Source: Actinomycetes bacterium (GTDB lineage: Bacteria; Actinomycetota; Acidimicrobiia; Acidimicrobiales; RAAP-2). Taken from it: a stretch of DNA of 57,939 nt. Shown here piece by piece: positions 1-57,939 of this stretch. The position numbers were made by a program, and so were the translations under genes. The DNA lies in NCBI GenBank assembly GCA_021844425.1, contig JAKBTL010000055.1, positions 1-57,939 on the forward strand, written 5' to 3'. The notes beneath the pieces are model-generated. The model did not search any database and was not told the origin of the DNA. It saw only the letters and a list, made by a program, of their open reading frames with translations. Within the stretch, counting starts at the first letter, position 1. The number at the start of each line of letters is the position of its first letter.

Positions 1-335
1 AGCGCTGGCGGGTAAAGCACGTGTAGTAGCGGTACCGGTAGCGGTTGCCGACAGCCGAGGTGCCGACGAAGTGCTTGCCGCAGCGGGCACAGACGACGAG
101 GCCCGCCAGGAGGAACTGCGAAGTCGCCGAGGCTCGCTTGGAGTAGTCCTCGCTCCGCTCGGTGAGGAGGGCCTGGACGCGGTCGAAGAGCTCCTCGTCG
201 ACCAAGTGGGGGTGCGGGCCGTCGTGGAGGGCGCCGCGGAAGAAGACCTTGCCCACATAGACCGGGTTGCGCAGCAAGCGGGGCCGGACCTTGCTGTCGC
301 CGATCACACGGATTCCGGCGGCCTTCAGAGCCAGG
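1..335 (-). pseudogene. Serine recombinase, C-terminal fragment (cut by window edge)
   Basis: Reading the minus strand from about 335 down to 1 gives a continuous frame that resembles the region after the catalytic domain of large serine recombinases. It contains LLRNPVYVGKVFFRG, then HLVDEELFDRVQALL, then a zinc-ribbon start LLAGLVVCARCGKHF and the aromatic run NRYRYRYYTC. The catalytic resolvase domain is absent: upstream the frame merges into a different gene remnant near 325-335. The 3' end continues beyond base 1. This looks like a relic of an integrated element left at the edge of the locus. Family assignment is firm; the truncation is seen directly, but whether a rearrangement joined the two remnants is inferred. 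Confidence 0.75.
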
Positions 336-790
336 CATCGTCGTCCTCCTCGAAGTGCTGGCGCCACGGACCGGAGGCGACGCCGGGGGGCAGGGCAACG
401 GCCGCCGCGCCGGCGTAGTCGAGACCCGGGATCGCTTCGTCGTAGGGGAGGTGGGCAAACGCGGCGAGCTCGGAAAGCCCGAGCACCTGCCCGCGCCCGA
501 ACACCCGCCGGTCGAGACGCTGGCGGCAGCCGAGCCGACGACGAGAGACGACGTGGTTGTCCGCGGCGTAGACCCCGAAGGCGGCGGTCAGCTCACGGGC
601 GCGCACGCAGGCAGCTTCGACTCGCGCGATCACTCGCATTGGTGGAGACGCCGTAGCGGACCAGCACCTCGAAGGCGGGCAGATCGCTTACCTTCTCCAC
701 TGCCCCGCGGATCTCGGCCGAACGCAGCGGGTCGGGCCGTGATGGTGCCGGCGTCGTCGTCCGCCACGCGGCGAGCAGCCGCGGCAGGAA
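325..790 (-). pseudogene. Degraded conjugation/type IV secretion-like ATPase fragment
   Basis: Three minus-strand frames must be joined to read one protein. ADDDAGTITARP (around 745-790) leads into RPDPLRSAEIRGAVEKV and AFEVLVRYGVSTN (about 739-638), and this continues in another frame from 639 to 325 with AACVRARELTAAFGVYAAD and LSELAAFAHLPYDEAIPGL. From memory this is the N-terminal region that precedes the P-loop NTPase domain in a common actinobacterial VirD4/TraG-like or HerA-like protein. No Walker motifs remain and a stop falls at 325. At least two frameshifts plus loss of the ATPase domain make it a pseudogene. The family name is recalled, not searched, so it is only moderately secure. 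Confidence 0.5.
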
Positions 791-1151
791 CGGCGTCGGC
801 TTCCCGGAGAAGCGATCGGATCGCTCTGCTGAGCCAGCGCGTCTGGTGTGAGCTTGCCGGCCGGGCGACGACCGCGTGCGTGTCATGGCCCACATCGAGC
901 GCGCCAAGGATGCTTCGCGGCGAGTCGGAGACATGCTCCGCGCACAGAGACCGCCCAGCGGCTCCGGCGAGACGCAGCTCGCCGCAGCGGACGAAGCGCC
1001 CGGGTAGCGGCGACATCAAGCGCAGCCGGCACGTCCGCGTGGGGGTGAACGGCCTGCATACGTCGACAACGCCGGGGGCTCGTCTGGCTCCAGCCAGTCC
1101 CGAACGCGTCAGCAACCAGAAGCTTCGCGCCCCGCGACCCGGTGCTCCCTC
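791..1151. other. Gene-free stretch, about 360 bases
   Basis: No frame on either strand in this stretch gives a protein I recognise. It may contain further decayed upstream sequence of the ATPase remnant, since minus-strand frames stay open by base composition. No terminator, promoter or repeat stands out. Confidence 0.4.
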
Positions 1152-1775
1152 TCAGTGCGCACTCGATACGAGCGAGCGTAGAGGGGTGTCGAGCAACGCG
1201 TTGTCAAGGCGTGTCAGCAACGGAACAGCGAGAGGCCACAGCACGAGGACCAGCCCGGCGCCGAAGGCCAGCCCACCGACGACGTCGAATGGGTAGTGCA
1301 TGCCCGTGTAGACGCGCCCGAAGCTGAGCAGGAGCCCTAGCAGTGAGGCGAGCGAGGCGATCAACCACCGCCGGGCCATCCAGAGGCCGACGAGCACGGC
1401 ACCGGCGACGGTGGCGTGGCCGCTCGGGAAGCTGTAGCCGTGGGTGCGGGTGAGCAAGACCTCGACGTGATCGGCGCGCGGCAGGGCGAGGTACGGCCGC
1501 TTCTCCCTGATCAGGGGTTTGAGCACGAAGTGCGCAACCACCCAGGCGACAACCGTGCCTCCGGCGGCCCACAGAACGCCAGCGACAGTTCGCGCCGGAA
1601 CCGTAGCTGACCGAGCCGTCCACCACGCCAAGAGCAGCAGTAGAGCTAGCAACCCGATACCCAGAAAGTGCGAGTAGGTCGCCATGATCCCATGCGCCCA
1701 CCCGCTCTGGCGAGCGAGCCGGTTGACGTCGAGGTACCAGATCGAATTGATAGAGAAGGATCCGGGCGATGGCAC
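1152..1775 (-). CDS. PAP2-family membrane phosphatase
   Basis: A 207-residue integral membrane protein of the PAP2 / lipid phosphate phosphatase family, which removes phosphate from lipid phosphates such as undecaprenyl pyrophosphate or phosphatidic acid. All three signature motifs are present: K86 to RP at 93-94 (KPLIREKRP), PSGH at 117-120, and R154-H160-D164 (GRVYTGMHYPFD), the catalytic histidines being H120 and H160. Hydrophobic segments fall at about 36-52, 62-82, 122-150 and 166-185. It starts with GTG at 1775; no strong ribosome site is visible. Neighbours are remnants of mobile DNA, so it may be accessory. The physiological substrate cannot be told from sequence. Confidence 0.85.
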   Translation of the reverse strand: MPSPGSFSINSIWYLDVNRLARQSGWAHGIMATYSHFLGIGLLALLLLLAWWTARSATVPARTVAGVLWAAGGTVVAWVVAHFVLKPLIREKRPYLALPRADHVEVLLTRTHGYSFPSGHATVAGAVLVGLWMARRWLIASLASLLGLLLSFGRVYTGMHYPFDVVGGLAFGAGLVLVLWPLAVPLLTRLDNALLDTPLRSLVSSAH

Positions 1776-1811
1776 CCTGCAAGGTTAGGTCGTGTGGCCT
1801 CGCCGTTCCTG

Positions 1812-2315
1812 TCACCGAGCCGAAAGCGGCTCATGAGAGTGCGGTCCTGCCACCTCGAAGAAGTCCTGGTCGTCGACGCGGAACCGGACCATCCAGAGGG
1901 CCAGCTTGATCGGATCTGCATTTCCGGCGTCGCACGCCCGGGCATGCAGGTCGAGCAGCTCACGAGCCAGGTCGCCGATCAGCCCGTCGGAGTCGTCCGC
2001 CTTGAGGATCACCTTCACGGCGTGCCCGATCGCCCGCTCGTTCACCAGCACCGGCTCGGCCGTGGGGGACGAGCCAACTGCCTCGCCGATCGCCTCCACG
2101 GCGGGCCTTGCCTGCATCCCTCGGCTGCCGCTCTCCCGGTAGCCGAGGGAGCGGCTCGTCCGCAGCCCGCGGTCGACCTCGGCCCGAAGCTGGGAGAGAT
2201 CCCCAGATCCACGGGTCGCCGCCAGCCGGACCGCCCGAGCGACGTCCTCGTGGCGCTCGGCGGCCTTTCCGACGACCCCGCGGAGGTCCTCGGGGGCGAG
2301 CCTCGCGATCAGCAA
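1812..2315 (-). CDS. Hypothetical protein, probably C-terminally truncated
   Basis: A 167-residue soluble protein with a start at TTG 2315. The stretches AAERHEDVARAVRLAA, GLRTSRSLGYRESGS, HAVKVILKADDSDGLIGDL and LLDLHARACDAG resemble a conserved actinobacterial hypothetical family that I recall as much longer than this. After the FFEV motif the sequence runs into a short unrelated tail (AGPHSHEPLSAR) and stops. I read this as a gene broken at its 3' end, consistent with the decayed surroundings. No function is known to me. The truncation claim rests on memory of relatives and could be wrong. Confidence 0.5.
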   Translation of the reverse strand: MLIARLAPEDLRGVVGKAAERHEDVARAVRLAATRGSGDLSQLRAEVDRGLRTSRSLGYRESGSRGMQARPAVEAIGEAVGSSPTAEPVLVNERAIGHAVKVILKADDSDGLIGDLARELLDLHARACDAGNADPIKLALWMVRFRVDDQDFFEVAGPHSHEPLSAR

Positions 2316-2431
2316 GTGAGCTTGTCGTTCAGCACGTCGAGCTCTTCAGGCCCCGAGCGTGGCGCGCGTGGACTCATGGCAAATGCTCGCTGGTCATCGT
2401 CTCGCGGCGTAATGCGCGGACACCCTCGTCT

Positions 2432-2862
2432 TCAGGTTCGGCCGACCGTGAGGCCGCCCCGTAGTCGGTGCTGGAACCACAGCTGCGGTTGCCGCGACGA
2501 GCCTGCGATCGATTCCAGCCAGCGTGGGTAGCTGAAGACGACGAGCTCGAGCTGCTCGCGGAGCCTTGCGGGTTGGCGGGTGCAGAGGATCACGCCCACC
2601 CCTCGACCGAGGTATGCACGGACGCGAAGCTCCCGGCTCCGGAAGTCCTGGTCCGACGTGACGAGGATCCAATCCTGCTCTGCACACCCCTCGGCGAGCT
2701 CCGCGTCGCTCTCCTCGTGCCGTAGGCCCTGGATCCTCGGATGCGGTTCGCCGAGCTCGGCGAACCGCTGGACCTCTTGTACGGTGTACTCGAAGCGCGA
2801 AAGCAGCTTCCCAGCCAATGACTGAAGTCCACGTCCAGTAGGAACCGGGGCTCAGCCGGCAA
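2432..2862 (-). pseudogene. PIN-like (DUF5615-type) toxin, frameshifted
   Basis: The reading begins at TTG 2862 as MPAEPRFLLDVDFSH, the first acidic strand expected of PIN-like DUF5615 toxins. It must then shift frame near 2815-2820 to continue as GKLLSRFEYTVQEVQRF, HEESDAELAEGCAEQDWILV and TSDQDFRSRE. Acidic residues typical of the nuclease centre are present on both sides (D10 and D12 of the first part; EESDAE and SDQDF of the second). Its start overlaps the end of the DUF433 gene by 11 bases, the usual antitoxin-toxin coupling. As written the toxin cannot be made in one frame, so it is either decayed or affected by a sequencing indel. Confidence 0.6.
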
Positions 2863-3060
2863 GGAGGTCTTGGACCCCGCGCACGTCCTCCACGTCGATC
2901 ACGTGCCAGTCGGCGATCTGCTCGATGCTGTGGGACACGAGCTCCCTGGCGATGACGACGATAGGGAGCCATGTGCCCTTCACGACGGGTTCGCCGAGCT
3001 GGATGTTCGGATCGATCTCGATACGGTCGGTCAGCTCCCAGGTCGTCGAAACGTTCGCTC
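2852..3060 (-). pseudogene. DUF433-type antitoxin remnant
   Basis: The minus strand encodes TWELTDRIEIDPNIQLGEP, then VVKGTWLPIVVIARELV, and ends IADWHVIDVEDVRGVQDLLAG followed by TGA at 2854-2852. This is the DUF433 fold, a small winged-helix-like antitoxin normally paired with a DUF5615 PIN-like toxin, as here. The frame is open back to the stop of the carbonic anhydrase gene, but no ATG, GTG or TTG codon occurs in it. The 5' end is therefore lost, or translation starts at a rare codon. The 5' boundary given is approximate. Confidence 0.6.
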
Positions 3061-3202
3061 GGGAGATCCGCTTCGGCGTCGGCGGACTTCGGGCGGGGCT
3101 GTTGCTCGTAGAAGGCCTTCCCCTGAGGGCGACGGGCTCGACGGAGGTCCGGGTCGCCTGGGCCCCGACAGCGAAGCCGGCCAGGCGAAAGGCGCCGCCC
3201 GC

Positions 3203-3691
3203 TCAGCGCACTTCCCGGAGCCTGCCGGTCTCGACCTCGAACACGAACCCGCGGATGGCGTCTTTATGGGGGATGAACGGGCTGCTCTCGAGGCGGGCGA
3301 CACTCTGACGGACGTCGTCGTCGGGGTCGGGGAATGCCTCGAGGGAGAAGGGGGGCCGGATACCCGTGTCGGCTCGGATCTGTTCCTTGACCTCGTCGTC
3401 GTGGAAGGTGAGCATTCCGCAGTCGGTGTGGTGGATCAGGATCACCTCCCTGGTGCCGAGCAGGCGCTGGGATATGACGAGCGAACGGATTGCGTCGTCG
3501 GTGGCCACGCCGCCGGCGTTGCGGATGACGTGAGCCTGGCCTTCGGCGAGGCCAAGCATCGCGTACACGTTGAGCCGGGCGTCCATGCAGGCGAGCACTG
3601 CCACGCGGAGGGCCGGGGGCATCGGTAGCGGGCCTGCGAAGCTGGCCGCATACCGCTCGTTGTTGGCCAACACGTCGTCGACGACGCCCAT
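3203..3691 (-). CDS. Beta-class carbonic anhydrase
   Basis: A 162-residue enzyme that interconverts CO2 and bicarbonate. Zinc ligands are visible as C35 (ACMDAR), H88 and C91 (HHTDCGM), with the D37-R39 dyad that gates the zinc. Length and motifs resemble short actinobacterial beta-carbonic anhydrases such as the Rv1284 type. It starts at ATG 3691 behind a strong ribosome site (aaggagg) about six bases upstream. The promoter just upstream carries a palindrome, annotated separately. It stands alone: the downstream DUF433/toxin remnants read the same way but appear unrelated. Confidence 0.92.
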   Translation of the reverse strand: MGVVDDVLANNERYAASFAGPLPMPPALRVAVLACMDARLNVYAMLGLAEGQAHVIRNAGGVATDDAIRSLVISQRLLGTREVILIHHTDCGMLTFHDDEVKEQIRADTGIRPPFSLEAFPDPDDDVRQSVARLESSPFIPHKDAIRGFVFEVETGRLREVR

Positions 3692-3739
3692 GTGCGCCTC
3701 CTTCCAGGCTCCGCCCTGCGGGGATCGGTACGGTCAGTA

Positions 3740-3768
3740 ATCCTGACTGAATCGGTCAGGTTTGTCAA
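3740..3768 (-). promoter_or_regulatory. Carbonic anhydrase promoter with embedded palindromic operator
   Basis: On the minus strand a perfect -35 hexamer TTGACA (3768-3763) is followed after 17 bases by CAGGAT (3745-3740), a weak -10. The spacer holds the inverted repeat cctgac-N7-gtcagg (3742-3760). A second overlapping inverted repeat gtcag-N5-ctgac lies at 3733-3747. GAC-N7-GTC is the half-site spacing of Rrf2-family operators of the IscR type 1 class. A protein bound here would block RNA polymerase. The palindrome is seen directly; the regulator family is inferred. Confidence 0.5.
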
Positions 3769-3932
3769 CGAGGTGAGAAGCAGACGCCACGACAAGCCGC
3801 TGCGAGCCGCCCGGCCCCTTGTCGAATGCCCCCGATCCACCCGACGTCATGACGCCGAGCACGAAATGCCGGCCGTGGTTGCCACATGGGGTGGAGCCAT
3901 GGTTGTGGGGGGTGGGTGCGTGCTGATGGGCG

Positions 3933-6791
3933 GTGACGGAAAGGGCCGCGCTCAAGTCGAGCCGCGAGATTGCCGAAGAGAGGGCACGACGCCAAGATGC
4001 GGCCGCCGCGCGCCTCGCCGCCGCGCATACGGGGGAGCCAGAGACCGGAGTGGTTGAAGCGCACAGCTTGGAGAGCGAAGTCCGAGCGATGTCCGCGCTC
4101 ACCTCCGACGCACCGCTCGTGATCGGGCACCTCGACGAACGCACGCTCTTCCGCCTCGACGAACGCACATCCTCCCGTCTCGAAGGGGCCGCACCCCTCC
4201 GCGCCGACGAGCAGGCGGGGTCCGCCGCTCCCTTCGTTCCCCACGGGGAGAACGCGACGTCGACGCTGCGCGCGCTGCTGGCCAACGTCGCGTATCCCCC
4301 GTTACGCGACCGTCGCTTCTGGTACGCGCAAGGTCTCGTGCTCGCAGTGGTCGTCCTTCAGGCGCTCGCCGACCTCGCGCAGAACGCGCAGCTCGTTCCC
4401 GTTCCCGGCTTCATCTGGTACCTCCTGATCTTCTTGCCGGTGATCTATGCCGGAACCGCCTTCGGGCTGGTCGGCGCGCTCGCAACCTCGCTCGAGGCCA
4501 CGGCGACCGCCGTGCCGAACGAGCTTCTCGTCGCCCACTCCCCGCTCGCTCGTTGGGCCGCGCTCGGCACGCTGGTCATGGTCAACGCCTGTGCGCTGCT
4601 TCTCGGGGACCGCTACGAGCACGGTCGCCGCGAGGTGGAGCAGAAGCTGGCAGAGGAGCGCTCGCGCATCGCCGCATATGTGGATGGCCATCCGCTGTCG
4701 TGGCGTCGCCTGGTCGGCATGATCCCCGACGGAATTGCGCTCGCCGACCAGGCCGGAGTCATCCGCTTCGTCAACGGTGAGCTCGAGATGCTGGCCGACC
4801 GCACCCGCAACGATCTCGTGGGAAGGGGCCTTTCGTCGGTCCTTCCCGGCGCTGAGGCGGCCGGCGTCACCGGGACGTCGCCGGGCTTCCGAGAGGAGGC
4901 GTCCTGGAAGGGGATGCTCGTCCGCGGCGACGGCGGCGAGATCCCTGTGGAGGTGCTGCTCCGTCCGCTCCAGCTCGACGGGTCGCCATGGCTGTTCGTC
5001 GACGTACGCGACGACCGTGTCCGACGCGCGGCCGAGGAGGCCCTTGCCGCGAGCGAGCAACGCTTCCGGGTCATCTACGAGAGCGCGATGTCGGGCATCG
5101 TCCTCGTCGACCTCGACGATCGGATCCTCGGGGCGAACAGCGCGTTCTGCGAGCTCGTCGGCTACAGCGAGGAAGAGCTCGTCGGTGGAACCGCCGACGC
5201 GTTCACCATCCCCGAAGACCGTCACAAGGGCGAGGAAGCACATGCCCGGCTACTCGCTGGCGATCTGCCTCAGGCGATCTACGCCAAGCGCTACCGCCAC
5301 AGGGACGGGCATCCGGTCTGGGTCACCGTCCAGAAGTCGGTCGCGAGGGACGAGAGCGGGGCGATCGCCTACTTCGTCTGCTCGATCCACGACGTGACGA
5401 ACCAGCACCGGCTGACGTCCGAGCTCAACCACCAGGCGCGCCACGATCCGCTGACCGGCCTCGCCAACCGCCGGCTGTTCGAGGAGGAGCTGGCGGGCCT
5501 CTTCGATGCGCCGTGCGAGGGAGCCCTCCTCGCCGTCCTTCTCCTTGACCTCGACAACTTCAAACGCGTCAACGACACGCTCGGACATCGAGCCGGCGAC
5601 GAGCTCCTGGTCGCCGTGGCAGGCCGCCTCCGGGGGGCCGTTCGCTCGACCGACACCCTGTCACGTTTCGGTGGGGACGAGTTCCTCTGCCTCGCGCCGG
5701 GCCTCGATTCGCCGGCGGCTGGAGAGCGGCTCGCGGCCCGCCTCCTCGCAGCCTTCGACGACCCCTTCCGGGTCGCGGGGCACGTGCTCGAGCAGCGTGC
5801 CAGCGTCGGCATCGCCGTCCTCGATCCGGCAGCGGTACGAGCCGGCTCCGCTTCGGAGAGCGCCGAAGCTGTGCTGCGCAATGCGGACATCGCGTTGTAC
5901 GAGGCCAAGCGGCATCGCAAGGGGCGTGCCGTGCTCTTCACAGGAACGATGCGAGAGGAGGTGGCCAACCTCTTCGAGCTCGACCAGGCGCTAGGCCGCG
6001 CCCTCGAGCGTGGTGAGATCTCGATGCACTACCAGCCCATCGTCGAGCTCCGGACCGGGAGGACGGCAGGCTTCGAAGCGCTGATGCGGTGGGAGCGGAG
6101 GTGGCGGGGCTCCGTCCCGCCCAGCACCTTCATCGCCCTTGCCGAGCTCAACGGGCACATCTTGGAGCTCGGCAGGTTCGCACTGGAAGCAGCGACCAAG
6201 GAGGCGTCCAGCTGGCCCGCGGGCGGCCCGGAGGGTGGGCGGCTGTGGGTCGCGGTCAACGTCTCACCGCGCCAGCTCTTCGCGCCGGGCTTCACCGCCG
6301 ACGTCGCCGAGCTTCTCGCCGAGAGCGACCTGTCGCCAGACCAGCTCGTGATAGAGGTGACCGAGAGCACGCTTCTGCGGAATGCGGAGGCGGCCCCGGT
6401 GCTTGTCGAAGAGCTACGTCGCAGCGGGGTGCGGGTCGCCATCGACGACTTCGGGACCGGCTACTCGTCGCTGGCGCGCCTCGCGGAGTTCCGCCCCTCG
6501 ATCCTCAAGATCGACCGCTCGTTCGTCAGCCCAGTGCAGCCCAGGGCGTCCACCGACATGATGCTCGAGACCATCCTGACGCTGGGGCGCCGCCTCGACA
6601 TGATCGTCGTCGCCGAGGGCATCACGAGCGCGGCCCAGCGGGAGCATCTGGCCGAGCTCGGGTGCGAGCTCGGCCAGGGCTACCTCTTCTCCCCCGCGCG
6701 GCCCGCGGGCGCACTGGGCGATTGGCTCCGTGTCGACCACGCCGCTGACTGCCTCGGACCTCCTGAGCCAGGTGGTGATAAACCCCTATAG
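3933..6791 (+). CDS. Membrane PAS-PAS-GGDEF-EAL cyclic-di-GMP enzyme
   Basis: A 952-residue sensor that probably makes and/or degrades c-di-GMP. Order: a charged N-terminus (1-125) with the odd near-repeat LDERT; hydrophobic segments at about 130-150, 154-195 and 205-226; PAS at about 255-365 and 370-492; GGDEF at about 500-670 with intact GGDEF (581-585) and an RSTD inhibitory site five residues before it; EAL at about 675-935 with EALMRW (from 715), DDFGTGYSSL, ILKIDRSF, VVAEGI and QGYLFSP. Both catalytic motifs look intact. The GTG start lacks a clear ribosome site; ATG 4089 is an alternative. It ends inside the region upstream of fliA, suggesting a link to the motile-sessile decision. Confidence 0.88.
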   Translation: MTERAALKSSREIAEERARRQDAAAARLAAAHTGEPETGVVEAHSLESEVRAMSALTSDAPLVIGHLDERTLFRLDERTSSRLEGAAPLRADEQAGSAAPFVPHGENATSTLRALLANVAYPPLRDRRFWYAQGLVLAVVVLQALADLAQNAQLVPVPGFIWYLLIFLPVIYAGTAFGLVGALATSLEATATAVPNELLVAHSPLARWAALGTLVMVNACALLLGDRYEHGRREVEQKLAEERSRIAAYVDGHPLSWRRLVGMIPDGIALADQAGVIRFVNGELEMLADRTRNDLVGRGLSSVLPGAEAAGVTGTSPGFREEASWKGMLVRGDGGEIPVEVLLRPLQLDGSPWLFVDVRDDRVRRAAEEALAASEQRFRVIYESAMSGIVLVDLDDRILGANSAFCELVGYSEEELVGGTADAFTIPEDRHKGEEAHARLLAGDLPQAIYAKRYRHRDGHPVWVTVQKSVARDESGAIAYFVCSIHDVTNQHRLTSELNHQARHDPLTGLANRRLFEEELAGLFDAPCEGALLAVLLLDLDNFKRVNDTLGHRAGDELLVAVAGRLRGAVRSTDTLSRFGGDEFLCLAPGLDSPAAGERLAARLLAAFDDPFRVAGHVLEQRASVGIAVLDPAAVRAGSASESAEAVLRNADIALYEAKRHRKGRAVLFTGTMREEVANLFELDQALGRALERGEISMHYQPIVELRTGRTAGFEALMRWERRWRGSVPPSTFIALAELNGHILELGRFALEAATKEASSWPAGGPEGGRLWVAVNVSPRQLFAPGFTADVAELLAESDLSPDQLVIEVTESTLLRNAEAAPVLVEELRRSGVRVAIDDFGTGYSSLARLAEFRPSILKIDRSFVSPVQPRASTDMMLETILTLGRRLDMIVVAEGITSAAQREHLAELGCELGQGYLFSPARPAGALGDWLRVDHAADCLGPPEPGGDKPL

Positions 6792-6809
6792 GGAGTAAGA
6801 TAACCCTAT
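6777..6809. promoter_or_regulatory. Direct repeats and palindrome upstream of fliA
   Basis: GATAAACCCCTAT (6777-6789) and GATAACCCTAT (6799-6809) are near-identical direct repeats whose starts are 22 bases apart, two helical turns. Between them lies the perfect palindrome ccctataggg (6784-6793). The first repeat overlaps the stop codon of the GGDEF-EAL gene. Its AT content stands out from the surroundings. It could be a tandem operator controlling fliA; the binding protein is unknown. Confidence 0.4.
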
Positions 6810-6856
6810 CCATCGGGGGATGGAGCCGGTAGCAGTGCAGGGAAGAGCCGGAGGGG

Positions 6857-7651
6857 ATGGCGATGGCGATGGCGTACACGGACCAGGCGCGGCATGCTGC
6901 CGAGCCGCGACCAGATGACGACGAGCTCGCACGGCTCTGGGACGCCTACAAGCTCCGGGGGGACCGGCACGCCCGACAGGAGCTCATCTCCCGTTACTGG
7001 CCGCTCGTCAAGTACGAGGCCAAGCAGATCAGGATGAGGCTCTCGTACCAGGCGGCGCCACTCGGCGACCTCCAGAGCTACGGAGCCGAAGGCCTCATCA
7101 AGGCCGTGGACCGCTTCGACCTTGGGCGCGGCGTGCGCTTCGCGACCTTCGCGACGCACCTCATCAAGGGCGCCATCATGGACGGGGTCCGCTCCGAGGA
7201 CTGGGCGTCTCGGAGCGTCCGGCGCAAGGCGAGAGAGATCCACGAGGTGCGCAACCACCTGTGGAACGCTCGTGGGCGCGCCCCGACCGAGGAGGAGGAA
7301 GCCGAGGCGCTCGACCTCCCCGTCGACACATACAGGACGGTGAAGAAAGCGATTGCCGACGCGGAGATCTCGCACCTCGAGACATACGACCTCGACGAGA
7401 TCGTACGAGGCCAACCCGAAGACGAGCCGTTCGAGGCCTACGTCGGACGAGAACGACGTCAGCGGGTCCGTGAGGCGATCGATGCTCTGCCGGAACGAGA
7501 GCGGACGGTGGTCGCACTCAGCTTCGGCGCGGAGATGACGCTGGCACAGATCGGCGAGTACCTCGGCGGGATCACCGAGAGCCGGGTGTGCCAGATCCGC
7601 ATGGTCGCGTTGAAGCGCCTCTGCAAGATGGTCCCTGTCGCTCTCGGCTGA
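6857..7651 (+). CDS. fliA: Flagellar RNA polymerase sigma factor FliA (sigma-28/WhiG type)
   Basis: A 264-residue group 3 sigma factor directing transcription of flagellar genes. Region 2 is visible as YWPLVKYEAKQIRMRL, SYGAEGLIKAVDRFDLGRGV and RFATFATHLIKGAIMDGVR. Region 3 follows (RKAREIHEVRNHLW, PTEEEEAEALDLP), and region 4 has LPERERTVVALSF, MTLAQIGEYLG and ITESRVCQIRMVALKRL. The start is ATG 6857 with gccggagggg as ribosome site. It sits between the c-di-GMP enzyme and flbD-motAB. No anti-sigma factor FlgM gene is seen in the window. Promoter-like sites matching this class occur before several flagellar operons here. Confidence 0.95.
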   Translation: MAMAMAYTDQARHAAEPRPDDDELARLWDAYKLRGDRHARQELISRYWPLVKYEAKQIRMRLSYQAAPLGDLQSYGAEGLIKAVDRFDLGRGVRFATFATHLIKGAIMDGVRSEDWASRSVRRKAREIHEVRNHLWNARGRAPTEEEEAEALDLPVDTYRTVKKAIADAEISHLETYDLDEIVRGQPEDEPFEAYVGRERRQRVREAIDALPERERTVVALSFGAEMTLAQIGEYLGGITESRVCQIRMVALKRLCKMVPVALG

Positions 7652-7706
7652 GGCGGAGCTCGCGGCACCCCTCGACCGCTTCGTCGTCGGCGGTTGCGAC
7701 CGTCAT

Positions 7707-7734
7707 TCAAGGTCGCTCGCCGGAGAGCCGATGT
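7707..7734 (+). promoter_or_regulatory. Sigma-28-type promoter of flbD-motA-motB-fliL
   Basis: TCAAGGTC (7707-7714), a 12-base spacer and GCCGATGT (7727-7734). The same arrangement occurs before fliC and fliM. Transcription would begin near 7741, giving a leader of about 44 bases before flbD. Confidence 0.75.
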
Positions 7735-7746
7735 ACCTCGTGGACC

Positions 7747-7778
7747 CGCAGGCAAGGACGCCTGCGACGCAGAGGAGA
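7747..7778 (+). promoter_or_regulatory. Predicted CsrA-binding hairpin and Shine-Dalgarno site in the flbD leader
   Basis: CGCAGGC (7747-7753) and GCCTGCG (7760-7766) pair perfectly around the hexaloop AAGGAC, which fits the ANGGAN loop bound by CsrA/RsmE. A second GGA (7774-7776) lies in the ribosome site AGGAGA (7773-7778), exactly 18 bases from the first. Such paired sites let one CsrA block ribosome entry. Sequence and pairing are seen; binding is inferred from known CsrA targets. Confidence 0.6.
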
Positions 7779-7784
7779 CCACGG

Positions 7785-8114
7785 ATGATCGTCCTGAGCA
7801 CGCTCAAGGGGGAGAGCTTCGCCCTCAACGAGGATCTCATCGAGAAGGTCGAGGTCGGTTCGGAGACCCGGATCATCTTGACGACCGGCACCCGGTACAT
7901 CGTCGCCGAGTCGGCTACAGAGATCGCACGGCGGGTTCGGCTCGAGCACGCAGAGACCCAGGTCCTCGCCAAGCAGATCGACTCGCGGGCCAGGCAGCTC
8001 TCCATCATGCGGCCCGGGGAGGAGAGCGGCGGAACGAGAGGCGACGTCCTGCGGTTCGACAGGAGAACGGGCCTGGCCGACGGTCCCGCGCCTGGCGACA
8101 CGGATCGCAGGTAG
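7785..8114 (+). CDS. flbD: FlbD-family flagellar protein
   Basis: A 109-residue protein whose first 70 residues match the small FlbD family: MIVLSTLKGESFALNEDLIE, then a run ending IILTTGTRYIVAES. The C-terminal 40 residues are an extension not typical of the family. The start is ATG 7785, chosen over an upstream in-frame ATG at 7731 because the latter lies inside the promoter and 7785 has a good ribosome site (aggaga). FlbD proteins regularly precede motAB in actinobacterial and firmicute flagellar loci; their molecular role is poorly known. It is the first gene of the operon with motA, motB and fliL, and its leader carries the predicted CsrA sites. Confidence 0.85.
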   Translation: MIVLSTLKGESFALNEDLIEKVEVGSETRIILTTGTRYIVAESATEIARRVRLEHAETQVLAKQIDSRARQLSIMRPGEESGGTRGDVLRFDRRTGLADGPAPGDTDRR

Positions 8115-8208
8115 TCGCCGTGCTGCCTCGCGTTCGCCAGGCGGACCCCGTGTCCCGCTGCACGCATCCCTTCCACCCCCGAGGCAAGCGGCGCACCCGG
8201 GAGAAGAG

Positions 8209-9000
8209 ATGAAGGACAAGCTCACCCCGCTCGCGATCGCCTTGGCGCTTGTCTGCATCTTTCTCGCGATGATCATGGACGGGGGCAGTCCTGCCGCCCT
8301 CTTCAAGCCCGCACCGCTCGTCTTGGTGTTCGGCGGCACCATCTGCGCCTCGGTGGCCGGCCTCTTGAAGCGGGACGTGAAGGGGCTCAAGGTGATCTTC
8401 AAGCAGGCGATGGGCCGTGACGTCGTGGATCTCGACTCATCGATCGACACGGTGGTGGAGCTCGCCCAAGTCGCCAAGTCCAAGGAAGGGCTGCTCGGGC
8501 TGGATAGCTACGTGAAGGACCTCGACGACAGCTTCTTGCAGCTCGGTGTACAGCTGATCGTCGACGGCGTCAGCACACTGGAGATACGTGACATCCTCGA
8601 GGGTGAGATCGCCGCGATGGAGGAACGCCATCGCAAGGGCATCAAGTTCTTCACCGACATGGGGGGATTCTCGCCCACCCTCGGGATTCTCGGAACCGTG
8701 ATCGGCCTCATCACCGTTCTCGGCCATCTCTCCAATCCCGGATCTCTGGGTGCTGGCATCGCCTCAGCATTCACCGCGACGCTGTGGGGTGTGCTCGCGG
8801 CCAACGTCTTCTGGCTCCCCATTGCCAACAAGCTCCAGCGCATCAGCGGAGTCGAGACTCAGGTGAAGACGATGCAGACCGAGGGCCTGCTCGCCATCCA
8901 GAACGGCAACACGAGCCGCATGGTGAGGGCGCGGATGGAGACTTTCCTTCCCGCTGGAGCCAGGGAGAGCACGGTAGTGAACGGGCAGGAGGCCGCGTGA
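8209..9000 (+). CDS. motA: Flagellar stator protein MotA
   Basis: A 263-residue inner membrane protein forming, with MotB, the ion channel that drives rotation. Four membrane segments are seen at about 7-25, 35-52, 150-172 and 184-206. The conserved prolines of the last two helices appear in FSPTLGILGTVIG and VFWLPIANKLQ, and a long cytoplasmic charged loop lies between helices 2 and 3. The start is ATG 8209 with gggagaag upstream. Its stop overlaps the motB start (GTGA), so the two are translationally coupled. Ion specificity (H+ or Na+) cannot be decided from the sequence alone. Confidence 0.95.
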   Translation: MKDKLTPLAIALALVCIFLAMIMDGGSPAALFKPAPLVLVFGGTICASVAGLLKRDVKGLKVIFKQAMGRDVVDLDSSIDTVVELAQVAKSKEGLLGLDSYVKDLDDSFLQLGVQLIVDGVSTLEIRDILEGEIAAMEERHRKGIKFFTDMGGFSPTLGILGTVIGLITVLGHLSNPGSLGAGIASAFTATLWGVLAANVFWLPIANKLQRISGVETQVKTMQTEGLLAIQNGNTSRMVRARMETFLPAGARESTVVNGQEAA

Positions 9001-9905
9001 CCGCGCCGACGCAGAGGCACCACTCCGTGCGTGGAGAGCGCAAGCCGCCAGACGTCGCGGCTTACGAAGCCAGCCGCCATCGGGCCCGGCGGCGACGGAG
9101 CGCGGGGGAAGGCGCGGGGGGACACGAAGCTGCGGGTATGGGCAGGTGGCTCCTCACCTACAGCGACATGATCACGCTTCTCCTTGCGCTGTTCATCATC
9201 CTCTTCGCGATCTCGACGATCAACGCGAAGAAGTTCCTGGCTTTCAAGATGGGTATCACCCAGTCGTTCAACAACGTCGCCCAGCAGACCAGCCATAACG
9301 GGCTTCTGCCGAAGCAGGACGCACTTTCGGCGCATCCGACGATTACAACGTCGATGAGCTCGATCTTGGCGAAGAACCCTACGACAACGACGAAGACGGC
9401 ACGCTCCGACCTCACAAAGATCCAAGTCGAGCTCTCCCAACACCTCGCAGCAGCTGGTCTTTCGTCGGTCACGAGCGTCTCGCGTACCGAGCAGGGGGTG
9501 GTCGTGGAGATCTTCGCCGACAAGGCGTACTTCGCGACCGACAGTGCGACATTGCAGCCAACCGGGGACAAGGTGATCGACACGATCGGGGCGGTGCTGA
9601 GCACCGTGCCGAACCACGTGGAGGTGCAGGGCTACACCGACGACGTGCCGATCACCGGGGGACCCTACGTGTCGAATTGGGAGCTCTCCGGGGCACGGGC
9701 GGCCGCCGCGGTGGTGCGCCTCGAGACAGTCGACAGGATCACACCGAACCGGCTCTCGGCGGTCGGGTTCGGCACAACTCACCCGGTCGCGTCGAACGCC
9801 ACTGTGGCAGGTCGAGCGCAGAACCGACGCATCGACATCGTCGTCCTCGCGACAACAGTCCCTGCCCCGGGCACGACATCGACGCAGAAGGTGATCGCTC
9901 CGTGA
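8997..9905 (+). CDS. motB: Flagellar stator protein MotB
   Basis: A 302-residue stator partner. A basic N-terminus of about 50 residues is followed by the single membrane helix with the ion-binding aspartate D57 (YSDMITLLLALFIILFA), a Thr/Ser-rich plug-linker, and a C-terminal OmpA-like peptidoglycan-binding domain (VVVEIFADKAYFATDSATL, VEVQGYTDDVPI, SGARAAAAV, GRAQNRRIDIVV). It starts at GTG 8997, overlapping the motA stop by four bases, and ends in a GTGA overlap with fliL. Length and domain order are normal for the family. Confidence 0.95.
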   Translation: MTAPTQRHHSVRGERKPPDVAAYEASRHRARRRRSAGEGAGGHEAAGMGRWLLTYSDMITLLLALFIILFAISTINAKKFLAFKMGITQSFNNVAQQTSHNGLLPKQDALSAHPTITTSMSSILAKNPTTTTKTARSDLTKIQVELSQHLAAAGLSSVTSVSRTEQGVVVEIFADKAYFATDSATLQPTGDKVIDTIGAVLSTVPNHVEVQGYTDDVPITGGPYVSNWELSGARAAAAVVRLETVDRITPNRLSAVGFGTTHPVASNATVAGRAQNRRIDIVVLATTVPAPGTTSTQKVIAP

Positions 9906-10423
9906 CCATGTCCGCAGCCAGGCCGAGCCTCCCCGCGCCTCCTGCCGGCCGCACCGGCCCGAGGGCCGCGGCGAGGACGGAGGGAAGCGCGTTCAAGAAG
10001 AGCAGGAAGAAGCTCGTCGTGATGCTCGTCGCGGCGGTGATCGTGCTCGGAGCGGGCTACGTGCTCAAGTCGAAGTTTCTCAAGCCCCACTACCAGCCCG
10101 GGGAGGCGGTCCCAGTCGGGCAGGTGCTCTCGCTCGGGACGTTCACCGTGAACACCGACAACGGGCAACTGGTCCAAGCCGGGATCGATCTCCAGTTGAC
10201 CAAGCCAGCGAACGAGAAGGCGGTGGAGCAGCACGAGCCGGAGCTCAAGAACGCGGCCATCGACGACCTGTCGAGCTGGAGCTCGGAACAGCTTCTGAGA
10301 GTAGTCACACGTGCGAAGCTCCAGCACCAGCTGCTCACCTCGTTCCAACACGTGCTCGGGACGGTCGACGGGGCGGCCCAGCAGGTGAGCGCGGTCTACT
10401 TCACCAGCTTCTTGCTGCAGTGA
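9902..10423 (+). CDS. fliL: Flagellar basal-body-associated protein FliL
   Basis: A 173-residue bitopic membrane protein that surrounds and stabilises stators. A proline/arginine-rich N-terminus precedes KKSRKKLVVMLVAAVIVLGA (one membrane helix at about 35-55). The extracellular domain has FTVNTDNGQLVQAGIDLQL and finishes VSAVYFTSFLLQ, the typical FliL C-terminus. The GTG at 9902 overlaps the motB stop; ATG 9908 is an alternative start. It is the last gene of the flbD-mot operon. Confidence 0.9.
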   Translation: MTMSAARPSLPAPPAGRTGPRAAARTEGSAFKKSRKKLVVMLVAAVIVLGAGYVLKSKFLKPHYQPGEAVPVGQVLSLGTFTVNTDNGQLVQAGIDLQLTKPANEKAVEQHEPELKNAAIDDLSSWSSEQLLRVVTRAKLQHQLLTSFQHVLGTVDGAAQQVSAVYFTSFLLQ

Positions 10424-10445
10424 TCGAGAAATCGGCTTGCACAAC

Positions 10446-10473
10446 TTCACTACCGGCCCCTCCGTGCCGATAA
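10446..10473 (+). promoter_or_regulatory. Sigma-28-like -10 box before flgN
   Basis: GCCGATAA (10466-10473) is the canonical sigma-28 -10 element. The region 12 bases upstream (ttcactac, 10446-10453) matches the -35 only weakly. The expected start of transcription, about 10480-10481, coincides with the GTG of flgN, so the message would be leaderless. Confidence 0.5.
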
Positions 10474-10480
10474 GAGCACC

Positions 10481-10984
10481 GTGGACCCCGTGGACACCAA
10501 GCTCCTCGAGCTCTTGGCAATGCGCATCGAGAGCCAGCTCGACGCTCTGCGGCACGCCTGCTTCAGGTTCGAGGTGCTGAAAGCAGTTGTCGCCGCCGGC
10601 AAGCAGGAGTGGCTCCCGGAGTCCAACGCCGATCTCGCGCAGGCGTTGAGGGCTCTCCGGCAGAGCGATCGGGAATTCCGCACGGTGCTCGCCGATTCTG
10701 CTCGGAGCCTCGGACTCTCGCCGGAGGCGACGTTGCGGGAGGTCGCTGTGGCTGCTCCGGAGCCGTGGGACTTCGTCTTCGCCAAGCACCGCGAGGCCGT
10801 CGAGCAGCGGGCCAGGCAGGCTGACGAGCTCGGCCGGGCCTGCAACCAGATCCTGCGCAAGCTGCTCTCGACCCTCAACGCCGCACTCACGATGATCGGC
10901 GGCGAGGCCCCGCTCGGTTACGACGAGACCGGGGGACAAGGGTCGGTCACCGGCAGTATCGGGCTCGTCAACACGAGGATCTGA
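10481..10984 (+). CDS. flgN: FlgN-family export chaperone
   Basis: A 167-residue, largely helical cytoplasmic protein placed immediately before flgK and flgL. It has the FlgN pattern of a long helical core (KLLELLAMRIESQLDALRHA, VLKAVVAAGKQEWL) and a C-terminus ending in GLVNTRI. FlgN holds the hook-filament junction proteins FlgK and FlgL and delivers them to the export gate. It starts at GTG 10481, or GTG 10490 nine bases on; no ribosome site is visible, consistent with a leaderless message. It stops two bases before the flgK start. Confidence 0.8.
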   Translation: MDPVDTKLLELLAMRIESQLDALRHACFRFEVLKAVVAAGKQEWLPESNADLAQALRALRQSDREFRTVLADSARSLGLSPEATLREVAVAAPEPWDFVFAKHREAVEQRARQADELGRACNQILRKLLSTLNAALTMIGGEAPLGYDETGGQGSVTGSIGLVNTRI

Positions 10985-10986
10985 CC

Positions 10987-12369
10987 ATGACACAGGGGCT
11001 CACCGTCGCCGCGTCGTCGATCGCCGCGGAGACGACCGCCATCGACACGATCGCGCAGAACATCGCCAACGCTCAGACCCCCGGCTACGTCGCGGAGACG
11101 CCGGTCCTGAGCGCCGTGCCGGGCCCAGGCGGCACCGGGGCAGGCGACGGGGTCGAGGTCAGCACCATCGCCCAGGCGACGAACGCCATCCTGTCCACGA
11201 ACACATGGCAGGCTCAGGGTGCGCTCTCCAGCGTGAGTGCCCTCCAGCAGACGCTCAGGTCCGCCGAGACGCTCTTCCCGATCAGTGCCCAGTCCCAAGG
11301 CACATCGACCACAGCGGGCAGCAGCATCCCCGGGGAGCTGTCCGCGTTCTGGAACAGCTGGGACTCGATCGCGCAGAGCCCCTCTCAGAGCGCGCCGCGG
11401 ATCCAGGCCATCGACAACGCCCAGAGCCTCGTGGTGAGCCTGCGGCAGGCCGCCTCACAGCTCATGGAGATCACGTCCAACGTCAACGCCCAGCTCTCGG
11501 ACCAGATCGCCCAAGTGAACACGCTCCTGGGCAAGGTGGCATCGTTGAACCAGGCGATCACCCAGAGCTCGAGCAGCGCGAACGTCAACGAGCTCGAAGA
11601 CCAGCTTCGACAGGTCGTCGGGACACTCGCACAGTTCTCGGGCGCGAGCGCCCGTCTCCAGGCCGACGGGACGGCTACCGTCTCGATCGGCGGGATCACG
11701 GTCGTCCAAGAGGCGACTGCCACCTCCCTGGAGCTTGCCAAGCAGGGCACACCGCCGAGCACCGTGGTCGTGCTCGCCACATCGCCGACGGTCGAGGTGC
11801 CGCCGGCGAACGGCTCCATCGCGGGACTGCTCTCCGCGGTCAATCGCTACCTCCCCGCGTACCGCGCGGAGCTCGACGCGGTTGCCACAACGCTGAAGAA
11901 CCAAGTCGACGCCCAGCTCGCCAAGGGCTACACCGCGACAGGAGCCTCCGGATCGACATACCCCCTCTTCGTGGGGACAGGGGCGTCGGGCCTGACGGTC
12001 TCCGCCCAGATCGTCGCCGACCCCTCGCTCCTGGCCGCGTCAGGAACGCCGACACCCTCGGCAGCGGTCAACGACGGGGCCAATGCCCAGGCGATGGCCG
12101 AGCTGGCGACATCGCCGACAGGACCGGGTACAGCCTACCGTACCCTCGTCCAGAACCTCGGGACCGACACCCAGAGCGCGAACAACCAGCTCGTTGCCGC
12201 CACAGCAGTCGCCACCCAGGCCAAGAGCGCCCTCCAAGCAGTGAGCGGGGTCGACATCACAGAGCAGATGACCCAGCTCCTCACCGACCAGCAGAACTTC
12301 GAGGCGTCGGCGAAACTGGTCAGCATCGTCAGCACGACGGTCCAGTCGCTCGAGCAGGCGATCGCATGA
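10987..12369 (+). CDS. flgK: Flagellar hook-associated protein 1, FlgK
   Basis: A 460-residue secreted junction protein. The N-terminal rod signature is AIDTIAQNIANAQTPGYVAE and the C-terminal coiled coil is EQMTQLLTDQQNFEASAKLV, ending VQSLEQAIA. Both ends match FlgK; the middle is Ser/Thr/Ala-rich. It is shorter than enteric FlgK (about 547). At least 17 threonines are encoded by ACA, unlike the neighbouring chaperone gene, which has none. Its stop overlaps the flgL start (ATGA). It is exported through the flagellar type III system without a cleaved signal peptide. Confidence 0.93.
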   Translation: MTQGLTVAASSIAAETTAIDTIAQNIANAQTPGYVAETPVLSAVPGPGGTGAGDGVEVSTIAQATNAILSTNTWQAQGALSSVSALQQTLRSAETLFPISAQSQGTSTTAGSSIPGELSAFWNSWDSIAQSPSQSAPRIQAIDNAQSLVVSLRQAASQLMEITSNVNAQLSDQIAQVNTLLGKVASLNQAITQSSSSANVNELEDQLRQVVGTLAQFSGASARLQADGTATVSIGGITVVQEATATSLELAKQGTPPSTVVVLATSPTVEVPPANGSIAGLLSAVNRYLPAYRAELDAVATTLKNQVDAQLAKGYTATGASGSTYPLFVGTGASGLTVSAQIVADPSLLAASGTPTPSAAVNDGANAQAMAELATSPTGPGTAYRTLVQNLGTDTQSANNQLVAATAVATQAKSALQAVSGVDITEQMTQLLTDQQNFEASAKLVSIVSTTVQSLEQAIA

Positions 12370-13292
12370 GCACCGGCGCGGCGCCCATCATCGTGACGCC
12401 GAGCGTGCTCGCCGGATCCCTCGAGCGCGCCCTGCGCGCCGACCAGGCGCAGATTGCGATCTCCGAGACACAGATCGCGACCGGGCAAGCGGTGAGCCTG
12501 CCGTCGGACAACCCCGCGCAGGCCGCCAACGTCTTGCAGCTCGGGGCAGCGGTGTCCCGAGCCAAGCAGTACGCCGTCAACGCCCAGGACGGGGCGAGCC
12601 GGCTCTCGCTGGCGAACGCGACGGTGAGCTCGGTCTTGCGCGTCCTCCAACAGGTCGTGAGCACACTCGAAGGGCTCACCGGTGACCAGACGACCGGCAG
12701 CCAAGCGACGGTGGCGGGCGTCTCGACCGCGGTCGCAAGCGCCAGGACCCAGCTGATCGACCTCGCCAACACCCTCTATGCCGGTCAGGCGATCTTCTCG
12801 GGAACCGGCACACCCAGGCACGCGTACAGCCCGACAGGGACCTACGTCGGCGCCGGCACAGCGCCGACGCGGACGGTTGCCCCGGCGACCCGAGTCGCCG
12901 TCTCGGTCACGGGCCCCGCCGTCTTCGGCCCGACAGGACCGACAGGTCTCCTCGGCAAGACAGGGATCCTCGCGACGATCGCCGCCGACTTGGCAAAGGG
13001 GACATCCGCCTCGGTCTCGAAGGCTGCGACCACAGGGCTCAGCTCGCTGCAGACCGCGATGGGCAAGGTGGAAGCCCAGGCGGGGCAGCTCGGGGCCGAC
13101 CAGCAAGCGATCCAGGGCTTCGCCGAGCAGGCGTCCGCTGCGGTCACATCGTTCGAGCAGGAGCTCTCGGCGGCCCAGAACGTGACAATGGCCCAAGCGA
13201 TCACGAATTTGCAGGCGCAGCAGACTGCCTACAAAGCCGCGCTGTACGTCACCTCGCAGCTGAACGCAGAGTCGCTGATCACCTACTTGTAG
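12366..13292 (+). CDS. flgL: Flagellar hook-associated protein 3, FlgL
   Basis: A 308-residue flagellin-like junction protein. The N-terminus carries LRADQAQIAISETQIATGQA and the DNPAQAANVLQLGAAVSRAK core, the counterpart of the flagellin D0/D1 start, and the C-terminus has NVTMAQAITNLQAQQTAYKA and LNAESLITYL. A short Thr/Pro/Gly-rich variable middle includes a VFGPTGPTGLLGKTG run. The ATG at 12366 overlaps the flgK stop. Twelve of roughly 36 threonine codons are ACA by my count. It is followed nine bases later by fliW. Confidence 0.93.
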   Translation: MSTGAAPIIVTPSVLAGSLERALRADQAQIAISETQIATGQAVSLPSDNPAQAANVLQLGAAVSRAKQYAVNAQDGASRLSLANATVSSVLRVLQQVVSTLEGLTGDQTTGSQATVAGVSTAVASARTQLIDLANTLYAGQAIFSGTGTPRHAYSPTGTYVGAGTAPTRTVAPATRVAVSVTGPAVFGPTGPTGLLGKTGILATIAADLAKGTSASVSKAATTGLSSLQTAMGKVEAQAGQLGADQQAIQGFAEQASAAVTSFEQELSAAQNVTMAQAITNLQAQQTAYKAALYVTSQLNAESLITYL

Positions 13293-13301
13293 GAGAAGAA
13301 G

Positions 13302-13850
13302 ATGGCCGTCGAGACCTATCCGAAGAACCCGCCCTTCCTCGAGAGCCCCGACGCAACGCCGACCGAACCGGTGCTCTCCTTCGTGCGCCCGATCATCGCG
13401 TTCGAACGCTCCCGTCGCTACGCCGTGAGGCCGCTCAGCCTGCACTACGAGCCCTTCGCGTCCCTGGTGTCGCTCGACGTGCCGGGGCTCAATTTCGTCG
13501 TCGTGTCCCCAGGGCTCATCTTCGCCGACTACGTCTACGCCGTGCCCGAGCGTGACGTGGTCGAGCTCCGCCTCGGAGAGGTGGCGGATCCCTCAGAGAT
13601 CCAGACCCTCGCGATCGTGCGAAGGCGTGACGTGCCGTCTCCGGTCGTGAACCTGCGTGCACCGATCGTCATCAACCGCAAGCTCGGCCTCGCGTCCCAG
13701 GTGGTGCTCGAGGACGACTGCGGGTTCGGCTTCATGGTGCCGGTGGACGCGGGGAGCGCTCGCTGGACAGCAGGGCACCCAGCCGAGAACCCAGCCGAGC
13801 GCGTAGCCGGGCATCCCGGCGGGAAGGAGCCCTCTTCGTGCTCGTCCTGA
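13302..13850 (+). CDS. fliW: FliW flagellar assembly factor (CsrA antagonist)
   Basis: A 182-residue cytoplasmic protein. FliW signatures include LSFVRPIIAFERSRRY, SLHYEPFASLVSLDVPGLNF, IFADYVYAVPERDV, LAIVRRRDV and VNLRAPIVINRKLGLASQVV. In Bacillus and Campylobacter, FliW binds flagellin, and when flagellin is secreted it is freed to bind CsrA and release flagellin mRNA. Here the gene overlaps the csrA-like gene by 13 bases. The last 30 residues (Ala/Glu/Pro-rich, ending SSCSS) extend beyond the usual length of about 150. The start is ATG 13302 with ribosome site aggagaag. Confidence 0.92.
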   Translation: MAVETYPKNPPFLESPDATPTEPVLSFVRPIIAFERSRRYAVRPLSLHYEPFASLVSLDVPGLNFVVVSPGLIFADYVYAVPERDVVELRLGEVADPSEIQTLAIVRRRDVPSPVVNLRAPIVINRKLGLASQVVLEDDCGFGFMVPVDAGSARWTAGHPAENPAERVAGHPGGKEPSSCSS

Positions 13851-14434
13851 ACCGCCGCCCTGGGGAGTCGATCTACGTCGAGGGCGACATCGACATCGCC
13901 GTCCTCCGAGCGACCCACCAGACGGTGTGGCTGAGGATCGGCGGGGAGAGGATCACCCCCTCAGTCCTCCTCGGCGCGACGGCGCTGTCCGTCGAGGAGC
14001 TGCGCCTCGAGGTCGGTGCTCCGCTCAGGGCGTGGGTGGACGACCACGAGGTGCGCATCGAGGTCGCCAGCCGCGGCCACCTCTCGGTGGAGAAGCACGC
14101 GACGTTCTCCTTCCACTGTCGCCCTGGGCAAGTGGCCAAGGTAGGCGAAGACCTCGAGCTGGGCGTAGGGCCGACCGAGCGCGGCCACCCGTGCCTGACC
14201 CTCGGTGGGGAGGCGGTCGGCGCGCAGCTGCGCCTCGCCCTGATCCGCCTGGCCAGAAGCTGCGTACGTCTCGGCATCGACGCCCCCGGGCTGCGGGTGT
14301 ACCGCAAGGAGCTCTGGGAGGCGCTCGTCGCCGCCAACACTGCGGCGGCCGGCACAGGCGGGGACCTCTCCGACGCCCAGTCCCGGCTCACTCGTCCTCG
14401 TGGCGACGACGCGCCTCTTCGAGCTGCTTTCTGA
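13838..14434 (+). CDS. csrA: CsrA-family RNA-binding protein with duplicated CsrA-like modules
   Basis: A 198-residue protein, about three times normal CsrA length. Residues 1-36 match strands 1-4 (MLVLNRRPGESIYVEGDID, QTVWLRIGG) with RNA-contacting L4 and R6. Residues 142-167 match strands 4-5 plus helix (VRLGIDAP, VYRKELWEALVAAN), with R156 equal to R44 and N167 equal to the FliW-sensing N55 of B. subtilis CsrA. Between them are a second strand-5-like segment (71-87, VRIEVASRGHLSVEK, with K in place of R44) and a second strand-1-like segment (91-110, HCRPGQVAKVGEDLEL). It could be a single-chain version of the interwoven CsrA dimer with one good and one degenerate RNA surface. The GTG start overlaps fliW. 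The tail runs antisense to the gene ending at 14388. Confidence 0.85.
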   Translation: MLVLNRRPGESIYVEGDIDIAVLRATHQTVWLRIGGERITPSVLLGATALSVEELRLEVGAPLRAWVDDHEVRIEVASRGHLSVEKHATFSFHCRPGQVAKVGEDLELGVGPTERGHPCLTLGGEAVGAQLRLALIRLARSCVRLGIDAPGLRVYRKELWEALVAANTAAAGTGGDLSDAQSRLTRPRGDDAPLRAAF

Positions 14435-14636
14435 TCGCGGCGTTGCGCGCCTGGCGAGCGTAGGAGTCGTAGACCCGCTCGATCATCGCCCCGAGGGCCC
14501 AGCACAAGGCGAGTGCGATGGCGAAACGCACCAAGATGGCCGGGGGGCTTATCGCTCCGCTCACGAAGGACGGCAGCATCGGGAGGGAGACCGCGATCGC
14601 CGCTGCCAGCACCAGCTCGGGCCGCCGGACGCCCAT
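14388..14636 (-). CDS. Small membrane protein at the end of the flhA operon
   Basis: An 82-residue protein with two hydrophobic segments (about 8-27, LVLAAAIAVSLPMLPSFVSG, and 32-50, AILVRFAIALALCWALGAM) and a charged helical tail (RQARNAAIRKQLEEARRR). I do not recognise a named family. Its ATG overlaps the stop of the flhF-like gene (ATGA), so it is translationally coupled to it. Its last 47 bases are antisense to the end of csrA. A role in the flagellar base or in membrane placement of the flhF-like protein is possible but only by context. Confidence 0.7.
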   Translation of the reverse strand: MGVRRPELVLAAAIAVSLPMLPSFVSGAISPPAILVRFAIALALCWALGAMIERVYDSYARQARNAAIRKQLEEARRRHEDE

Positions 14637-15790
14637 CAGGAGCTCGCCGCGCACACCCCTGCCCAGCACGACGGCGTCGCCGCTTCGCCATCGAGGCTGA
14701 GCACGGGAACCCCGACCGACAGCACCGCTCCGGGCGTGCAAGTCCGCCGGACGTCGACGAGCGCGAGCGCGTCGGCGCCTCCGATCGCCCGCACCCATCT
14801 CGCGACGTCCTCCGGCTTCGTGGTCGCAGACACGACCGCGACGACCGACGAGGGACGCATGGCCCGCAGGACCTCGCGGGCCCAGCGCTGGTCCTCGCCG
14901 AGTGCCGGGGCGTAGACCGCGGCGACGCCGACCTTGTCCCTGCGCCATCCGGGTGCGAAGGACGCCACCTCTGCCGGACTGCGCGCGAGCAAGCCCGGGG
15001 CAACAGTCCGGTCGGGCATCCGCTCGCAGACGAGCGCGATGTCCTCGGCGTCGCACCCGAGTGTCCTGGCGATCGCCTGCGCGCTCGGGCGCACCGAGCC
15101 GGCCGCCTCGAGAAGCCCGAAGAGCGTGCCGTCGTTGCGCAAGGAAGACCCGATCACGGCCACGAGCCCGCCACACGTCCGGGGGAGCGGCGGGGGGGCA
15201 GGGAGGTGACAGAACACGCTCTGGAGCTGAGGGGGCTCACCCTTGGGGACCTCCGAGGGGATCAGGGCGTCGGGAACGCCGCTCGAGCGCGCCGTGTCGC
15301 AGGCGATCGTCCAGCGGACAGTGGGGTCGCGCCCTGCCAGCGGCGCTCGCCGGGAGGAGGCGCCTGTCGCAGCCGGAGCAGGGACCCGTGCGCGCGACGG
15401 GCCTGGTCGGTACTCCCCGGGCACCTCGCCCAAGGAGCTGACCACCTTGCCGAGGACCTGGCTGAAGGACTTGTCCTCTGAGCCGGCAGGCTGGCCGAGA
15501 CGCGTGCTCCCGAGCAAGGGGTCGTCTCGGGTCTCCTCCAAGAACGCGTCCACCGGCTTTGACGACCCCGACTCGGAGGGGGGCCGAACGGACTCGTCGA
15601 CCGTGACCACAAGGGCTTCGTGCTGGAAGAAGCCGAGGATCCCGCCGACGAGCTCAGGCTCTGCCGAGACGATCTGCCAAGGGTCGTAGCTGCGCATCAC
15701 CTCGCGCATCGCCCGCTCGCGGTCACGGCCCCTGCAGACCACTTGGCGGAGCTTCGCCTTCGTCTCGTCACGCTGCAACGACTGCAGCAC
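14636..15790 (-). CDS. FlhF-like protein with degenerate GTPase domain
   Basis: A 384-residue protein downstream of and overlapping flhA by 23 bases, where FlhF is expected. The N-terminus resembles the FlhF N-domain (REVMRSYDPWQIVSAEPELV, then GGILGFFQHEALVVTVDES), followed by a proline-rich linker and a C-terminal NTPase-like half. That half has GGLVAVIGSSLRNDGTL where a P-loop GxxxxGKT should be, so the lysine is missing. A late segment (WVRAIGGADALALVDVRRT, GVPVLSLDGEAATPSCW) resembles the end of the FlhF fold. FlhF sets flagellar place and number; this version probably cannot hydrolyse GTP. The start is GTG 15790. Relationship to FlhF is inferred from position and weak motifs. Confidence 0.6.
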   Translation of the reverse strand: MLQSLQRDETKAKLRQVVCRGRDRERAMREVMRSYDPWQIVSAEPELVGGILGFFQHEALVVTVDESVRPPSESGSSKPVDAFLEETRDDPLLGSTRLGQPAGSEDKSFSQVLGKVVSSLGEVPGEYRPGPSRARVPAPAATGASSRRAPLAGRDPTVRWTIACDTARSSGVPDALIPSEVPKGEPPQLQSVFCHLPAPPPLPRTCGGLVAVIGSSLRNDGTLFGLLEAAGSVRPSAQAIARTLGCDAEDIALVCERMPDRTVAPGLLARSPAEVASFAPGWRRDKVGVAAVYAPALGEDQRWAREVLRAMRPSSVVAVVSATTKPEDVARWVRAIGGADALALVDVRRTCTPGAVLSVGVPVLSLDGEAATPSCWAGVCAASS

Positions 15791-17831
15791 CGCGCACCAC
15801 CCCCACGCGCTCGATCCGGACGTTCCTCGACACCTCGTCGACGGAGAGGACGGACATCCGCGGGAGCGCAGCGGCGAAGAGCCGCTGGAGCGCGGGCCTG
15901 AGCGGTCCTGCGACGAGGAGCACGGGCTCGCTCCCTTCGTGCGACGCCTGCTCGAACAGCGCACGGGCGCGGCCGACGAGGTGCTCGGCCACGGACGGCT
16001 CGACGACGAGCTCCGACTCGCCGCCGGTGACCCGGGTCCCTGCCGCGAGCTGGCGTTCGAACCCCACGTCGATCGTGACGACCGGGAGCACGCCGTCTCG
16101 TGCGTGCTGGACCGAGATCGCCGGTCCGAGCGCACGGCGCGCGGCCTCGACCATGCCCTCGTGGACCTTGGCGTCGCGCGCCCTCTCGGTGACCGCTTCG
16201 ACGATGCGCACCATGTCGGAGATGGGGACCCCTTGGTCGAGCAGGCAGACGAGCACGCGGTGGAGGTCGGACACCGTGACCTGGGCAGCCGCCATCTCGT
16301 CGACCGCGACCTTGTCGGACGACTTGCAGACGTCGAGGAAGGTCTGGACCTGCTGCATGGAGAGCAGCTCGCCGGCGTGCTTCGAGGCGACGTCGCCGAG
16401 ATGGGTGACGATCGCCGAGGCTCGGTCGACGACGGTGATCCCCGAAAGGCCGAGGGCGTCCGTCCGCATGTCGGCGGGGATCCACTTGGCCGGAAGGTTG
16501 AAGACGGGCTCGGTCGTGGCCTCTCCGGGGAGCGCGTCGATGCCGGTCCCGATCGCGAGCAGCCTGCCTGGAGGCGCCACCCCGCGGCCGGCCTCGACGC
16601 CGTTGACCCGGATCACGTACGCTCCGGGGTCGAGCTGGACGTTGTCGCGCGTGCGGACCTTGGGGACCAAGATGCCCTTCTCGTAGGCAAGCTTGCGGCG
16701 CATGGCACGGATGCGCGCGAGGAGGTCGCCCCCCCTCGTCTCGTCGACGAGCGGCGCGAGATTGGGCGCGATCTCGAGCTGCAAGGGCTCCACCTTGATC
16801 TCGGCCGCGAGCGCGTGCGGGCTGTCGGGCTCGACGGGAACCTCGGCGTGCTCGCGCTCCACCCTCTCCTTTTCCTTATGGGTGCTCGCCACCTTGATGA
16901 TCCTGCCGGCGAAGAGGAGGAGGAGCGCGCCGACGATCAAGAACGGCACGTGGGGGAGCCCTGGGACGAGCCCCATCAGGAGCACAGCGATGCCTGCGAT
17001 CTGCACCGCCCTCGGCTGGTTGCCGAACTGGGTGGCGACGTCGAAGCCGAAGTCCTCGTCGGTCGTCGCGGTGCGCGTGACGATGATGCCGGTGGAGATC
17101 GAGAGCAAGAGGGCGGGGATCTGGGAGACCAGCCCGTCGCCGACCGACAGGATCGAGTACGTATGGATCGCCTGGCTGATCGAATCGTGGTGCTCGATCA
17201 CCCCGACGGCGAAACCCCCGATCAGGTTCACGAGCACGATCACGAGCGCGGCGACGGCGTCGCCTCGCACGAACTTGGACGCTCCGTCCATCGACCCGTA
17301 GAAGTCCGAGGCGTTGTCGATCTCCTTGCGGCGCCTGATCGCCTCGTCTCGGTCGATGAGCCCTGCGCTCAGGTCGCTGTCGATGGCGACCAGCTTCGGG
17401 GTCATGGCGTCCAGGGAGAACCGGGCAGCCACCTCCGAGACGCGCCCCGCGCCGGCGGTCACGACGACGAACTGGATCACGATCAGGATCAGGAAGACGA
17501 CGAGGCCGACGACGATCTGTCCGCCGACCACGAAGTTCCCGAACGCGTTCACGACGGTGCCCGCGTAGCCGTGGAGGAGCACCATGCGCGTCACGCTCAC
17601 GTTGAGCGCGAGCCGGAACAGCGTCGCGACGAGGAGGAGCGTGGGGAAGGTGGAGAAGTCCTTCGGCTTGCGCACGTGCATGGTGGTGAGGAGGACTACC
17701 AATGCGAAGCTCAGGTTGAGCGTGATCATGATGTCGAGCAGGACGGTCGGGATCGGCACGACGAGCATCACCACGATGGCGATGACGATGGCCGGGACCC
17801 CGAAGAGCCCCATCCGCTGTCGCAGGTTCAC
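15768..17831 (-). CDS. flhA: Flagellar type III export gate protein FlhA
   Basis: A 687-residue export gate protein. The N-terminal half has about eight membrane helices (GLFGVPAIVIAIVVMLVVPI; ITLNLSFALVVLLTTMHV; the FHIPEP-type loop FPTLLLVATLFRLALNVSV). A cytoplasmic FlhA-C domain follows (VPKVRTRDNVQLDPGAYVIR, ARRALGPAISVQHARDGVLP). I chose GTG 17831 because GGAG lies six bases upstream and relatives begin near this point; an open frame extends back to 17906. It lies 126 bases after the glycosyltransferase-methyltransferase gene, with the flhF-like gene overlapping its end. It forms the nonameric ring receiving chaperone-substrate complexes. Confidence 0.95.
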   Translation of the reverse strand: MNLRQRMGLFGVPAIVIAIVVMLVVPIPTVLLDIMITLNLSFALVVLLTTMHVRKPKDFSTFPTLLLVATLFRLALNVSVTRMVLLHGYAGTVVNAFGNFVVGGQIVVGLVVFLILIVIQFVVVTAGAGRVSEVAARFSLDAMTPKLVAIDSDLSAGLIDRDEAIRRRKEIDNASDFYGSMDGASKFVRGDAVAALVIVLVNLIGGFAVGVIEHHDSISQAIHTYSILSVGDGLVSQIPALLLSISTGIIVTRTATTDEDFGFDVATQFGNQPRAVQIAGIAVLLMGLVPGLPHVPFLIVGALLLLFAGRIIKVASTHKEKERVEREHAEVPVEPDSPHALAAEIKVEPLQLEIAPNLAPLVDETRGGDLLARIRAMRRKLAYEKGILVPKVRTRDNVQLDPGAYVIRVNGVEAGRGVAPPGRLLAIGTGIDALPGEATTEPVFNLPAKWIPADMRTDALGLSGITVVDRASAIVTHLGDVASKHAGELLSMQQVQTFLDVCKSSDKVAVDEMAAAQVTVSDLHRVLVCLLDQGVPISDMVRIVEAVTERARDAKVHEGMVEAARRALGPAISVQHARDGVLPVVTIDVGFERQLAAGTRVTGGESELVVEPSVAEHLVGRARALFEQASHEGSEPVLLVAGPLRPALQRLFAAALPRMSVLSVDEVSRNVRIERVGVVRGAAVVAA

Positions 17832-17957
17832 GAGTCGCTCCGGACGACGTGGGACGTTCCTCCCCGCTATCTCCTCGCGGGCACACCGCCGCCGTCCTGG
17901 CCGCACCCTGGTTATCGGCTGGACGGCGCGCGAGCTGAAGCTCGACCGGCCCGAGGC

Positions 17958-20900
17958 CTATCGAGTCGCGACGACGGCGTAGTCCAAGCAGGTGAGCAGG
18001 TCCTTGACCAGCTCACCCGAACCCCAGGGGAAGAGCACCGTCGCCTCTTTGAACCCTGCGTGACGGCACAGGAGCACCGCGACTTCGGGGAAGACCTGGC
18101 GTTGGTGGGTGAGGTCGATCCAGAAGTTCTTGCGGGCGAAGGCGCAGTGAGGGTTCACGGTCTCGGCGACGAGGACGCCCCCGTCCCGGAGCGCTCTGCG
18201 AGCCTGCACGAAGAACGCCTCGACGTCAGGTCCTTGGAGGTGCTCGACGACCTGGGCCGAGAACACGGCGCCGAGGGAGCCTTCGGCGAGCTTGGCCAGG
18301 TGGGCGAGCGCGTCGTCGCACTCGACGTCGAGCCCCTTCGCCTTGGCCCGCGCCGCCATCGACGCGTCGGCATCCACGCCGTAGGCCTCGACGCCCGCTT
18401 CCTTCAAGAGCTCGAGCATCTCGCCGCGTCCGCAGCCGAAGTCGAAGACCGGCGCACTCACCTCGAGCAGCGGGAGGTACACGCGCTGGAGGCGTCGGAT
18501 CGTCTCCTCGGGTGCCCGGAAGACGTCCTCGAAGCCGGCGTACCCCTCCTCGAGGCCGCGACCCTCTCGAAACCCGATGACCGGCCGGCCGGCCCGCCCT
18601 TGGACGACGAGCTGTGGCGGAAGGGCGACAGTGCCGTCTCTCAGGACCGAGGCCTCGAGCCTGAGGGAAGCGAGCTCGCTCCTCAGCTCGGCGAGGGCCT
18701 CGTCGACCTTCTGGAAGCCGGTAGCGGTGAGCTTGGCCAAGGCATCGACACGGTCGTGCGGGGCGCCGGCTCGCCCGACGGCCTCCTTCGGGCTGCCGCC
18801 TCCTGTGAGGGGGCTCTGCAGGCTGCCGCCTCCTCCGACGACGGGCCCCTGGGCGAGCGCCACGAGGCGCTCCTTGACGCGCTCGGCAGCCTTTTGGATG
18901 CCGAGCCCACCTTCGATGCGCCGGCGCCCCGCGGCACCCTTGGAGCGGCGCAGGTTGGCGTCTTCGACCGATTTCCGGAGCGTCGCCCTTAGGGCTGCTT
19001 TGTCCGGCTCGGCGAGCCAGAACCCCGCCGGCGAGGCGACGACGTCGGACATGGTGACGCGTCGGACCTCCGCGGGGAGGAGCCAGCTCGTCTCGGTGTC
19101 GCAGTAGTCCAGGGACGCGCCGTACCCCGTGACGATGGTGGGGAGCCCGCACGCCATCGCCTCCGCGACAGGCAGCGCGAACCCCTCCCCCCGGTATGGG
19201 TGGACGAGCACGTCGCACGCCCGGTACAGCGCCGCCATCTCCGCTGTGGTGAGCCGCCCCTCGACGATCTCGATGGCAGGCGCGCGCGGGTCGGCGGCCG
19301 CTGCCCTGGCGCGCTCATCCATCGCGATGTGACGGTAGACGCCGTCTGCCCCGAAGAGCTTGAGCACCAGGCACACGTCGTTGTCGGGGGAGAAGGTCCC
19401 GAGGTAGGCGTCGAGGAGCAGGTCGAAGCCCTTCCTGGCGATGGCCCCGCCCACGAAGAGCAACCGGACGCGCTTGTCGTTGCCGAGCGCGAACCTGGGA
19501 CCGCTCGGCGCGAAGGTCGCAGTGTCGACGCCGTGGGGGACGACGACGACCTTCTCCTCGGGAATTCCGCTTTGGACGTAGCAGTCCCGCACCCAGGTGG
19601 TCGGGACCCACACCTCGTCGGCGGCCTCCACCCCCCGAACCCAGTCCGCGGGCACGCCGCCGAACTCCCAGGGCTGCATGACGACGAGTCGCCCCTGCGC
19701 CAGGGGCGCGAAGTCCGGCGGCCAGCCGTCTCGCACCTCGACCGCAATGGATGTGCCGGGGCGCTCCGCGTGGTGGGCGAGGATGCGCTGTACCACCTCG
19801 CGATGGTCGTCAGGGAAGGGAGGTGGCTCGGCGGTCACCGGCTCGATGTCGAAGCGATCATCGCCCGCGAGCGCCAAGCACAGGTCGCGGTTCACCTTGG
19901 CGAACCCGCTGTCCGCGTAGAAGTCGCCGCGCCAGCGGACCCGAAGTCGAGGGGACCGACCGGCTGGCGGGGCCCCGGCGGTCGCCGGGCATCGGCTGAG
20001 CCGCGCGTCCGCGACCGCCGCGGCGCGGTCCCATCCCCATCGCTCGACGACGTCGGCCCGTGCCCGGGAGCCGAGCCGGTACCGGAGGTCCGCGTCGTTC
20101 GCCGAGCGCCGCAGGAGCTCGGAAAGGTGCTCTGCCGATGGCTCCGCCCAGCGCATCCCCCAGAAGTGTTCCACCTCCATGCGCTCGTCGATCTCGACCA
20201 GGTGCTCCACGTCGACGAGGAGGCTGTTTTCGTCGGTCATGAACTCGAGGTTCCCGCTCCAGCGGGTCCCGATGGCAGGCAGCCCGCAGGCCATCGCCTC
20301 GAGGAGCGGACGACCCCACCCCTCGCCCCTCGAGACGCCCACGAAGACGTCGGCAGCGGCCATCAGCCTCGGCATGTCTCCCGGGGAGAGAGGCGAGCCG
20401 AGCACCACGATCGGTGCGATCGTGGTGCGGTCGAGGCCTAGGCGGTCGAGCTCTTGGGCCAAGAGCGCCTCGGGCTTCTCGGCCCTCCGCCCTGCCGCGG
20501 CGGGGAGCGGGTCGCAGCGCAGCACGAGCGAGACGGGATCGTCGGGACCGAACGCCTCGGCCCACGCCCGGAGGAGCACGTCGACCGCCTTGCGGTAGCT
20601 CCACGCGAACACGCTGAGGAAGACCGTGCCCCTCGCCCCGGGCACCCGGAGCGCAGGAAGGCCTGGGCGCCACAGGTCGGTGTCCACTCCGCCGGGAACG
20701 ACGCGGATCGGCACGTCGACACCAGCCTCGCAGAACGTCTCGACGTTGAACGATGAGGGTACCCACACCTCGTCCATGCAGTTGAGCCTTTCCACCCATG
20801 AGCGGGGCAGGCTGTCGGTCTCGAACATCGTGCGGGCAATCGTCCGTGCCGCCCCGGTGACGGGGCCGACGGCGTAGCCAGGGACGTGGAAGACCGCGGT

Positions 20901-21170
20901 CACGGGCCCGACCGGGCTTTCTTCGAGGGCACGGCGGAGCTGGGATCCCTCGGGCTGCCGGAGCGACGCGACGGCGGACGTCGAGGCCTCTCCTACGCTT
21001 CGGGCCACGACGTGCCACCCGAGCTCGGAGAGCCCTCGGAGAAAGCCCCTGGCCTCTTCGCCGTAGCCCGAGTGGTTCAGGAAGGGTGCGCACCACAGGA
21101 GCGAGCCGCCTCGCCTGTTCGTCGCCGAGGCATCCGTCGCCGTGCCGGGGACAGGCAAGGTGCTGGACAT
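17958..21170 (-). CDS. Trifunctional glycosyltransferase-glycosyltransferase-methyltransferase
   Basis: A 1070-residue protein with three enzymes in one chain. First is a GT-B (GT4-like) domain at about 20-400 (NHSGYGEEARGFLRGLSELG; RGEGWGRPLLEAMACGLPAI). A second GT-B domain at about 410-800 has FYADSGFAKVNRDLCLALAG, VPHGVDTATFAPSG, FVGGAIARKGFDLLL and YRGEGFALPVAEAMACGLPT. After a coiled-coil linker (VDEALAELRSELASLRLEAS) comes a class I SAM methyltransferase at about 900-1070 (VFDFGCGRGEMLELLKEAGV). It probably adds two sugars and then a methyl group to a glycan, most likely on flagellin given its place between flhA and fliC. The start is ATG 21170, three bases after the upstream gene stops. 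Confidence 0.85.
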   Translation of the reverse strand: MSSTLPVPGTATDASATNRRGGSLLWCAPFLNHSGYGEEARGFLRGLSELGWHVVARSVGEASTSAVASLRQPEGSQLRRALEESPVGPVTAVFHVPGYAVGPVTGAARTIARTMFETDSLPRSWVERLNCMDEVWVPSSFNVETFCEAGVDVPIRVVPGGVDTDLWRPGLPALRVPGARGTVFLSVFAWSYRKAVDVLLRAWAEAFGPDDPVSLVLRCDPLPAAAGRRAEKPEALLAQELDRLGLDRTTIAPIVVLGSPLSPGDMPRLMAAADVFVGVSRGEGWGRPLLEAMACGLPAIGTRWSGNLEFMTDENSLLVDVEHLVEIDERMEVEHFWGMRWAEPSAEHLSELLRRSANDADLRYRLGSRARADVVERWGWDRAAAVADARLSRCPATAGAPPAGRSPRLRVRWRGDFYADSGFAKVNRDLCLALAGDDRFDIEPVTAEPPPFPDDHREVVQRILAHHAERPGTSIAVEVRDGWPPDFAPLAQGRLVVMQPWEFGGVPADWVRGVEAADEVWVPTTWVRDCYVQSGIPEEKVVVVPHGVDTATFAPSGPRFALGNDKRVRLLFVGGAIARKGFDLLLDAYLGTFSPDNDVCLVLKLFGADGVYRHIAMDERARAAAADPRAPAIEIVEGRLTTAEMAALYRACDVLVHPYRGEGFALPVAEAMACGLPTIVTGYGASLDYCDTETSWLLPAEVRRVTMSDVVASPAGFWLAEPDKAALRATLRKSVEDANLRRSKGAAGRRRIEGGLGIQKAAERVKERLVALAQGPVVGGGGSLQSPLTGGGSPKEAVGRAGAPHDRVDALAKLTATGFQKVDEALAELRSELASLRLEASVLRDGTVALPPQLVVQGRAGRPVIGFREGRGLEEGYAGFEDVFRAPEETIRRLQRVYLPLLEVSAPVFDFGCGRGEMLELLKEAGVEAYGVDADASMAARAKAKGLDVECDDALAHLAKLAEGSLGAVFSAQVVEHLQGPDVEAFFVQARRALRDGGVLVAETVNPHCAFARKNFWIDLTHQRQVFPEVAVLLCRHAGFKEATVLFPWGSGELVKDLLTCLDYAVVATR

Positions 21171-21173
21171 GCC

Positions 21174-24100
21174 TCAGGTATCGGGATGAGCGGGCGCGCG
21201 CTTGAGCACCCGCCTGCGGGCGGCGTCCCCCTTGTGCCTCCGGGTCTCCCGGTCCCCTGCCGCCTCACGGAGCGCAGCGCCGAGCGCCGCCCGCCGCGGC
21301 TCGAGCTGCCACATCGGCCCGGCCGCCGCCAGGACGCCGGCTTCTCGGGGAGCGACCTCGACCTCCCGCGCAGGCACCACGTAGCCCTCCTCTGGGCCGC
21401 ACAGCTCGTCGAAGGCGCTGCCGGCGAGGAACACCACGGGAAGGCCGCAGGCCATCGCCTCGAGCAGGGTCGCCGGGTCACCCTGGGCGCGCTCTGGGCA
21501 GACGAACGCGTCGCAGGCCCGGTAGAGCGCCGCTCGCTCCGACGGAGCGGACCCGGCGTCGACGAGGAGCACCTCGGGGTGACCGGAGCTCGACGCTGCC
21601 TTATGGACCTCCGAGAGAAGCGGGGAGCGTGCCGCGTCGGCCGTGGTGGCCACGACCAGGCAGACGCTGTCGTGCTCGTCGAATTCGACGAAGAACGACT
21701 CCAAGAGTGCGTCGATCCCGCTGCGCGCGGAGCAGTCGCCCAGGTAGAGGAGCAACGTGTGCTTCTGGGTGCGAAGCACGCGTCGCGGTCCGATCGGGCT
21801 GTACTCCTTCGCGTCCACCTCCACGCCCACCACGTGCACCTTGTCGCGCGCGACCCCGCTCGAGAGCGCGTGAGTGAGCGCCCAGGCGGTCGGCACGCGC
21901 ACCTCGTCGACCAGGTCACGGATGGGTCCTAGCCACTCGGCGGGCAGCGCGCCGTAGCCCCAGCGCAGGTCGGCCACCGCCAGGCCGCGGGTCTCGGAGA
22001 GGCGGACGCCGGGCGCGCACCACGGGGCGCGGGCTGCCGGCGCGTCGTGATGCGAAGGCAGGTCGGAGAGCGGGTCGGCTATGTCCTCGAAAGTCTCGGT
22101 CGGCGCCTGCGGGGCGATGTGCGTCCAGAGCTCGTCCATGCGCCGGTCGCAGAGCGCAGCGACAGCCTGCACCAGCTGCTCCACGTCGGCGCCGGGCACC
22201 GCGAGGGCCGGCGTGCCGCACATCTGGGCGGCCGCAAGCCAGTGCTCCGCGCCCGATCGGCAGCCGACGAGCACGGCGCGCGCCGCGCGGAGCCACGGAA
22301 GCGGGTCTGCGAGCACCCCGAGGTCGAGCGCGCCCGGCAGCTTCCGGGCCACTCCGCCGCCTCCGACAACCGCAACCGGGGCCTGGCCGAGGCGGCGAGA
22401 GAGCGCGGGGAGCAGCGTGCCCTCGAGGTGCGCCAGCTCCTCGGGCGTGGCGGCCTGGAAGTCGCCGACCAAGCACAGCCCGTCTCGCATCGAGAGAGGG
22501 AGGGCGCCCGGCGGAAAGAGGAGCTGGGGGGCCGACGCCCGACAGACGACGCGGTCCTGGCCGGGAGCCGCGGCCAGGACGAGGTCTGCGGGAGGCACCG
22601 GCAGGGCAGCGTCGTCGAGGTCCACGACCATCGCGGCTGCGGGCAGGAGCCGCCGGAGCGCGGTGTGCGGGCCGAAACGTGTGACGACCACCGTGTCGAA
22701 CCGACCGGCCGCGCACTGGCGAGCGACCTTGACCTCGCAGCCTTCGTTCCCGAAGTCGTCCACGTCGACGCCGTGTGAGCCCAGCAACTGCCTCGCCCCC
22801 CGCGCCGCAGGCTGGACCAGGGTCACGGCGTGGCCGCAGCGCCGCAGCGTGGCCGCGAGCGCCATCGCGCGGATGGAGGCCGTCGACGCGACGACGAGCA
22901 CTGCCCTCCCACTGCCCCCGCGTGCCTCGACCGACGGCCTCCCCTCGCGGCCAAACGTTGGAAGTTGCGGGGCAGGAGTGCACGACGAGACGGCGTCGAA
23001 GAGGTCGACGACCGAAGGCGCACGCCGCGCCAGCGCACGGCGCGCGCCGCCGCGTTCGTCGCCGCTGAGGCATTGGGTGAGCGCCACGACAACCATGCGC
23101 CCGCGAGGGTCGCCGTGACGATGGGTGGCGAGCGCTGCCGCGGTGACGGCCTCGACGAGCGTTCCCGACATCGTGACGAGCGGGCAGGCGTGCGCGAGGC
23201 CCGCGGCGTGCAGACGGTCGGACCACGCCTCTCGGCGGTCGAGGGGGAGGCTGGCAGCGACGCTGGCTGCCGTCGCGAGCACAGCGGTCGACGGCGCGAG
23301 CTCGTGCCAGGGTTCGAGCACTCGGTCGGCGACCCCGGCCTCGAGCTGGGGGAGCTGCCCTAGGAATGCGACCGCCCGGTCCTCGGGGACTGCACGCGCG
23401 ATCTCGCCGAGCGGGCGTCCCGCGTCCTCGAGGCATTGCACGAGCGTGCCCACGTGCACGTCCAGCCCGCCGTGCTCGGTGATGGTTCCGAGCAGGACGT
23501 CCGCTGCCTCGCTGTGCCTGCCGAGCCGAGAGAGCGCCGTCGCCTTCGGGACGGCAACGTCGTGTGCGTCGTACTCGAACCCGTCGTCGTCGACGCCTGG
23601 ATGCACCCGAGAGAGCGCCTCGAGCGCCTCTTCGTCCCGCCCCAGGGACACCAGCGCCCTGCCGCACTCGAGCTCGGCCAAGAGCGGGATCTTGGAGACG
23701 GCCCGGAGCTCGTCTACCGCGGCGAGCGCGTCCTCTCCGCGGTCGAGGCCGATCAAGGCGCCGATGATCGTGCGCAGCGCGAGTCGCTCGACCGCCGGGG
23801 TCGTCCCCGCGGCGATGGCTGCGCGCGCGAGGTCGACGGCCTCCTCGAGGTGACCGCGCAAGCTGTAGGAGCGCGCGAGGTTGACGAGCCTCGACGGCCA
23901 CGGGAGGCCCGAGCTGGCGGCGAGGTCGGAGAACGAGCTCGTCAGGTTCCGCCGTGCCTTGTCCCGGCTCTCGAAGTCCGCCGTGAGGTAGCCCCAGTGG
24001 GTGAGGCGGATTCCCTCGGCTGCCGCCATCTCGAGCTTCGGCGTGCCGGCACGCGCGACGACCTGCTCGTGGAGCTTCCCGGTCCACCTCCCGCAGGCGC

Positions 24101-25142
24101 GCCGGAAGAGCCGGCACGCCGGGTGTGCGAACGTGGTCGAGGCGTGCGCTCCGCGCAGGTTGTCGATCATGACGACGAAGGCCTCGACCTCTGCGTCCGC
24201 CTCCTCGAGCGCCGGACGCTGGGTAGGGCCGTCGGCGACGAGGGCTTCGTCGGCGTCGATCCATAGCACCCACTCGCCGCTGCAGTGGTCGAGCGCGGCG
24301 TTGCGCGCGCGGGCGAAGTCGCCGTCCCAGTCGCCCTCGACGACGAGTGCGCCTGCAGCCCGGGCGATCTCTCTCGTGTCGTCGGTCGACCCGGTGTCGT
24401 AGACCACCACCTCGTCGCAGAAGTGTTCGAGGGAGGCGAGGCATCGGCCGAGGTTGTCGTGCTCGTCCTTCACGATGAGGCAGGCAGAGACCAATGGACG
24501 CGCGCCGGGGGGCCTCGGGCCGGGTCGAGGGGGAGCTCCGCCGCCGTTGTGGAGGTAGGAGCCAGCCGCGACGACGACCCGTCTCCCCGAGGAAGCGACC
24601 GCGGTGCCGAGCGCGGCGACGGGGTAGGGGCGGTCGAGTGCCTGGAGCCCGCCTGAAGCGTCGAGGAGCTCCTGGCGCACGGCGATGCAGGGGCCGGAGA
24701 CGACCTTGGCGTCGATCGCCTGGCCGCCCAGGCGCGCCGCGAGGGTGGAGACGAAGGTGTGACGCACCCCTCGCTCGTTCGGTCGGTAGGGGACCCCGAC
24801 CAGCAGCTCGTCTCCCTCCGCGATATTGGTCCGCGGCGCGCATCCTCCGACCGCAGGGTCGTCCAGCGCCTCGACGAGCGCGTCAAGCCATGGGCCACAA
24901 GGCTCGGCACGTTCGTCGAGCACCACGACCACCCCGTGCATGCGGGGAGGTGCCGAAGGGCGCACGAGTGCCGCACGCTGGGCGACGCGCCACGTCCTCG
25001 GGGAGCGAGGGTCCGTGCCTGCGCCGAGGACGACCACGTTGTCTCCGGGAACGAGCGATGGTCCGAGGCGTGCGACGAGCGACCTGGCGCGACGCCGGTC
25101 GGGGCCGGCGAGCACCGTCACGGTGACGTTCACGTTGCGCAC
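21174..25142 (-). CDS. Giant multi-domain glycosyltransferase (GT2, TPR-like, GT-B)
   Basis: A 1322-residue protein divergent from fliC. An N-terminal GT2-like domain (about 1-205; VVSGPCIAVRQELLDASGG) is followed by a canonical GT2 domain at about 217-420 with ACLIVKDEHDNLGRCLASLE, VVVYDTGSTDDTREI and the metal site WIDADEAL. Next come a TPR-like helical region (about 420-600), a Rossmann-like half domain and a C-terminal GT4-like domain (KHTLLLYLGDCSARSGIDAL, YRACDAFVCPERAQGDPATL, LEAMACGLPVVFLAG). GTG 25142 has gagg just upstream; GTG 25133 is an alternative. The GT2-plus-TPR layout resembles O-glycan initiators or extenders. With the next gene it could decorate flagellin; substrate and sugar are unknown. 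Confidence 0.82.
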   Translation of the reverse strand: MRNVNVTVTVLAGPDRRRARSLVARLGPSLVPGDNVVVLGAGTDPRSPRTWRVAQRAALVRPSAPPRMHGVVVVLDERAEPCGPWLDALVEALDDPAVGGCAPRTNIAEGDELLVGVPYRPNERGVRHTFVSTLAARLGGQAIDAKVVSGPCIAVRQELLDASGGLQALDRPYPVAALGTAVASSGRRVVVAAGSYLHNGGGAPPRPGPRPPGARPLVSACLIVKDEHDNLGRCLASLEHFCDEVVVYDTGSTDDTREIARAAGALVVEGDWDGDFARARNAALDHCSGEWVLWIDADEALVADGPTQRPALEEADAEVEAFVVMIDNLRGAHASTTFAHPACRLFRRACGRWTGKLHEQVVARAGTPKLEMAAAEGIRLTHWGYLTADFESRDKARRNLTSSFSDLAASSGLPWPSRLVNLARSYSLRGHLEEAVDLARAAIAAGTTPAVERLALRTIIGALIGLDRGEDALAAVDELRAVSKIPLLAELECGRALVSLGRDEEALEALSRVHPGVDDDGFEYDAHDVAVPKATALSRLGRHSEAADVLLGTITEHGGLDVHVGTLVQCLEDAGRPLGEIARAVPEDRAVAFLGQLPQLEAGVADRVLEPWHELAPSTAVLATAASVAASLPLDRREAWSDRLHAAGLAHACPLVTMSGTLVEAVTAAALATHRHGDPRGRMVVVALTQCLSGDERGGARRALARRAPSVVDLFDAVSSCTPAPQLPTFGREGRPSVEARGGSGRAVLVVASTASIRAMALAATLRRCGHAVTLVQPAARGARQLLGSHGVDVDDFGNEGCEVKVARQCAAGRFDTVVVTRFGPHTALRRLLPAAAMVVDLDDAALPVPPADLVLAAAPGQDRVVCRASAPQLLFPPGALPLSMRDGLCLVGDFQAATPEELAHLEGTLLPALSRRLGQAPVAVVGGGGVARKLPGALDLGVLADPLPWLRAARAVLVGCRSGAEHWLAAAQMCGTPALAVPGADVEQLVQAVAALCDRRMDELWTHIAPQAPTETFEDIADPLSDLPSHHDAPAARAPWCAPGVRLSETRGLAVADLRWGYGALPAEWLGPIRDLVDEVRVPTAWALTHALSSGVARDKVHVVGVEVDAKEYSPIGPRRVLRTQKHTLLLYLGDCSARSGIDALLESFFVEFDEHDSVCLVVATTADAARSPLLSEVHKAASSSGHPEVLLVDAGSAPSERAALYRACDAFVCPERAQGDPATLLEAMACGLPVVFLAGSAFDELCGPEEGYVVPAREVEVAPREAGVLAAAGPMWQLEPRRAALGAALREAAGDRETRRHKGDAARRRVLKRAPAHPDT

Positions 25143-25173
25143 GCCTCGTCCATCGGCACACGACGTCGTGCCC

Positions 25174-25201
25174 TCAAGGTTCCCCTGCGCCCTGCCGATG
25201 G
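25174..25201 (+). promoter_or_regulatory. Sigma-28-type promoter of flagellin
   Basis: TCAAGGTT (25174-25181), a 12-base spacer and GCCGATGG (25194-25201), matching the sites before flbD and fliM. Transcription would start near 25208, giving a leader of about 85 bases. The site lies in the 150-base divergent gap between fliC and the glycosyltransferase operon. Confidence 0.75.
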
Positions 25202-25238
25202 TCTTCTCAGCCCGCTTTCGGGGCAAAGAGACGGCGTC

Positions 25239-25286
25239 GCTCGCACATGGAGGTACGAGCTCGCTGCTATTCGACAACAAGGAGGA
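25239..25286 (+). promoter_or_regulatory. Two predicted CsrA sites in the flagellin leader
   Basis: GCTCG (25239-25243) and CGAGC (25256-25260) can pair around a loop containing ACATGGAGGT (25245-25254), a perfect match to the CsrA consensus ACANGGANGU. A second site, ACAAGGAGGA (25277-25286), matches 9 of 10 positions and covers the Shine-Dalgarno sequence. The GGA cores are 32 bases apart. This mirrors the two-site leader of B. subtilis hag. Binding itself is inferred. Confidence 0.65.
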
Positions 25287-25292
25287 ATACGG

Positions 25293-26120
25293 ATGTCTTC
25301 TCTTGTGGTGGACACGAACCTGGCGGCTCTCAACGCGCTCAACGTGTTGAACCAGACCGACGCCGCCCAGTCCCAGGCGATCAGCGAGCTGTCGTCGGGG
25401 CTCAAGATCCAGAGCGCTGCGACAGGACCTGCGCAGTACGTCATCGCCCAGAGCCTCGAGGCGCAGGCGAACGGCTACACGCAGGCGATCGCCAACGCCC
25501 AGAACGGAGTCTCGCTCATCCAGACGGCATCGGGGGCGCTCACCCAGATCTCGTCCATTCTCCAGACGATGGACCAGCTCGCGCTCACCGCGGCGACAAG
25601 CGCGACCCAGACATCGACGTCGCGCGCCGCCAACCAGGCAGAGTTCACAGACCTGGCGAAGACGATCACAAAGATCGCGACGACCACCAGCTTCGGGAAA
25701 TCCAAGCTGCTCACAGGGTCGTTCTCCGGGACGCTCCAAGTCGGGGCCTTCGACACAGCATCGACACAGATCAGCCTTGCGATCAGCGGCATGAAGCTGG
25801 CGACACTGAAGCTCACAGCATCGAAGATCACATCGGCCTCGACAGCACGAGCCGCCGTCTCGGCGGTCCAAGGCGCGATCTCGACCGTCGACTCGACGGC
25901 CGCGAAGGTGGGTGCCACGCAGAACGAGCTGAACGCGATCGTGGCGAACCTCACGGTCGGCCAGCAGAACCTCGCTGCTGCGAACAGCCAGCTGGTCGAC
26001 GTGAACATGGCGCAGGAGATGACCGCGTTCACGACCGACCAGATCCTGATGCAAACCGGCGTGGCCATGCTGGCCCAGGCCCAGCAGACCCCGTCGCTCG
26101 TGCTGAAGCTCGTCGGGTAA
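25293..26120 (+). CDS. fliC: Flagellin
   Basis: A 275-residue filament protein. It has the D0/D1 start (LNALNVLNQTDAAQSQAISE, LSSGLKIQSAATGPAQYVIA, NGYTQAIANAQNGVSLIQTA) and D1/D0 end (VGATQNELNAIVANLTVGQQ, QEMTAFTTDQILMQTGVAML). Only a short variable centre separates them, so the D2/D3 outer domains are essentially absent. The start is ATG 25293 with the strong ribosome site ggagga. Twelve of 35 threonine codons are ACA, mostly in the centre, which is also the likely glycosylated surface. It is transcribed alone, with a hairpin after it, and is the probable main target of FliW-CsrA control. Confidence 0.96.
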   Translation: MSSLVVDTNLAALNALNVLNQTDAAQSQAISELSSGLKIQSAATGPAQYVIAQSLEAQANGYTQAIANAQNGVSLIQTASGALTQISSILQTMDQLALTAATSATQTSTSRAANQAEFTDLAKTITKIATTTSFGKSKLLTGSFSGTLQVGAFDTASTQISLAISGMKLATLKLTASKITSASTARAAVSAVQGAISTVDSTAAKVGATQNELNAIVANLTVGQQNLAAANSQLVDVNMAQEMTAFTTDQILMQTGVAMLAQAQQTPSLVLKLVG

Positions 26121-26177
26121 CCCGGCGCTTGTCGGCAGCGCCGAGCTCCGCCGGGAGCGCCGGCGGGCAAGGCTGAC

Positions 26178-26207
26178 GAGGGCGGGGGCCGGCGGGCCCC
26201 TGCCCTC
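26178..26207 (+). terminator. Hairpin after flagellin
   Basis: GAGGGCGGGGGC (26178-26189) pairs with GCCCCTGCCCTC (26196-26207) with one mismatch and a six-base loop. No T-run follows, so termination might need a factor such as Rho; the hairpin may equally stabilise the flagellin mRNA 3' end. Confidence 0.55.
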
Positions 26208-26329
26208 GCTCGGAGCGTGCGCGGCACGGCAGGGCGGCAAGAAAGCGGCCTGATCGGGTCATGGACGCGGCCCGGCCGTGCCGCGCGCCGCAGCGAGGGC
26301 AACCGCTGGCAGTAGACGGGGAGGAGAGG

Positions 26330-28801
26330 ATGACACCAGTCGGCACACCAGCTCTGGTCGTCAACGGGCTTGTCTCGGGCATGACAACCCAGGCAGTCAT
26401 CAGTGCGCTCTTGGGGAGCTACCAGAACCCGATCAACAACCTGGTGGTGGAGCAATCCACCCTGAACCAGCATGCGGGCGACTACCGCCAGCTGTCCACC
26501 GACCTCCAGGCGATGCTCAACGCGGCCGACGCCTTGAACGAGACGTCGGCGTGGAACCTCGCGAACGCGACGAGCTCCGACCAGGGGGTCGTCACCGCGG
26601 TCGCCTCCCCGGGGGCGAAGACCGGATCGCTCACCTTCACGGTGAACCAGCTCGCCCAGGCGAACATCCTCGTGTCGAAGCTTGGGGTCGCCTCGGCGAC
26701 ATCGGTAGTGACGACAGCCTCCTCCGTGCTGCTCGCGACCGGCGCCACCGCACTCGGGTTCGCCAGCCTCGAGGCGGGCACCAGCGTCCCGTTGGGCTCT
26801 TGGGCGATGACCGTGGCCCAGTCCTCCTCCGCGGCCTCTGTCACCAGCTCCACGCCGCTCGCAGCGACCACGACCGTCTCGACAGCCAACGACTCGCTCA
26901 CACTCGCGGTGAACGGCACGCTCTACCACCTCGCGCTGAAGGCGGGCACGTACACCCCCACAGGGCTCGTCGCAGCAGTCGACACAGCAGCGGCCGCTGC
27001 TGGCGCACCGGTGGCGGCGTCGCTCACGGCGACCGGGGCGCTCGAGCTCGCGACGGCAGCGCAGGGGGCCAGCGCCACCGTCACCGTCAGTGGCGGGAGC
27101 GCGGTCACATCATTGAAGCTCGTGTCCGGCCAATCCGGGACTGGGGTGTCCGCCGTGGTCACACTCGGCGGCTCGAAGACCACCCTCACACTGGTGACGC
27201 CCGGCGGCGCGGTCAGCCTGCATGCACCGGGAACATCCACCGTCACGGCCACGGTCTCGTCTTCCCGCGGAGCGAACGGATCTCTCGTCTCCGCCGGCAG
27301 CGCGCATGTCGCCCATGTCTCGACCGGCAGCGGCAGCCTCGGTCAGGTGGTGAGCGAGATCAACTCCTCTGGCCTCGCGGTGACCGCCAGCGCGGTCAAG
27401 ACCTCGTCGGGAGACTACGTCCTGCAGGTCGCGGCCAACGACACGGGCACCGCCAACGCGCTGTCCGTGACACCGACGGCGTTCAGCGGGTCGGCGCTGG
27501 GCGGGCTCGAGACGATCCAAGCCGCGCAGACAGCGGCCGTGACCGTGGGGACCGCTGGCGGGTACCAGGTGACCTCGCCGACCGACTCCTTCACCACCCT
27601 TCTCGAGGGCACGACTGTCACGGTCGGATCGACGGGGCAGGCGACCATCACCGTCTCCGCCGACGTCACAGCCGAGGCGGCGAAGGTGACAGCCCTGGTC
27701 AAGGCTGCGAACACGGCACTGGCCGATATCCAGAAGTACGCGGGCTACACAACATCGAAGAAGACCGGCGGCCCGCTCATGGGCGCCGTCGCCTTGACAG
27801 ACATCCGAACCCAGATCCTCTCGATCTTCGCCACCGCGACCGGGAGCTCGAGCCTCGGCAATCTCTCGGACGCCGGGGTCTCCGTCACCAAGACAGGGAC
27901 GCTGGCCTTCACAAAGACAAAGTTCGTCACGTCCTTCGACGCGAGCCCCCAGGCGGTGACGGACCTCTTCGCCCAGGGGGGCACCTTCCAGGCGTCCTCG
28001 ACCACATACACCGGCGAGGTATCCTTCGCCTTCGCCGGAACAGCGACGCCCGCAGGGACCTACTCGGTCAACGTCACGCACTCAGCCACCCAGGCGACTG
28101 ACCTCGGTGCCACACTTGCCACAGGCAAGGTCAACACCGCCGAGACGCTGAGCGTCAGCATGAGCGGGGCGACGGCCACGTACACGACGGCTGCCGGGGA
28201 GACGCTCACACAGGTCGCCCACGGCCTGAACGCCGCCTTCGCGCAGGCCGGCATCTCGATCAGCGCACGAGTGGTCGGGGGAACCCGGCTCGAGCTCGCG
28301 AGCGCCGCCTACGGCTCCGACGCCACGTTCAGCGTGACGTCCACCGCCACCGGGCCCGGCACGACCGGCCTCGCCGGCTCGACCGCGACAACCGTTGTCA
28401 CGTTTTCGGGCACCAACGTCGCTGGGACGATCGGCGGTGCCGTTGCGACCGGGAGCGGCCAGGTGTTGACTGCCCAGAGCGGCCTGGCCGTTCTCGTCCG
28501 CGCGTCCGGGATCGCCGCCACAACGAAGCTCGGCACACTCACCTATCGGCCTGGCGCTGCACAGCTCCTCGCAGAGGTCGCGAGCGGGGCGACCAATCCG
28601 GGCACCGGGTCGATCACCGTGGCGATCAAGTCGCTGGTGAACGAGGCCACAGGGCTCAGCCCCCAGATCTCCATGTACGAGCAGATGAAGGCGAGCGAGC
28701 ACGCGGTGCTGGTCAAGGAGTTCGCGAACATGGAGGCGACGCTCGGGAGGCTCAAGAACGAGAGCAGCCAACTCGCCAGCGCGATCGCGCAACTGCCGTG
28801 A
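26330..28801 (+). CDS. fliD: Flagellar filament cap protein FliD
   Basis: An 823-residue secreted cap protein. The N-terminus carries the FliD core (VNGLVSGMTTQAVISALLGS, YRQLSTDLQAMLNAADALNE, FTVNQLAQANILVS) and the C-terminus the coiled coil (GLSPQISMYEQMKASEHAVL, NMEATLGRLKNESSQLAS). The middle is very long and Ala/Gly/Ser/Thr/Val-rich, making it larger than most FliD proteins (about 450-700). ATG 26330 was chosen for the ribosome site ggggagga. Its stop overlaps the fliS start (GTGA). It is rich in ACA threonine codons. FliD caps the growing filament and folds arriving flagellin. Confidence 0.93.
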   Translation: MTPVGTPALVVNGLVSGMTTQAVISALLGSYQNPINNLVVEQSTLNQHAGDYRQLSTDLQAMLNAADALNETSAWNLANATSSDQGVVTAVASPGAKTGSLTFTVNQLAQANILVSKLGVASATSVVTTASSVLLATGATALGFASLEAGTSVPLGSWAMTVAQSSSAASVTSSTPLAATTTVSTANDSLTLAVNGTLYHLALKAGTYTPTGLVAAVDTAAAAAGAPVAASLTATGALELATAAQGASATVTVSGGSAVTSLKLVSGQSGTGVSAVVTLGGSKTTLTLVTPGGAVSLHAPGTSTVTATVSSSRGANGSLVSAGSAHVAHVSTGSGSLGQVVSEINSSGLAVTASAVKTSSGDYVLQVAANDTGTANALSVTPTAFSGSALGGLETIQAAQTAAVTVGTAGGYQVTSPTDSFTTLLEGTTVTVGSTGQATITVSADVTAEAAKVTALVKAANTALADIQKYAGYTTSKKTGGPLMGAVALTDIRTQILSIFATATGSSSLGNLSDAGVSVTKTGTLAFTKTKFVTSFDASPQAVTDLFAQGGTFQASSTTYTGEVSFAFAGTATPAGTYSVNVTHSATQATDLGATLATGKVNTAETLSVSMSGATATYTTAAGETLTQVAHGLNAAFAQAGISISARVVGGTRLELASAAYGSDATFSVTSTATGPGTTGLAGSTATTVVTFSGTNVAGTIGGAVATGSGQVLTAQSGLAVLVRASGIAATTKLGTLTYRPGAAQLLAEVASGATNPGTGSITVAIKSLVNEATGLSPQISMYEQMKASEHAVLVKEFANMEATLGRLKNESSQLASAIAQLP

Positions 28802-29211
28802 ACGACGAGATGGAGATGAACGACGAGATCGAAGAGGCCAAACGGCGGTACCTCACCGACCGGATCCTGACGGCGACGCCAGTCCAGCGTCTCCTCATGC
28901 TGTTCGAGCAGCTCATCTCCGACTTGCGGGTTGCCGACGCGGCGTTCGAGGCAGGCGCCATCGAGCCGATCCACGTGCACCTCGTCCATGCCCAAGAGAT
29001 CGTGCTCGCGCTCCACGACGGGATCGCGACCGATGACTGGGAGGCTGGCGAGCACCTCCGGGAGATCTACCGCTTCGTGCACCGACGCCTTGTCTGGTGC
29101 AACGTGAAGAAGGATCGCTCGCTCTTGCCGGCCTGCTCCGAGATCGTGGCTCGCCTCTACGAGACGAACCGAGAAGCCACCAACGTGCGCGACGAGACCG
29201 TTGTCGCGTAA
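28798..29211 (+). CDS. fliS: Flagellin export chaperone FliS
   Basis: A 137-residue helical cytoplasmic chaperone that binds the C-terminal D0 region of flagellin. The signature ILTATPVQRLLMLFEQLISD is followed by GAIEPIHVHLVHAQEIVLAL, HLREIYRFVHRRLVWCNVKK and a final helix (LLPACSEIVARLYETNREA). It has a few extra residues at the N-terminus. Translation is coupled to fliD by the GTGA overlap and to the next gene by a short overlap. Confidence 0.92.
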   Translation: MNDEMEMNDEIEEAKRRYLTDRILTATPVQRLLMLFEQLISDLRVADAAFEAGAIEPIHVHLVHAQEIVLALHDGIATDDWEAGEHLREIYRFVHRRLVWCNVKKDRSLLPACSEIVARLYETNREATNVRDETVVA

Positions 29212-29491
29212 GTCCACCGACTGGGACGAGCTCCTCGAGGCCTTGGAGGAGCGGCTCCGGCGATGGCGTGCTGCTGCGTCGGGAGCGCCTGCGCCCGACG
29301 AGCTCTCGTGGCCGGACGTGGGACCGCTTCCGCCAAGGCTCGAGGCCCACGCGAGGGCGCTGCTCGAGGGCTACGCAGAAGTCCACGCCGCGATGACCCT
29401 CCGCCACGACGCCCTGCGGGTCGTTCTCGAGCGGGCACCCTCGCCCGCCCGGCCGACCGGGATCCCGCTCTTCGTCGACCGGCACGCGTGA
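29201..29491 (+). CDS. FliT-like small helical protein
   Basis: A 96-residue, acidic and helical protein (WDELLEALEERLRRWRAA, LPPRLEAHARALLEGYAEVH, MTLRHDALRVVLERA) directly after fliS, the position occupied by the FliD chaperone FliT in many operons. Sequence identity to FliT is not obvious, so the name rests on position, size and helix content. It starts at TTG 29201, overlapping the fliS stop by 11 bases, which suggests translational coupling. Confidence 0.6.
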   Translation: MSRKSTDWDELLEALEERLRRWRAAASGAPAPDELSWPDVGPLPPRLEAHARALLEGYAEVHAAMTLRHDALRVVLERAPSPARPTGIPLFVDRHA

Positions 29492-29523
29492 CCCGTCAGT
29501 TCCGAGCGCGCAGGGTAGCCGGC

Positions 29524-29551
29524 TAAAGCCCAGCGGCTCGGTTACCGATAA
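29524..29551 (+). promoter_or_regulatory. Sigma-28-type promoter of the flgB operon
   Basis: TAAAGCCC (29524-29531), a 12-base spacer and ACCGATAA (29544-29551), very close to the enteric FliA consensus. It would give a leader of about 90 bases before flgB. The leader contains GGA motifs, but none sits in a convincing hexaloop. Confidence 0.7.
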
Positions 29552-29648
29552 GCCTCGTGGTCTTCGGCAATGCCATGGACCAGCGGCACGAGGACCGCCA
29601 CCCAGGGGCCCATGACGGGCAGGTTCGTCGTCAGTCCACGAGAGGCCC

Positions 29649-29984
29649 ATGAGCGTCATCCAAGTTCTCCAGTTCGCCATCGACGGGACGAGTGCCGAGC
29701 AGTCCGCGATCGCCGGCAACCTCGCCAACGCCCAGACTCCCGGTTACAAAGCCGAGGACGTCAGCTTCCAGGCGAGCCTCGCAGCTGCGCTCGAGCGCGG
29801 CGGCACCGCCATGATCTCCGAGTCCCCCTCGACTGCGCCGCCTGCCACCGACGGCAACAACGTCTCGCTGGTGACAGAGCTCGTGACAGCCGAAGTTGCG
29901 ACGCTCCAGTACCAGGCGCTCGCCAAGTCGCTCACCGCCCAATTCCTTCTCGTCCAAGGAGCAGCAGGAGGGAGGTACACATGA
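29649..29984 (+). CDS. flgB: Flagellar proximal rod protein FlgB
   Basis: A 111-residue rod protein, first of a long operon that builds the rod, MS ring, switch, export ATPase and hook. It has the rod-family N-terminus AIDGTSAEQSAIAGNLANAQ followed by TPGYKAEDVSFQASL, and a C-terminal helix (TAEVATLQYQALAKSLTAQF). It is slightly shorter than enteric FlgB (138). The start is ATG 29649. It ends in an ATGA overlap with flgC. Confidence 0.92.
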   Translation: MSVIQVLQFAIDGTSAEQSAIAGNLANAQTPGYKAEDVSFQASLAAALERGGTAMISESPSTAPPATDGNNVSLVTELVTAEVATLQYQALAKSLTAQFLLVQGAAGGRYT

Positions 29985-30394
29985 GCTTGTTCCCCGCGCT
30001 CAGCATCTCGGGTTCCGGTGCCGACGCCATGCAGACGTGGATCGACACCGCGGCGGGCAACCTGGCCAACATGAACGACGCCGCGCGGGTCGGCTCGCGC
30101 GTGTATGCCCAGCAGACGCCGATCCTCCAGCCTGTCGCCGGCCCGACTGTCGCCGGCGCAGCCACTGAGGTGGTGAAGGTCGCCAGGGTCGCCCTCGGGA
30201 CATCGGCCGGGATCGCGGCCTACGAGCCCACAAGCCCGCTCGCCAACGCCCAGGGGGAGATCGCCCTGCCAAACGTCACACTGGCGGAGCAGATGGTGGG
30301 GATGATCTCCGCGCAGGAGAGCTACGGCGCCAACACCGCGATGATGGCCAAGGCCCAGATCGCCTACAACGCGGCCTTGGCGATCGGGGCCTGA
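29981..30394 (+). CDS. flgC: Flagellar proximal rod protein FlgC
   Basis: A 137-residue rod protein. The N-terminus LSISGSGADAMQTWIDTAAG, NLANMNDAARVGSRVY matches FlgC, as does the C-terminal LPNVTLAEQMVGMISAQESY followed by GANTAMMAKAQIAYNAAL. It starts at ATG 29981, overlapping the flgB stop, with ggaggtac upstream. FlgC stacks on FlgB and FliE at the base of the rod. fliE begins three bases later. Confidence 0.93.
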   Translation: MSLFPALSISGSGADAMQTWIDTAAGNLANMNDAARVGSRVYAQQTPILQPVAGPTVAGAATEVVKVARVALGTSAGIAAYEPTSPLANAQGEIALPNVTLAEQMVGMISAQESYGANTAMMAKAQIAYNAALAIGA

Positions 30395-30397
30395 CTC

Positions 30398-30700
30398 GTG
30401 ATCCCCCCGATCTCGTCGATCCCGGTCCCGACGGCGCCTACTCCTGGCCCCGTTGCGGCGCCTGCGGTCTCGGGCTCGAGCGGAAGCGGGTTCGTCTCGG
30501 CGATCGGCAGCGCCCTCGACTCGCTTCAGGGGGTCCAGAGCACGGCCTCTGCCGCGGAAGCCGCCACGGCGGCGGGGCAGGGGAGCCTGACCGACACGAT
30601 GATCGCGGCCACCGAGGCGTCCCTGGAGACCCAGGTGACGTCCTCGGTGATCGACAAGGCGCTCGCCGCGTACAACTCGGTCATCCAGATGACGTTCTGA
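30398..30700 (+). CDS. fliE: Flagellar hook-basal body protein FliE
   Basis: A 100-residue protein joining the MS ring to the rod. A Pro/Ala-rich N-terminus (about 1-30) is followed by the family core GFVSAIGSALDSLQGVQSTA, SLTDTMIAATEASLETQVTS and the C-terminus VIDKALAAYNSVIQMTF, in which the final helix and the MTF end are typical. It starts at GTG 30398 in the same tight operon. Confidence 0.92.
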   Translation: MIPPISSIPVPTAPTPGPVAAPAVSGSSGSGFVSAIGSALDSLQGVQSTASAAEAATAAGQGSLTDTMIAATEASLETQVTSSVIDKALAAYNSVIQMTF

Positions 30701-30705
30701 GAACC

Positions 30706-32283
30706 GTGGCCATCGTCCCGAGCACCGATTGGAGCCGCCTCCGAGCAGGAGCCCGCCAGTTCGCCTCCGGGTTCACCCCGGGGCAGAAGGCGGTCACGCT
30801 TTCCGCGCTCTTGGGTGCCGTCGTCGTCGCGGTCCTCTTCATGACGCTGTCTTCGAAGCCCAGCTACGCCGTGCTCTTCAGCGGCCTCCAGGGGCAGGAC
30901 GCGCAGAAGATCACCCAGCAGCTCACGACCGACCACATTCCCTATCAGCTCGAGGACGGAGGGTCGACGATCCTGGTGCCCGCGAACGACGTCGCGCAGG
31001 CTCGCCTCAACGCCGCAGCGACAGGCCTGCCGAACCAGGGGACCGTCGGACTTTCCCTGCTCACAAAAGCCGGCCTCACCACCTCTCAGATCACCCAGCA
31101 GGCCGACTACCTCCAGGCGATACAAGGGGAGCTCGAGCAGACCATCGACGGGATCGCAGGCGTCCAGTCGTCCCAGGTGAACGTCGCGGAGCCTGCCAAC
31201 CAGACCTTCGCGTTGTCCAACACAGCACCCAGCGGTGCATCGGTCTTGGTCACGATGTCCCAGGGGAAGGTGCTCTCGCAGAACCAGGTACAGGCGATCG
31301 TCCACCTGGTCGCGTCGTCGGTGCCCGGGCTCGATTCCGCGAACGTCACCGTCGCCGATGCCAACGGCAACCTCCTGGCTGGCCCGGGGGTCTCGTCGAG
31401 CGCGTCGTCGTCGTCCGCGACCGCCGCGTACGACACAGCGGTCCAGGCGAAGGTCGCGGGCTACCTCGCTTCGGTGTTCGGGCCGAACAATGCCGACGTC
31501 CAGGTGGACGCGACCTTGACATTCAACAAGAGGAAGACGACGGTCCGTCAGATCGCCCCTCCTGCCAAAGGGGCCAAGACAAGCTTCTGCACCACCACAA
31601 CGCAGACAAAGACCACCTACACATCGAAAGGCGCACAGGCAGTCGGCGGGCCAGCAGGCACCATCACGAACGTGACGACCACGACCACAGGGGGCAAGTA
31701 CACACAGACCAAGACGTCCAAGACCTGTGAGACCGGGACGGTCACTACGACAACCACACAGACTGCCGGCTCTGTCGTGCGCCAGTCGGTTGCCGTCCTC
31801 GTGAACAAGAGCGCCATTCCACGCGGCACGACACTTGTTGCCATCAGACGAGGTGTGGCAGCCGCTGCCAACCTCGACTTCGCCAGAGGCGACGTGCTCG
31901 CCTTCACCGTGGCGCCGTTCTCGACTGCCGCCGCCCGGCAGGCTGCGTCGGCGGCCAAGGCGGCTGCCGCGACAGGCAGCCAGTCCAAGCTCATCTCCAT
32001 GGCGCGAGACGGCGTCCCGCTGCTGGCGGTGCTCGGGCTCGTGTTCCTCCTGTGGTGGAGCGCGCGCCGCCGGAAAGAGCCTGCGACGGTGATCGACCCC
32101 TCGATCTTCGCTCCCCTCGTCCCCGCTCCCGAGCAGATGCAGACGGCACAGGTTCCGGCCGTCACCACCGCCCGCCCGGGAGCCGACCTCGAGCACTACA
32201 TCGACCAGGCGCCCGAGCCGGTGGCGCAGATCATGCGCGGATGGATGAACCGGAGCACGAAGAGCGAGGAAGCTCGGCCATGA
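30706..32283 (+). CDS. fliF: Flagellar MS-ring protein FliF
   Basis: A 525-residue membrane ring protein. Membrane helix 1 is at about 27-48 (VTLSALLGAVVVAVLFMTLS). Ring-building domains follow (YAVLFSGLQGQDAQKITQQL, YQLEDGGSTILVPANDVAQA), helix 2 is near 436-450 (LLAVLGLVFLLWW) and the C-terminal FliG-binding tail is EPVAQIMRGWMNR. An unusual Thr-rich insert lies at about 292-350 and contains two cysteines (C295, C341) on the outer side that might form a disulfide. The start is GTG 30706; the stop overlaps fliG (ATGA). Confidence 0.94.
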   Translation: MAIVPSTDWSRLRAGARQFASGFTPGQKAVTLSALLGAVVVAVLFMTLSSKPSYAVLFSGLQGQDAQKITQQLTTDHIPYQLEDGGSTILVPANDVAQARLNAAATGLPNQGTVGLSLLTKAGLTTSQITQQADYLQAIQGELEQTIDGIAGVQSSQVNVAEPANQTFALSNTAPSGASVLVTMSQGKVLSQNQVQAIVHLVASSVPGLDSANVTVADANGNLLAGPGVSSSASSSSATAAYDTAVQAKVAGYLASVFGPNNADVQVDATLTFNKRKTTVRQIAPPAKGAKTSFCTTTTQTKTTYTSKGAQAVGGPAGTITNVTTTTTGGKYTQTKTSKTCETGTVTTTTTQTAGSVVRQSVAVLVNKSAIPRGTTLVAIRRGVAAAANLDFARGDVLAFTVAPFSTAAARQAASAAKAAAATGSQSKLISMARDGVPLLAVLGLVFLLWWSARRRKEPATVIDPSIFAPLVPAPEQMQTAQVPAVTTARPGADLEHYIDQAPEPVAQIMRGWMNRSTKSEEARP

Positions 32284-33278
32284 ACCTCACGGGATCACAG
32301 CGCGTCGCGGCGATCATCGCGCAGCTCGACGTCGAGCGTGCGCAGCGCATCCTCCGTCAGTTCAGCGAGAACGAGTCGGTCCGCGTGCTCTTCGAGCTCG
32401 CGCGGTTGCCAACCCTGAGCGAGGACGAGGTGCGTGCGGTGGTCACCGAATTCTCTAGGGAGCTGGGCGCCTACATTCAGGTGCACCAGGGAGGGCTGGA
32501 GCTCGCAGAGCGGTTCTTGAAGGAGCGCCTCGGGCCCCAGCGCGCCGCAGAGGTGCTCGTCGAGCTGAAGATCGCCTCCGACGACCAGCCGCTGGCGTTC
32601 TTGAACACCGTCGAGCCGGCGCAGATCGCGAGCTTTCTCGCCGAAGAGCATCCGCAAACCGTCTCGTTGGTCATCGCAAGCATCTATCCCGAGCTCGCCG
32701 CGCGGGTGCTCGAGCACATGACGCAGGAGAAGGCGGCGGACGTCGTGCGCCGTTTTGCCTCGTTGGCGACGGTCCCGATGGAGACGCTCTCAGAGGTGGC
32801 AAGCGTCCTGCGCAACCGCATGGCGTCCATGTCGGCGGGTGTCTCCTCCACCACGTCGGGCGGCGTTCCTGCCGCCGCAGCTATCTTGAACAACGTCGAG
32901 CGCGGCCAGGACCGGGAGATCCTGAAGCTCATCGAAGAGCACGACCCTGCGCTCGCAGAGCAGATCCGCGACGAGATGTTCGTCTTCGACGACATCGTCC
33001 ATCTCGATGATGCCGCGATCCAGCAGGTTGTGCGCAGCGTCACCCTGCGCACACTCGCGCTCGCGCTCAAGGCGGCGAACAGGGATCTCGCAGACAAGAT
33101 CAAGAAGAACAGTACGGAGCGCTTCCTCGCCGACTTGGAGGAGGAGACGCAGTCGCTCGGCGCGCAGCTCATGTCCAAGGTCGAAGCAGCACAGGCCAAC
33201 GTCGTGAGGACCGTGCGCGGGCTCATCGACGAGGGCACGATCAGCGTCCAGAGGGCGGGCGATGAGCTCATTGCCTAG
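32280..33278 (+). CDS. fliG: Flagellar motor switch protein FliG
   Basis: A 332-residue rotor protein that contacts MotA and sets torque. The N-domain (GSQRVAAIIAQLDVERAQRI) binds FliF, the middle domain has the conserved EEHPQT (122-127) that binds FliM, and the C-domain has FVFDDIVHLDDAAIQQVVRS and the torque helix with charged residues (ADKIKKNSTERFLADLEEE). Length and domain order are normal. It starts at ATG 32280, overlapping fliF, and overlaps fliH by 17 bases. Confidence 0.95.
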   Translation: MNLTGSQRVAAIIAQLDVERAQRILRQFSENESVRVLFELARLPTLSEDEVRAVVTEFSRELGAYIQVHQGGLELAERFLKERLGPQRAAEVLVELKIASDDQPLAFLNTVEPAQIASFLAEEHPQTVSLVIASIYPELAARVLEHMTQEKAADVVRRFASLATVPMETLSEVASVLRNRMASMSAGVSSTTSGGVPAAAAILNNVERGQDREILKLIEEHDPALAEQIRDEMFVFDDIVHLDDAAIQQVVRSVTLRTLALALKAANRDLADKIKKNSTERFLADLEEETQSLGAQLMSKVEAAQANVVRTVRGLIDEGTISVQRAGDELIA

Positions 33279-33897
33279 GTCGTGGAGGATCCTGCGCCAG
33301 CCCGGGAAGGTCACCCGTGCCCTTCCCGCCCTCGCCAGCCACGACGCCGCACCCGTCGAGCTCGACGACGGTACCCCGCCCGTCGAGCGTCTCGTCCAGG
33401 CCGCGCGGCGTGAGGGGTTCGAAGAGGGCAAGGTCGCAGGGCGGGCCGAGGCCGCAGCCTCGGTCGAAGCGGCGCGCCAGAACCGGGTCGAGCAGCTCGC
33501 TTCGCGCATCGCCGAAGCGGCGGAGAAGGCTGCGTCGATGCGGGAAGAGGTCGTGAGAGAGGTCGGCCGCGACGTCGCCGCGCTCGTCGTCGACCTCGCC
33601 GAAGTGCTCGTCGGACGGGAGGTGGAGGGACGCCGAGCCCTGCGCGACACGATCGTGCGGGCGCTGGCGCTCGCTCCCGAGGGACCCGACCTCGTCATAC
33701 GGGTCAGCACCCACGCGGGGCTCTCCGACGACGAGATCCGCACCATCGCCAACACCGGCAGCGTTGACGTCGTGCGTGACCCCATGATCGACGCCACGGG
33801 GTGCGTCGTCACGGTCGGCGGCTGCAGGATCGACGCGCAGGTGTCCACCGCGCTCGACAGGGTCCGGCGGCAGCTCGAGGAGGTCGCGATCTGGTGA
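33262..33897 (+). CDS. fliH: Flagellar export ATPase regulator FliH
   Basis: A 211-residue cytoplasmic stator of the export ATPase. The acidic and charged coiled coil has the GxxxG-type run EGFEEGKVAGRAEAAASVEA. A C-terminal domain follows (REVGRDVAALVVDLAEVLVG, PDLVIRVSTHAGLSDDEIRT, IDATGCVVTVGGCRIDAQVS) with the FliH/YscL ending. It starts at ATG 33262 inside the end of fliG and ends in a GTGA overlap with fliI. Confidence 0.9.
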   Translation: MSSLPRSWRILRQPGKVTRALPALASHDAAPVELDDGTPPVERLVQAARREGFEEGKVAGRAEAAASVEAARQNRVEQLASRIAEAAEKAASMREEVVREVGRDVAALVVDLAEVLVGREVEGRRALRDTIVRALALAPEGPDLVIRVSTHAGLSDDEIRTIANTGSVDVVRDPMIDATGCVVTVGGCRIDAQVSTALDRVRRQLEEVAIW

Positions 33898-35243
33898 GCG
33901 CCTTCGTGCATCCTTCCGTGCGCCGAGAGCTGCTCGAGGCGGCCCGCCCTCGGCGAACCGGCCGGGTCATCCGGGTGGTCGGACTGAGCATCGAAGTCGT
34001 CGGGATCGAGGCGGCTGTCGGGGACGCCGTCTTCGTGCACCGCTCGACAGGCGCGGTCCTGCCTACCGAGGTCGTGGCTCTCCAGGGCGACAGCCTCACG
34101 TGCATGCCCCTCGGGGACGCCACGCGCGTGCGGTACGGCGACGAGGTCACGACGAGCGGCCGGCCGCTCCCGGTCGCCGTCGGCGAAGCGCTCCTTGGAC
34201 GGGTGCTCGACGGGCTCGGTCGTCCCATCGACGACGGAGGCCCGCTCGGCGACTGCGAGGAGGTCGCCGTCGAGGCACGGTCTCCCCATCCGTTGCGGCG
34301 CGAGATGGTCGACCGTCAGATCGCTCTCGGGGTGCGCGCGATCGACACCGTGATCCCGTGCGGCCGGGGGCAGCGCCTGGGGATCCTCGCCGGCTCGGGA
34401 GTGGGGAAGTCCACGCTCCTCGGCATGATCGCCAAGGGCACCGACGCGGACGTCTCGGTCGTGGCGCTCGTCGGGGAGCGAGGCCGCGAGGTGCAGGAGT
34501 TCATCACGCACGACCTCGGAGCAGCGCGCTCGCGTTCGGTGGTCGTCGTCGCCACCTCCGACGAGCCGGCGCTCGTGCGTATCCGGGCCGCCTTCACCGC
34601 CACGCGGATCGCCGAGTGGTTCAGGGACCAGGGCGCGCACGTCGTGCTCATGGCCGACAGCATCACCCGGCTCGCCATGGCCCAGCGCGAGGTCGGGCTG
34701 TCCGCCGGAGAGCCGCCCACGACCAGGGGGTATCCGCCGTCGATGTACTCGCTGCTGCCGAAGCTCCTCGAGCGCGCGGGCGCCGCCGAGCACGGCAGCA
34801 TCACGGGCCTCTACACCGTGCTGGTCGAGGGCGACGACATGAACGAGCCCATCGCGGACGCCGCCCGCTCGATCCTCGACGGCCATATCGTGCTCTCGAG
34901 GAGGCTCACGACGTCGGGGCACTTCCCGAGCATCGACGTTCTCGAATCGGTCTCCCGTCTCGAGTCCGCGATCACCACCCGAGAGCAGCGCGCCCTCTCG
35001 CGTGAGCTGCGTGAGCTGCTGGCCGCATACCGCGACGCCAAGGACCTCGTGGAGATCGGGGCTTACGCGCGCGGATCGAACCCGGTCGTCGACAGGGCGC
35101 TCGAATTGAAGCCGTTGATCGACGCGTTCTTGCGCCAGGACGTCTCCGAGGTCTGTGGGGCCGAGGATGCGTGGGCGCAGCTCCGCGCGCTGCTCACCCC
35201 GCCTGACCTGGTGGACGCCGAGTCCGTCCAGATCGCGTCATGA
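33894..35243 (+). CDS. fliI: Flagellar export ATPase FliI
   Basis: A 449-residue F1-beta-like ATPase that unloads substrates at the export gate. It has an N-terminal beta barrel (GRVIRVVGLSIEVVGIEAAV), Walker A GSGVGKST at 167-174, VVALVGERGREVQEF, Walker B GAHVVLMADSITRLAMAQRE, and a C-terminal helical domain with LLAAYRDAKDLVEIGAYARG. It starts at GTG 33894, overlapping the fliH stop, and ends in an ATGA overlap with fliJ. Confidence 0.96.
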   Translation: MSAFVHPSVRRELLEAARPRRTGRVIRVVGLSIEVVGIEAAVGDAVFVHRSTGAVLPTEVVALQGDSLTCMPLGDATRVRYGDEVTTSGRPLPVAVGEALLGRVLDGLGRPIDDGGPLGDCEEVAVEARSPHPLRREMVDRQIALGVRAIDTVIPCGRGQRLGILAGSGVGKSTLLGMIAKGTDADVSVVALVGERGREVQEFITHDLGAARSRSVVVVATSDEPALVRIRAAFTATRIAEWFRDQGAHVVLMADSITRLAMAQREVGLSAGEPPTTRGYPPSMYSLLPKLLERAGAAEHGSITGLYTVLVEGDDMNEPIADAARSILDGHIVLSRRLTTSGHFPSIDVLESVSRLESAITTREQRALSRELRELLAAYRDAKDLVEIGAYARGSNPVVDRALELKPLIDAFLRQDVSEVCGAEDAWAQLRALLTPPDLVDAESVQIAS

Positions 35244-35665
35244 GGTACCGATTCCCGCTCGAGACGGTGCGCCGCGTGCGCCGGGCAGAAGAGAAGGCGA
35301 CGCGCGCGAGGCTGCTCCTCGCCAACGCCTCGTTGGTCTCGGCCATCGCGACTCGTGACCTCGCCGACGCCCGCTATCGCGCGGCCGGTTCGTCGGTGTT
35401 CGACCTCACCTCCCTTCTGGAGGAACGCTGCAGGGCCGAGCTCGCCGCGGTCACCCTCGAGCACGCGAAGAAGGCCGTGAGCCGAGCAGCGAGCGAGGCC
35501 GCTCTCGCGCACGTGGCATGGACGGCCTCGGCCAAGCGCGTCGCGACGCTCGAACGGCTCGACGAGCGCCGGCGCGCCGAGCACCTCGTGGAGGAAGGGA
35601 GGCGGGAGGTCGCCATGGTGGACGACATCGTGGCCGCCCGGTACGCGACGGCGGCGAAGCGGTGA
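35240..35665 (+). CDS. fliJ: Flagellar export protein FliJ
   Basis: A 141-residue protein, almost entirely coiled coil and rich in Ala, Arg and Glu (YRFPLETVRRVRRAEEKATR at the start, as in FliJ; RLDERRRAEHLVEEGRREVA near the end). FliJ is the central stalk of the export ATPase and recycles chaperones. It is recognised by N-terminal motif, size and position after fliI. It overlaps both neighbours by four bases. Confidence 0.85.
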   Translation: MRYRFPLETVRRVRRAEEKATRARLLLANASLVSAIATRDLADARYRAAGSSVFDLTSLLEERCRAELAAVTLEHAKKAVSRAASEAALAHVAWTASAKRVATLERLDERRRAEHLVEEGRREVAMVDDIVAARYATAAKR

Positions 35666-36735
35666 GCGTCACGGCAGGAGCCGTGGAGAGCTGGGCGCGC
35701 GAGATCGGCGTCACCATGGCGGCGCTGCCCTCCCAGCTCGAGCAGGCGGCACCGCAGGGGACCTTCGAGAGCGTGCTCGAGCAAGCGGCCGCGGTCTTGG
35801 ACGCAGGTCCAGCGGCTGCCGGGATCCTGACGTCCACAGCCCCCCTCCTGTTCAAGAACCTTCCTGAGCAGTCTGGGCCCGCGCAGACAGGCGCTGCGAC
35901 GAATGGCAGCGCAGTCGTGTCCGAAGCAGCGCGGTTCCTCGGCGTCCCCTACGTCTGGGGGGGCGAGAGCCCGTCGGGGTTCGACTGTTCCGGGCTCGTC
36001 CAGTACGTCTACGCCCAAGTCGGCGTGCACCTGCCGCGCACGACCTACACACAGGTGAAGGTGGGCACTCCCGTCGCAAGCCTCACACGGGCCAAGCCCG
36101 GCGACCTCGTCTTCTTCGCCGGCTCCGACGGCACTTCCACTTCGCCAGGCCATGTCGGCATCTACATCGGGAACGGGAAGATGATCGACGCCCCGTACGC
36201 GGGGACCGTCGTCCAGGTGCAGACAGTGACGAGTGCGGGGCCGGTGGTCGCGATCCGTCGGATCCTCCCCGTCACAGGGGCCATGACGGCGGCAGTGGAC
36301 TTCGGGCCGACGGGAGCCGCGGCAGCGACGTCGGCCTCGGCGGGGCCCGTCGCGGTCCCGGCGAAGCTTGCTCCCCTCTTCCTCGCCGCGGGAGCCAGGT
36401 ACGGGGTCTCCCCCGCGCTGCTCGCGGCGATCGCCCGCCAGGAGTCCGGCTTCTCGCCCGACGCGGTGAGCACAAGTGGCGCCGAAGGGGTGATGCAGTT
36501 CATGCCCGGCACTGCAGCCGGCCTGGGGATCACACCTTTCACACCCGCGCAGGCGGTCGACGGCGCCGCTCGCCTCGTCTCTGGGTACATCCGTCAGTTC
36601 GGCTCGGTGCCGCTCGCGCTCGCGGCCTACAACGCCGGGCCGAGCGCTGTCCAAGAGCACGGGGGCATCCCACCGTACCCGCAGACCCAGGAGTACGTCG
36701 CCGCCATCATGAAGACGCTTGGAGCCGCGTCGTGA
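35662..36735 (+). CDS. Bifunctional NlpC/P60 peptidase and SLT lytic transglycosylase
   Basis: A 357-residue cell-wall enzyme in the operon slot where FlgJ or another rod-associated muramidase would be expected. The NlpC/P60 domain (about 75-185) has the catalytic C109 in FDCSGLVQYVY and H164 in GHVGIYIG. The transglycosylase domain (about 225-357) has the catalytic E261 in AIARQESGFSPDAVS, then GVMQFMPGTA and LALAAYNAGPSAV. It could cut both the peptide and the glycan bonds of peptidoglycan to let the rod through. No signal peptide is visible, so export through the flagellar gate is possible. It starts at GTG 35662, overlapping fliJ. Confidence 0.9.
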   Translation: MSVTAGAVESWAREIGVTMAALPSQLEQAAPQGTFESVLEQAAAVLDAGPAAAGILTSTAPLLFKNLPEQSGPAQTGAATNGSAVVSEAARFLGVPYVWGGESPSGFDCSGLVQYVYAQVGVHLPRTTYTQVKVGTPVASLTRAKPGDLVFFAGSDGTSTSPGHVGIYIGNGKMIDAPYAGTVVQVQTVTSAGPVVAIRRILPVTGAMTAAVDFGPTGAAAATSASAGPVAVPAKLAPLFLAAGARYGVSPALLAAIARQESGFSPDAVSTSGAEGVMQFMPGTAAGLGITPFTPAQAVDGAARLVSGYIRQFGSVPLALAAYNAGPSAVQEHGGIPPYPQTQEYVAAIMKTLGAAS

Positions 36736-38087
36736 ACCCGCTCCTCGCGGCAAAGGCCGGCTCCGAAGGCACGCACGAGCACACCACGGGAGTGCACGCG
36801 ACCGGCAAGGACGCGAAGGGCAACCTGTTCGACACGCTGCTCCGGCAGGCAGCCTCCCGGCAGGGCGCCTCACAGCAGGCCGCCCCCCAGCAGTCCGCTT
36901 CTCGATCTGAGGCTGCCCGTCATCCCGTCCCCAGCCACCGGATGTCCGAGCACCCCGAGCCGATCACGCTCAGAGCGCGCCTGCGCTCGCGCGACGCCGA
37001 GGGCGATGTGGCGGCCCAGGACCCGACGCCCCACGTTGTCCGCCCGGCGAAGACGCCTACGACGACACCCGCGCAGGGCGCCCACCATGCCGGCCATGCC
37101 GACATCGCTTCGGCTGCGCTCGCCGACCTCTCGCTGAGTACGACCGGGCTGCGCGCTCCGGCGGCCGCGGACGTCGTCTCGGAGGCAGACGCGCGCCAGG
37201 CAGGGGTGAGCGCCGCCGTCGGCGGAGGGCGTGAGGGCGGGACGGGCCGAGGGGTGCGCACACCGGTCGAGGCCGTCGGAGGACGTCGCCGCCTGGCACC
37301 GCCCCGCCCATCGGGCGTGGCGGTCCCGACGTCCGCAGCAGCGGCATCGGGTTCAGCGGGCCAGGCGGGGACGGGACGCACGGCTGCCGGGCCGATCGAC
37401 GGGGTCCCTACTCGGGGCCCTGCGCAGTTCCAGGAAGGCGAGCGAATGCCAGCACGATCGGCTGCTCACCCGACCCTTGCAGCTGGTCCGCCCGACACGG
37501 TCGGCCCGAGCCCGACGGCCGGCCCGAGCCCGACGGTCGGCCCGAGCCCGACGGCCGGCCCGAGCCAGACGGCCGGCCCGAGCCAGACGGCCGGCCCCAG
37601 CCCACAGGCAAGCGCCTCGCTGCCCGGGATCGCCGGCCAGCTCGTGCGCGTCCTCGCGGGGCCACAACCGCTCGCAGACGGGAGCACCACGGTCACCGTC
37701 GCCCTCGATCCCCCCTCTCTCGGCGTGCTCAAGGCGACCGTGGTGGCGGGGGCGGACCACCTCTCGGTGCAGCTCGTGACGACCACGGCCGCCGGGGCGG
37801 AGGCTCTGCGGATCGCGCTCCCCGATCTGAAGAGCGTCCTTTCCTCGAGCGGCCACGAGGTCCAGGTATCGGTGAGCGACAGCTCCGCCTCGACGTCGGG
37901 GGGGCTCTCAGCGGCTCCCCAGGGCGGGGGCGGCAGCCGATCGCCATTCACAAGCCGGCACCACCCTCCGGCTTCCCCGCCACCGTCCCGCTCGCCGGCG
38001 CGTCCCGCATCCACAGCGCCGCGCACGGCAGCGTCGCGCACGGCAACGCCGGCCACGAGCTCCCATCTCGTCGACATCAGGATCTGA
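36732..38087 (+). CDS. fliK: Flagellar hook-length control protein FliK
   Basis: A 451-residue secreted ruler. A long disordered Ala/Pro/Arg/Thr-rich N-terminal part contains a hexapeptide repeat (about residues 257-292). The Flg_hook domain follows (TTVTVALDPPSLGVLKATVV, DHLSVQLVTTTAAGAEALRI, DLKSVLSSSGHEVQVSV), which switches FlhB specificity. A basic Ser/Pro-rich tail ends HLVDIRI. Recognition rests on the C-terminal domain and on position before flgD. It starts at GTG 36732, overlapping the upstream stop. Confidence 0.85.
   Translation: MNPLLAAKAGSEGTHEHTTGVHATGKDAKGNLFDTLLRQAASRQGASQQAAPQQSASRSEAARHPVPSHRMSEHPEPITLRARLRSRDAEGDVAAQDPTPHVVRPAKTPTTTPAQGAHHAGHADIASAALADLSLSTTGLRAPAAADVVSEADARQAGVSAAVGGGREGGTGRGVRTPVEAVGGRRRLAPPRPSGVAVPTSAAAASGSAGQAGTGRTAAGPIDGVPTRGPAQFQEGERMPARSAAHPTLAAGPPDTVGPSPTAGPSPTVGPSPTAGPSQTAGPSQTAGPSPQASASLPGIAGQLVRVLAGPQPLADGSTTVTVALDPPSLGVLKATVVAGADHLSVQLVTTTAAGAEALRIALPDLKSVLSSSGHEVQVSVSDSSASTSGGLSAAPQGGGGSRSPFTSRHHPPASPPPSRSPARPASTAPRTAASRTATPATSSHLVDIRI
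37501..37608 (+). repeat. Six 18-base tandem repeats inside fliK
   Basis: Six consecutive units of the type tcggcccgagcccgacgg, with small variants in the last three, each encoding a hexapeptide of the form (V/A)GPSPT or AGPSQT. Because FliK acts as a molecular ruler, copy-number change here would alter protein length in steps of six residues. Confidence 0.85.
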
Positions 38088-38095
38088 GGTGCTAG

Positions 38096-38542
38096 ATGAC
38101 CACGCCGATCACGACCGCCACATCCGCACAGCCAGCTGGGCAGAGCGCTCCGGGTGCCACACGACTGAGGAACCAGCTCGACACACCGACGCTCTTCATC
38201 AAGCTCTTCATGGCCGAGCTCCAGCACCAGGATCCGACAAACCCCGCCACACCCGCGAGCATCGCCCAGCAGACCGCGGAGCTCTCCCAGATGGAGGCGT
38301 CGATGACGCTCACCGACGCGATCAAGACGCAAGGGCGCTACGCCGAGGACTCGGCGGCGACCGGCCTGCTCGGCAAGCAGGTCACCGCCACGCTGACAGG
38401 CAAGGAGCTCACGGGCACGGTGTCAGAGATCTTGCTCTCTGCGACCGGGACACCGGTGCTGAAGGTCGGCCAGGCCACAGTTCCCCTGTCCGCCGTCACC
38501 AGTGTCGGCATCGCGACCGCCAGCCAGACAACGACCGCCTAA
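38096..38542 (+). CDS. flgD: Flagellar hook capping protein FlgD
   Basis: A 148-residue hook-assembly cap. The conserved N-terminal motif TPTLFIKLFMAELQHQDPTN followed by PASIAQQTAELSQMEASM is clear. A short C-terminal part with LLGKQVTATLTGKELTGTVS and VPLSAVTSVG resembles the reduced Tudor-like domain of short FlgD proteins. It starts at ATG 38096, eight bases after fliK. It is secreted, sits at the hook tip during assembly and leaves when the hook is complete. Confidence 0.92.
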   Translation: MTTPITTATSAQPAGQSAPGATRLRNQLDTPTLFIKLFMAELQHQDPTNPATPASIAQQTAELSQMEASMTLTDAIKTQGRYAEDSAATGLLGKQVTATLTGKELTGTVSEILLSATGTPVLKVGQATVPLSAVTSVGIATASQTTTA

Positions 38543-38562
38543 CCCGAGAAAGGACCCTCAGC

Positions 38563-39843
38563 ATGGCAACACGATCGATGATCGCCGCGGTCTCCGCGAT
38601 CGCTGCGGAGCAGGCATACCTCCAAGAGACCGGCAGCAACATCGCCAACAGCGGCACCATCGGGTACAAGCAGGGCGAGGTGCAGTTCGCCGACCTGCTC
38701 TCCCAGCAGATCGCAGGCGGGACGGCACCGACCACAGGAAGCGCAGGGGTCAACCCGGTCGCGATCGGCTCTGGTGTGAGGGTGGCCTCCGTGTCGACCG
38801 ACCTCACCGAAGGCACATTGGAGACGACCGGCATCCAGACAGACGTCGCCATCACAGGTGGTGGGTACCTCGCCGTCGAGCAGGGGGCTCAGCAGCTCTA
38901 CACGAGAGACGGGGCGCTCACCGTCGACGCCAACGGCGAGCTGTCGACGCTGTCGGGCGCGAAGGTCCTCGGCTGGCAGGCGAGCCCGACAGGCAAGATC
39001 ACGAGCTCGGCGGCGGTGTCTCCCATCACCATCCCCACCGGAAAGACGATCGGTGCCATCGCGACGACATCCATTCAGATCTCCGGCAACCTCCCAGCGT
39101 GGAAGGGCGGCGCGTCGACAGTTCCGAGCGTGACCGTCTCGTCCATTGCCTACGACTCGCTCGGGAGCTCCGTCCCCGTCCTCGTCACGTTCACCGGGTC
39201 GCCGACACCTGACACGTGGAAGATCACCGCCGTCGCCAAGACACCCGTCAAGGGGACAGTCAAGCTGTTCACAACAGCGAGCGCTCCCACGATCGTCTTC
39301 GGTCCCAACGGGAGCCTCCAGAAGCTGAACGGCGCCACACTGCCGGCGGCCGGCGGCACACTGGCGGTCGCCACGAAGCCGACAGGGTTCACGAAGCTCG
39401 TCCTGCACTTCCCGCCGTCCACCTCGAACACAGCGCTGACCCAGTTCGCGGGCCAGCAGACCGTCTCCCTCACCCAGGACGGGAGCCCTGCGGGAACCCT
39501 GGTGTCGTACTCGATCGGCACCGACGGCGTCGTCACCGGGACGTTCTCCAACGGCCGGACCACGCCGCTCGCCCAGATCGCCCTCGCCTCGTTCCCCAAC
39601 GCCTCGGGGCTCGTGAACCTCGGCAACAACCTCCTGGGCCCGAGCGCCAACTCCGGGCAGGCCTCCGTCGGGACGCCCGGGACCGGCGGGCGCGGGAAGC
39701 TTCTGAGCGGGCAGCTCGAGCAGTCCAACGTGACACTGGCGCAGCAGCTCACCGACCTCATCACCGCCGAACAAGCGTACGTGGCGGACACCAAGGTGAT
39801 CTCCACGAGCCAGGCCGTGTCCACCGCGCTCGAGCAGGCGTGA
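38563..39843 (+). CDS. flgE: Flagellar hook protein FlgE
   Basis: A 426-residue hook subunit. N-terminal rod/hook signature: MIAAVSAIAAEQAYLQETGS, NIANSGTIGYKQGEVQFADL. The D1 region has DVAITGGGYLAVEQGAQQLY followed by TRDGALTVDANGELSTLSG. The C-terminal end SNVTLAQQLTDLITAEQAYV and AVSTALEQA completes the pattern. The start is ATG 38563 with gaaagga upstream. It is the only long rod/hook-type protein in the window: FlgF and FlgG are not seen. It is last in the flgB operon and rich in ACA threonine codons. Confidence 0.93.
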   Translation: MATRSMIAAVSAIAAEQAYLQETGSNIANSGTIGYKQGEVQFADLLSQQIAGGTAPTTGSAGVNPVAIGSGVRVASVSTDLTEGTLETTGIQTDVAITGGGYLAVEQGAQQLYTRDGALTVDANGELSTLSGAKVLGWQASPTGKITSSAAVSPITIPTGKTIGAIATTSIQISGNLPAWKGGASTVPSVTVSSIAYDSLGSSVPVLVTFTGSPTPDTWKITAVAKTPVKGTVKLFTTASAPTIVFGPNGSLQKLNGATLPAAGGTLAVATKPTGFTKLVLHFPPSTSNTALTQFAGQQTVSLTQDGSPAGTLVSYSIGTDGVVTGTFSNGRTTPLAQIALASFPNASGLVNLGNNLLGPSANSGQASVGTPGTGGRGKLLSGQLEQSNVTLAQQLTDLITAEQAYVADTKVISTSQAVSTALEQA

Positions 39844-39910
39844 CAGGCCCGGTCGCGTTCGCTCGACCGAAGTTCGCACATCACCTTCGGCAATTAGTGG
39901 GTCTGGAAAT

Positions 39911-39938
39911 TCAAGGTCGTCCGTAGCGCAGCCGATGA
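39911..39938 (+). promoter_or_regulatory. Sigma-28-type promoter of the fliM operon
   Basis: TCAAGGTC (39911-39918), a 12-base spacer and GCCGATGA (39931-39938), almost identical to the sites before flbD and fliC. Transcription would start near 39945. It separates the hook operon from the switch/export-gate operon. Confidence 0.75.
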
Positions 39939-40032
39939 AGAACGCGGCGCCATGGAGGCGGCCGCCATTGCCACGGATCGGCCAGCAATCGAAGCTCTTG
40001 GAGGTCCGCCTCATGGAAGAAGCTGCAACTCG

Positions 40033-40959
40033 ATGAACGCGGCACTCGTCATCCACGACGAGGTGCAGGTCCGCCCTTACGACCCGCTGCGGCACGAGGT
40101 CGTCGACCGGGGGCAGCTGCGCCGCCTCCACCCACTGCTCGAGGCGTGCGCCCACCGGATGGCCGCGAACCTGAGCGCCGGGCTGCGCCGACCGGTCCAT
40201 GTCGTCGCAGGGGAGCTCGAGCAGGGCGCGTGGGACGACTTCATGGCCGGAATGGAGGACCCCACGTTCATCGCGACCGCTCTGGTCGCAGATCTCGACG
40301 AGCGTCTCTTGCTCCACTTCCCGGTCGCGACCGCCTTGTCCTTGGTAGAGGTCCAGCTCGGCGGGGACGGGAAGACCGAGATGGAGCGGGTGGCGCTCAC
40401 CGAGATCGAGCTCGCGATGGTCAGCTCGATCGCGTCCAACGTGTTCAGCGCGCTGCGTGCGTCCCTCGACACCCTGCTCGACGTCAACCTCACAGCGCTG
40501 CAGCGCCACCGCAGCCCGCACTTCGTGAAGATGGGGCGGCCCGGCGATACGGCCTTCCGGGCAGAGGCGAGCGTCACGATCGGCGACGGTGCGTCACGCT
40601 CGATCTGGCTCTACCTGCCGCTCGCGACGATGCACCGCCTGCTCTCCACCCTCGAGCAGGAGGAGGACGACCACGTAGATCCCGACGCGGTCATGCCCCA
40701 CGTCGAGCGGAGCATCGAGGAGGTCCCGTTGGAGCTCCTCGTCGCGTACCCGCCGGTGCGTATGAGCGCGGCGCAGATCCTCTCGTTGTCTCCGGGGGAT
40801 CCCGAGTCGATCATCCTCCTAGGGGTCGGTACGACAGAGCAGGTCGAGCTCGACATCCTCGCCGCAGGCCGGACGCGCATCGGCGGGGGCGTCCTCGTGA
40901 CAAACGGGAAGCACGCGGGGTGCATGGTCAGGAGTTGGGAGAGGAGAGACGAGCGATGA
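40033..40959 (+). CDS. fliM: Flagellar motor switch protein FliM
   Basis: A 308-residue switch protein if started at ATG 40033, which has a purine-rich site (ggaagaag) upstream. The middle domain matches FliM (VRPYDPLRHEVVDRGQLRRL, MAANLSAGLRRPVHVV, LSLVEVQLGGDGK), and the C-terminal FliN-like domain has VPLELLVAYPPVRMSAAQIL followed by LSLSPGDPESIILLG. The usual N-terminal EIDALL helix that binds phospho-CheY is missing. An in-frame ATG at 39952 would add 27 residues including RPAIEAL, at best a degenerate version, but it lies only seven bases after the expected transcript start. No chemotaxis genes occur in the window. Confidence 0.88.
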   Translation: MNAALVIHDEVQVRPYDPLRHEVVDRGQLRRLHPLLEACAHRMAANLSAGLRRPVHVVAGELEQGAWDDFMAGMEDPTFIATALVADLDERLLLHFPVATALSLVEVQLGGDGKTEMERVALTEIELAMVSSIASNVFSALRASLDTLLDVNLTALQRHRSPHFVKMGRPGDTAFRAEASVTIGDGASRSIWLYLPLATMHRLLSTLEQEEDDHVDPDAVMPHVERSIEEVPLELLVAYPPVRMSAAQILSLSPGDPESIILLGVGTTEQVELDILAAGRTRIGGGVLVTNGKHAGCMVRSWERRDER

Positions 40960-41234
40960 GCGACGTCGCTACGACAGTCGCCGACGGTCCGCTGCAGCTC
41001 GACGCGCTGAACGACGTGGAGCTGGAGGTCGTCGCCGTGCTGGGAAAGACGCGGATGACGCTGGGCACGTTGCGGTCGGTGCGCCCGCGCACCACCATCC
41101 CCCTCGATCGGCCGCTCGGCAGCCCGCTCGAGATCATGGTCAACGGCAAGCTGTTCGCGATCGGCGAGCTGGTCTCGGTGAACGACTCCGAGCTCGGGGT
41201 CCAGATCAAGTCGATCGTCTCGGGCCGTGATTGA
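40956..41234 (+). CDS. fliN: Flagellar motor switch protein FliN
   Basis: A 92-residue C-ring protein consisting of one SpoA-type domain: LNDVELEVVAVLGKTRMTLG, then TIPLDRPLGSPLEIMVNGKL and FAIGELVSVNDSELGVQIKS. Short length without an acidic N-terminal extension is normal for FliN in monoderms that lack FliY fusions. It starts at ATG 40956, overlapping the fliM stop, and overlaps fliO by eight bases. Confidence 0.92.
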   Translation: MSDVATTVADGPLQLDALNDVELEVVAVLGKTRMTLGTLRSVRPRTTIPLDRPLGSPLEIMVNGKLFAIGELVSVNDSELGVQIKSIVSGRD

Positions 41235-41661
41235 CCTCGTCCTTGCGGCGCACGGCAGCGCGATGGCCCCCGACGTGTCCGTGGGCCACCTGCTCGCGCA
41301 GATGGTGCTGTGGCTGGGGGTGATCGTGGTCGCGCTCTTCGGGCTCAGCAAGCTCGCACGTCGCTCGAAGGGGATGGGACGTAGCACCGCCAAGGTCCCC
41401 GGCACGAAGAGCGGTCGGCTCACCGTCGTCAGCCGCCAGCCGGTCGGGAAAGGTCAGTGGATCGCCGTCGTCGAAGCCGAGGGCCAGCGATTCGTGGTGG
41501 GGGTCTCAGGCGCTGGGTTCACCCCTCTGGGGGAGCTCCGAGGCGGCGCCGCTCGCGACGAAGGGCAGGCGGCGCCCGTCGGGCCGCTCCTCTCCGAGGG
41601 AGAAGGTGAGCGGCCGCACGGCTTGCTCGACCGCGCCCGGGCAGCCACCGTCCGCCGCTGA
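41227..41661 (+). CDS. fliO: Flagellar export-apparatus assembly protein FliO
   Basis: A 144-residue protein with one membrane helix (about 22-42, HLLAQMVLWLGVIVVALFGL) and a small cytoplasmic beta domain (RLTVVSRQPVGKGQWIAVVE, RFVVGVSGAGFTPL). This is the FliO plan, and it lies between fliN and fliP. FliO helps the FliP-FliR core assemble. The start is GTG 41227, overlapping the end of fliN. Confidence 0.82.
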   Translation: MIDLVLAAHGSAMAPDVSVGHLLAQMVLWLGVIVVALFGLSKLARRSKGMGRSTAKVPGTKSGRLTVVSRQPVGKGQWIAVVEAEGQRFVVGVSGAGFTPLGELRGGAARDEGQAAPVGPLLSEGEGERPHGLLDRARAATVRR

Positions 41662-41689
41662 GCCGGCGGCCTTGATCCGAGGAGGGCTG

Positions 41690-42370
41690 GTGCCGCACCT
41701 CCTGGCGGCGAGCCAGATCACCGTCACATTGGGGAAGACTCTTTCCAAGCCGTCGGACAGCATTCTCATCATCCTGGCCCTGGCGCTGCTCACGCTGGCG
41801 CCGTCGCTGCTCATCATGCTCACCGGCTTCGTCCGAGTGGTCATCGTCCTCGGTCTCACCCGCCAAGCCCTCGGGCTGCAGACCACGCCCCCGAACCAGG
41901 TGCTCGTCGGCGTCGCCCTCTTCGTCAGCCTCTTTCTCATGGCGCCGACGCTCTCGACCATGAACCACGTCGCGCTCCAGCCCTACCTACACGGGCACCT
42001 CGATTTCTCCCAGGCGTTCGGGAAGGGCGAGGTCCCGCTCGAGCATTGGATGCTTCGCCAGACGGGCGCGCAGGAGCTCGCGCTCACGGCCAAGGCAGCA
42101 CACGTCTCGGCCGCGAACCCGACGCACGTGTCGCTCTCCGCGCTCATCCCTGCGTTCCTCCTCACGCAGCTGAAGGACGCGTTCATCATCGGGGTGGTCA
42201 TCTTCGTGCCGTTCCTCATCATCGACCTCGTGGTCGCGTCGACCCTCATGGCCCTCGGCATCGTGATGCTCCCCCCGACCCTCGTGTCTTTGCCGTTCAA
42301 GCTGCTGCTCTTCGTCCTCGTCGACGGCTGGGTGCTCGTCGTCCAGTCCCTCATCACGAGCTTCAGGTGA
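41690..42370 (+). CDS. fliP: Flagellar export gate protein FliP
   Basis: A 226-residue gate protein. Family motifs: LALLTLAPSLLIMLTGFVRV, VIVLGLTRQALGLQTTPPNQ, VSLSALIPAFLLTQLKDAFI, then IGVVIFVPFLIIDLVVASTL and MALGIVMLPPTLVSLPFKLL. I chose GTG 41690 because of the ribosome site aggaggg just upstream; the longer alternative from 41606 would overlap fliO by 56 bases. No cleavable signal peptide is evident. It ends in a GTGA overlap with fliQ. Confidence 0.94.
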   Translation: MPHLLAASQITVTLGKTLSKPSDSILIILALALLTLAPSLLIMLTGFVRVVIVLGLTRQALGLQTTPPNQVLVGVALFVSLFLMAPTLSTMNHVALQPYLHGHLDFSQAFGKGEVPLEHWMLRQTGAQELALTAKAAHVSAANPTHVSLSALIPAFLLTQLKDAFIIGVVIFVPFLIIDLVVASTLMALGIVMLPPTLVSLPFKLLLFVLVDGWVLVVQSLITSFR

Positions 42371-42639
42371 CAGTCGGCCTCGTCCTCCAGCTCGCCTCGG
42401 AGACCCTCCTCACCGCGGCGAAGATCGCGGCGCCGGTGCTCCTCACCTCGCTCGTGGTGGGCCTCGTCGTCTCCTTGTTCCAGTCGGTGACCCAGATCCA
42501 GGACCCGACCCTCACCTTCGTGCCGAAGCTGCTCGTGATCGGCCTCGTCCTCGTGCTCATGGGACACTGGATGCTCGACCAGTTCACCGGCTACGTGCAC
42601 GAGGTGTTCGCCGATATCCCTCGCCTCCTCGGGAGGTAG
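42367..42639 (+). CDS. fliQ: Flagellar export gate protein FliQ
   Basis: A 90-residue protein with two membrane helices. It has the FliQ signature LASETLLTAAKIAAPVLLTS, then LVVGLVVSLFQSVTQIQDPT and LTFVPKLLVIGLVLVLMGHW. FliQ joins FliP and FliR in the gate. It starts at GTG 42367, overlapping fliP, and stops six bases before fliR. Confidence 0.94.
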   Translation: MTVGLVLQLASETLLTAAKIAAPVLLTSLVVGLVVSLFQSVTQIQDPTLTFVPKLLVIGLVLVLMGHWMLDQFTGYVHEVFADIPRLLGR

Positions 42640-42645
42640 GGCCGC

Positions 42646-43413
42646 GTGACGCTCGACGTCCACGCGCTCTGGCTCATCGCCTTCCTGCTAGCGCTCGCTC
42701 GCGCGCTCGGCTGGCTGATGGTCGTCCAGCCGTTTGCCAACCGGGGTGCGGTCCCTGTCATGGTGACGGTCGCGACCGGTGCCGCGTTGGCACTGATCGT
42801 CGCCCCGGACCTCGAGCACTCCCGGCTGCCCACGACCACGCCAGCGCTCGCCGGCGACTTGGTGCTCCAGGTCCTGACGGGGCTCGCCATCGGCTTCGTC
42901 GTGCAGCTCATGATCTCCGCGGTCAGCGCCGCAGGCACATTCTTGGACCAGGTGGGCGGGCTCACGATCCAGCCGACGATGAACCCGGTCGGCGTGACAG
43001 AGCCTCCTCTCATGGGCAATTTCTACCGTCAGGTCGTGGTCCTGCTCTTGTTCGCGACCAACGGGTACCTGCTCATGGTCGAGGGGTTCGCCCACAGCTT
43101 CACCGGGCCGGGCTTCACCCTCGAGTCGACGAGGACGATCGGCACGGTTGTCCTGACCGATCTCCAGGTGTTCTTCGTGTCCGCGCTCGAGATCGCGGGG
43201 CCTATCCTGGTCGTGCTCTTCGCGGCCCAGGTCGTCCTCGCCCTCGTCTCGCGTGCCGCCCCTCAGGCCAACGTCTGGTTCCTGGGCATGCCGCTGCAGG
43301 TGCTGCTCGTGCTCGTCCTCGTGGCGCTCGCCGTCTCTGCGGTTCCGAACGACCTCGCCAACCTTCTCGACCGCGGGCTGGGCGACGCGGCGAGGCTTTT
43401 CGGGAGACCCTGA
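42646..43413 (+). CDS. fliR: Flagellar export gate protein FliR
   Basis: A 255-residue protein with about six membrane helices. FliR features include an N-terminal LALARALGWLMVVQPFANRG, LQVLTGLAIGFVVQLMISAV, FLDQVGGLTIQPTMNPVGVT, and a C-terminal APQANVWFLGMPLQVLLVLV. It starts at GTG 42646, and its last base is shared with the ATG of flhB (TGATG), so translation is coupled. Confidence 0.94.
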   Translation: MTLDVHALWLIAFLLALARALGWLMVVQPFANRGAVPVMVTVATGAALALIVAPDLEHSRLPTTTPALAGDLVLQVLTGLAIGFVVQLMISAVSAAGTFLDQVGGLTIQPTMNPVGVTEPPLMGNFYRQVVVLLLFATNGYLLMVEGFAHSFTGPGFTLESTRTIGTVVLTDLQVFFVSALEIAGPILVVLFAAQVVLALVSRAAPQANVWFLGMPLQVLLVLVLVALAVSAVPNDLANLLDRGLGDAARLFGRP

Positions 43414-44576
43414 TGGCTGCCGGAGACCGCTGGGCGCGCACCGAGCCGCCGACCGAGAAGCGCAAGAAGAAGGCGCGCGAGGACGGACAGGTCGCGCGCT
43501 CGCCGGATGTCGGCGCCTGGGCAGTGATGCTCGCAGGCTCGCTCCTCGCTCCCTTCATCCTCTCGGAAGCACGTGTGAGGGTGCTCGGGATCACGAGCAA
43601 CGTCATCCGTGTCGCCTCGCATCCCACGTCGGCCGGCGCTCTCGACGTCGTCGGTTCTGCGCTGGGACAGTTCCTCTCCTACGTGGCGGTGATCGGCGGG
43701 GCATTCGTGGCGATCGCACTGGCCGTCGGGGTCCTCCAGGTCGGAAGGTCGTTCTCCGTGAAGGCCGCGCGGCCCCGGTTCTCCCGGGTCAACCCCGTGA
43801 CCGGCCTGAAGAGCCGCTTCTCCACCCAAACGCTCTGGGAGCTCGTGAAGCAGGTGCTGAAGCTGGCCATCCTCGGGATGCTCGGCTTCTTCTCGCTGCA
43901 CAGCCTGATGCTCACTGTCGCGAGCAAGTCGCCGGTGACCCTGGCACCGCTTCTCGACTATGCAGGCTCCTCGATCCTCGGGTTCGTGCGCACCGCAGCG
44001 GTGCTCGGCATCGCGCTCGGCGCCGTCGACTACGGGATCCAGCGCCACCGGCACAACCAGTCGCTCAAGATGACCAAGCAAGAGGTGCGCGACGAGCACA
44101 GGCAGCACACAGGGGATCCGCACATGCGCGCCCACATGCGCCGACGCCAGTACTCGATCGCCCGCTCGAGGACCATCGCGTCGGTCAGGACCGCCGACGT
44201 GGTCGTGACCAACCCCACCCACGTCGCCGTCGCGCTGCAGTACGACCCAGCGAGGGCGAACGCCCCGCGCCTGGTGGCCAAGGGGACGGACTTCCTGGCA
44301 CAGCGTATGAAGGAGGAGGCGGCACGCTGCGGGATCCCTCTCGTCGAGGACCCACCTCTCGCGCGCTACCTGCACGCGACGTGCGAAGTGGACGACGTGG
44401 TGCCCGAAGAGATCTACCTGGCCGTCGCCCAGCTGCTCGCGTTCGTCTACCGGATGCCCAAGTCCCTCCGGGGGGTCGGCGTGCGCAGCCGACCTCATTC
44501 GGCTGTCCCGAAGACCGGCGAAGCCGGCTATTCGCGTGCCGGTCGCCGGCGCAGAGGAGCGCGAGATGTGGCGTAG
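43413..44576 (+). CDS. flhB: Flagellar export switch protein FlhB
   Basis: A 387-residue protein. A basic N-terminus (TEPPTEKRKKKAREDGQVAR) is followed by four membrane helices (about 35-55, 90-112, 145-165, 185-205) and the cytoplasmic domain with the autocleavage site NPTH at 267-270 (VVTNPTHVAVALQYD), as needed for the switch from hook to filament export. The C-terminus is extended and Arg/Gly-rich. The stop overlaps the start of the DUF1707 gene. Confidence 0.95.
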   Translation: MAAGDRWARTEPPTEKRKKKAREDGQVARSPDVGAWAVMLAGSLLAPFILSEARVRVLGITSNVIRVASHPTSAGALDVVGSALGQFLSYVAVIGGAFVAIALAVGVLQVGRSFSVKAARPRFSRVNPVTGLKSRFSTQTLWELVKQVLKLAILGMLGFFSLHSLMLTVASKSPVTLAPLLDYAGSSILGFVRTAAVLGIALGAVDYGIQRHRHNQSLKMTKQEVRDEHRQHTGDPHMRAHMRRRQYSIARSRTIASVRTADVVVTNPTHVAVALQYDPARANAPRLVAKGTDFLAQRMKEEAARCGIPLVEDPPLARYLHATCEVDDVVPEEIYLAVAQLLAFVYRMPKSLRGVGVRSRPHSAVPKTGEAGYSRAGRRRRGARDVA

Positions 44577-45255
44577 GGGGAGGGGGTTCCGCCTGGTGCC
44601 GGCCGACGGCCTGCCGCGGCGGATCAGCGAGAAGGAGCGTCAGGAGGCCCGAGGCCTCCTGACACGGGCGCAACGCGAGGGCCGGTTCGGAGCCTCCGAT
44701 GTCTATGAGCAGCGGCTCGAGGGCCTCGCGGGAGCCGTGACCAAGGCAGACCTCGACGCCATCGTCGCCGATCTCGACGAGCTCATCCCCGAGACGACGA
44801 GAGCGCAGCTGCTCGCCGTCGTCCGCCAAGCGCACGCAGACGGGACGCTTCCGGCGGACGGCTTCTACGAGCGTACCGAGCGATGTCTCGGGGCGGTCAC
44901 GCGCAATGAGGCCGCCACGCTCGTCTCCGACCTCGGCTACCGGATCGAGCGCGCTGAGAGAGTGCCCCGCTTGCGCAAGCTCCCCTCTCGCGTCGCCCCG
45001 CCCGCGGTGGTCGGGGTCTGCTCGGGGGTCGCGGTCCTCGCCGCTCCCGTCGCGCTCGGCACCGGCGTCGCCCACTGGGTGCCGCTCGCCGTCGGCACCG
45101 CGGTGTTCGGCACGGCGTGCGCATCCGGGGTCGCGTTCGCCTGGACGCTGCGTTCTCGGCCTCGCTGGCGAGCGCCGGTGCGAGCCCGGGAGGCTCGAGA
45201 GCCTGGCCGAGGGGCTCGACCTGAAGGTACGGGTGCCGGTGGGCCCGGGCGGTGA
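44566..45255 (+). CDS. Protein with two DUF1707-type domains and a membrane anchor
   Basis: A 229-residue protein. Residues about 20-70 (RISEKERQEARGLLTRAQRE, GRFGASDVYEQRLEGLAGAV) match the DUF1707 pattern common in actinobacterial small membrane proteins. A second related copy follows at about 80-130 (AQLLAVVRQAHADGTLPADG, FYERTERCLGAVTRNEAATL). Two hydrophobic segments (about 145-165 and 168-192) and a basic tail end the protein. ATG 44566 was chosen for its gaggag ribosome site; it overlaps the flhB stop, so the gene belongs to the flagellar operon. Function unknown. Confidence 0.72.
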   Translation: MWRRGRGFRLVPADGLPRRISEKERQEARGLLTRAQREGRFGASDVYEQRLEGLAGAVTKADLDAIVADLDELIPETTRAQLLAVVRQAHADGTLPADGFYERTERCLGAVTRNEAATLVSDLGYRIERAERVPRLRKLPSRVAPPAVVGVCSGVAVLAAPVALGTGVAHWVPLAVGTAVFGTACASGVAFAWTLRSRPRWRAPVRAREAREPGRGARPEGTGAGGPGR

Positions 45256-45272
45256 CGACCGTGACGAACGGC

Positions 45273-45920
45273 TCAGCCCGAGGCGAGCTTCTTCGAGGGC
45301 TGCGTGCTGGGGCGCGGCTTCCTGGGGGCGCGCCGTGCCGGCGCGGGCGGGTGGGTGAGGACGTAGCGGCCGTGCCCGACGCGTGCCACGCGGCCATCCT
45401 CGATGAGGGAGTAGAGGGCTGCCCTCAAGCTCGGCCGCGAGACCGGCTTGCCCAGGTGCGCGTTGGCATGCTCGAGCAGCTCGCCCGGGGTGACCCTGGC
45501 GGCGCCACGTCCGAGGCTGCGGCTCGCGCGCTCGATCTCGGACATGGTCTCGATGATGACGTCCATGAGCGTCGTCCGCGGGACCACGCGTGTGCGCTCC
45601 CTGCCGCCCGGACCCCGCTTGACCGACTCCGCGACGTCGGGCGGCAGGCGCTTCCACCAGTGCGCTGGCTCGCCCGCGCCGTGCACCGCCTTGTTGGTCG
45701 CCTTGAGGCTCATCCCGACCGCGTCTGCGACTTCCTGCCACGTGCGTCCGGCATCGTGCAAACCCACGAGCGCGTCTCGCCGAACGCTCGAAAGACGCAC
45801 CGCCAGGTCGCGCGCCTGGCGGTGCGCCTCGACTGCCCGCACCGCTCGGAGCTCGGGGTCCCGGATCATCTGGATCTCCCGCTCGATGTCGCGGCCTTCG
45901 TCGCGAACCCCCTCAGGCAC
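45273..45920 (-). CDS. Two-domain helix-turn-helix protein
   Basis: A 215-residue probable DNA-binding protein. The N-terminal half has a sigma-region-4-like helix-turn-helix (DAGRTWQEVADAVGMSLKAT). The C-terminal half has a winged-helix pattern (VTPGELLEHANAHLGKPVSR, PSLRAALYSLIEDGRVARVG, HGRYVLT), followed by a basic Pro/Lys tail. GTG 45920 has ggggaga just upstream; TTG 45932 is another option. It is convergent with the DUF1707 gene and 18 bases from it. I know no named family for the combination; a link to the flagellar genes is not shown. Confidence 0.7.
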   Translation of the reverse strand: MPEGVRDEGRDIEREIQMIRDPELRAVRAVEAHRQARDLAVRLSSVRRDALVGLHDAGRTWQEVADAVGMSLKATNKAVHGAGEPAHWWKRLPPDVAESVKRGPGGRERTRVVPRTTLMDVIIETMSEIERASRSLGRGAARVTPGELLEHANAHLGKPVSRPSLRAALYSLIEDGRVARVGHGRYVLTHPPAPARRAPRKPRPSTQPSKKLASG

Positions 45921-46189
45921 TCGTCTCCCCAATCTCTGCGTGTTCTCTGCGTGACGCGCCGATCTCGCCCGCCTGGACGTCGGGGGACGTCGGAGGACGC
46001 CTGGGCACGGACGCGCGGATCGTACCCCCGCGCCGGCTCGTCGAAACCCGCATGGGGAACAGCCCGGATCGACCGTTTACGGGTGCAATGACAAGGCCGC
46101 CGCCGTCCGCTCCTCCTTGCCCTCGGCCTGCAGACCAGCTACGTTCAGAGCTTTCCGGGGAGCAATTCATAGGGGGATAGGGGACAAGG

Positions 46190-46849
46190 ATGCGAGTCCT
46201 CGCTACCGGCCGGGTCGGCGACGGGGGCGCGCCCATCGTGGCCGCCGAGCTGTCCGACGGTGACCGTGCACCGTCCGTCACCCGCCAGGTCGCGCACGGC
46301 ACGCTGGTCGTGCTGACCGACACGGCGATGACGGAGGGATGCCCAGGACGCCCTGACAGCGAGGACGCGCTGCTGGGGAGCGCAGAGGACTGGATGCGGA
46401 CGTTCGGGCAGGATCTCCCCTGCGTCGCACTGCAGATCAGCTTCGACGCAGGCGGCCGCCCGCGTGCGGTCCTGGCGGTCGGCGGCGGCGACGGGTCTGT
46501 AGGAGTGCACGGCCTGTGGGACGGAGTCGACGACGCGGTCGAGGTGGAGACGCTCCCGTGCACGGTGGTGACCTTCACCGAGTCGCTCGAGGGCGACGGC
46601 GCCGCGACAGCGTACGACGTCGAAGCGGAGTTGCTGCACGAGGTCAGGAGCTGGATCCGCGAGAACCCCGACTTCGCCTGCGAGGCCGTGCAGATGGCGC
46701 ACGATCCGACAGGTCGCCCGCAGGCGGTGCTCGTCGGGGGAGGGCTGACAGCGGGAACGCCGGAGGTGGCGCTCAGCAGGGAAGATCGGGACGGCGGATC
46801 AGCTCGGCAGGTCGGCGCGAGAGGCGCGAACCCGCCAGTTCGGCGCTGA
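46190..46849 (+). CDS. Unknown protein with internal duplication
   Basis: A 219-residue acidic protein that I do not recognise. Two segments resemble one another: DWMRTFGQDLPCVALQISFD followed by GGRPRAVLAVGGG (about 68-100), and SWIRENPDFACEAVQMAHDP followed by TGRPQAVLVGGG (about 152-184). Each has the pattern W-x-R ... C-x-A-x-Q ... GRPxAVL-x-GGG. Each copy is preceded by a conserved VVLTD or VVTFTES-like strand. No signal peptide or membrane segment is seen. It starts at ATG 46190 after a G-rich leader (gggggataggggacaagg). It is convergent with cimA. Confidence 0.7.
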   Translation: MRVLATGRVGDGGAPIVAAELSDGDRAPSVTRQVAHGTLVVLTDTAMTEGCPGRPDSEDALLGSAEDWMRTFGQDLPCVALQISFDAGGRPRAVLAVGGGDGSVGVHGLWDGVDDAVEVETLPCTVVTFTESLEGDGAATAYDVEAELLHEVRSWIRENPDFACEAVQMAHDPTGRPQAVLVGGGLTAGTPEVALSREDRDGGSARQVGARGANPPVRR

Positions 46850-46863
46850 CCAGCCCGGCCGCA

Positions 46864-48525
46864 TCACAGCGGAGCGTCGGCGCGCACCAAGGCGTAGACG
46901 ACGGCGTCGAAGAGCGCCTGCCAGCTCGCTTCGATGATGTTCTCCGAGACGCCGATGGTCGTCCAGGTGCGCGTGTCGTCGGCGGTGTCCACGAGGACGC
47001 GGGTGACCGCGCCGGTGCCCTTTCCCGTGTCGAGCACTCGGACCCGGTAGTCGGTCAGCCGCACGCGGCGTAGCGCCGGGAAGCGGGGCTCGATGGCCTG
47101 ACGGAGCGCGGCGTCGAGCGCGTTGACCGGGCCGTTCCCCTCGGCCGTCGCCACGATGCGGTCCTCGCCGACGTGGACCTTGACGGTCGCCTCGGTCGTG
47201 AGCCCCTCGCCGGTCAACGCGTCGCGATGGTCGGTGATGACCCGGAACGACTCGACCTCGAAGAAGTCTGCCGTCCAGCCGCCCGCCCGACGCAGCAACA
47301 GCTCGAGGGAGCCGTCGGCGACTTCGAAGTGGTAGCCCTCGTGCTCGAGACGCTTCAGCTCGTCGAGCACCTGGCCGAGGGCCTCGCCGTCGAGTTCGAG
47401 CCCGAGCTCTGCCGCCTTCAGGGCGAGGGTGGCACGTCCGGCCATCTCCGAGACCACCACCCGCGTCCCGTTCCCGACCAGCTCGGGGTCGATGTGCTCG
47501 TAGAGGTCCCTCCGCCGGGCGACTGCGCTCGCGTGCAAGCCCCCCTTGTGCGCGAAGACCGACGCACCGACGTAGGGCTGCTGCGAGGAGGGCGCGATGT
47601 TCACGAGCTCGGCGATGTGGTGCGCGACCGGGGTGAGGCGCTGGAGCCGGTCGCCGGGCAGCGTACGGATCCCGAGCTTCAGGCTCAGGTTCGGGATGAC
47701 GGCGGAGAGGTCGGCGTTCCCGGCACGCTCCCCGTAGCCGTTGACACAGCCCTGCACCTGGGTCACGCCGGCCTCGACCGCGGTCAGCGAGTTGGCGACG
47801 GCGCATCCGGCGTCGTTGTGGCAGTGGATGCCGAGCTGGGTGCTCGTGGCGCGGCGCACGTCCGCCACCGCCTCGCCCACCTGCTCGGGCAGCGACCCGC
47901 CGTTCGTGTCGCACAGCACCAGCGCCTCTGCACCTGCCTGCTCGGCCGCTTCCAGCACGCGCAGGGCGAAATCCCGATCGTGGCGCCAGCCGTCGAAGAA
48001 GTGCTCGGCGTCCAAGAAGACCCGAAGCCCGTGCTCGAGCAAGTGGCGCACGGAGTCGCCGACCATGGCGACCGCCTCGTCCAGCGTCGTGCGAAGCGCC
48101 TCTTCTACGTGGCGGTCCCAGCTCTTCGCCACGATGCACGCCACCGGTGCGCCGGCTGCGACGAGGCATCCGAGCACCTGGTCGTCCTGGGCCCGCACGC
48201 CGGCGCGCCGCGTCGAGCCGAAGGCGACGAGCGTGGCGGTCGACAGGTGCAGCTCGGTACGCGCCCGAGCGAAGAACTCGTCGTCCTTCGGGTTCGCACC
48301 GGGCCATCCGCCTTCGACGTAGGAGACGCCGAGGTGGTCGAGCTGCTCGGCGACGCGGAGCTTGTCGTCGACCGTGAGCGAGAGACCCTCCTGTTGGCTG
48401 CCGTCGCGCAGCGTCGTGTCGAAGATGTCGACGTGGTCGGGCAGTGACGGGAGGCGGTAGCCGTGGGCCGCCGCGCTGTGGGGGTGTGCACCGGCGCGGT
48501 GTGCGACGTCATCATGGGTTGCCAA
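46864..48525 (-). CDS. cimA: Citramalate synthase (CimA family)
   Basis: A 553-residue enzyme of the LeuA/CimA family that condenses pyruvate with acetyl-CoA to give (R)-citramalate, the first step of the pyruvate route to isoleucine. Visible features: VDIFDTTLRDGSQQEGLSLT with the metal-binding D, EGGWPGANPKDDEFF (a CimA-type variant), DAEHFFDGWR, VLCDTNGG, the metal site GIHCHNDAGCAVANSL, QGCVNGYGERAGN, and a C-terminal LeuA-type regulatory domain (about 410-553). The only in-frame start near the N-terminus is TTG 48525, without a ribosome site; a small upstream frame overlaps it. Length fits CimA rather than LeuA. Confidence 0.88.
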   Translation of the reverse strand: MATHDDVAHRAGAHPHSAAAHGYRLPSLPDHVDIFDTTLRDGSQQEGLSLTVDDKLRVAEQLDHLGVSYVEGGWPGANPKDDEFFARARTELHLSTATLVAFGSTRRAGVRAQDDQVLGCLVAAGAPVACIVAKSWDRHVEEALRTTLDEAVAMVGDSVRHLLEHGLRVFLDAEHFFDGWRHDRDFALRVLEAAEQAGAEALVLCDTNGGSLPEQVGEAVADVRRATSTQLGIHCHNDAGCAVANSLTAVEAGVTQVQGCVNGYGERAGNADLSAVIPNLSLKLGIRTLPGDRLQRLTPVAHHIAELVNIAPSSQQPYVGASVFAHKGGLHASAVARRRDLYEHIDPELVGNGTRVVVSEMAGRATLALKAAELGLELDGEALGQVLDELKRLEHEGYHFEVADGSLELLLRRAGGWTADFFEVESFRVITDHRDALTGEGLTTEATVKVHVGEDRIVATAEGNGPVNALDAALRQAIEPRFPALRRVRLTDYRVRVLDTGKGTGAVTRVLVDTADDTRTWTTIGVSENIIEASWQALFDAVVYALVRADAPL

Positions 48526-48586
48526 GGGAAAGCCAGTCCTCTTCGAGCTCGCGGAGTCCTACGCGGCAGCGTTCGCCATCGGACAT
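48512..48586 (-). CDS. Possible 24-codon leader ORF overlapping cimA
   Basis: An ATG at 48586 opens a 24-codon frame (MSDGERCRVGLRELEEDW and six more residues) ending at 48512, 13 bases past the TTG start of cimA. Because cimA has no ribosome site of its own, translation of this frame could deliver ribosomes to it. No codon bias or homology supports it beyond that. Confidence 0.25.
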   Translation of the reverse strand: MSDGERCRVGLRELEEDWLSLGNP

Positions 48587-48901
48587 CACTGGACGTGAGG
48601 GTAGCGCGAAGGCGGGCCACGCGGGCTCCGGACGGGCGCGCAACGCGTCGTCGCCCGGCGAGCCCACGGTCGGGGGGACACGCGGCTCCGGGGGCCATGC
48701 GCTGGGCAAGATCGTGAGCAACATGGCGAGCTTGCACATCGGGCTCGGGATGAGGCTCGAGAGCGACTCGGAGGAAGTGCTGAGAGGGTCAGCTGCGACA
48801 AGGGCCCCTCCCCCGAGGTCGACTTCAAGTGGAAAAGCGGTGCAGCAGACTTCCGGTCGAGCGCGGCTCACAAGCGAGCCCGGCTCCCAGGCGAGCCCGG
48901 G
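48587..48901. other. Intergenic stretch upstream of cimA
   Basis: About 315 bases between cimA and the small membrane protein, both read on the minus strand. Minus-strand frames remain open but show no recognisable protein. A TACCCT hexamer (minus strand, 48604-48599) could serve as the -10 of the cimA message. No hairpin followed by a T-run was noticed. Confidence 0.35.
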
Positions 48902-49216
48902 TCAAGGGAGCCAGATGTCGTGGTGGGCGGCTGCGCCCCGTCGTTCCTCGTCGGTCAGTTCCTTGTCGCGGACTGGAACGACGAGTGACCAGTGGCGGCC
49001 CACAGGGCAGTGCTGGATGCGCGCAATGCCGAGGTCGATCGCCTTCAGCTTGATTCCGGGGATCCACAGGGTCGTGAACAGGTGGCCCCGGCGGCATCGG
49101 ACGACGACGTTCCCGCCAACCGTGTAGCCGAGCTTCCTGGCGGCGAACGTGCCGACCGCAAGGATCGTCGCGACGACGGCGAGCGGCTGGAGCGCCCGCT
49201 TGCGCTTGCTTCCCAC
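48902..49216 (-). CDS. Conserved actinobacterial small membrane protein
   Basis: A 104-residue protein. A basic start (MGSKRKRALQPLAVVATILA) leads into one membrane helix. It continues with LGYTVGGNVVVRCRRGHLFT, TLWIPGIKLKAIDLGIARIQ and HCPVGRHWSLVVPVRDKELT. The two CxxGH-like motifs (CRRGH, CPVGRH) may bind a metal. I recall unnamed actinobacterial homologues with the same order. It starts at ATG 49216, ten bases after the lipoprotein gene. Function unknown. Confidence 0.75.
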   Translation of the reverse strand: MGSKRKRALQPLAVVATILAVGTFAARKLGYTVGGNVVVRCRRGHLFTTLWIPGIKLKAIDLGIARIQHCPVGRHWSLVVPVRDKELTDEERRGAAAHHDIWLP

Positions 49217-49225
49217 GCGATGAGA

Positions 49226-49876
49226 CTACGACGGCGCAGTGGTCTGGGTGGCGGCCGAATTCGTCGAGGAGAACACCGCCGAGACGTGCAGGGTGCCGTC
49301 GTCGCAGGCGTAGATGCCCTGCTCGACGCTCACCGTGGCGTGTGTGGTCGTTGTGGGGGGAGTCACCTCGACAGTGTGCGTCGAGGAGCAGGTGGTCGTG
49401 CCGCTCTGCACGTCGCTGAACCCGACGTTGAAGTACGCGGTCTCGCCGGGGGCGAGTGCCACCTGGGCCGGGGCGATGCTCTCGAAGTCGAGCCCGCCGC
49501 CCCGGACGACGGTCGTGGGCAGTGGTGCGCCTGTCGTGCCGACGAGGAGCAACCCGGGATAGCCGTACGTCGTGCAGGAGGCAGCGGATGAATTGGTCAA
49601 GGAGAAGGTGATCTCCTGGGTGCCGGCTGCGCCGGACTGGCCAGCGACCGCGATCTGCAGCCCGGGGAGACGGCAGGTCCCCACCACGGCAGGGGCGGTC
49701 GTGGTCGTCGAGGTGGACGAGGTCGGGGAAGACGTGGCGGGGAGGGACGTGGTCGGCGCCGCGGGGCGCGTCGTGGTCGTGGCGCGCCGTTCCGGCGGGC
49801 TCGCCGAGCACGCGCTCAGTCCCACCGCCATGGCGATCGAAAGCCCGCCAGCAGCCGTCCTCAGTGCCGGCCCCAT
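49226..49876 (-). CDS. DUF4232-type lipoprotein
   Basis: A 216-residue secreted lipoprotein. The signal peptide ends in the lipobox LSAC (MAVGLSACSAS, near residue 22). A Thr/Pro/Ser linker (about 30-65) follows, then a DUF4232-like beta domain (VVGTCRLPGLQIAVAGQSGA, ITFSLTNSSAASCTTYGYPG, LAPGETAYFNVGFSDV). Four cysteines in the outer domain could form disulfides (C67 with C101, and two later ones). I chose ATG 49876 for its gggaga ribosome site; the frame is open back to 49921. Function unknown; such proteins are surface-exposed in actinobacteria. Confidence 0.82.
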   Translation of the reverse strand: MGPALRTAAGGLSIAMAVGLSACSASPPERRATTTTRPAAPTTSLPATSSPTSSTSTTTTAPAVVGTCRLPGLQIAVAGQSGAAGTQEITFSLTNSSAASCTTYGYPGLLLVGTTGAPLPTTVVRGGGLDFESIAPAQVALAPGETAYFNVGFSDVQSGTTTCSSTHTVEVTPPTTTTHATVSVEQGIYACDDGTLHVSAVFSSTNSAATQTTAPS

Positions 49877-50005
49877 GTCGACGGTCTCCCTTCTCGCTGC
49901 CCGCCCGGGGCGTTCGGGCAACCAGCCCTGAGGCGCATGCTAGATCCGAGGTCCGCCCCCGTTCGCCGTTCGTCCTCTGTCGGCTCCGGCAGTAGCCTCG
50001 GCGCG

Positions 50006-51436
50006 ATGGCAGCTGGCCCCCCTGCGGCGAATGCGGCGAACACGGGACTTCCGGGCACGGTGGACGGCGCGCTGGACGTTCGAGACGCGTCGTGGGCAGC
50101 GGTGCGCCCGGTGCGCGTCGCCCTGCTCGGCCACGGCCACGTCGGCTCGGCCGTCGCCGAGCTGCTGAGCACGCGCGCCGAGGAGATCGCGACGCGCACC
50201 GGGGTCCGCTTCGAGCTCGCCGGCATCGCCGTCCACGACCTGCACCGGTCCCGGCGTGCGGCTCACGACGTCGATGCGCGCCTTTTCACCGACGACGCGA
50301 AGGCGCTGGTCGAGCGGCCGGACGTCGACGTGGTGGTCGAGCTCATCGGGGGCCTCGACCCGGCACGCGCCCTGGTCGAGGCCGCGCTGCGCGCCGGCAA
50401 GCCGGTAGTGAGCGCGAACAAGGTGCTCCTGGCGCAGGCTGGCGCGGAGCTTTCCGAGATCGCGTCGGCCAACGGCGTCGACCTGCTGTACGAGGCGGCG
50501 GTGGCAGGGGCCATTCCCGTGATCCGGCCACTGCGCGAGTCGCTCGCGGGCGAGCGGGTCCTGCGAGTGATGGGGATCGTCAACGGCACGACCAACTACA
50601 TCCTCACCCGCATGGCCGACGACGGCATGGACTACGCCGACGCGCTGGCAGAGGCCCAGCAGCTCGGCCTCGCAGAACGCGACCCCTCCGCGGACGTCAC
50701 AGGAGACGATGCTGCGGCCAAGGCGGCGATCCTGGCAGGCCTCGCGTTCGGCAGCGACGTCCTCGGGACTACCGTGCCGCGCGAGGGGATCACCGGCATC
50801 AGCTCGCTCGACGTCGCGTACGCCGCTCGGCTCGGGTACGTCGTCAAGCTGCTCGCGATCGCGGAGCTTGTCGACGGCGGACCTGACGTGTCGGTGCGCG
50901 TCTACCCCGCGATGGTGCCGGCCAGCCATCCGCTGGCCTCCGTGCGCGGGGCGTTCAACGCGGTCTTCGTCGAGGGCGAGGCCGCCGGCGAGCTGATGCT
51001 CTACGGTCGAGGGGCCGGAGGGGCACCCACGGCGAGCGCGGTGCTCGGGGACCTGATCGACGCCGCGCGCAACCTCATCGCGGGCGCCCACGCCCCCCCG
51101 CCTCGCCGGAGCCCGACGACCGTGCGGTCAGTCGACGAGCTGCGGTCCGCCTTCTACATCAGCCTCGACGTGGTCGACCGCCCCGGCGTTCTCGCAGAGG
51201 TCGCGGCAGCGTTCGGCGCCCATGGCGTCTCGATCCGGGCGATGGAACAGGACGGGCTCGGCACCGGCGCTCGTCTCGTGTTCCTCACGCACACGGCGAG
51301 GGAGGGCGACCTTCGGGCGACGCTCGACGCGCTCGACGCGCTCGAGACCGTGGTGCGCGTGGGGAGCGTGCTGCACGTCACCGGCGACGGCGACGCGCCC
51401 GTGCGGGTGCGCGACGCGCCTGCGGGGAGCCACTGA
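50006..51436 (+). CDS. hom: Homoserine dehydrogenase
   Basis: A 476-residue enzyme reducing aspartate semialdehyde to homoserine. It has the Rossmann fold [54 protein letters not shown], the catalytic-domain signature [40 protein letters not shown], and a C-terminal ACT domain ([20 protein letters not shown]) for threonine feedback. The start ATG 50006 is inferred; the frame is open to 49937. It is followed by thrC one base later. Confidence 0.95.
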
Positions 51437-51437
51437 C

Positions 51438-52487
51438 ATGCCCGTGGCGGCTGCGTGGCGGGGGGCGATCGAGGAGTACCGCGAGCTGCTCCCCGTGGAC
51501 GACGACACTCCGGTGGTGACCCTTCTCGAGGGCGGGACGCCGCTCGTGCCCGCGCCGAAGCTCTCGGCCCGCGTCGGCGCATCGGTGTGGCTGAAGATCG
51601 AGGGCTCGAACCCGACCGGCTCCTTCAAGGACCGGGGGATGACCCTCGCGATCTCCAAGGCGGTCGAGGAGGGCGCGAAGGCCGTGGTGTGCGCATCGAC
51701 GGGGAACACCTCTGCGTCCGCCGCGGCGTATGCAGCTCGGGTCGGGCTCGAGTGCGTGGTGCTCATCCCAGAGGGCTACATCGCCCTCGGCAAGCTCGCG
51801 CAGGCTCTTGTGCACGGCGCACGGGTGCTGCAGGTACGCGGCAACTTCGACGACGCGCTCCGGATCGTGCGGGAGCTGCCGAAACGAGCTCCCGTCACCG
51901 TGGTGAACTCGGTGAACCCGTTCCGGCTCGAGGGGCAGAAGACGGCGGCGTTCGAGATCGTCGACGTGCTCGGGCGCGCTCCGGACGTGCAGTGCATGCC
52001 GGTGGGGAACGCCGGCAACATCACGGCGTACTGGCGCGGGTACCTCCAGTACAAGCAGACCGGCCGCTCGCAGAACCTGCCCCGGCTGCTCGGCTTCCAG
52101 GCAGAGGGTGCCGCGCCGATCGTCCTCGGCCACCCCGTCGAGCACCCCGAGACCGTGGCGACGGCGATCCGCATCGGCAACCCGGCGAGCTGGTACCCGG
52201 CGACGGCGGCGGTCGCGGAGTCGGGCGGCGCGATCAGCGCGGTGAGCGACGCGGAGATCCTCGACGCCTACCGGCTGCTCGCTCGGGAAGAGGCGGTCTT
52301 CTGCGAAGCGGCTTCCGCGGCCGCGGTGGCGGGGCTCCTGCGCAGCGACGTCTCGCCAGGGTCGACGGTGGTGTGCGTGCTCACCGGTCACGGGCTGAAG
52401 GATCCCGACCTCGCCATCAGCCAGATCTCCGTTCCCCCGGTCGTCGAGGCCGACCTCGACGCCGTGGTCCAAGAGCTCGGGCTCTGA
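51438..52487 (+). CDS. thrC: Threonine synthase
   Basis: A 349-residue PLP enzyme converting O-phosphohomoserine to threonine. It has the PLP lysine in [12 protein letters not shown], the phosphate-binding [39 protein letters not shown], and [20 protein letters not shown]. It is the short actinobacterial type. ATG 51438 lies one base after the hom stop region, so the two are cotranscribed. The usual partner thrB (homoserine kinase) does not follow; rho comes next after a 407-base gap. Not one of its threonine codons is ACA. Confidence 0.95.
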
Positions 52488-52894
52488 CCGTCCTCTGGCG
52501 GTCGAGCCCCCGGCCTCCCGGCCTCCCGGCCCCCGGCCTCCCGGCCTCGCGGCCGTTCGAGGCGCCCATGCCGTCCGAGCCGCCTGAGTCGGGGAATGCC
52601 CCGACCGGGCAGGGTGTTGAGGTGGTCGGGTGATCGGAGGGCTCGAGGTGGTGCGTCACCCGCTGGCACGTGGCAAGTGCCGGATTGTTGCCGCGACCGG
52701 AGTCAACCGCTACGATGGCTTCATCCCACCGGGCAACGGCGCACTGGTCGCTGGGCCCGAGGCCGGTCCAGATCCGTGGCGCCACCGGTGGTACGCGGGA
52801 GCAGGCCTGCGACGCTTGTCCTTCGCCCGTGTTCCGTCCTCGCGCGGCGTGGCCTCCCCACGGTCGGCGCGACCCATCATGAGATAGGAGACCG
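52488..52894. other. Gap between thrC and rho, with C-rich repeats
   Basis: The first part (about 52507-52556) is a run of cccggcct-like units that can pair with itself and may act as a terminator or be a simple repeat. An open frame at 52630-52887 has no recognisable content and odd composition. The rho promoter and leader must lie here. The ribosome site of rho is taggagacc just before ATG 52895. No homoserine kinase gene is present. Confidence 0.45.
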
Positions 52895-54664
<1,770 letters not shown>

Positions 54665-54747
54665 TCCCGAGACGGGCACGACCACTGACCACGGGTCGCC
54701 GGCGCACGGCGACGGCCGACCCCAGAACGCGAAAGCAAGGCACCACC

Positions 54748-54975
54748 ATGAAGGCAGGTATCCACCCCACCTACGACGAGGCGACGGTCCACTGCTCGTG
54801 CGGGAACACGTTCACGACCCGCTCGACCAAGCCCGACCTGCACGTCGAGCTGTGCAACGAGTGCCATCCGTTCTTCACCGGCAAGCAGAAGCTCGTCGAC
54901 TCCGGCGGGCGCGTCGAGCGGTTCCAGCGCCGCTACGGCCGCCGGACGGCGAACCGACCTCCGGCGAAGAGCTGA
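54748..54975 (+). CDS. rpmE: 50S ribosomal protein L31 (zinc-binding type)
   Basis: A 75-residue ribosomal protein. Starts [20 protein letters not shown], then [20 protein letters not shown]. The four cysteines of the zinc ribbon (C16, C18, C37, C40) are present, marking the zinc-containing form that can be replaced under zinc limitation by a cysteine-free paralogue. It ends in a basic tail. It lies between rho and prfA, the standard actinobacterial order. The start is ATG 54748. Confidence 0.97.
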
Positions 54976-55008
54976 GCCAGCTCCCGCGCCCAGTCGGGTC
55001 GAGGTCCG

Positions 55009-56115
55009 ATGGCCGCTGAGCCGCCAAGCGTGGCGGCGAGCCCCCCCCTCGACGCTCGCCTGGACGCGCTCACCCAGGAGCTCGCCGGCATCGAGATTCA
55101 GCTCGCCGACCCGACGATCGCCGGCGACCCCGCGCGCCTGCGCGACCTCTCCCGACGTCACAAGGAGCTCGGCGAGGTCGTCTCGGCGTGGCTCGAGCTC
55201 CGCTCGGCGCGCGCGGATCTCGACGCCGCCCGCCAGCTGCTCGACGAGTCCACGGGAGAAGAGCGCGAGGCGGCCCTCGAGGAGGTGGAAGGGGCGGAGG
55301 CGCGGCTCGCCTCCCTCGGCGCGCAGCTGAGCATCCTCTTGCTCCCGAAGGACCCGAACGACGGGCGCAACGTGATCATGGAGATCCGCGGGGCAGAGGG
55401 CGGCGAGGAGGCGAACCTCTTCGCCCGGGACCTGCTCGACATGTACCTGCGCTACGCGGCGCGCCGGGGCTGGCACGTCGAGGTGCTCTCGTCGAGCCCT
55501 TCGGAGCGCGACGGGATCAACGAGGCGGTCCTGCTCGTGAAAGGCGCGGACGCCTGGGCGCGCTTGGAGCACGAGGCGGGGCCCCACCGGGTCCAGCGCG
55601 TGCCGGTCACCGAGTCCAAGGGGCGGATCCACACCTCCTCGGCGACCGTCACCGTGCTCCCCGAGGCCGACGAGGTCGACGTGCAGATCGACCCTTCGGA
55701 CCTGAAGGTCGACGTCTACCGATCGACGGGCCCTGGCGGCCAGTCGGTGAACACCACCGACTCGGCGGTGCGGATCACGCACCTGCCGACGGGCATCGTC
55801 GTGTCGATGCAGGACGAGAAGAGCCAGATTCAGAACCGCGCGAAAGCGATGACGGTCCTGCGCGCCCGGCTGCTGCGCGTCGAGCAGGAACGCCGTGCCC
55901 TTGAGCTCGCCGTGCAGCGCAAGAGCCAGGTCGGCGGCGGGGGGCGGTCGGAGAAGGTGCGGACGTACAACTTCCGCGAGAACCGGGTCACCGACCACCG
56001 GGTGAACGTCACCCTCTACAAGCTCGACCAGGTGCTCCAAGGCGACTTGGACGAGCTCACCGAGGCGCTCATGGCCGACAAACGAGCCCGGCAGCTGGCA
56101 GGCGGGCACGCATGA
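55009..56115 (+). CDS. prfA: Peptide chain release factor 1
   Basis: A 368-residue factor terminating translation at UAA and UAG. The GGQ motif is at 243-245 ([20 protein letters not shown]). The codon-recognition loop region has [20 protein letters not shown], where the PVT tripeptide takes the place of PxT. The coiled N-domain and [20 protein letters not shown] near the end match RF1 rather than RF2. The start is ATG 55009; the stop overlaps the prmC start by four bases. Confidence 0.96.
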
Positions 56116-56996
56116 CCTCGCGTGGCGCCCTCCAGGCTGCGCTCGCCAGCCGGCTCGGGTCGGCGAACGAAGCTCGATGGATCCTCGAAGAGGTGCTCGG
56201 GGTGGGCGACGGTGCGGGCCGTGAGGCGGACGACCCGGCGGTGCGCAGGCTCTCGGAAATGGTCACGCGGCGGCTCGCAGGAGAGCCGCTCCAGTACCTG
56301 CTCGGCGCCTGGGCGTTCCGGACCGTCGAGCTCCTCGTCGACGACCGAGCGCTCATCCCGCGTCCGGAGACCGAACAAGTGGTCGAGGTCGCCCTGGCCG
56401 AGGCCCGTCGGCAGCTCGCGATCGTGCAGACCCTCGGCGACCCGTTGCTCGCGGTCGACCTCGGCACGGGGAGCGGGGCCATCGCGCTGTCGATCTCGGC
56501 CGAGCTCGGCGGGGAGTGCCCGCACCTGCGCGTCGCCGCGACCGACGTCGACTGCTCGGCGCTGCAACTGGCGGAGGCGAACCGCCAGCGGGTGGCAGCC
56601 CGCGCCCCCCACGTCCTCGCCCAGGTCGAGCTTCGCACCGGTTCGTGGTTCGACGCGCTGGCACCCGAGTGGAGAGGGCGGGTGCGCCTCGTCGTCTCCA
56701 ATCCTCCTTACGTGAGCGCGGACGAGTGGCCGACCCTCGATCCAGAGGTCCGACGGGAGCCCTACGGAGCGCTCGTGGCGGCTGCAGGCTCGGACGGCAC
56801 GCCTGGGCTCGCCGGAGTCGAGGCCGTGCTCGGCTCGGCGCGCGGGTGGCTCGTCCCCGGAGGGGCGGCGGTCGTCGAGATCGCTCCGCACCAAGCCGCT
56901 TCCGCGCGTGAGCTCGCGAGCAGGGCCGGGTACCGCCACGTGCGCGTCGAGCCGGACCTTGCGGGCAGGCCACGCGTGGTGGTCGCCCGGCGGTGA
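56112..56996 (+). CDS. prmC: Release factor glutamine methyltransferase
   Basis: A 294-residue SAM-dependent enzyme that methylates the glutamine of the GGQ motif of RF1 and RF2. It has an N-terminal helical domain ([35 protein letters not shown]), SAM motif [20 protein letters not shown], and the catalytic NPPY at 197-200 ([14 protein letters not shown]). It overlaps prfA, its substrate gene, and the next gene by four bases each. Confidence 0.96.
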
Positions 56997-57625
56997 CCGG
57001 GGTCGGCGCCCCGCCGGTGCTCGACGCGGCAGACGCCTCTTCGCTCGATGCCGCGCTCGACGCCCTCGAAGATGGCTTGGTCGTCAGCGTCCCGACTGAC
57101 ACGGTCTACGGGCTCGCGGCGCGCATCGACCGACCGGCGGGCATGGCGTCGATCTTCTCCGCGAAGGGCCGCCCGCCCGGGCTCGCGTTACCGGTGCTCG
57201 TCGGGCGATGGCGCCAGGCGAGGACGGTCGCGGCCAGCTGGCCGCGCTCGGCGTCCATGCTCGCGGCCCGCTTCTGGCCGGGCGCCCTCACCGTCGTGGT
57301 GCCTGTCGACCCTGCGCTCGGCACGCACCTCGGCGGCGACGGGAAGAGCGTCGGCCTGCGCCTTCCTCGCCAGAAATTCGTCCAGGCGCTCTGCCGCCGT
57401 GCCGGGCCGCTCGCCACGACGAGCGCCAACGTGCACGGCGCCCCGCCGTGCACGACCGCCGAGGAGGTGCGTGGGACGTTCGGCGCGCCAGACGTGGCGC
57501 TGGTGATCGACGGGGGCACGTGCGACGGAGAACCCTCGACCGTCGCGGACTGCACGGTCTCACCACCGTCGTGCTTGCGTGAGGGCGCCATCGCCTGGTC
57601 GTGGATCGAGGCGTCGCTCCGCTGA
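56993..57625 (+). CDS. L-threonylcarbamoyladenylate synthase (TsaC/Sua5 family)
   Basis: A 210-residue YrdC-domain enzyme making the threonylcarbamoyl-AMP used for the t6A modification of ANN-decoding tRNAs. It has VVSVPTDTVYGLAARIDRPA, FSAKGRPPGLALPVLVGRWR, FWPGALTVVVPVDP, VGLRLPRQ and PLATTSANVHGAPPCTTAEE. It lacks the C-terminal Sua5 domain, as in TsaC. It starts at GTG 56993, overlapping prmC. Confidence 0.92.
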   Translation: MTGVGAPPVLDAADASSLDAALDALEDGLVVSVPTDTVYGLAARIDRPAGMASIFSAKGRPPGLALPVLVGRWRQARTVAASWPRSASMLAARFWPGALTVVVPVDPALGTHLGGDGKSVGLRLPRQKFVQALCRRAGPLATTSANVHGAPPCTTAEEVRGTFGAPDVALVIDGGTCDGEPSTVADCTVSPPSCLREGAIAWSWIEASLR

Positions 57626-57671
57626 CCAGCCTGTGCCCGGGCGCTGGCGCCCCCCGGTGGGCCCGCGTGGC

Positions 57672-57731
57672 GACGCCGATCGGGGGCGCCGACCCGGGAC
57701 GCCGACCGGGGACGCCGACCGGGGTGCCGAT
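57672..57731. repeat. Short GC-rich tandem repeats upstream of glyA
   Basis: Four to five imperfect copies of a 13-14 base unit of the type gacgccgaccgggg end just before the TAGAGT hexamer used as a possible -10 for glyA. They may have arisen by slippage or may be regulatory. Confidence 0.6.
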
Positions 57732-57742
57732 AGAGTGGCCGC

Positions 57743-57817
57743 ATGTCGACGATCGCGGGCACTGGTTCCCTTCGCCCGTGGTGCCCTTCGGCCCCTTCGC
57801 CGGGCGGCCGGCCGTGA
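57743..57817 (+). CDS. Possible leaderless 24-codon leader ORF coupled to glyA
   Basis: ATG 57743 lies six bases after TAGAGT (57731-57736), so transcription could start at this ATG. The frame (MSTIAGTGSLRPWCPSAPSP and four more residues) ends with TGA at 57815-57817, overlapping the GTG of glyA in a GTGA junction, the form used throughout this window for coupled genes. glyA has no ribosome site of its own. Homology is not claimed. Confidence 0.35.
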   Translation: MSTIAGTGSLRPWCPSAPSPGGRP

Positions 57818-57939
57818 ACCGCGCCTCGCCCTTCGGCGCGTGGCTCGGCGGCGACCCCGAGCTGGCCCGGCTCCTCGGCGAGGAGATGGAGCGCCAGTCG
57901 ACGACCCTCCAGCTGATCGCGTCGGAGAACTTCACCTCC
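57814..57939 (+). CDS. glyA: Serine hydroxymethyltransferase, 5' end (cut by window edge)
   Basis: The first 42 residues are present. They include the GlyA N-terminal pattern ELARLLGEEMERQSTTLQLI followed by ASENFTS, whose ASENF motif is diagnostic of the PLP enzyme that interconverts serine and glycine with tetrahydrofolate. It starts at GTG 57814 and continues beyond the window. Its position after the Sua5-type gene is the usual actinobacterial order. Confidence 0.93.
   Translation, partial: MNRASPFGAWLGGDPELARLLGEEMERQSTTLQLIASENFTS

Follow-up and report, generated by a model that had tools for sequence, protein, structure and literature searches.

A long, internally duplicated single-chain CsrA-family protein with one conserved predicted RNA site, encoded next to fliW in a flagellar gene cluster

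Based on profile comparisons and predicted structures, the 198-residue protein encoded next to fliW in the window (the whole stretch of DNA analyzed, 57,939 nucleotides) is a CsrA-family member of single-chain, internally duplicated and asymmetric build. In the textbook view, CsrA is an obligate homodimer that bridges two GGA motifs with its two identical sites, and each of its RNA surfaces combines L4 and R6 of one chain with R44 of the other. The long CsrA is probably a pseudo-dimer within one chain, forming a widened two-sheet sandwich with effectively one RNA site. The preliminary description knew of no CsrA of this form, and among open-access papers no description of a tandem, fused or duplicated CsrA was found.

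The window represents a flagellar cluster, in which fliW, csrA, flhA, flagellin, flbD and motA were assigned by profile matches and flgK, flgL, fliD and others from inspection of the sequence; an Rfam scan of the window detected no RNA family. The enlarged csrA overlaps fliW, as had been claimed:

13302–13850, forward strand: fliW (Pfam FliW, E 1.2e-21), overlapping the csrA start by 13 nt
13838–14434, forward strand: long csrA, an open reading frame of 198 aa with a GTG start and the Shine-Dalgarno (SD) sequence AAGGAG about 12 nt upstream

The csrA reading frame shows a good codon-position bias. Its product matches the Pfam family CsrA (PF02599) in two separate stretches (E 3.8e-13, above the gathering score) and reaches 44 bits with the NCBIfam csrA equivalog, which is below the cut-off of 70.1 bits. 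A single contiguous β1-β5-α protomer of about 60–75 aa was not found in the 198-aa chain, which comprises four partial modules. Because of these four partial modules and the missed NCBIfam cut-off, the protein was placed as a divergent form and not as an ordinary CsrA. Furthermore, equivalents of the RNA-site residues L4 and R6 (β1) and R44 (β5) are present in only one of the two expected sites, and the CsrA fold was recovered in predicted structures (RsmE on the model of a paralogue, termed B, and phage CsrA models for the window protein).

As judged from profile comparison, the long CsrA shows a tandem duplication of a unit of about 88 residues, composed as follows:

13838–14098, forward strand: half 1 (residues 1–87; hhalign of half 1 and half 2, E 8e-10 to 4e-11)
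14099–14362, forward strand: half 2 (residues 88–175; hhalign of half 1 and half 2, E 8e-10 to 4e-11)
13838–13954, forward strand: module U1, CsrA β1–β4 (residues 1–39), with the RNA residues L4, R6 and R7 (E 8e-16 against the canonical profile)
13967–14071, forward strand: module U2, CsrA β3–β5 (residues 44–78), degenerate, with D68 at the R44 position (E 0.003)
14105–14212, forward strand: module U3, CsrA β1–β4 (residues 90–125), with C94 at the R6 position (E 2.5e-8)
14213–14353, forward strand: module U4, CsrA β3–β5 and α1 (residues 126–172), with A149, P150, R156 and N167 (E 1.2e-15)

The profiles of residues 1–87 and 88–175 aligned free of gaps (probability 97.3, E 8e-10), and with a deep member of the family added the half-half score was 59, compared with a maximum of 23.2 for shuffled columns. 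In the register of canonical CsrA, residues 1–39 correspond to 1–39, 44–78 to 19–53, 90–125 to 2–37 and 126–172 to 13–60. According to these matches, each half would run through β1-β2-β3-β4 and then β3'-β4'-β5, one hairpin being repeated. The match of U2 is weak by itself, though above the shuffled maximum, and when the two halves are aligned U2 runs co-linear with U4. Residues 40–140, for which a profile check had been proposed, are CsrA-derived (E 5.7e-7 against the CsrA profile, with the shuffled-column control far below), and a foreign domain in this stretch was rejected. In place of the two CsrA modules initially suggested, profile comparison yields four partial ones; both strand-1-like segments (1–10 and 89–98) and the strand-4/5-like segment at 142–157 were recovered, and the other strand-4/5-like segment, previously assigned to 71–87, is placed by the profile alignment at about 54–68 (RLEVGAP..). 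With four partial modules per chain, each sheet is expected to be wider than in the CsrA dimer.

The close relatives of the 198-aa protein are other long CsrAs only. In the search of related genomes, a long CsrA was detected in 12 of the 13 genomes of the window's genus (the window genome counted), as well as in two further genera of this family; surveying the class brought one more, from a different family (genome G433). The resulting alignment of 21 rows covers the one genus, the two other genera of its family and the one other family. The suggestion to look for the same length in relatives was thereby followed, and long CsrAs recur in several genera, with 20 homologues besides the window protein. 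The window genome encodes two of them, A (13838–14434) and paralogue B on contig C85, which are 37% identical. Canonical CsrA was found neither in this genome nor in the other genomes with a long CsrA; in the rest of the class, the canonical single CsrA is the usual form. A phylum sample of 396 genomes returned canonical matches and no further long CsrA, and one scan of viral contigs, addressing a viral origin, revealed no relative. In the tree, A, B and the deep pair L019 and G433 are well-supported groups; support for A' (L011–L013) is weak.

For the assignment of RNA sites, the swapped arrangement of CsrA was assumed, with site 1 formed by β1 of half 1 and β5 of half 2 and site 2 by the reverse combination. 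In CsrA, the site lies at β1/β5' with R44, recognizes hairpins that present an ANGGAN hexaloop, as defined by NMR, and allows bridging by two sites (PMC7652899). Across the 21 rows, the site-1 positions 4, 6, 7, 149, 150 and 156 are invariant and position 154 is V or I; L4, R6 and R7 are located on the N-terminal β1, and A149, P150 and R156 toward the C-terminal β5. The equivalence of R156 and R44 and the intact R6 + R156 pair, both proposed beforehand, are thus borne out by invariance. Variability at the site-2 positions 92, 94, 95, 61, 62, 66 and 68 is average or high. The second pair had been thought to consist of a shifted strand 1 and K86; the profile register gives C94/R95 and D68. K86 as an equivalent of R44 was rejected, being out of register and unconserved (K/T/N/R/A/S/V/L/M/G at position 86 across homologues). 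From the pattern of conservation, the second RNA site appears to have decayed and the first to have been kept, and the simplest history would be an ancestor with two sites, one of which was later lost.

Alternatively, the second edge may have been retuned for weak binding of the SD GGA via R94/R95 and backbone contacts, resulting in asymmetric two-site binding. Position 94, which is C or V in A, is indeed arginine in B and A' as well as in the deep members L019 and G433, which also keep R67/R68, and all six rows of subfamily A have arginine at position 95. However, the R44 position of half 1 (D68 in the window protein) is occupied by D/E/G/V throughout the main clade, and RsmN binds with more than 1000-fold lower affinity once its equivalent of R44 is lost (PMC3791407), so that a retuned edge is regarded as rather improbable.

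AlphaFold2 models were obtained for the window protein (pLDDT 85.8, pTM 0.79) and for paralogue B (pLDDT 86.3, pTM 0.78). Both are confident all-β single chains with 15 strands in identical order and a C-terminal helix, which spans residues 157–170 in A and 157–164 in B. RsmE (2JPP) residues 1–53 superpose on residues 42 to 165 of the B model (52 aligned residues, 1.9 Å, 31% identity); by hand count all 16 identities lie within 127–166, and RsmE β1 appears to lie on the model strand 42–47. This position is as expected from a CsrA dimer sandwich widened by one hairpin per half. Strand pairing was deduced from DSSP order, the range of the superposition and homology, using the sheet order of the CsrA dimer as reference (PMC3791407); the predicted order is β5A-β2B-β3B-β4B-β3'B-β4'B-β1A for one sheet and β1B-β4'A-β3'A-β4A-β3A-β2A-β5B for the other. 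The comparison of a predicted CsrA chain with the CsrA dimer, which had been recommended, came out in favor of the proposal with respect to the confident all-β chain and the superposition of RsmE on the paralogue.

In a viral structure library, a phage carbon storage regulator was among the best matches of the window model (Foldseek probability 1.0). Searches of this model against the PDB with Foldseek and VIA listed unrelated β-rich folds of low confidence, with no CsrA chains among the matches listed, and for the B model CsrA chains rank low (Z 3.1), with unrelated β-barrels, mostly at 4–5 Å, placed higher. At the level of model searches, the low rank or absence of CsrA chains counts against the pseudo-dimer reading. 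The single-chain pseudo-dimer with one strong and one weakened site, as put forward in the preliminary description, draws good support from the duplication, the AlphaFold2 models, the RsmE superposition and conservation; the residues named for its second site are not.

The long chain might also be a protomer that homodimerizes, so that two intact sites would again connect hairpin and SD as in an ordinary CsrA. The leaders of the predicted targets do retain a pair of GGA motifs spaced within bridging reach, and edges of β-sheets commonly pair, but the strands of both sheets are all supplied by one chain and the AlphaFold2 monomer is confident without a partner, which makes a homodimer unlikely. 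RsmN/RsmF of Pseudomonas (4KJI, 4K59), also a CsrA relative, was re-threaded through an insertion and is a 71-aa homodimer with a helix between β2 and β3 and two sites (PMC3791407). An RsmN-like topology with a separate RNA site in each half of the long CsrA has very little probability: the expected pairs would be R6 + D68 and C94 + R156, and R6 and R156 are kept but those partners are lost. Moreover, the RsmN type lacks a C-terminal helix, whereas the long chain has no β2-β3 helix and carries its helix at the C-terminus (157–170). Finally, a frameshift, assembly artefact or decaying gene, a risk raised at the outset and conceivable in that the named relatives are metagenome-assembled genomes, can be dismissed given the 20 homologues across several genera, the invariant motifs and dN/dS values against the nearest A copies of 0.09–0.12 for the whole protein and 0.08–0.09 for residues 40–140, which argue against both a frameshift and a pseudogene.

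All nine genomes that encode an A, A' or L019-type CsrA also have FliW; it is absent from the five B-only genomes, as are FlhA and flagellin. The single oddity implied by the earlier account thus gives way to a family in which some paralogues are linked to FliW and others are free of it. N167 had been aligned with the FliW-sensing N55, and profile alignment and conservation across the 21 rows agree with this assignment: the asparagine persists in A, A' and the deep members, whereas B has lost it. N55 of CsrA takes part in FliW binding in Campylobacter and Bacillus (PMC7829508), and in B. subtilis the ratio of FliW to CsrA dimer is near 1:1 and set by coupled translation (PMC6529632). With fliW and a helix bearing the conserved N55 equivalent present, the FliW-CsrA checkpoint, in which FliW binding lifts flagellin repression, would by homology operate here.

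Genome G433 (L070, L094, L116) represents an exception to FliW linkage, being flagellated and encoding a long CsrA with the asparagine kept; neither FliW nor, in the leaders of flagellin and flbD, any AnGGAn hairpin was detected in it. Paralogue B (L031:1498-2073; L075, L101, L106, L107) is convergent to adjoining genes of the alpha-amylase family/CBM48, which are of glycogen branching/debranching type (checked with Pfam in G002 and similar by inspection in G000, G001 and G012). A carbon-storage role of B is possible; near these glycogen-type genes, no conserved AnGGAn hairpins were found.

The flbD-motA and flagellin leaders in the window contain predicted hairpins of the type recognized by CsrA:

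7747–7766, forward strand: predicted CsrA-site hairpin with loop AAGGAC (7754–7759) and covarying stem, flbD-motA leader
7785–8114, forward strand: flbD, predicted regulated gene (Pfam FlbD)
8209–9000, forward strand: motA, downstream of flbD (Pfam MotA_ExbB)
25239–25260, forward strand: predicted CsrA-site hairpin with loop AUGGAG (25247–25252), flagellin leader
25293–26120, forward strand: flagellin, predicted regulated gene (Pfam Flagellin_N at 25308–25721)

Of 10 flagellin leaders, 6 contain an AnGGAn hairpin of four or more pairs, compared with 0.08 expected. Those of the window and G001 have a single mismatch, which in the window is C·A, and covariation of the window flagellin hairpin is weak. 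Each of the eight A/A' genomes checked has the flbD hairpin, which was not found in G023, G433 or most genomes with canonical CsrA; its stem keeps 91% of pairs, with a covariation score of 0.61 compared with 0.27 for shuffled alignments (0/500). The hairpin of the flbD-motA leader, independent of that before flagellin, is a candidate for a new CsrA target. The spacing between hairpin and SD GGA amounts to about 32 nt (flagellin) and about 19 nt (flbD), which is within reach of two-site CsrA bridging, so that one site as well as a strong plus a weak site would be compatible with these leaders. This layout suits a CsrA with two sites and, like the weak match of U2 and the mismatch and weak covariation of the window flagellin hairpin, counts against the one-site pseudo-dimer. 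In addition, pairing between the flagellin SD AAGGAGGA and codons 2–5 (TCTTCTCTT; window 25278–25308) is predicted for each of the four subfamily A leaders, and this pairing may hide the flagellin start site.

For the pseudo-dimer, the following mechanism is proposed. Profile comparison suggests that a CsrA in which the β3-β4 hairpin had been repeated underwent tandem duplication and fusion, and together with the predicted structure it suggests that one polypeptide would fold as the widened two-sheet sandwich of a CsrA dimer. As conservation and superposition indicate, the N-terminal β1 and the C-terminal β5 would meet in one canonical AnGGA-binding site, and the opposite edge, devoid of R44 and, in subfamily A, of R6 equivalents, would leave an effectively one-site protein. 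FliW presumably binds the only C-terminal helix, which carries N167 and adjoins the intact site, so that one FliW could switch off one chain. By analogy to B. subtilis, binding of the long CsrA to the AnGGAn leader hairpins would keep flagellin and the flbD-mot operon repressed until FliW is released by the export of flagellin. The fliW-csrA overlap would couple translation and set the FliW:CsrA ratio, and a one-helix, single-chain CsrA would reach 1:1 directly. For the complete account, i.e., a natural monomeric one-site CsrA that arose by module duplications followed by loss of the second site, is bound 1:1 by FliW and has a sister copy free of FliW and flagella, likewise with only one RNA site, the chances are considered evenly balanced.

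Compared with CsrA/RsmA/RsmE (e.g., RsmE 2JPP and Geobacillus CsrA 5DMB), the long CsrA shares the β-strand modules, L4/R6 and the A36-P37/R44 signature, the C-terminal FliW helix, linkage to fliW and AnGGAn hairpins in the flagellin leader. Those proteins are homodimers of five-stranded protomers of about 60–80 aa with two equal sites, whereas the long CsrA has 198 aa in one chain, four partial modules, predicted widened sheets and one intact site. One working RNA site on a two-fold scaffold is also reported for CsrA dimers engineered to carry R44A in only one of the two chains (Mercante 2009, cited in PMC7652899); those are artificial, whereas the long CsrA would be natural and genetically fixed. 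A tandem canonical CsrA in genome G477 (L071:3309-3740, 143 aa) likewise carries two CsrAs per chain, the first apparently without R44, so that again one complete site remains, but both are of normal width; FliW, FlhA and flagellin were not detected in this genome. Several contigs of genome G259 contain about ten short open reading frames each matching CsrA β3-β5 only, a pattern that resembles a repeated element with part of a CsrA in it.

The long CsrA would offer a natural way to ask why CsrA depends on two sites. As a single chain with one conserved site that is the genome's sole kind of CsrA, it makes the need for bridging in repression directly testable, and each RNA site can be mutated alone. 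Moreover, the single chain would fix the FliW:CsrA stoichiometry within one polypeptide, and the deep members with second-site arginines allow the loss of the second site to be traced.

Follow-up and report, generated by a model that had tools for sequence, protein, structure and literature searches.

A putative CsrA-FliW flagellin switch with an internally duplicated CsrA in an actinobacterial order

In the window (the whole analyzed stretch of 57,939 nucleotides), the flagellin gene fliC is preceded by a hairpin of the type recognized by CsrA and by a second GGA on the ribosome binding site. We consider it probable that this leader is a switch repressed by CsrA and relieved by FliW, that a CsrA with one RNA pocket acts on it by occlusion from the hairpin, and that flbD-motA is a second target. 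In the proposed mechanism, CsrA would grip the ANGGAN-loop hairpin and keep ribosomes off the adjacent start site, which would also be closed by pairing with the first codons. Flagellin export would then free FliW, which would bind the C-terminal helix of CsrA and lift the repression. A first-pass annotation of this DNA had suggested that the flagellin homeostasis circuit operates here, and a CsrA-FliW flagellin switch in this organism is indeed very likely, because the hairpin, accompanied by a ribosome-site GGA, is conserved and covaries across the order and because csrA and fliW co-occur. In its partners and its RNA, this very likely circuit belongs with the known FliW-CsrA systems, and the repressor, judged by its sequence, is a new CsrA variant outside the usual short, symmetric, two-pocket definition.

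Flagellin leaders in the window and across the order

The window belongs to a 3.0 Mb genome in 138 contigs and contains a flagellar cluster. The flagellin gene fliC (25293..26120, plus strand, 275 amino acids) starts with the ATG at 25293, followed by two rare TCT codons at positions 2-3. The genes fliW (13302..13850, plus strand, 182 amino acids) and csrA (13838..14434, plus strand, 198 amino acids, an internally duplicated single chain) overlap by 13 bases, csrA directly following fliW. FliW matches PF02623 (E 1.2e-21) and scores below the cut-offs of the NCBIfam FliW profile. The leader had been described as lying next to fliW and the enlarged CsrA; the three genes do share one flagellar cluster, but the pair is located 11 kb upstream of fliC and is not adjacent to it.

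A candidate fliC promoter at 25174..25201 (plus strand; TCAAG, 15 bases, GCCGATGG) was assigned, like that of flbD below, by the sigma-28 consensus, and the predicted transcript start is about 25208; a sigma-28-type element is also present in 14 of 39 flagellin leaders. The transcript would begin with a small hairpin (25210..25224, plus strand), which is present in both folds and has similar counterparts in relatives, as judged by eye. Next comes the CsrA-type hairpin (site 1; 25239..25260, plus strand) with the hexaloop AUGGAG at 25247-25252, closed by the motif ACAUGGAGGU (25245-25254). The DNA at these positions, ACATGGAGGT, is the sole exact occurrence of ACANGGANGT on both strands of the window. 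The first-pass annotation reported a full motif match in a hairpin loop: the position and the match are confirmed, but the loop is only AUGGAG, and the AC and GU of the motif form the two closing pairs. The candidate site 2, ACAAGGAGGA (25277..25286, plus strand), had been given as a nine-of-ten match on the ribosome site, and it does carry one mismatch and overlap the ribosome site AAGGAGG ahead of the flagellin ATG, where it is predicted to be paired with codons 2-5. Thus the leader has both a GGA in the loop of a short ANGGAN hairpin and a GGA on the ribosome site, the latter being weak evidence by itself, since any AGGAGG contains GGA.

Folding of the leader (25208-25320), which had been proposed as a check, places the first GGA in a hairpin loop; in the partition-function fold the loop bases of site 1 are unpaired with probabilities of 0.98-1.00 and the stem pairs form with 0.92-1.00. 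Taken alone, however, neither the motif nor the fold of the window sequence beats chance. The pattern with one mismatch occurs 50 times against 30.1 expected, about two exact matches are expected by simple counting, and the fold energy is unremarkable (z -1.38), 20 of 200 shuffled sequences being equally stable. The strength of the hairpin case comes only through relatives.

We pooled the leaders of 14 gene copies from this genome and its relatives with 27 others from the order; for the latter, 397 genomes were sampled, 86 had a flagellin match, and the best 30 loci were used. Two genomes (G419 and G128) were left out of the count, as their coordinates gave no start, and 39 leaders were usable. 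A further genome, G372, was omitted, its flagellin match beginning only at residue 55. This genome is assigned to another family, yet its csrA (locus L173) hardly differs from the G012 gene, which was a further reason to omit it, and it holds a 95% identical flagellin fragment; these contigs are probably mis-binned.

A GGA hexaloop on a stem scoring at least 5 was found in 28 of the 39 leaders, from 10 families, whereas 200 dinucleotide shuffles averaged 0.97 and never exceeded 5, and twelve control trinucleotides in the same scan gave 0-3 each. All 28 loops read A-N-G-G-A-N. The stems covary: positions 1, 2, and 5 are paired in every one of the 28 with CG, GC, AT, and TA types, and over the inner six positions 154 of 168 cells are paired versus 54-84 with one side slid, although the cells, drawn from 10 families, are not independent events, the rows being related. 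The comparison of fliC leaders called for by the first reading thus came out in favor of the element. The strict hairpin is missing in 11 leaders; in five of these, a relaxed scan detects GGA in the 5- to 9-base loop of a hairpin with a stem of 7-9 base pairs, and the background of that scan is much higher (29 of 39 observed, shuffle mean 8.2).

The switch had been staked on both GGA sites persisting in close relatives that keep this csrA. This is borne out by G001, G012, and G010, whose flagellins are 73-97% identical to that of the window, but in two genomes that retain the duplicated CsrA the loop GGA is lacking from the flagellin leader found. In G005 the loop reads AGAGGC in the only flagellin found, which is a different, longer gene (63% identical) in a genome 58% complete, and in the more distant G127 it reads AAGAC and holds no GGA. 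The incomplete G005 also contains three duplicated CsrAs of the flagellar type (L008, L023, and L030) and more than one fliW, reflecting either mixed strains or several flagellar clusters.

The hairpin might instead be a general mRNA stabilizer or a structural leader element with no role for CsrA. Such a role would fit the unexceptional fold stability noted above and the fact that leaders often start with a hairpin. It would not account for an invariant A-N-G-G-A-N loop, the known recognition element of CsrA, on stems free to vary, and CsrA was found in 27 of 28 further flagellate genomes; we find this explanation hardly credible. In one genome, G196, the leader hairpin is present and CsrA was not found.

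The distance from the loop GGA to the ribosome-site GGA is 26-32 bases in most genomes with the duplicated CsrA and 17-21 in many with an ordinary CsrA, reaching up to 70; these values are too scattered to serve as a lineage signal, and the spacing was abandoned as such.

The start site itself has a second peculiarity. The fliC ribosome site is predicted to be paired with codons 2-5, with an unpaired probability of 0.01-0.03, and synonymous recoding of the start would make the site more open in 25 of 27 flagellins. Within 25277-25310, the rare flagellin codons 2-4, TCT TCT CTY, would pair with the ribosome site, and they are conserved in a large part of the order. At positions 2-3, 30 of the 52 serine codons are TCT, versus 34 of 806 further on, and AGC and AGT, which account for 207 of those 806, are never used at positions 2-3. 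Start regions usually tend to be open, and the fliC pattern is the opposite. This pairing may either lower basal translation or replace the second CsrA site.

Duplicated CsrA and its partners

The 198-residue CsrA matches PF02599 with 49.6 bits (cut-off 27), so it belongs to the CsrA profile family, and it misses both NCBIfam cut-offs (TIGR00202, 44.0 bits versus 70.1; PRK01712, 41.9 versus 73); by these scores it is a variant and not a standard CsrA. Residues 2-67 and 90-155, the two halves, give a gap-free alignment (E 6.2e-11), and each half carries an additional hairpin, placed between beta-2 and beta-3; compared with ordinary CsrA, the second half contains a 25-residue insertion. An AlphaFold2 model from 21 sequences reached pLDDT 84.1 and pTM 0.78. 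Fold searches with this model were set aside, and nothing here rests on them: Foldseek gave no match under E 0.001, with avidin-like barrels in the top rows, and VIA-align matched unrelated beta proteins with middling Z scores (6.4 and 5.7), its best CsrA row being the FliW-bound CsrA chain 5dmb_D (Z 2.9, 60 residues, rmsd 2.1). Both programs compare single chains, so that a two-chain CsrA dimer is unmatchable as a whole.

According to the excerpted text of PMC7652899, the RNA pocket of CsrA is built from beta-1 and beta-5 of opposite subunits, with L4 and R44 as the critical contacts. In an alignment of 26 duplicated CsrAs, the invariant positions are M1, L2, V3, L4, R6, R7, E10, and W31 in half 1 and G146, A149, P150, R153, R156, E158, and W160 in half 2. 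Hence L4 of half 1 and the R44 equivalent of half 2, R156, are kept in 26 of 26 sequences, whereas the R44 position of half 1 is arginine in only two, and the second composite pocket also varies at L4 and R6. As the beta-1 contacts are invariant in half 1 and the beta-5 arginine in half 2, one composite pocket is fully kept, and each chain probably has one working RNA pocket, made of beta-1 of half 1 and beta-5 of half 2. The protein therefore departs from the short symmetric two-pocket homodimer in its length, its duplication, and its eroded second pocket. The single chain may itself form a homodimer, which would restore two pockets.

These residues bear on how the two sites of the leader are used. 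The first reading took the leader to repeat the two-site design of B. subtilis. Two GGA sites do exist, but with a single composite pocket and with site 2 predicted to be paired, bridging of both sites by one CsrA is doubtful. Classical bridging in the manner of hag or glgC, with homodimers or both internal pockets holding the hairpin and the ribosome site together, would agree with the finding that genomes of the duplicated-CsrA lineage have both GGA sites, spaced 16-32 bases apart, within the 10-63 bases over which bridging works according to the available part of PMC7652899. It would also agree with the tandem CsrAs of G234 and G350, which keep L4 and R44 in both pockets. Full repression of glgC is described in the same excerpts as requiring both pockets. 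Against bridging here, the second composite pocket lacks R44 in 24 of 26 duplicated CsrAs and varies at L4 and R6, and the predicted fold has the GGA of the ribosome site in a stem. We consider bridging unlikely. At least one CsrA target is reported there to have a single site, and a CsrA with a single pocket and a single FliW contact would most likely occlude the start from the hairpin, with no one-molecule bridging of two sites.

A different arrangement is suggested by the extra hairpin between beta-2 and beta-3 of each half, which sits where RsmN, in the portion of PMC3791407 consulted, has the inserted helix that unswaps its dimer: the enlarged CsrA could be unswapped, with its pockets within each half. 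In that case neither half would have a complete pocket, since in 24 of 26 sequences the good beta-1 belongs to one half and the good beta-5 to the other, and their invariance would be hard to explain. We regard this arrangement as very improbable compared with a pocket shared between the halves.

FliW contacts V51 and N55 of CsrA (excerpts of PMC7829508). All 16 flagellar-type copies have asparagine at the N55 equivalent, N167 in the window protein (11 of them belong to genomes with FliW and 5 to family f31), and none of the 10 paralogs, two of which are gapped there, does. The csrA of the window thus shares with the Hag-FliW-CsrA system both this residue and an overlapping fliW. In B. subtilis, a single FliW is sufficient for inhibition of a CsrA dimer (part of PMC6529632), so each chain would need no more than one FliW contact. 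Among 81 relatives, FliW was detected in 17 genomes and CsrA in 22; in the five CsrA-bearing genomes where FliW was not found (G002, G007, G008, G009, and G011), the paralog is the only CsrA.

Within the window's family, the duplicated CsrA occurs in genera g1, g8, and g12, and genus g3 has an ordinary CsrA, as do most other families. Family f31 also has the duplicated form, in seven genomes, of which five contribute to the alignment of 26. In a sample of 396 genomes of the phylum, full-length matches to the duplicated form were found only in the genome of the window, and the other 71 matching genomes gave partial matches, mostly resembling ordinary CsrA; this sample can miss families, as f31 is absent from its matches and yet holds the duplicated form. 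A tandem CsrA of 144 residues was found in G234 and G350 of family f16 (L165, 1423-1854, minus strand; L166, 1306-1737, plus strand). It has no extra hairpins, retains the contacts of both pockets, and could possibly represent either an earlier stage or an independent fusion. A structural model of it from two sequences (pLDDT 68) was discarded.

A second duplicated CsrA gene, csrA2, encodes a protein without the FliW-contact asparagine and is found on another contig of the same genome (C85; L005, 5738-6313) and at loci L092-L099. The glgB gene is located nearby in all nine contigs and malQ in seven of them, and neither is near the six flagellar-type loci examined. The genomes bearing csrA2 include five relatives with no FliW or flagellin match. 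RCTACGGTTG, perhaps a promoter -10 element, occurs about 25-45 bases before the start in all nine csrA2 loci (L005, L092-L099) and also before the CsrA gene in L011. No convincing CsrA hairpin was found in the leaders of csrA2, fliW-csrA, or glgB and malQ, so that the link of csrA2 to glycogen is one of neighborhood alone. Tentatively, we suggest a wider scenario, which we hold with less than even confidence: a naturally monovalent CsrA arose by duplication and fusion, with one pocket and one FliW contact; the stem of the ribosome site with the rare codons took the place of the second grip; and the duplicate without the FliW contact moved to non-flagellar control beside glycogen genes, persisting where no FliW or flagellin is detectable.

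The flbD-motA leader and other candidate targets

Scanning both strands of the window for A-N-G-G-A-N hairpins yielded six, of which two precede a ribosome site and a start, those of fliC and flbD. The second hairpin (7747..7766, plus strand; hexaloop AAGGAC) follows a sigma-28-type promoter identified in the sequence (7707..7734, plus strand) and precedes the flbD ribosome site (7772..7777, plus strand), whose GGA is 18 bases after the loop GGA. The SwrD-type gene flbD (7785..8114, plus strand; PF06289, E 7e-17) has a sigma factor gene before it and motA (8209..9000, plus strand; PF01618, E 7.4e-31) downstream. In the eight genomes of g1 and g8, with this type of CsrA, whose flbD leaders were read, the flbD hairpin scores at least 5 in seven and at least 4 in all eight (shuffle means 0.19 and 0.50, respectively), compared with two and five of 22 other genomes (shuffle means 0.46 and 1.00). 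Six of the 22, belonging to g12 and f31, have a duplicated CsrA (G023, G127, G339, G419, G435, and G218) and only G419 reaches 4, so the element is a feature of g1 and g8 and not of the duplicated CsrA generally. The stem covaries, GCAGGC/GCCUGC in the window being replaced by GCAAGC/GCUUGC in G001. We suggest that flbD-motA is likely a second CsrA target in g1 and g8; to judge by their listings, open-access papers on CsrA with motA, FlbD, or SwrD describe no CsrA site ahead of flbD.

Elsewhere in the genome of the window, ACANGGANGT with AGGAGG 14-40 bases downstream occurs in four places, against none in a reversed-pattern control. Two of these have no start after the AGGAGG and a third (L132) satisfies the crude start rule but resembles a coding repeat, leaving fliC alone as convincing.

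Comparison with known systems

The results would extend the flagellin switch to an actinobacterial order and add flbD-motA as its likely second target. The open-access literature combining Acidimicrobi* with CsrA led to PMC10746217, whose excerpts name CsrA and FliW a single time each, as entries in a query-protein list. To judge by their listings, open-access papers on tandem, fused, pseudo-dimeric, or rearranged CsrA include RsmN and no duplicated single-chain CsrA.

The closest known system is Hag-FliW-CsrA of B. subtilis, which likewise has two GGA sites in the flagellin leader (BS1 at A51-A55 and BS2 at C75-G82 of hag; PMC8523840), csrA directly after fliW, and a conserved N55. It differs in that the host here is an actinobacterium, the 198-residue CsrA is duplicated with one conserved pocket, a second leader, that of flbD-motA, has the element, and the ribosome site is predicted to be paired with codons 2-5. 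The E. coli CsrA-glgC pair, as given in the excerpts of PMC7652899, similarly combines a high-affinity hairpin with a site over the ribosome site; there, however, a single homodimer spans the two sites and depends on both of its pockets, whereas here one pocket is conserved per chain. In RsmN/RsmF of Pseudomonas aeruginosa, too, an insertion located between beta-2 and beta-3 has reshaped a member of the CsrA family, but its short chains pair into a homodimer whose two pockets are equal (PMC3791407, in part), unlike the two unequal copies in one chain described here.

Whether one CsrA needs to grip two sites has so far been asked with engineered heterodimers. A lineage with a seemingly single-pocketed CsrA on an unchanged RNA target would be a natural answer, and, as the order has graded forms on conserved leaders (ordinary, tandem with both pockets, and duplicated with one), loss of the second pocket could be measured on matched RNAs. 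The CsrA of the window resembles in this respect the heterodimer with one R44A subunit, which also combines a working and a dead pocket (PMC7652899, excerpted); that heterodimer is a laboratory construct, whereas the asymmetry found here is apparently a natural one that two or more families of the order have conserved.
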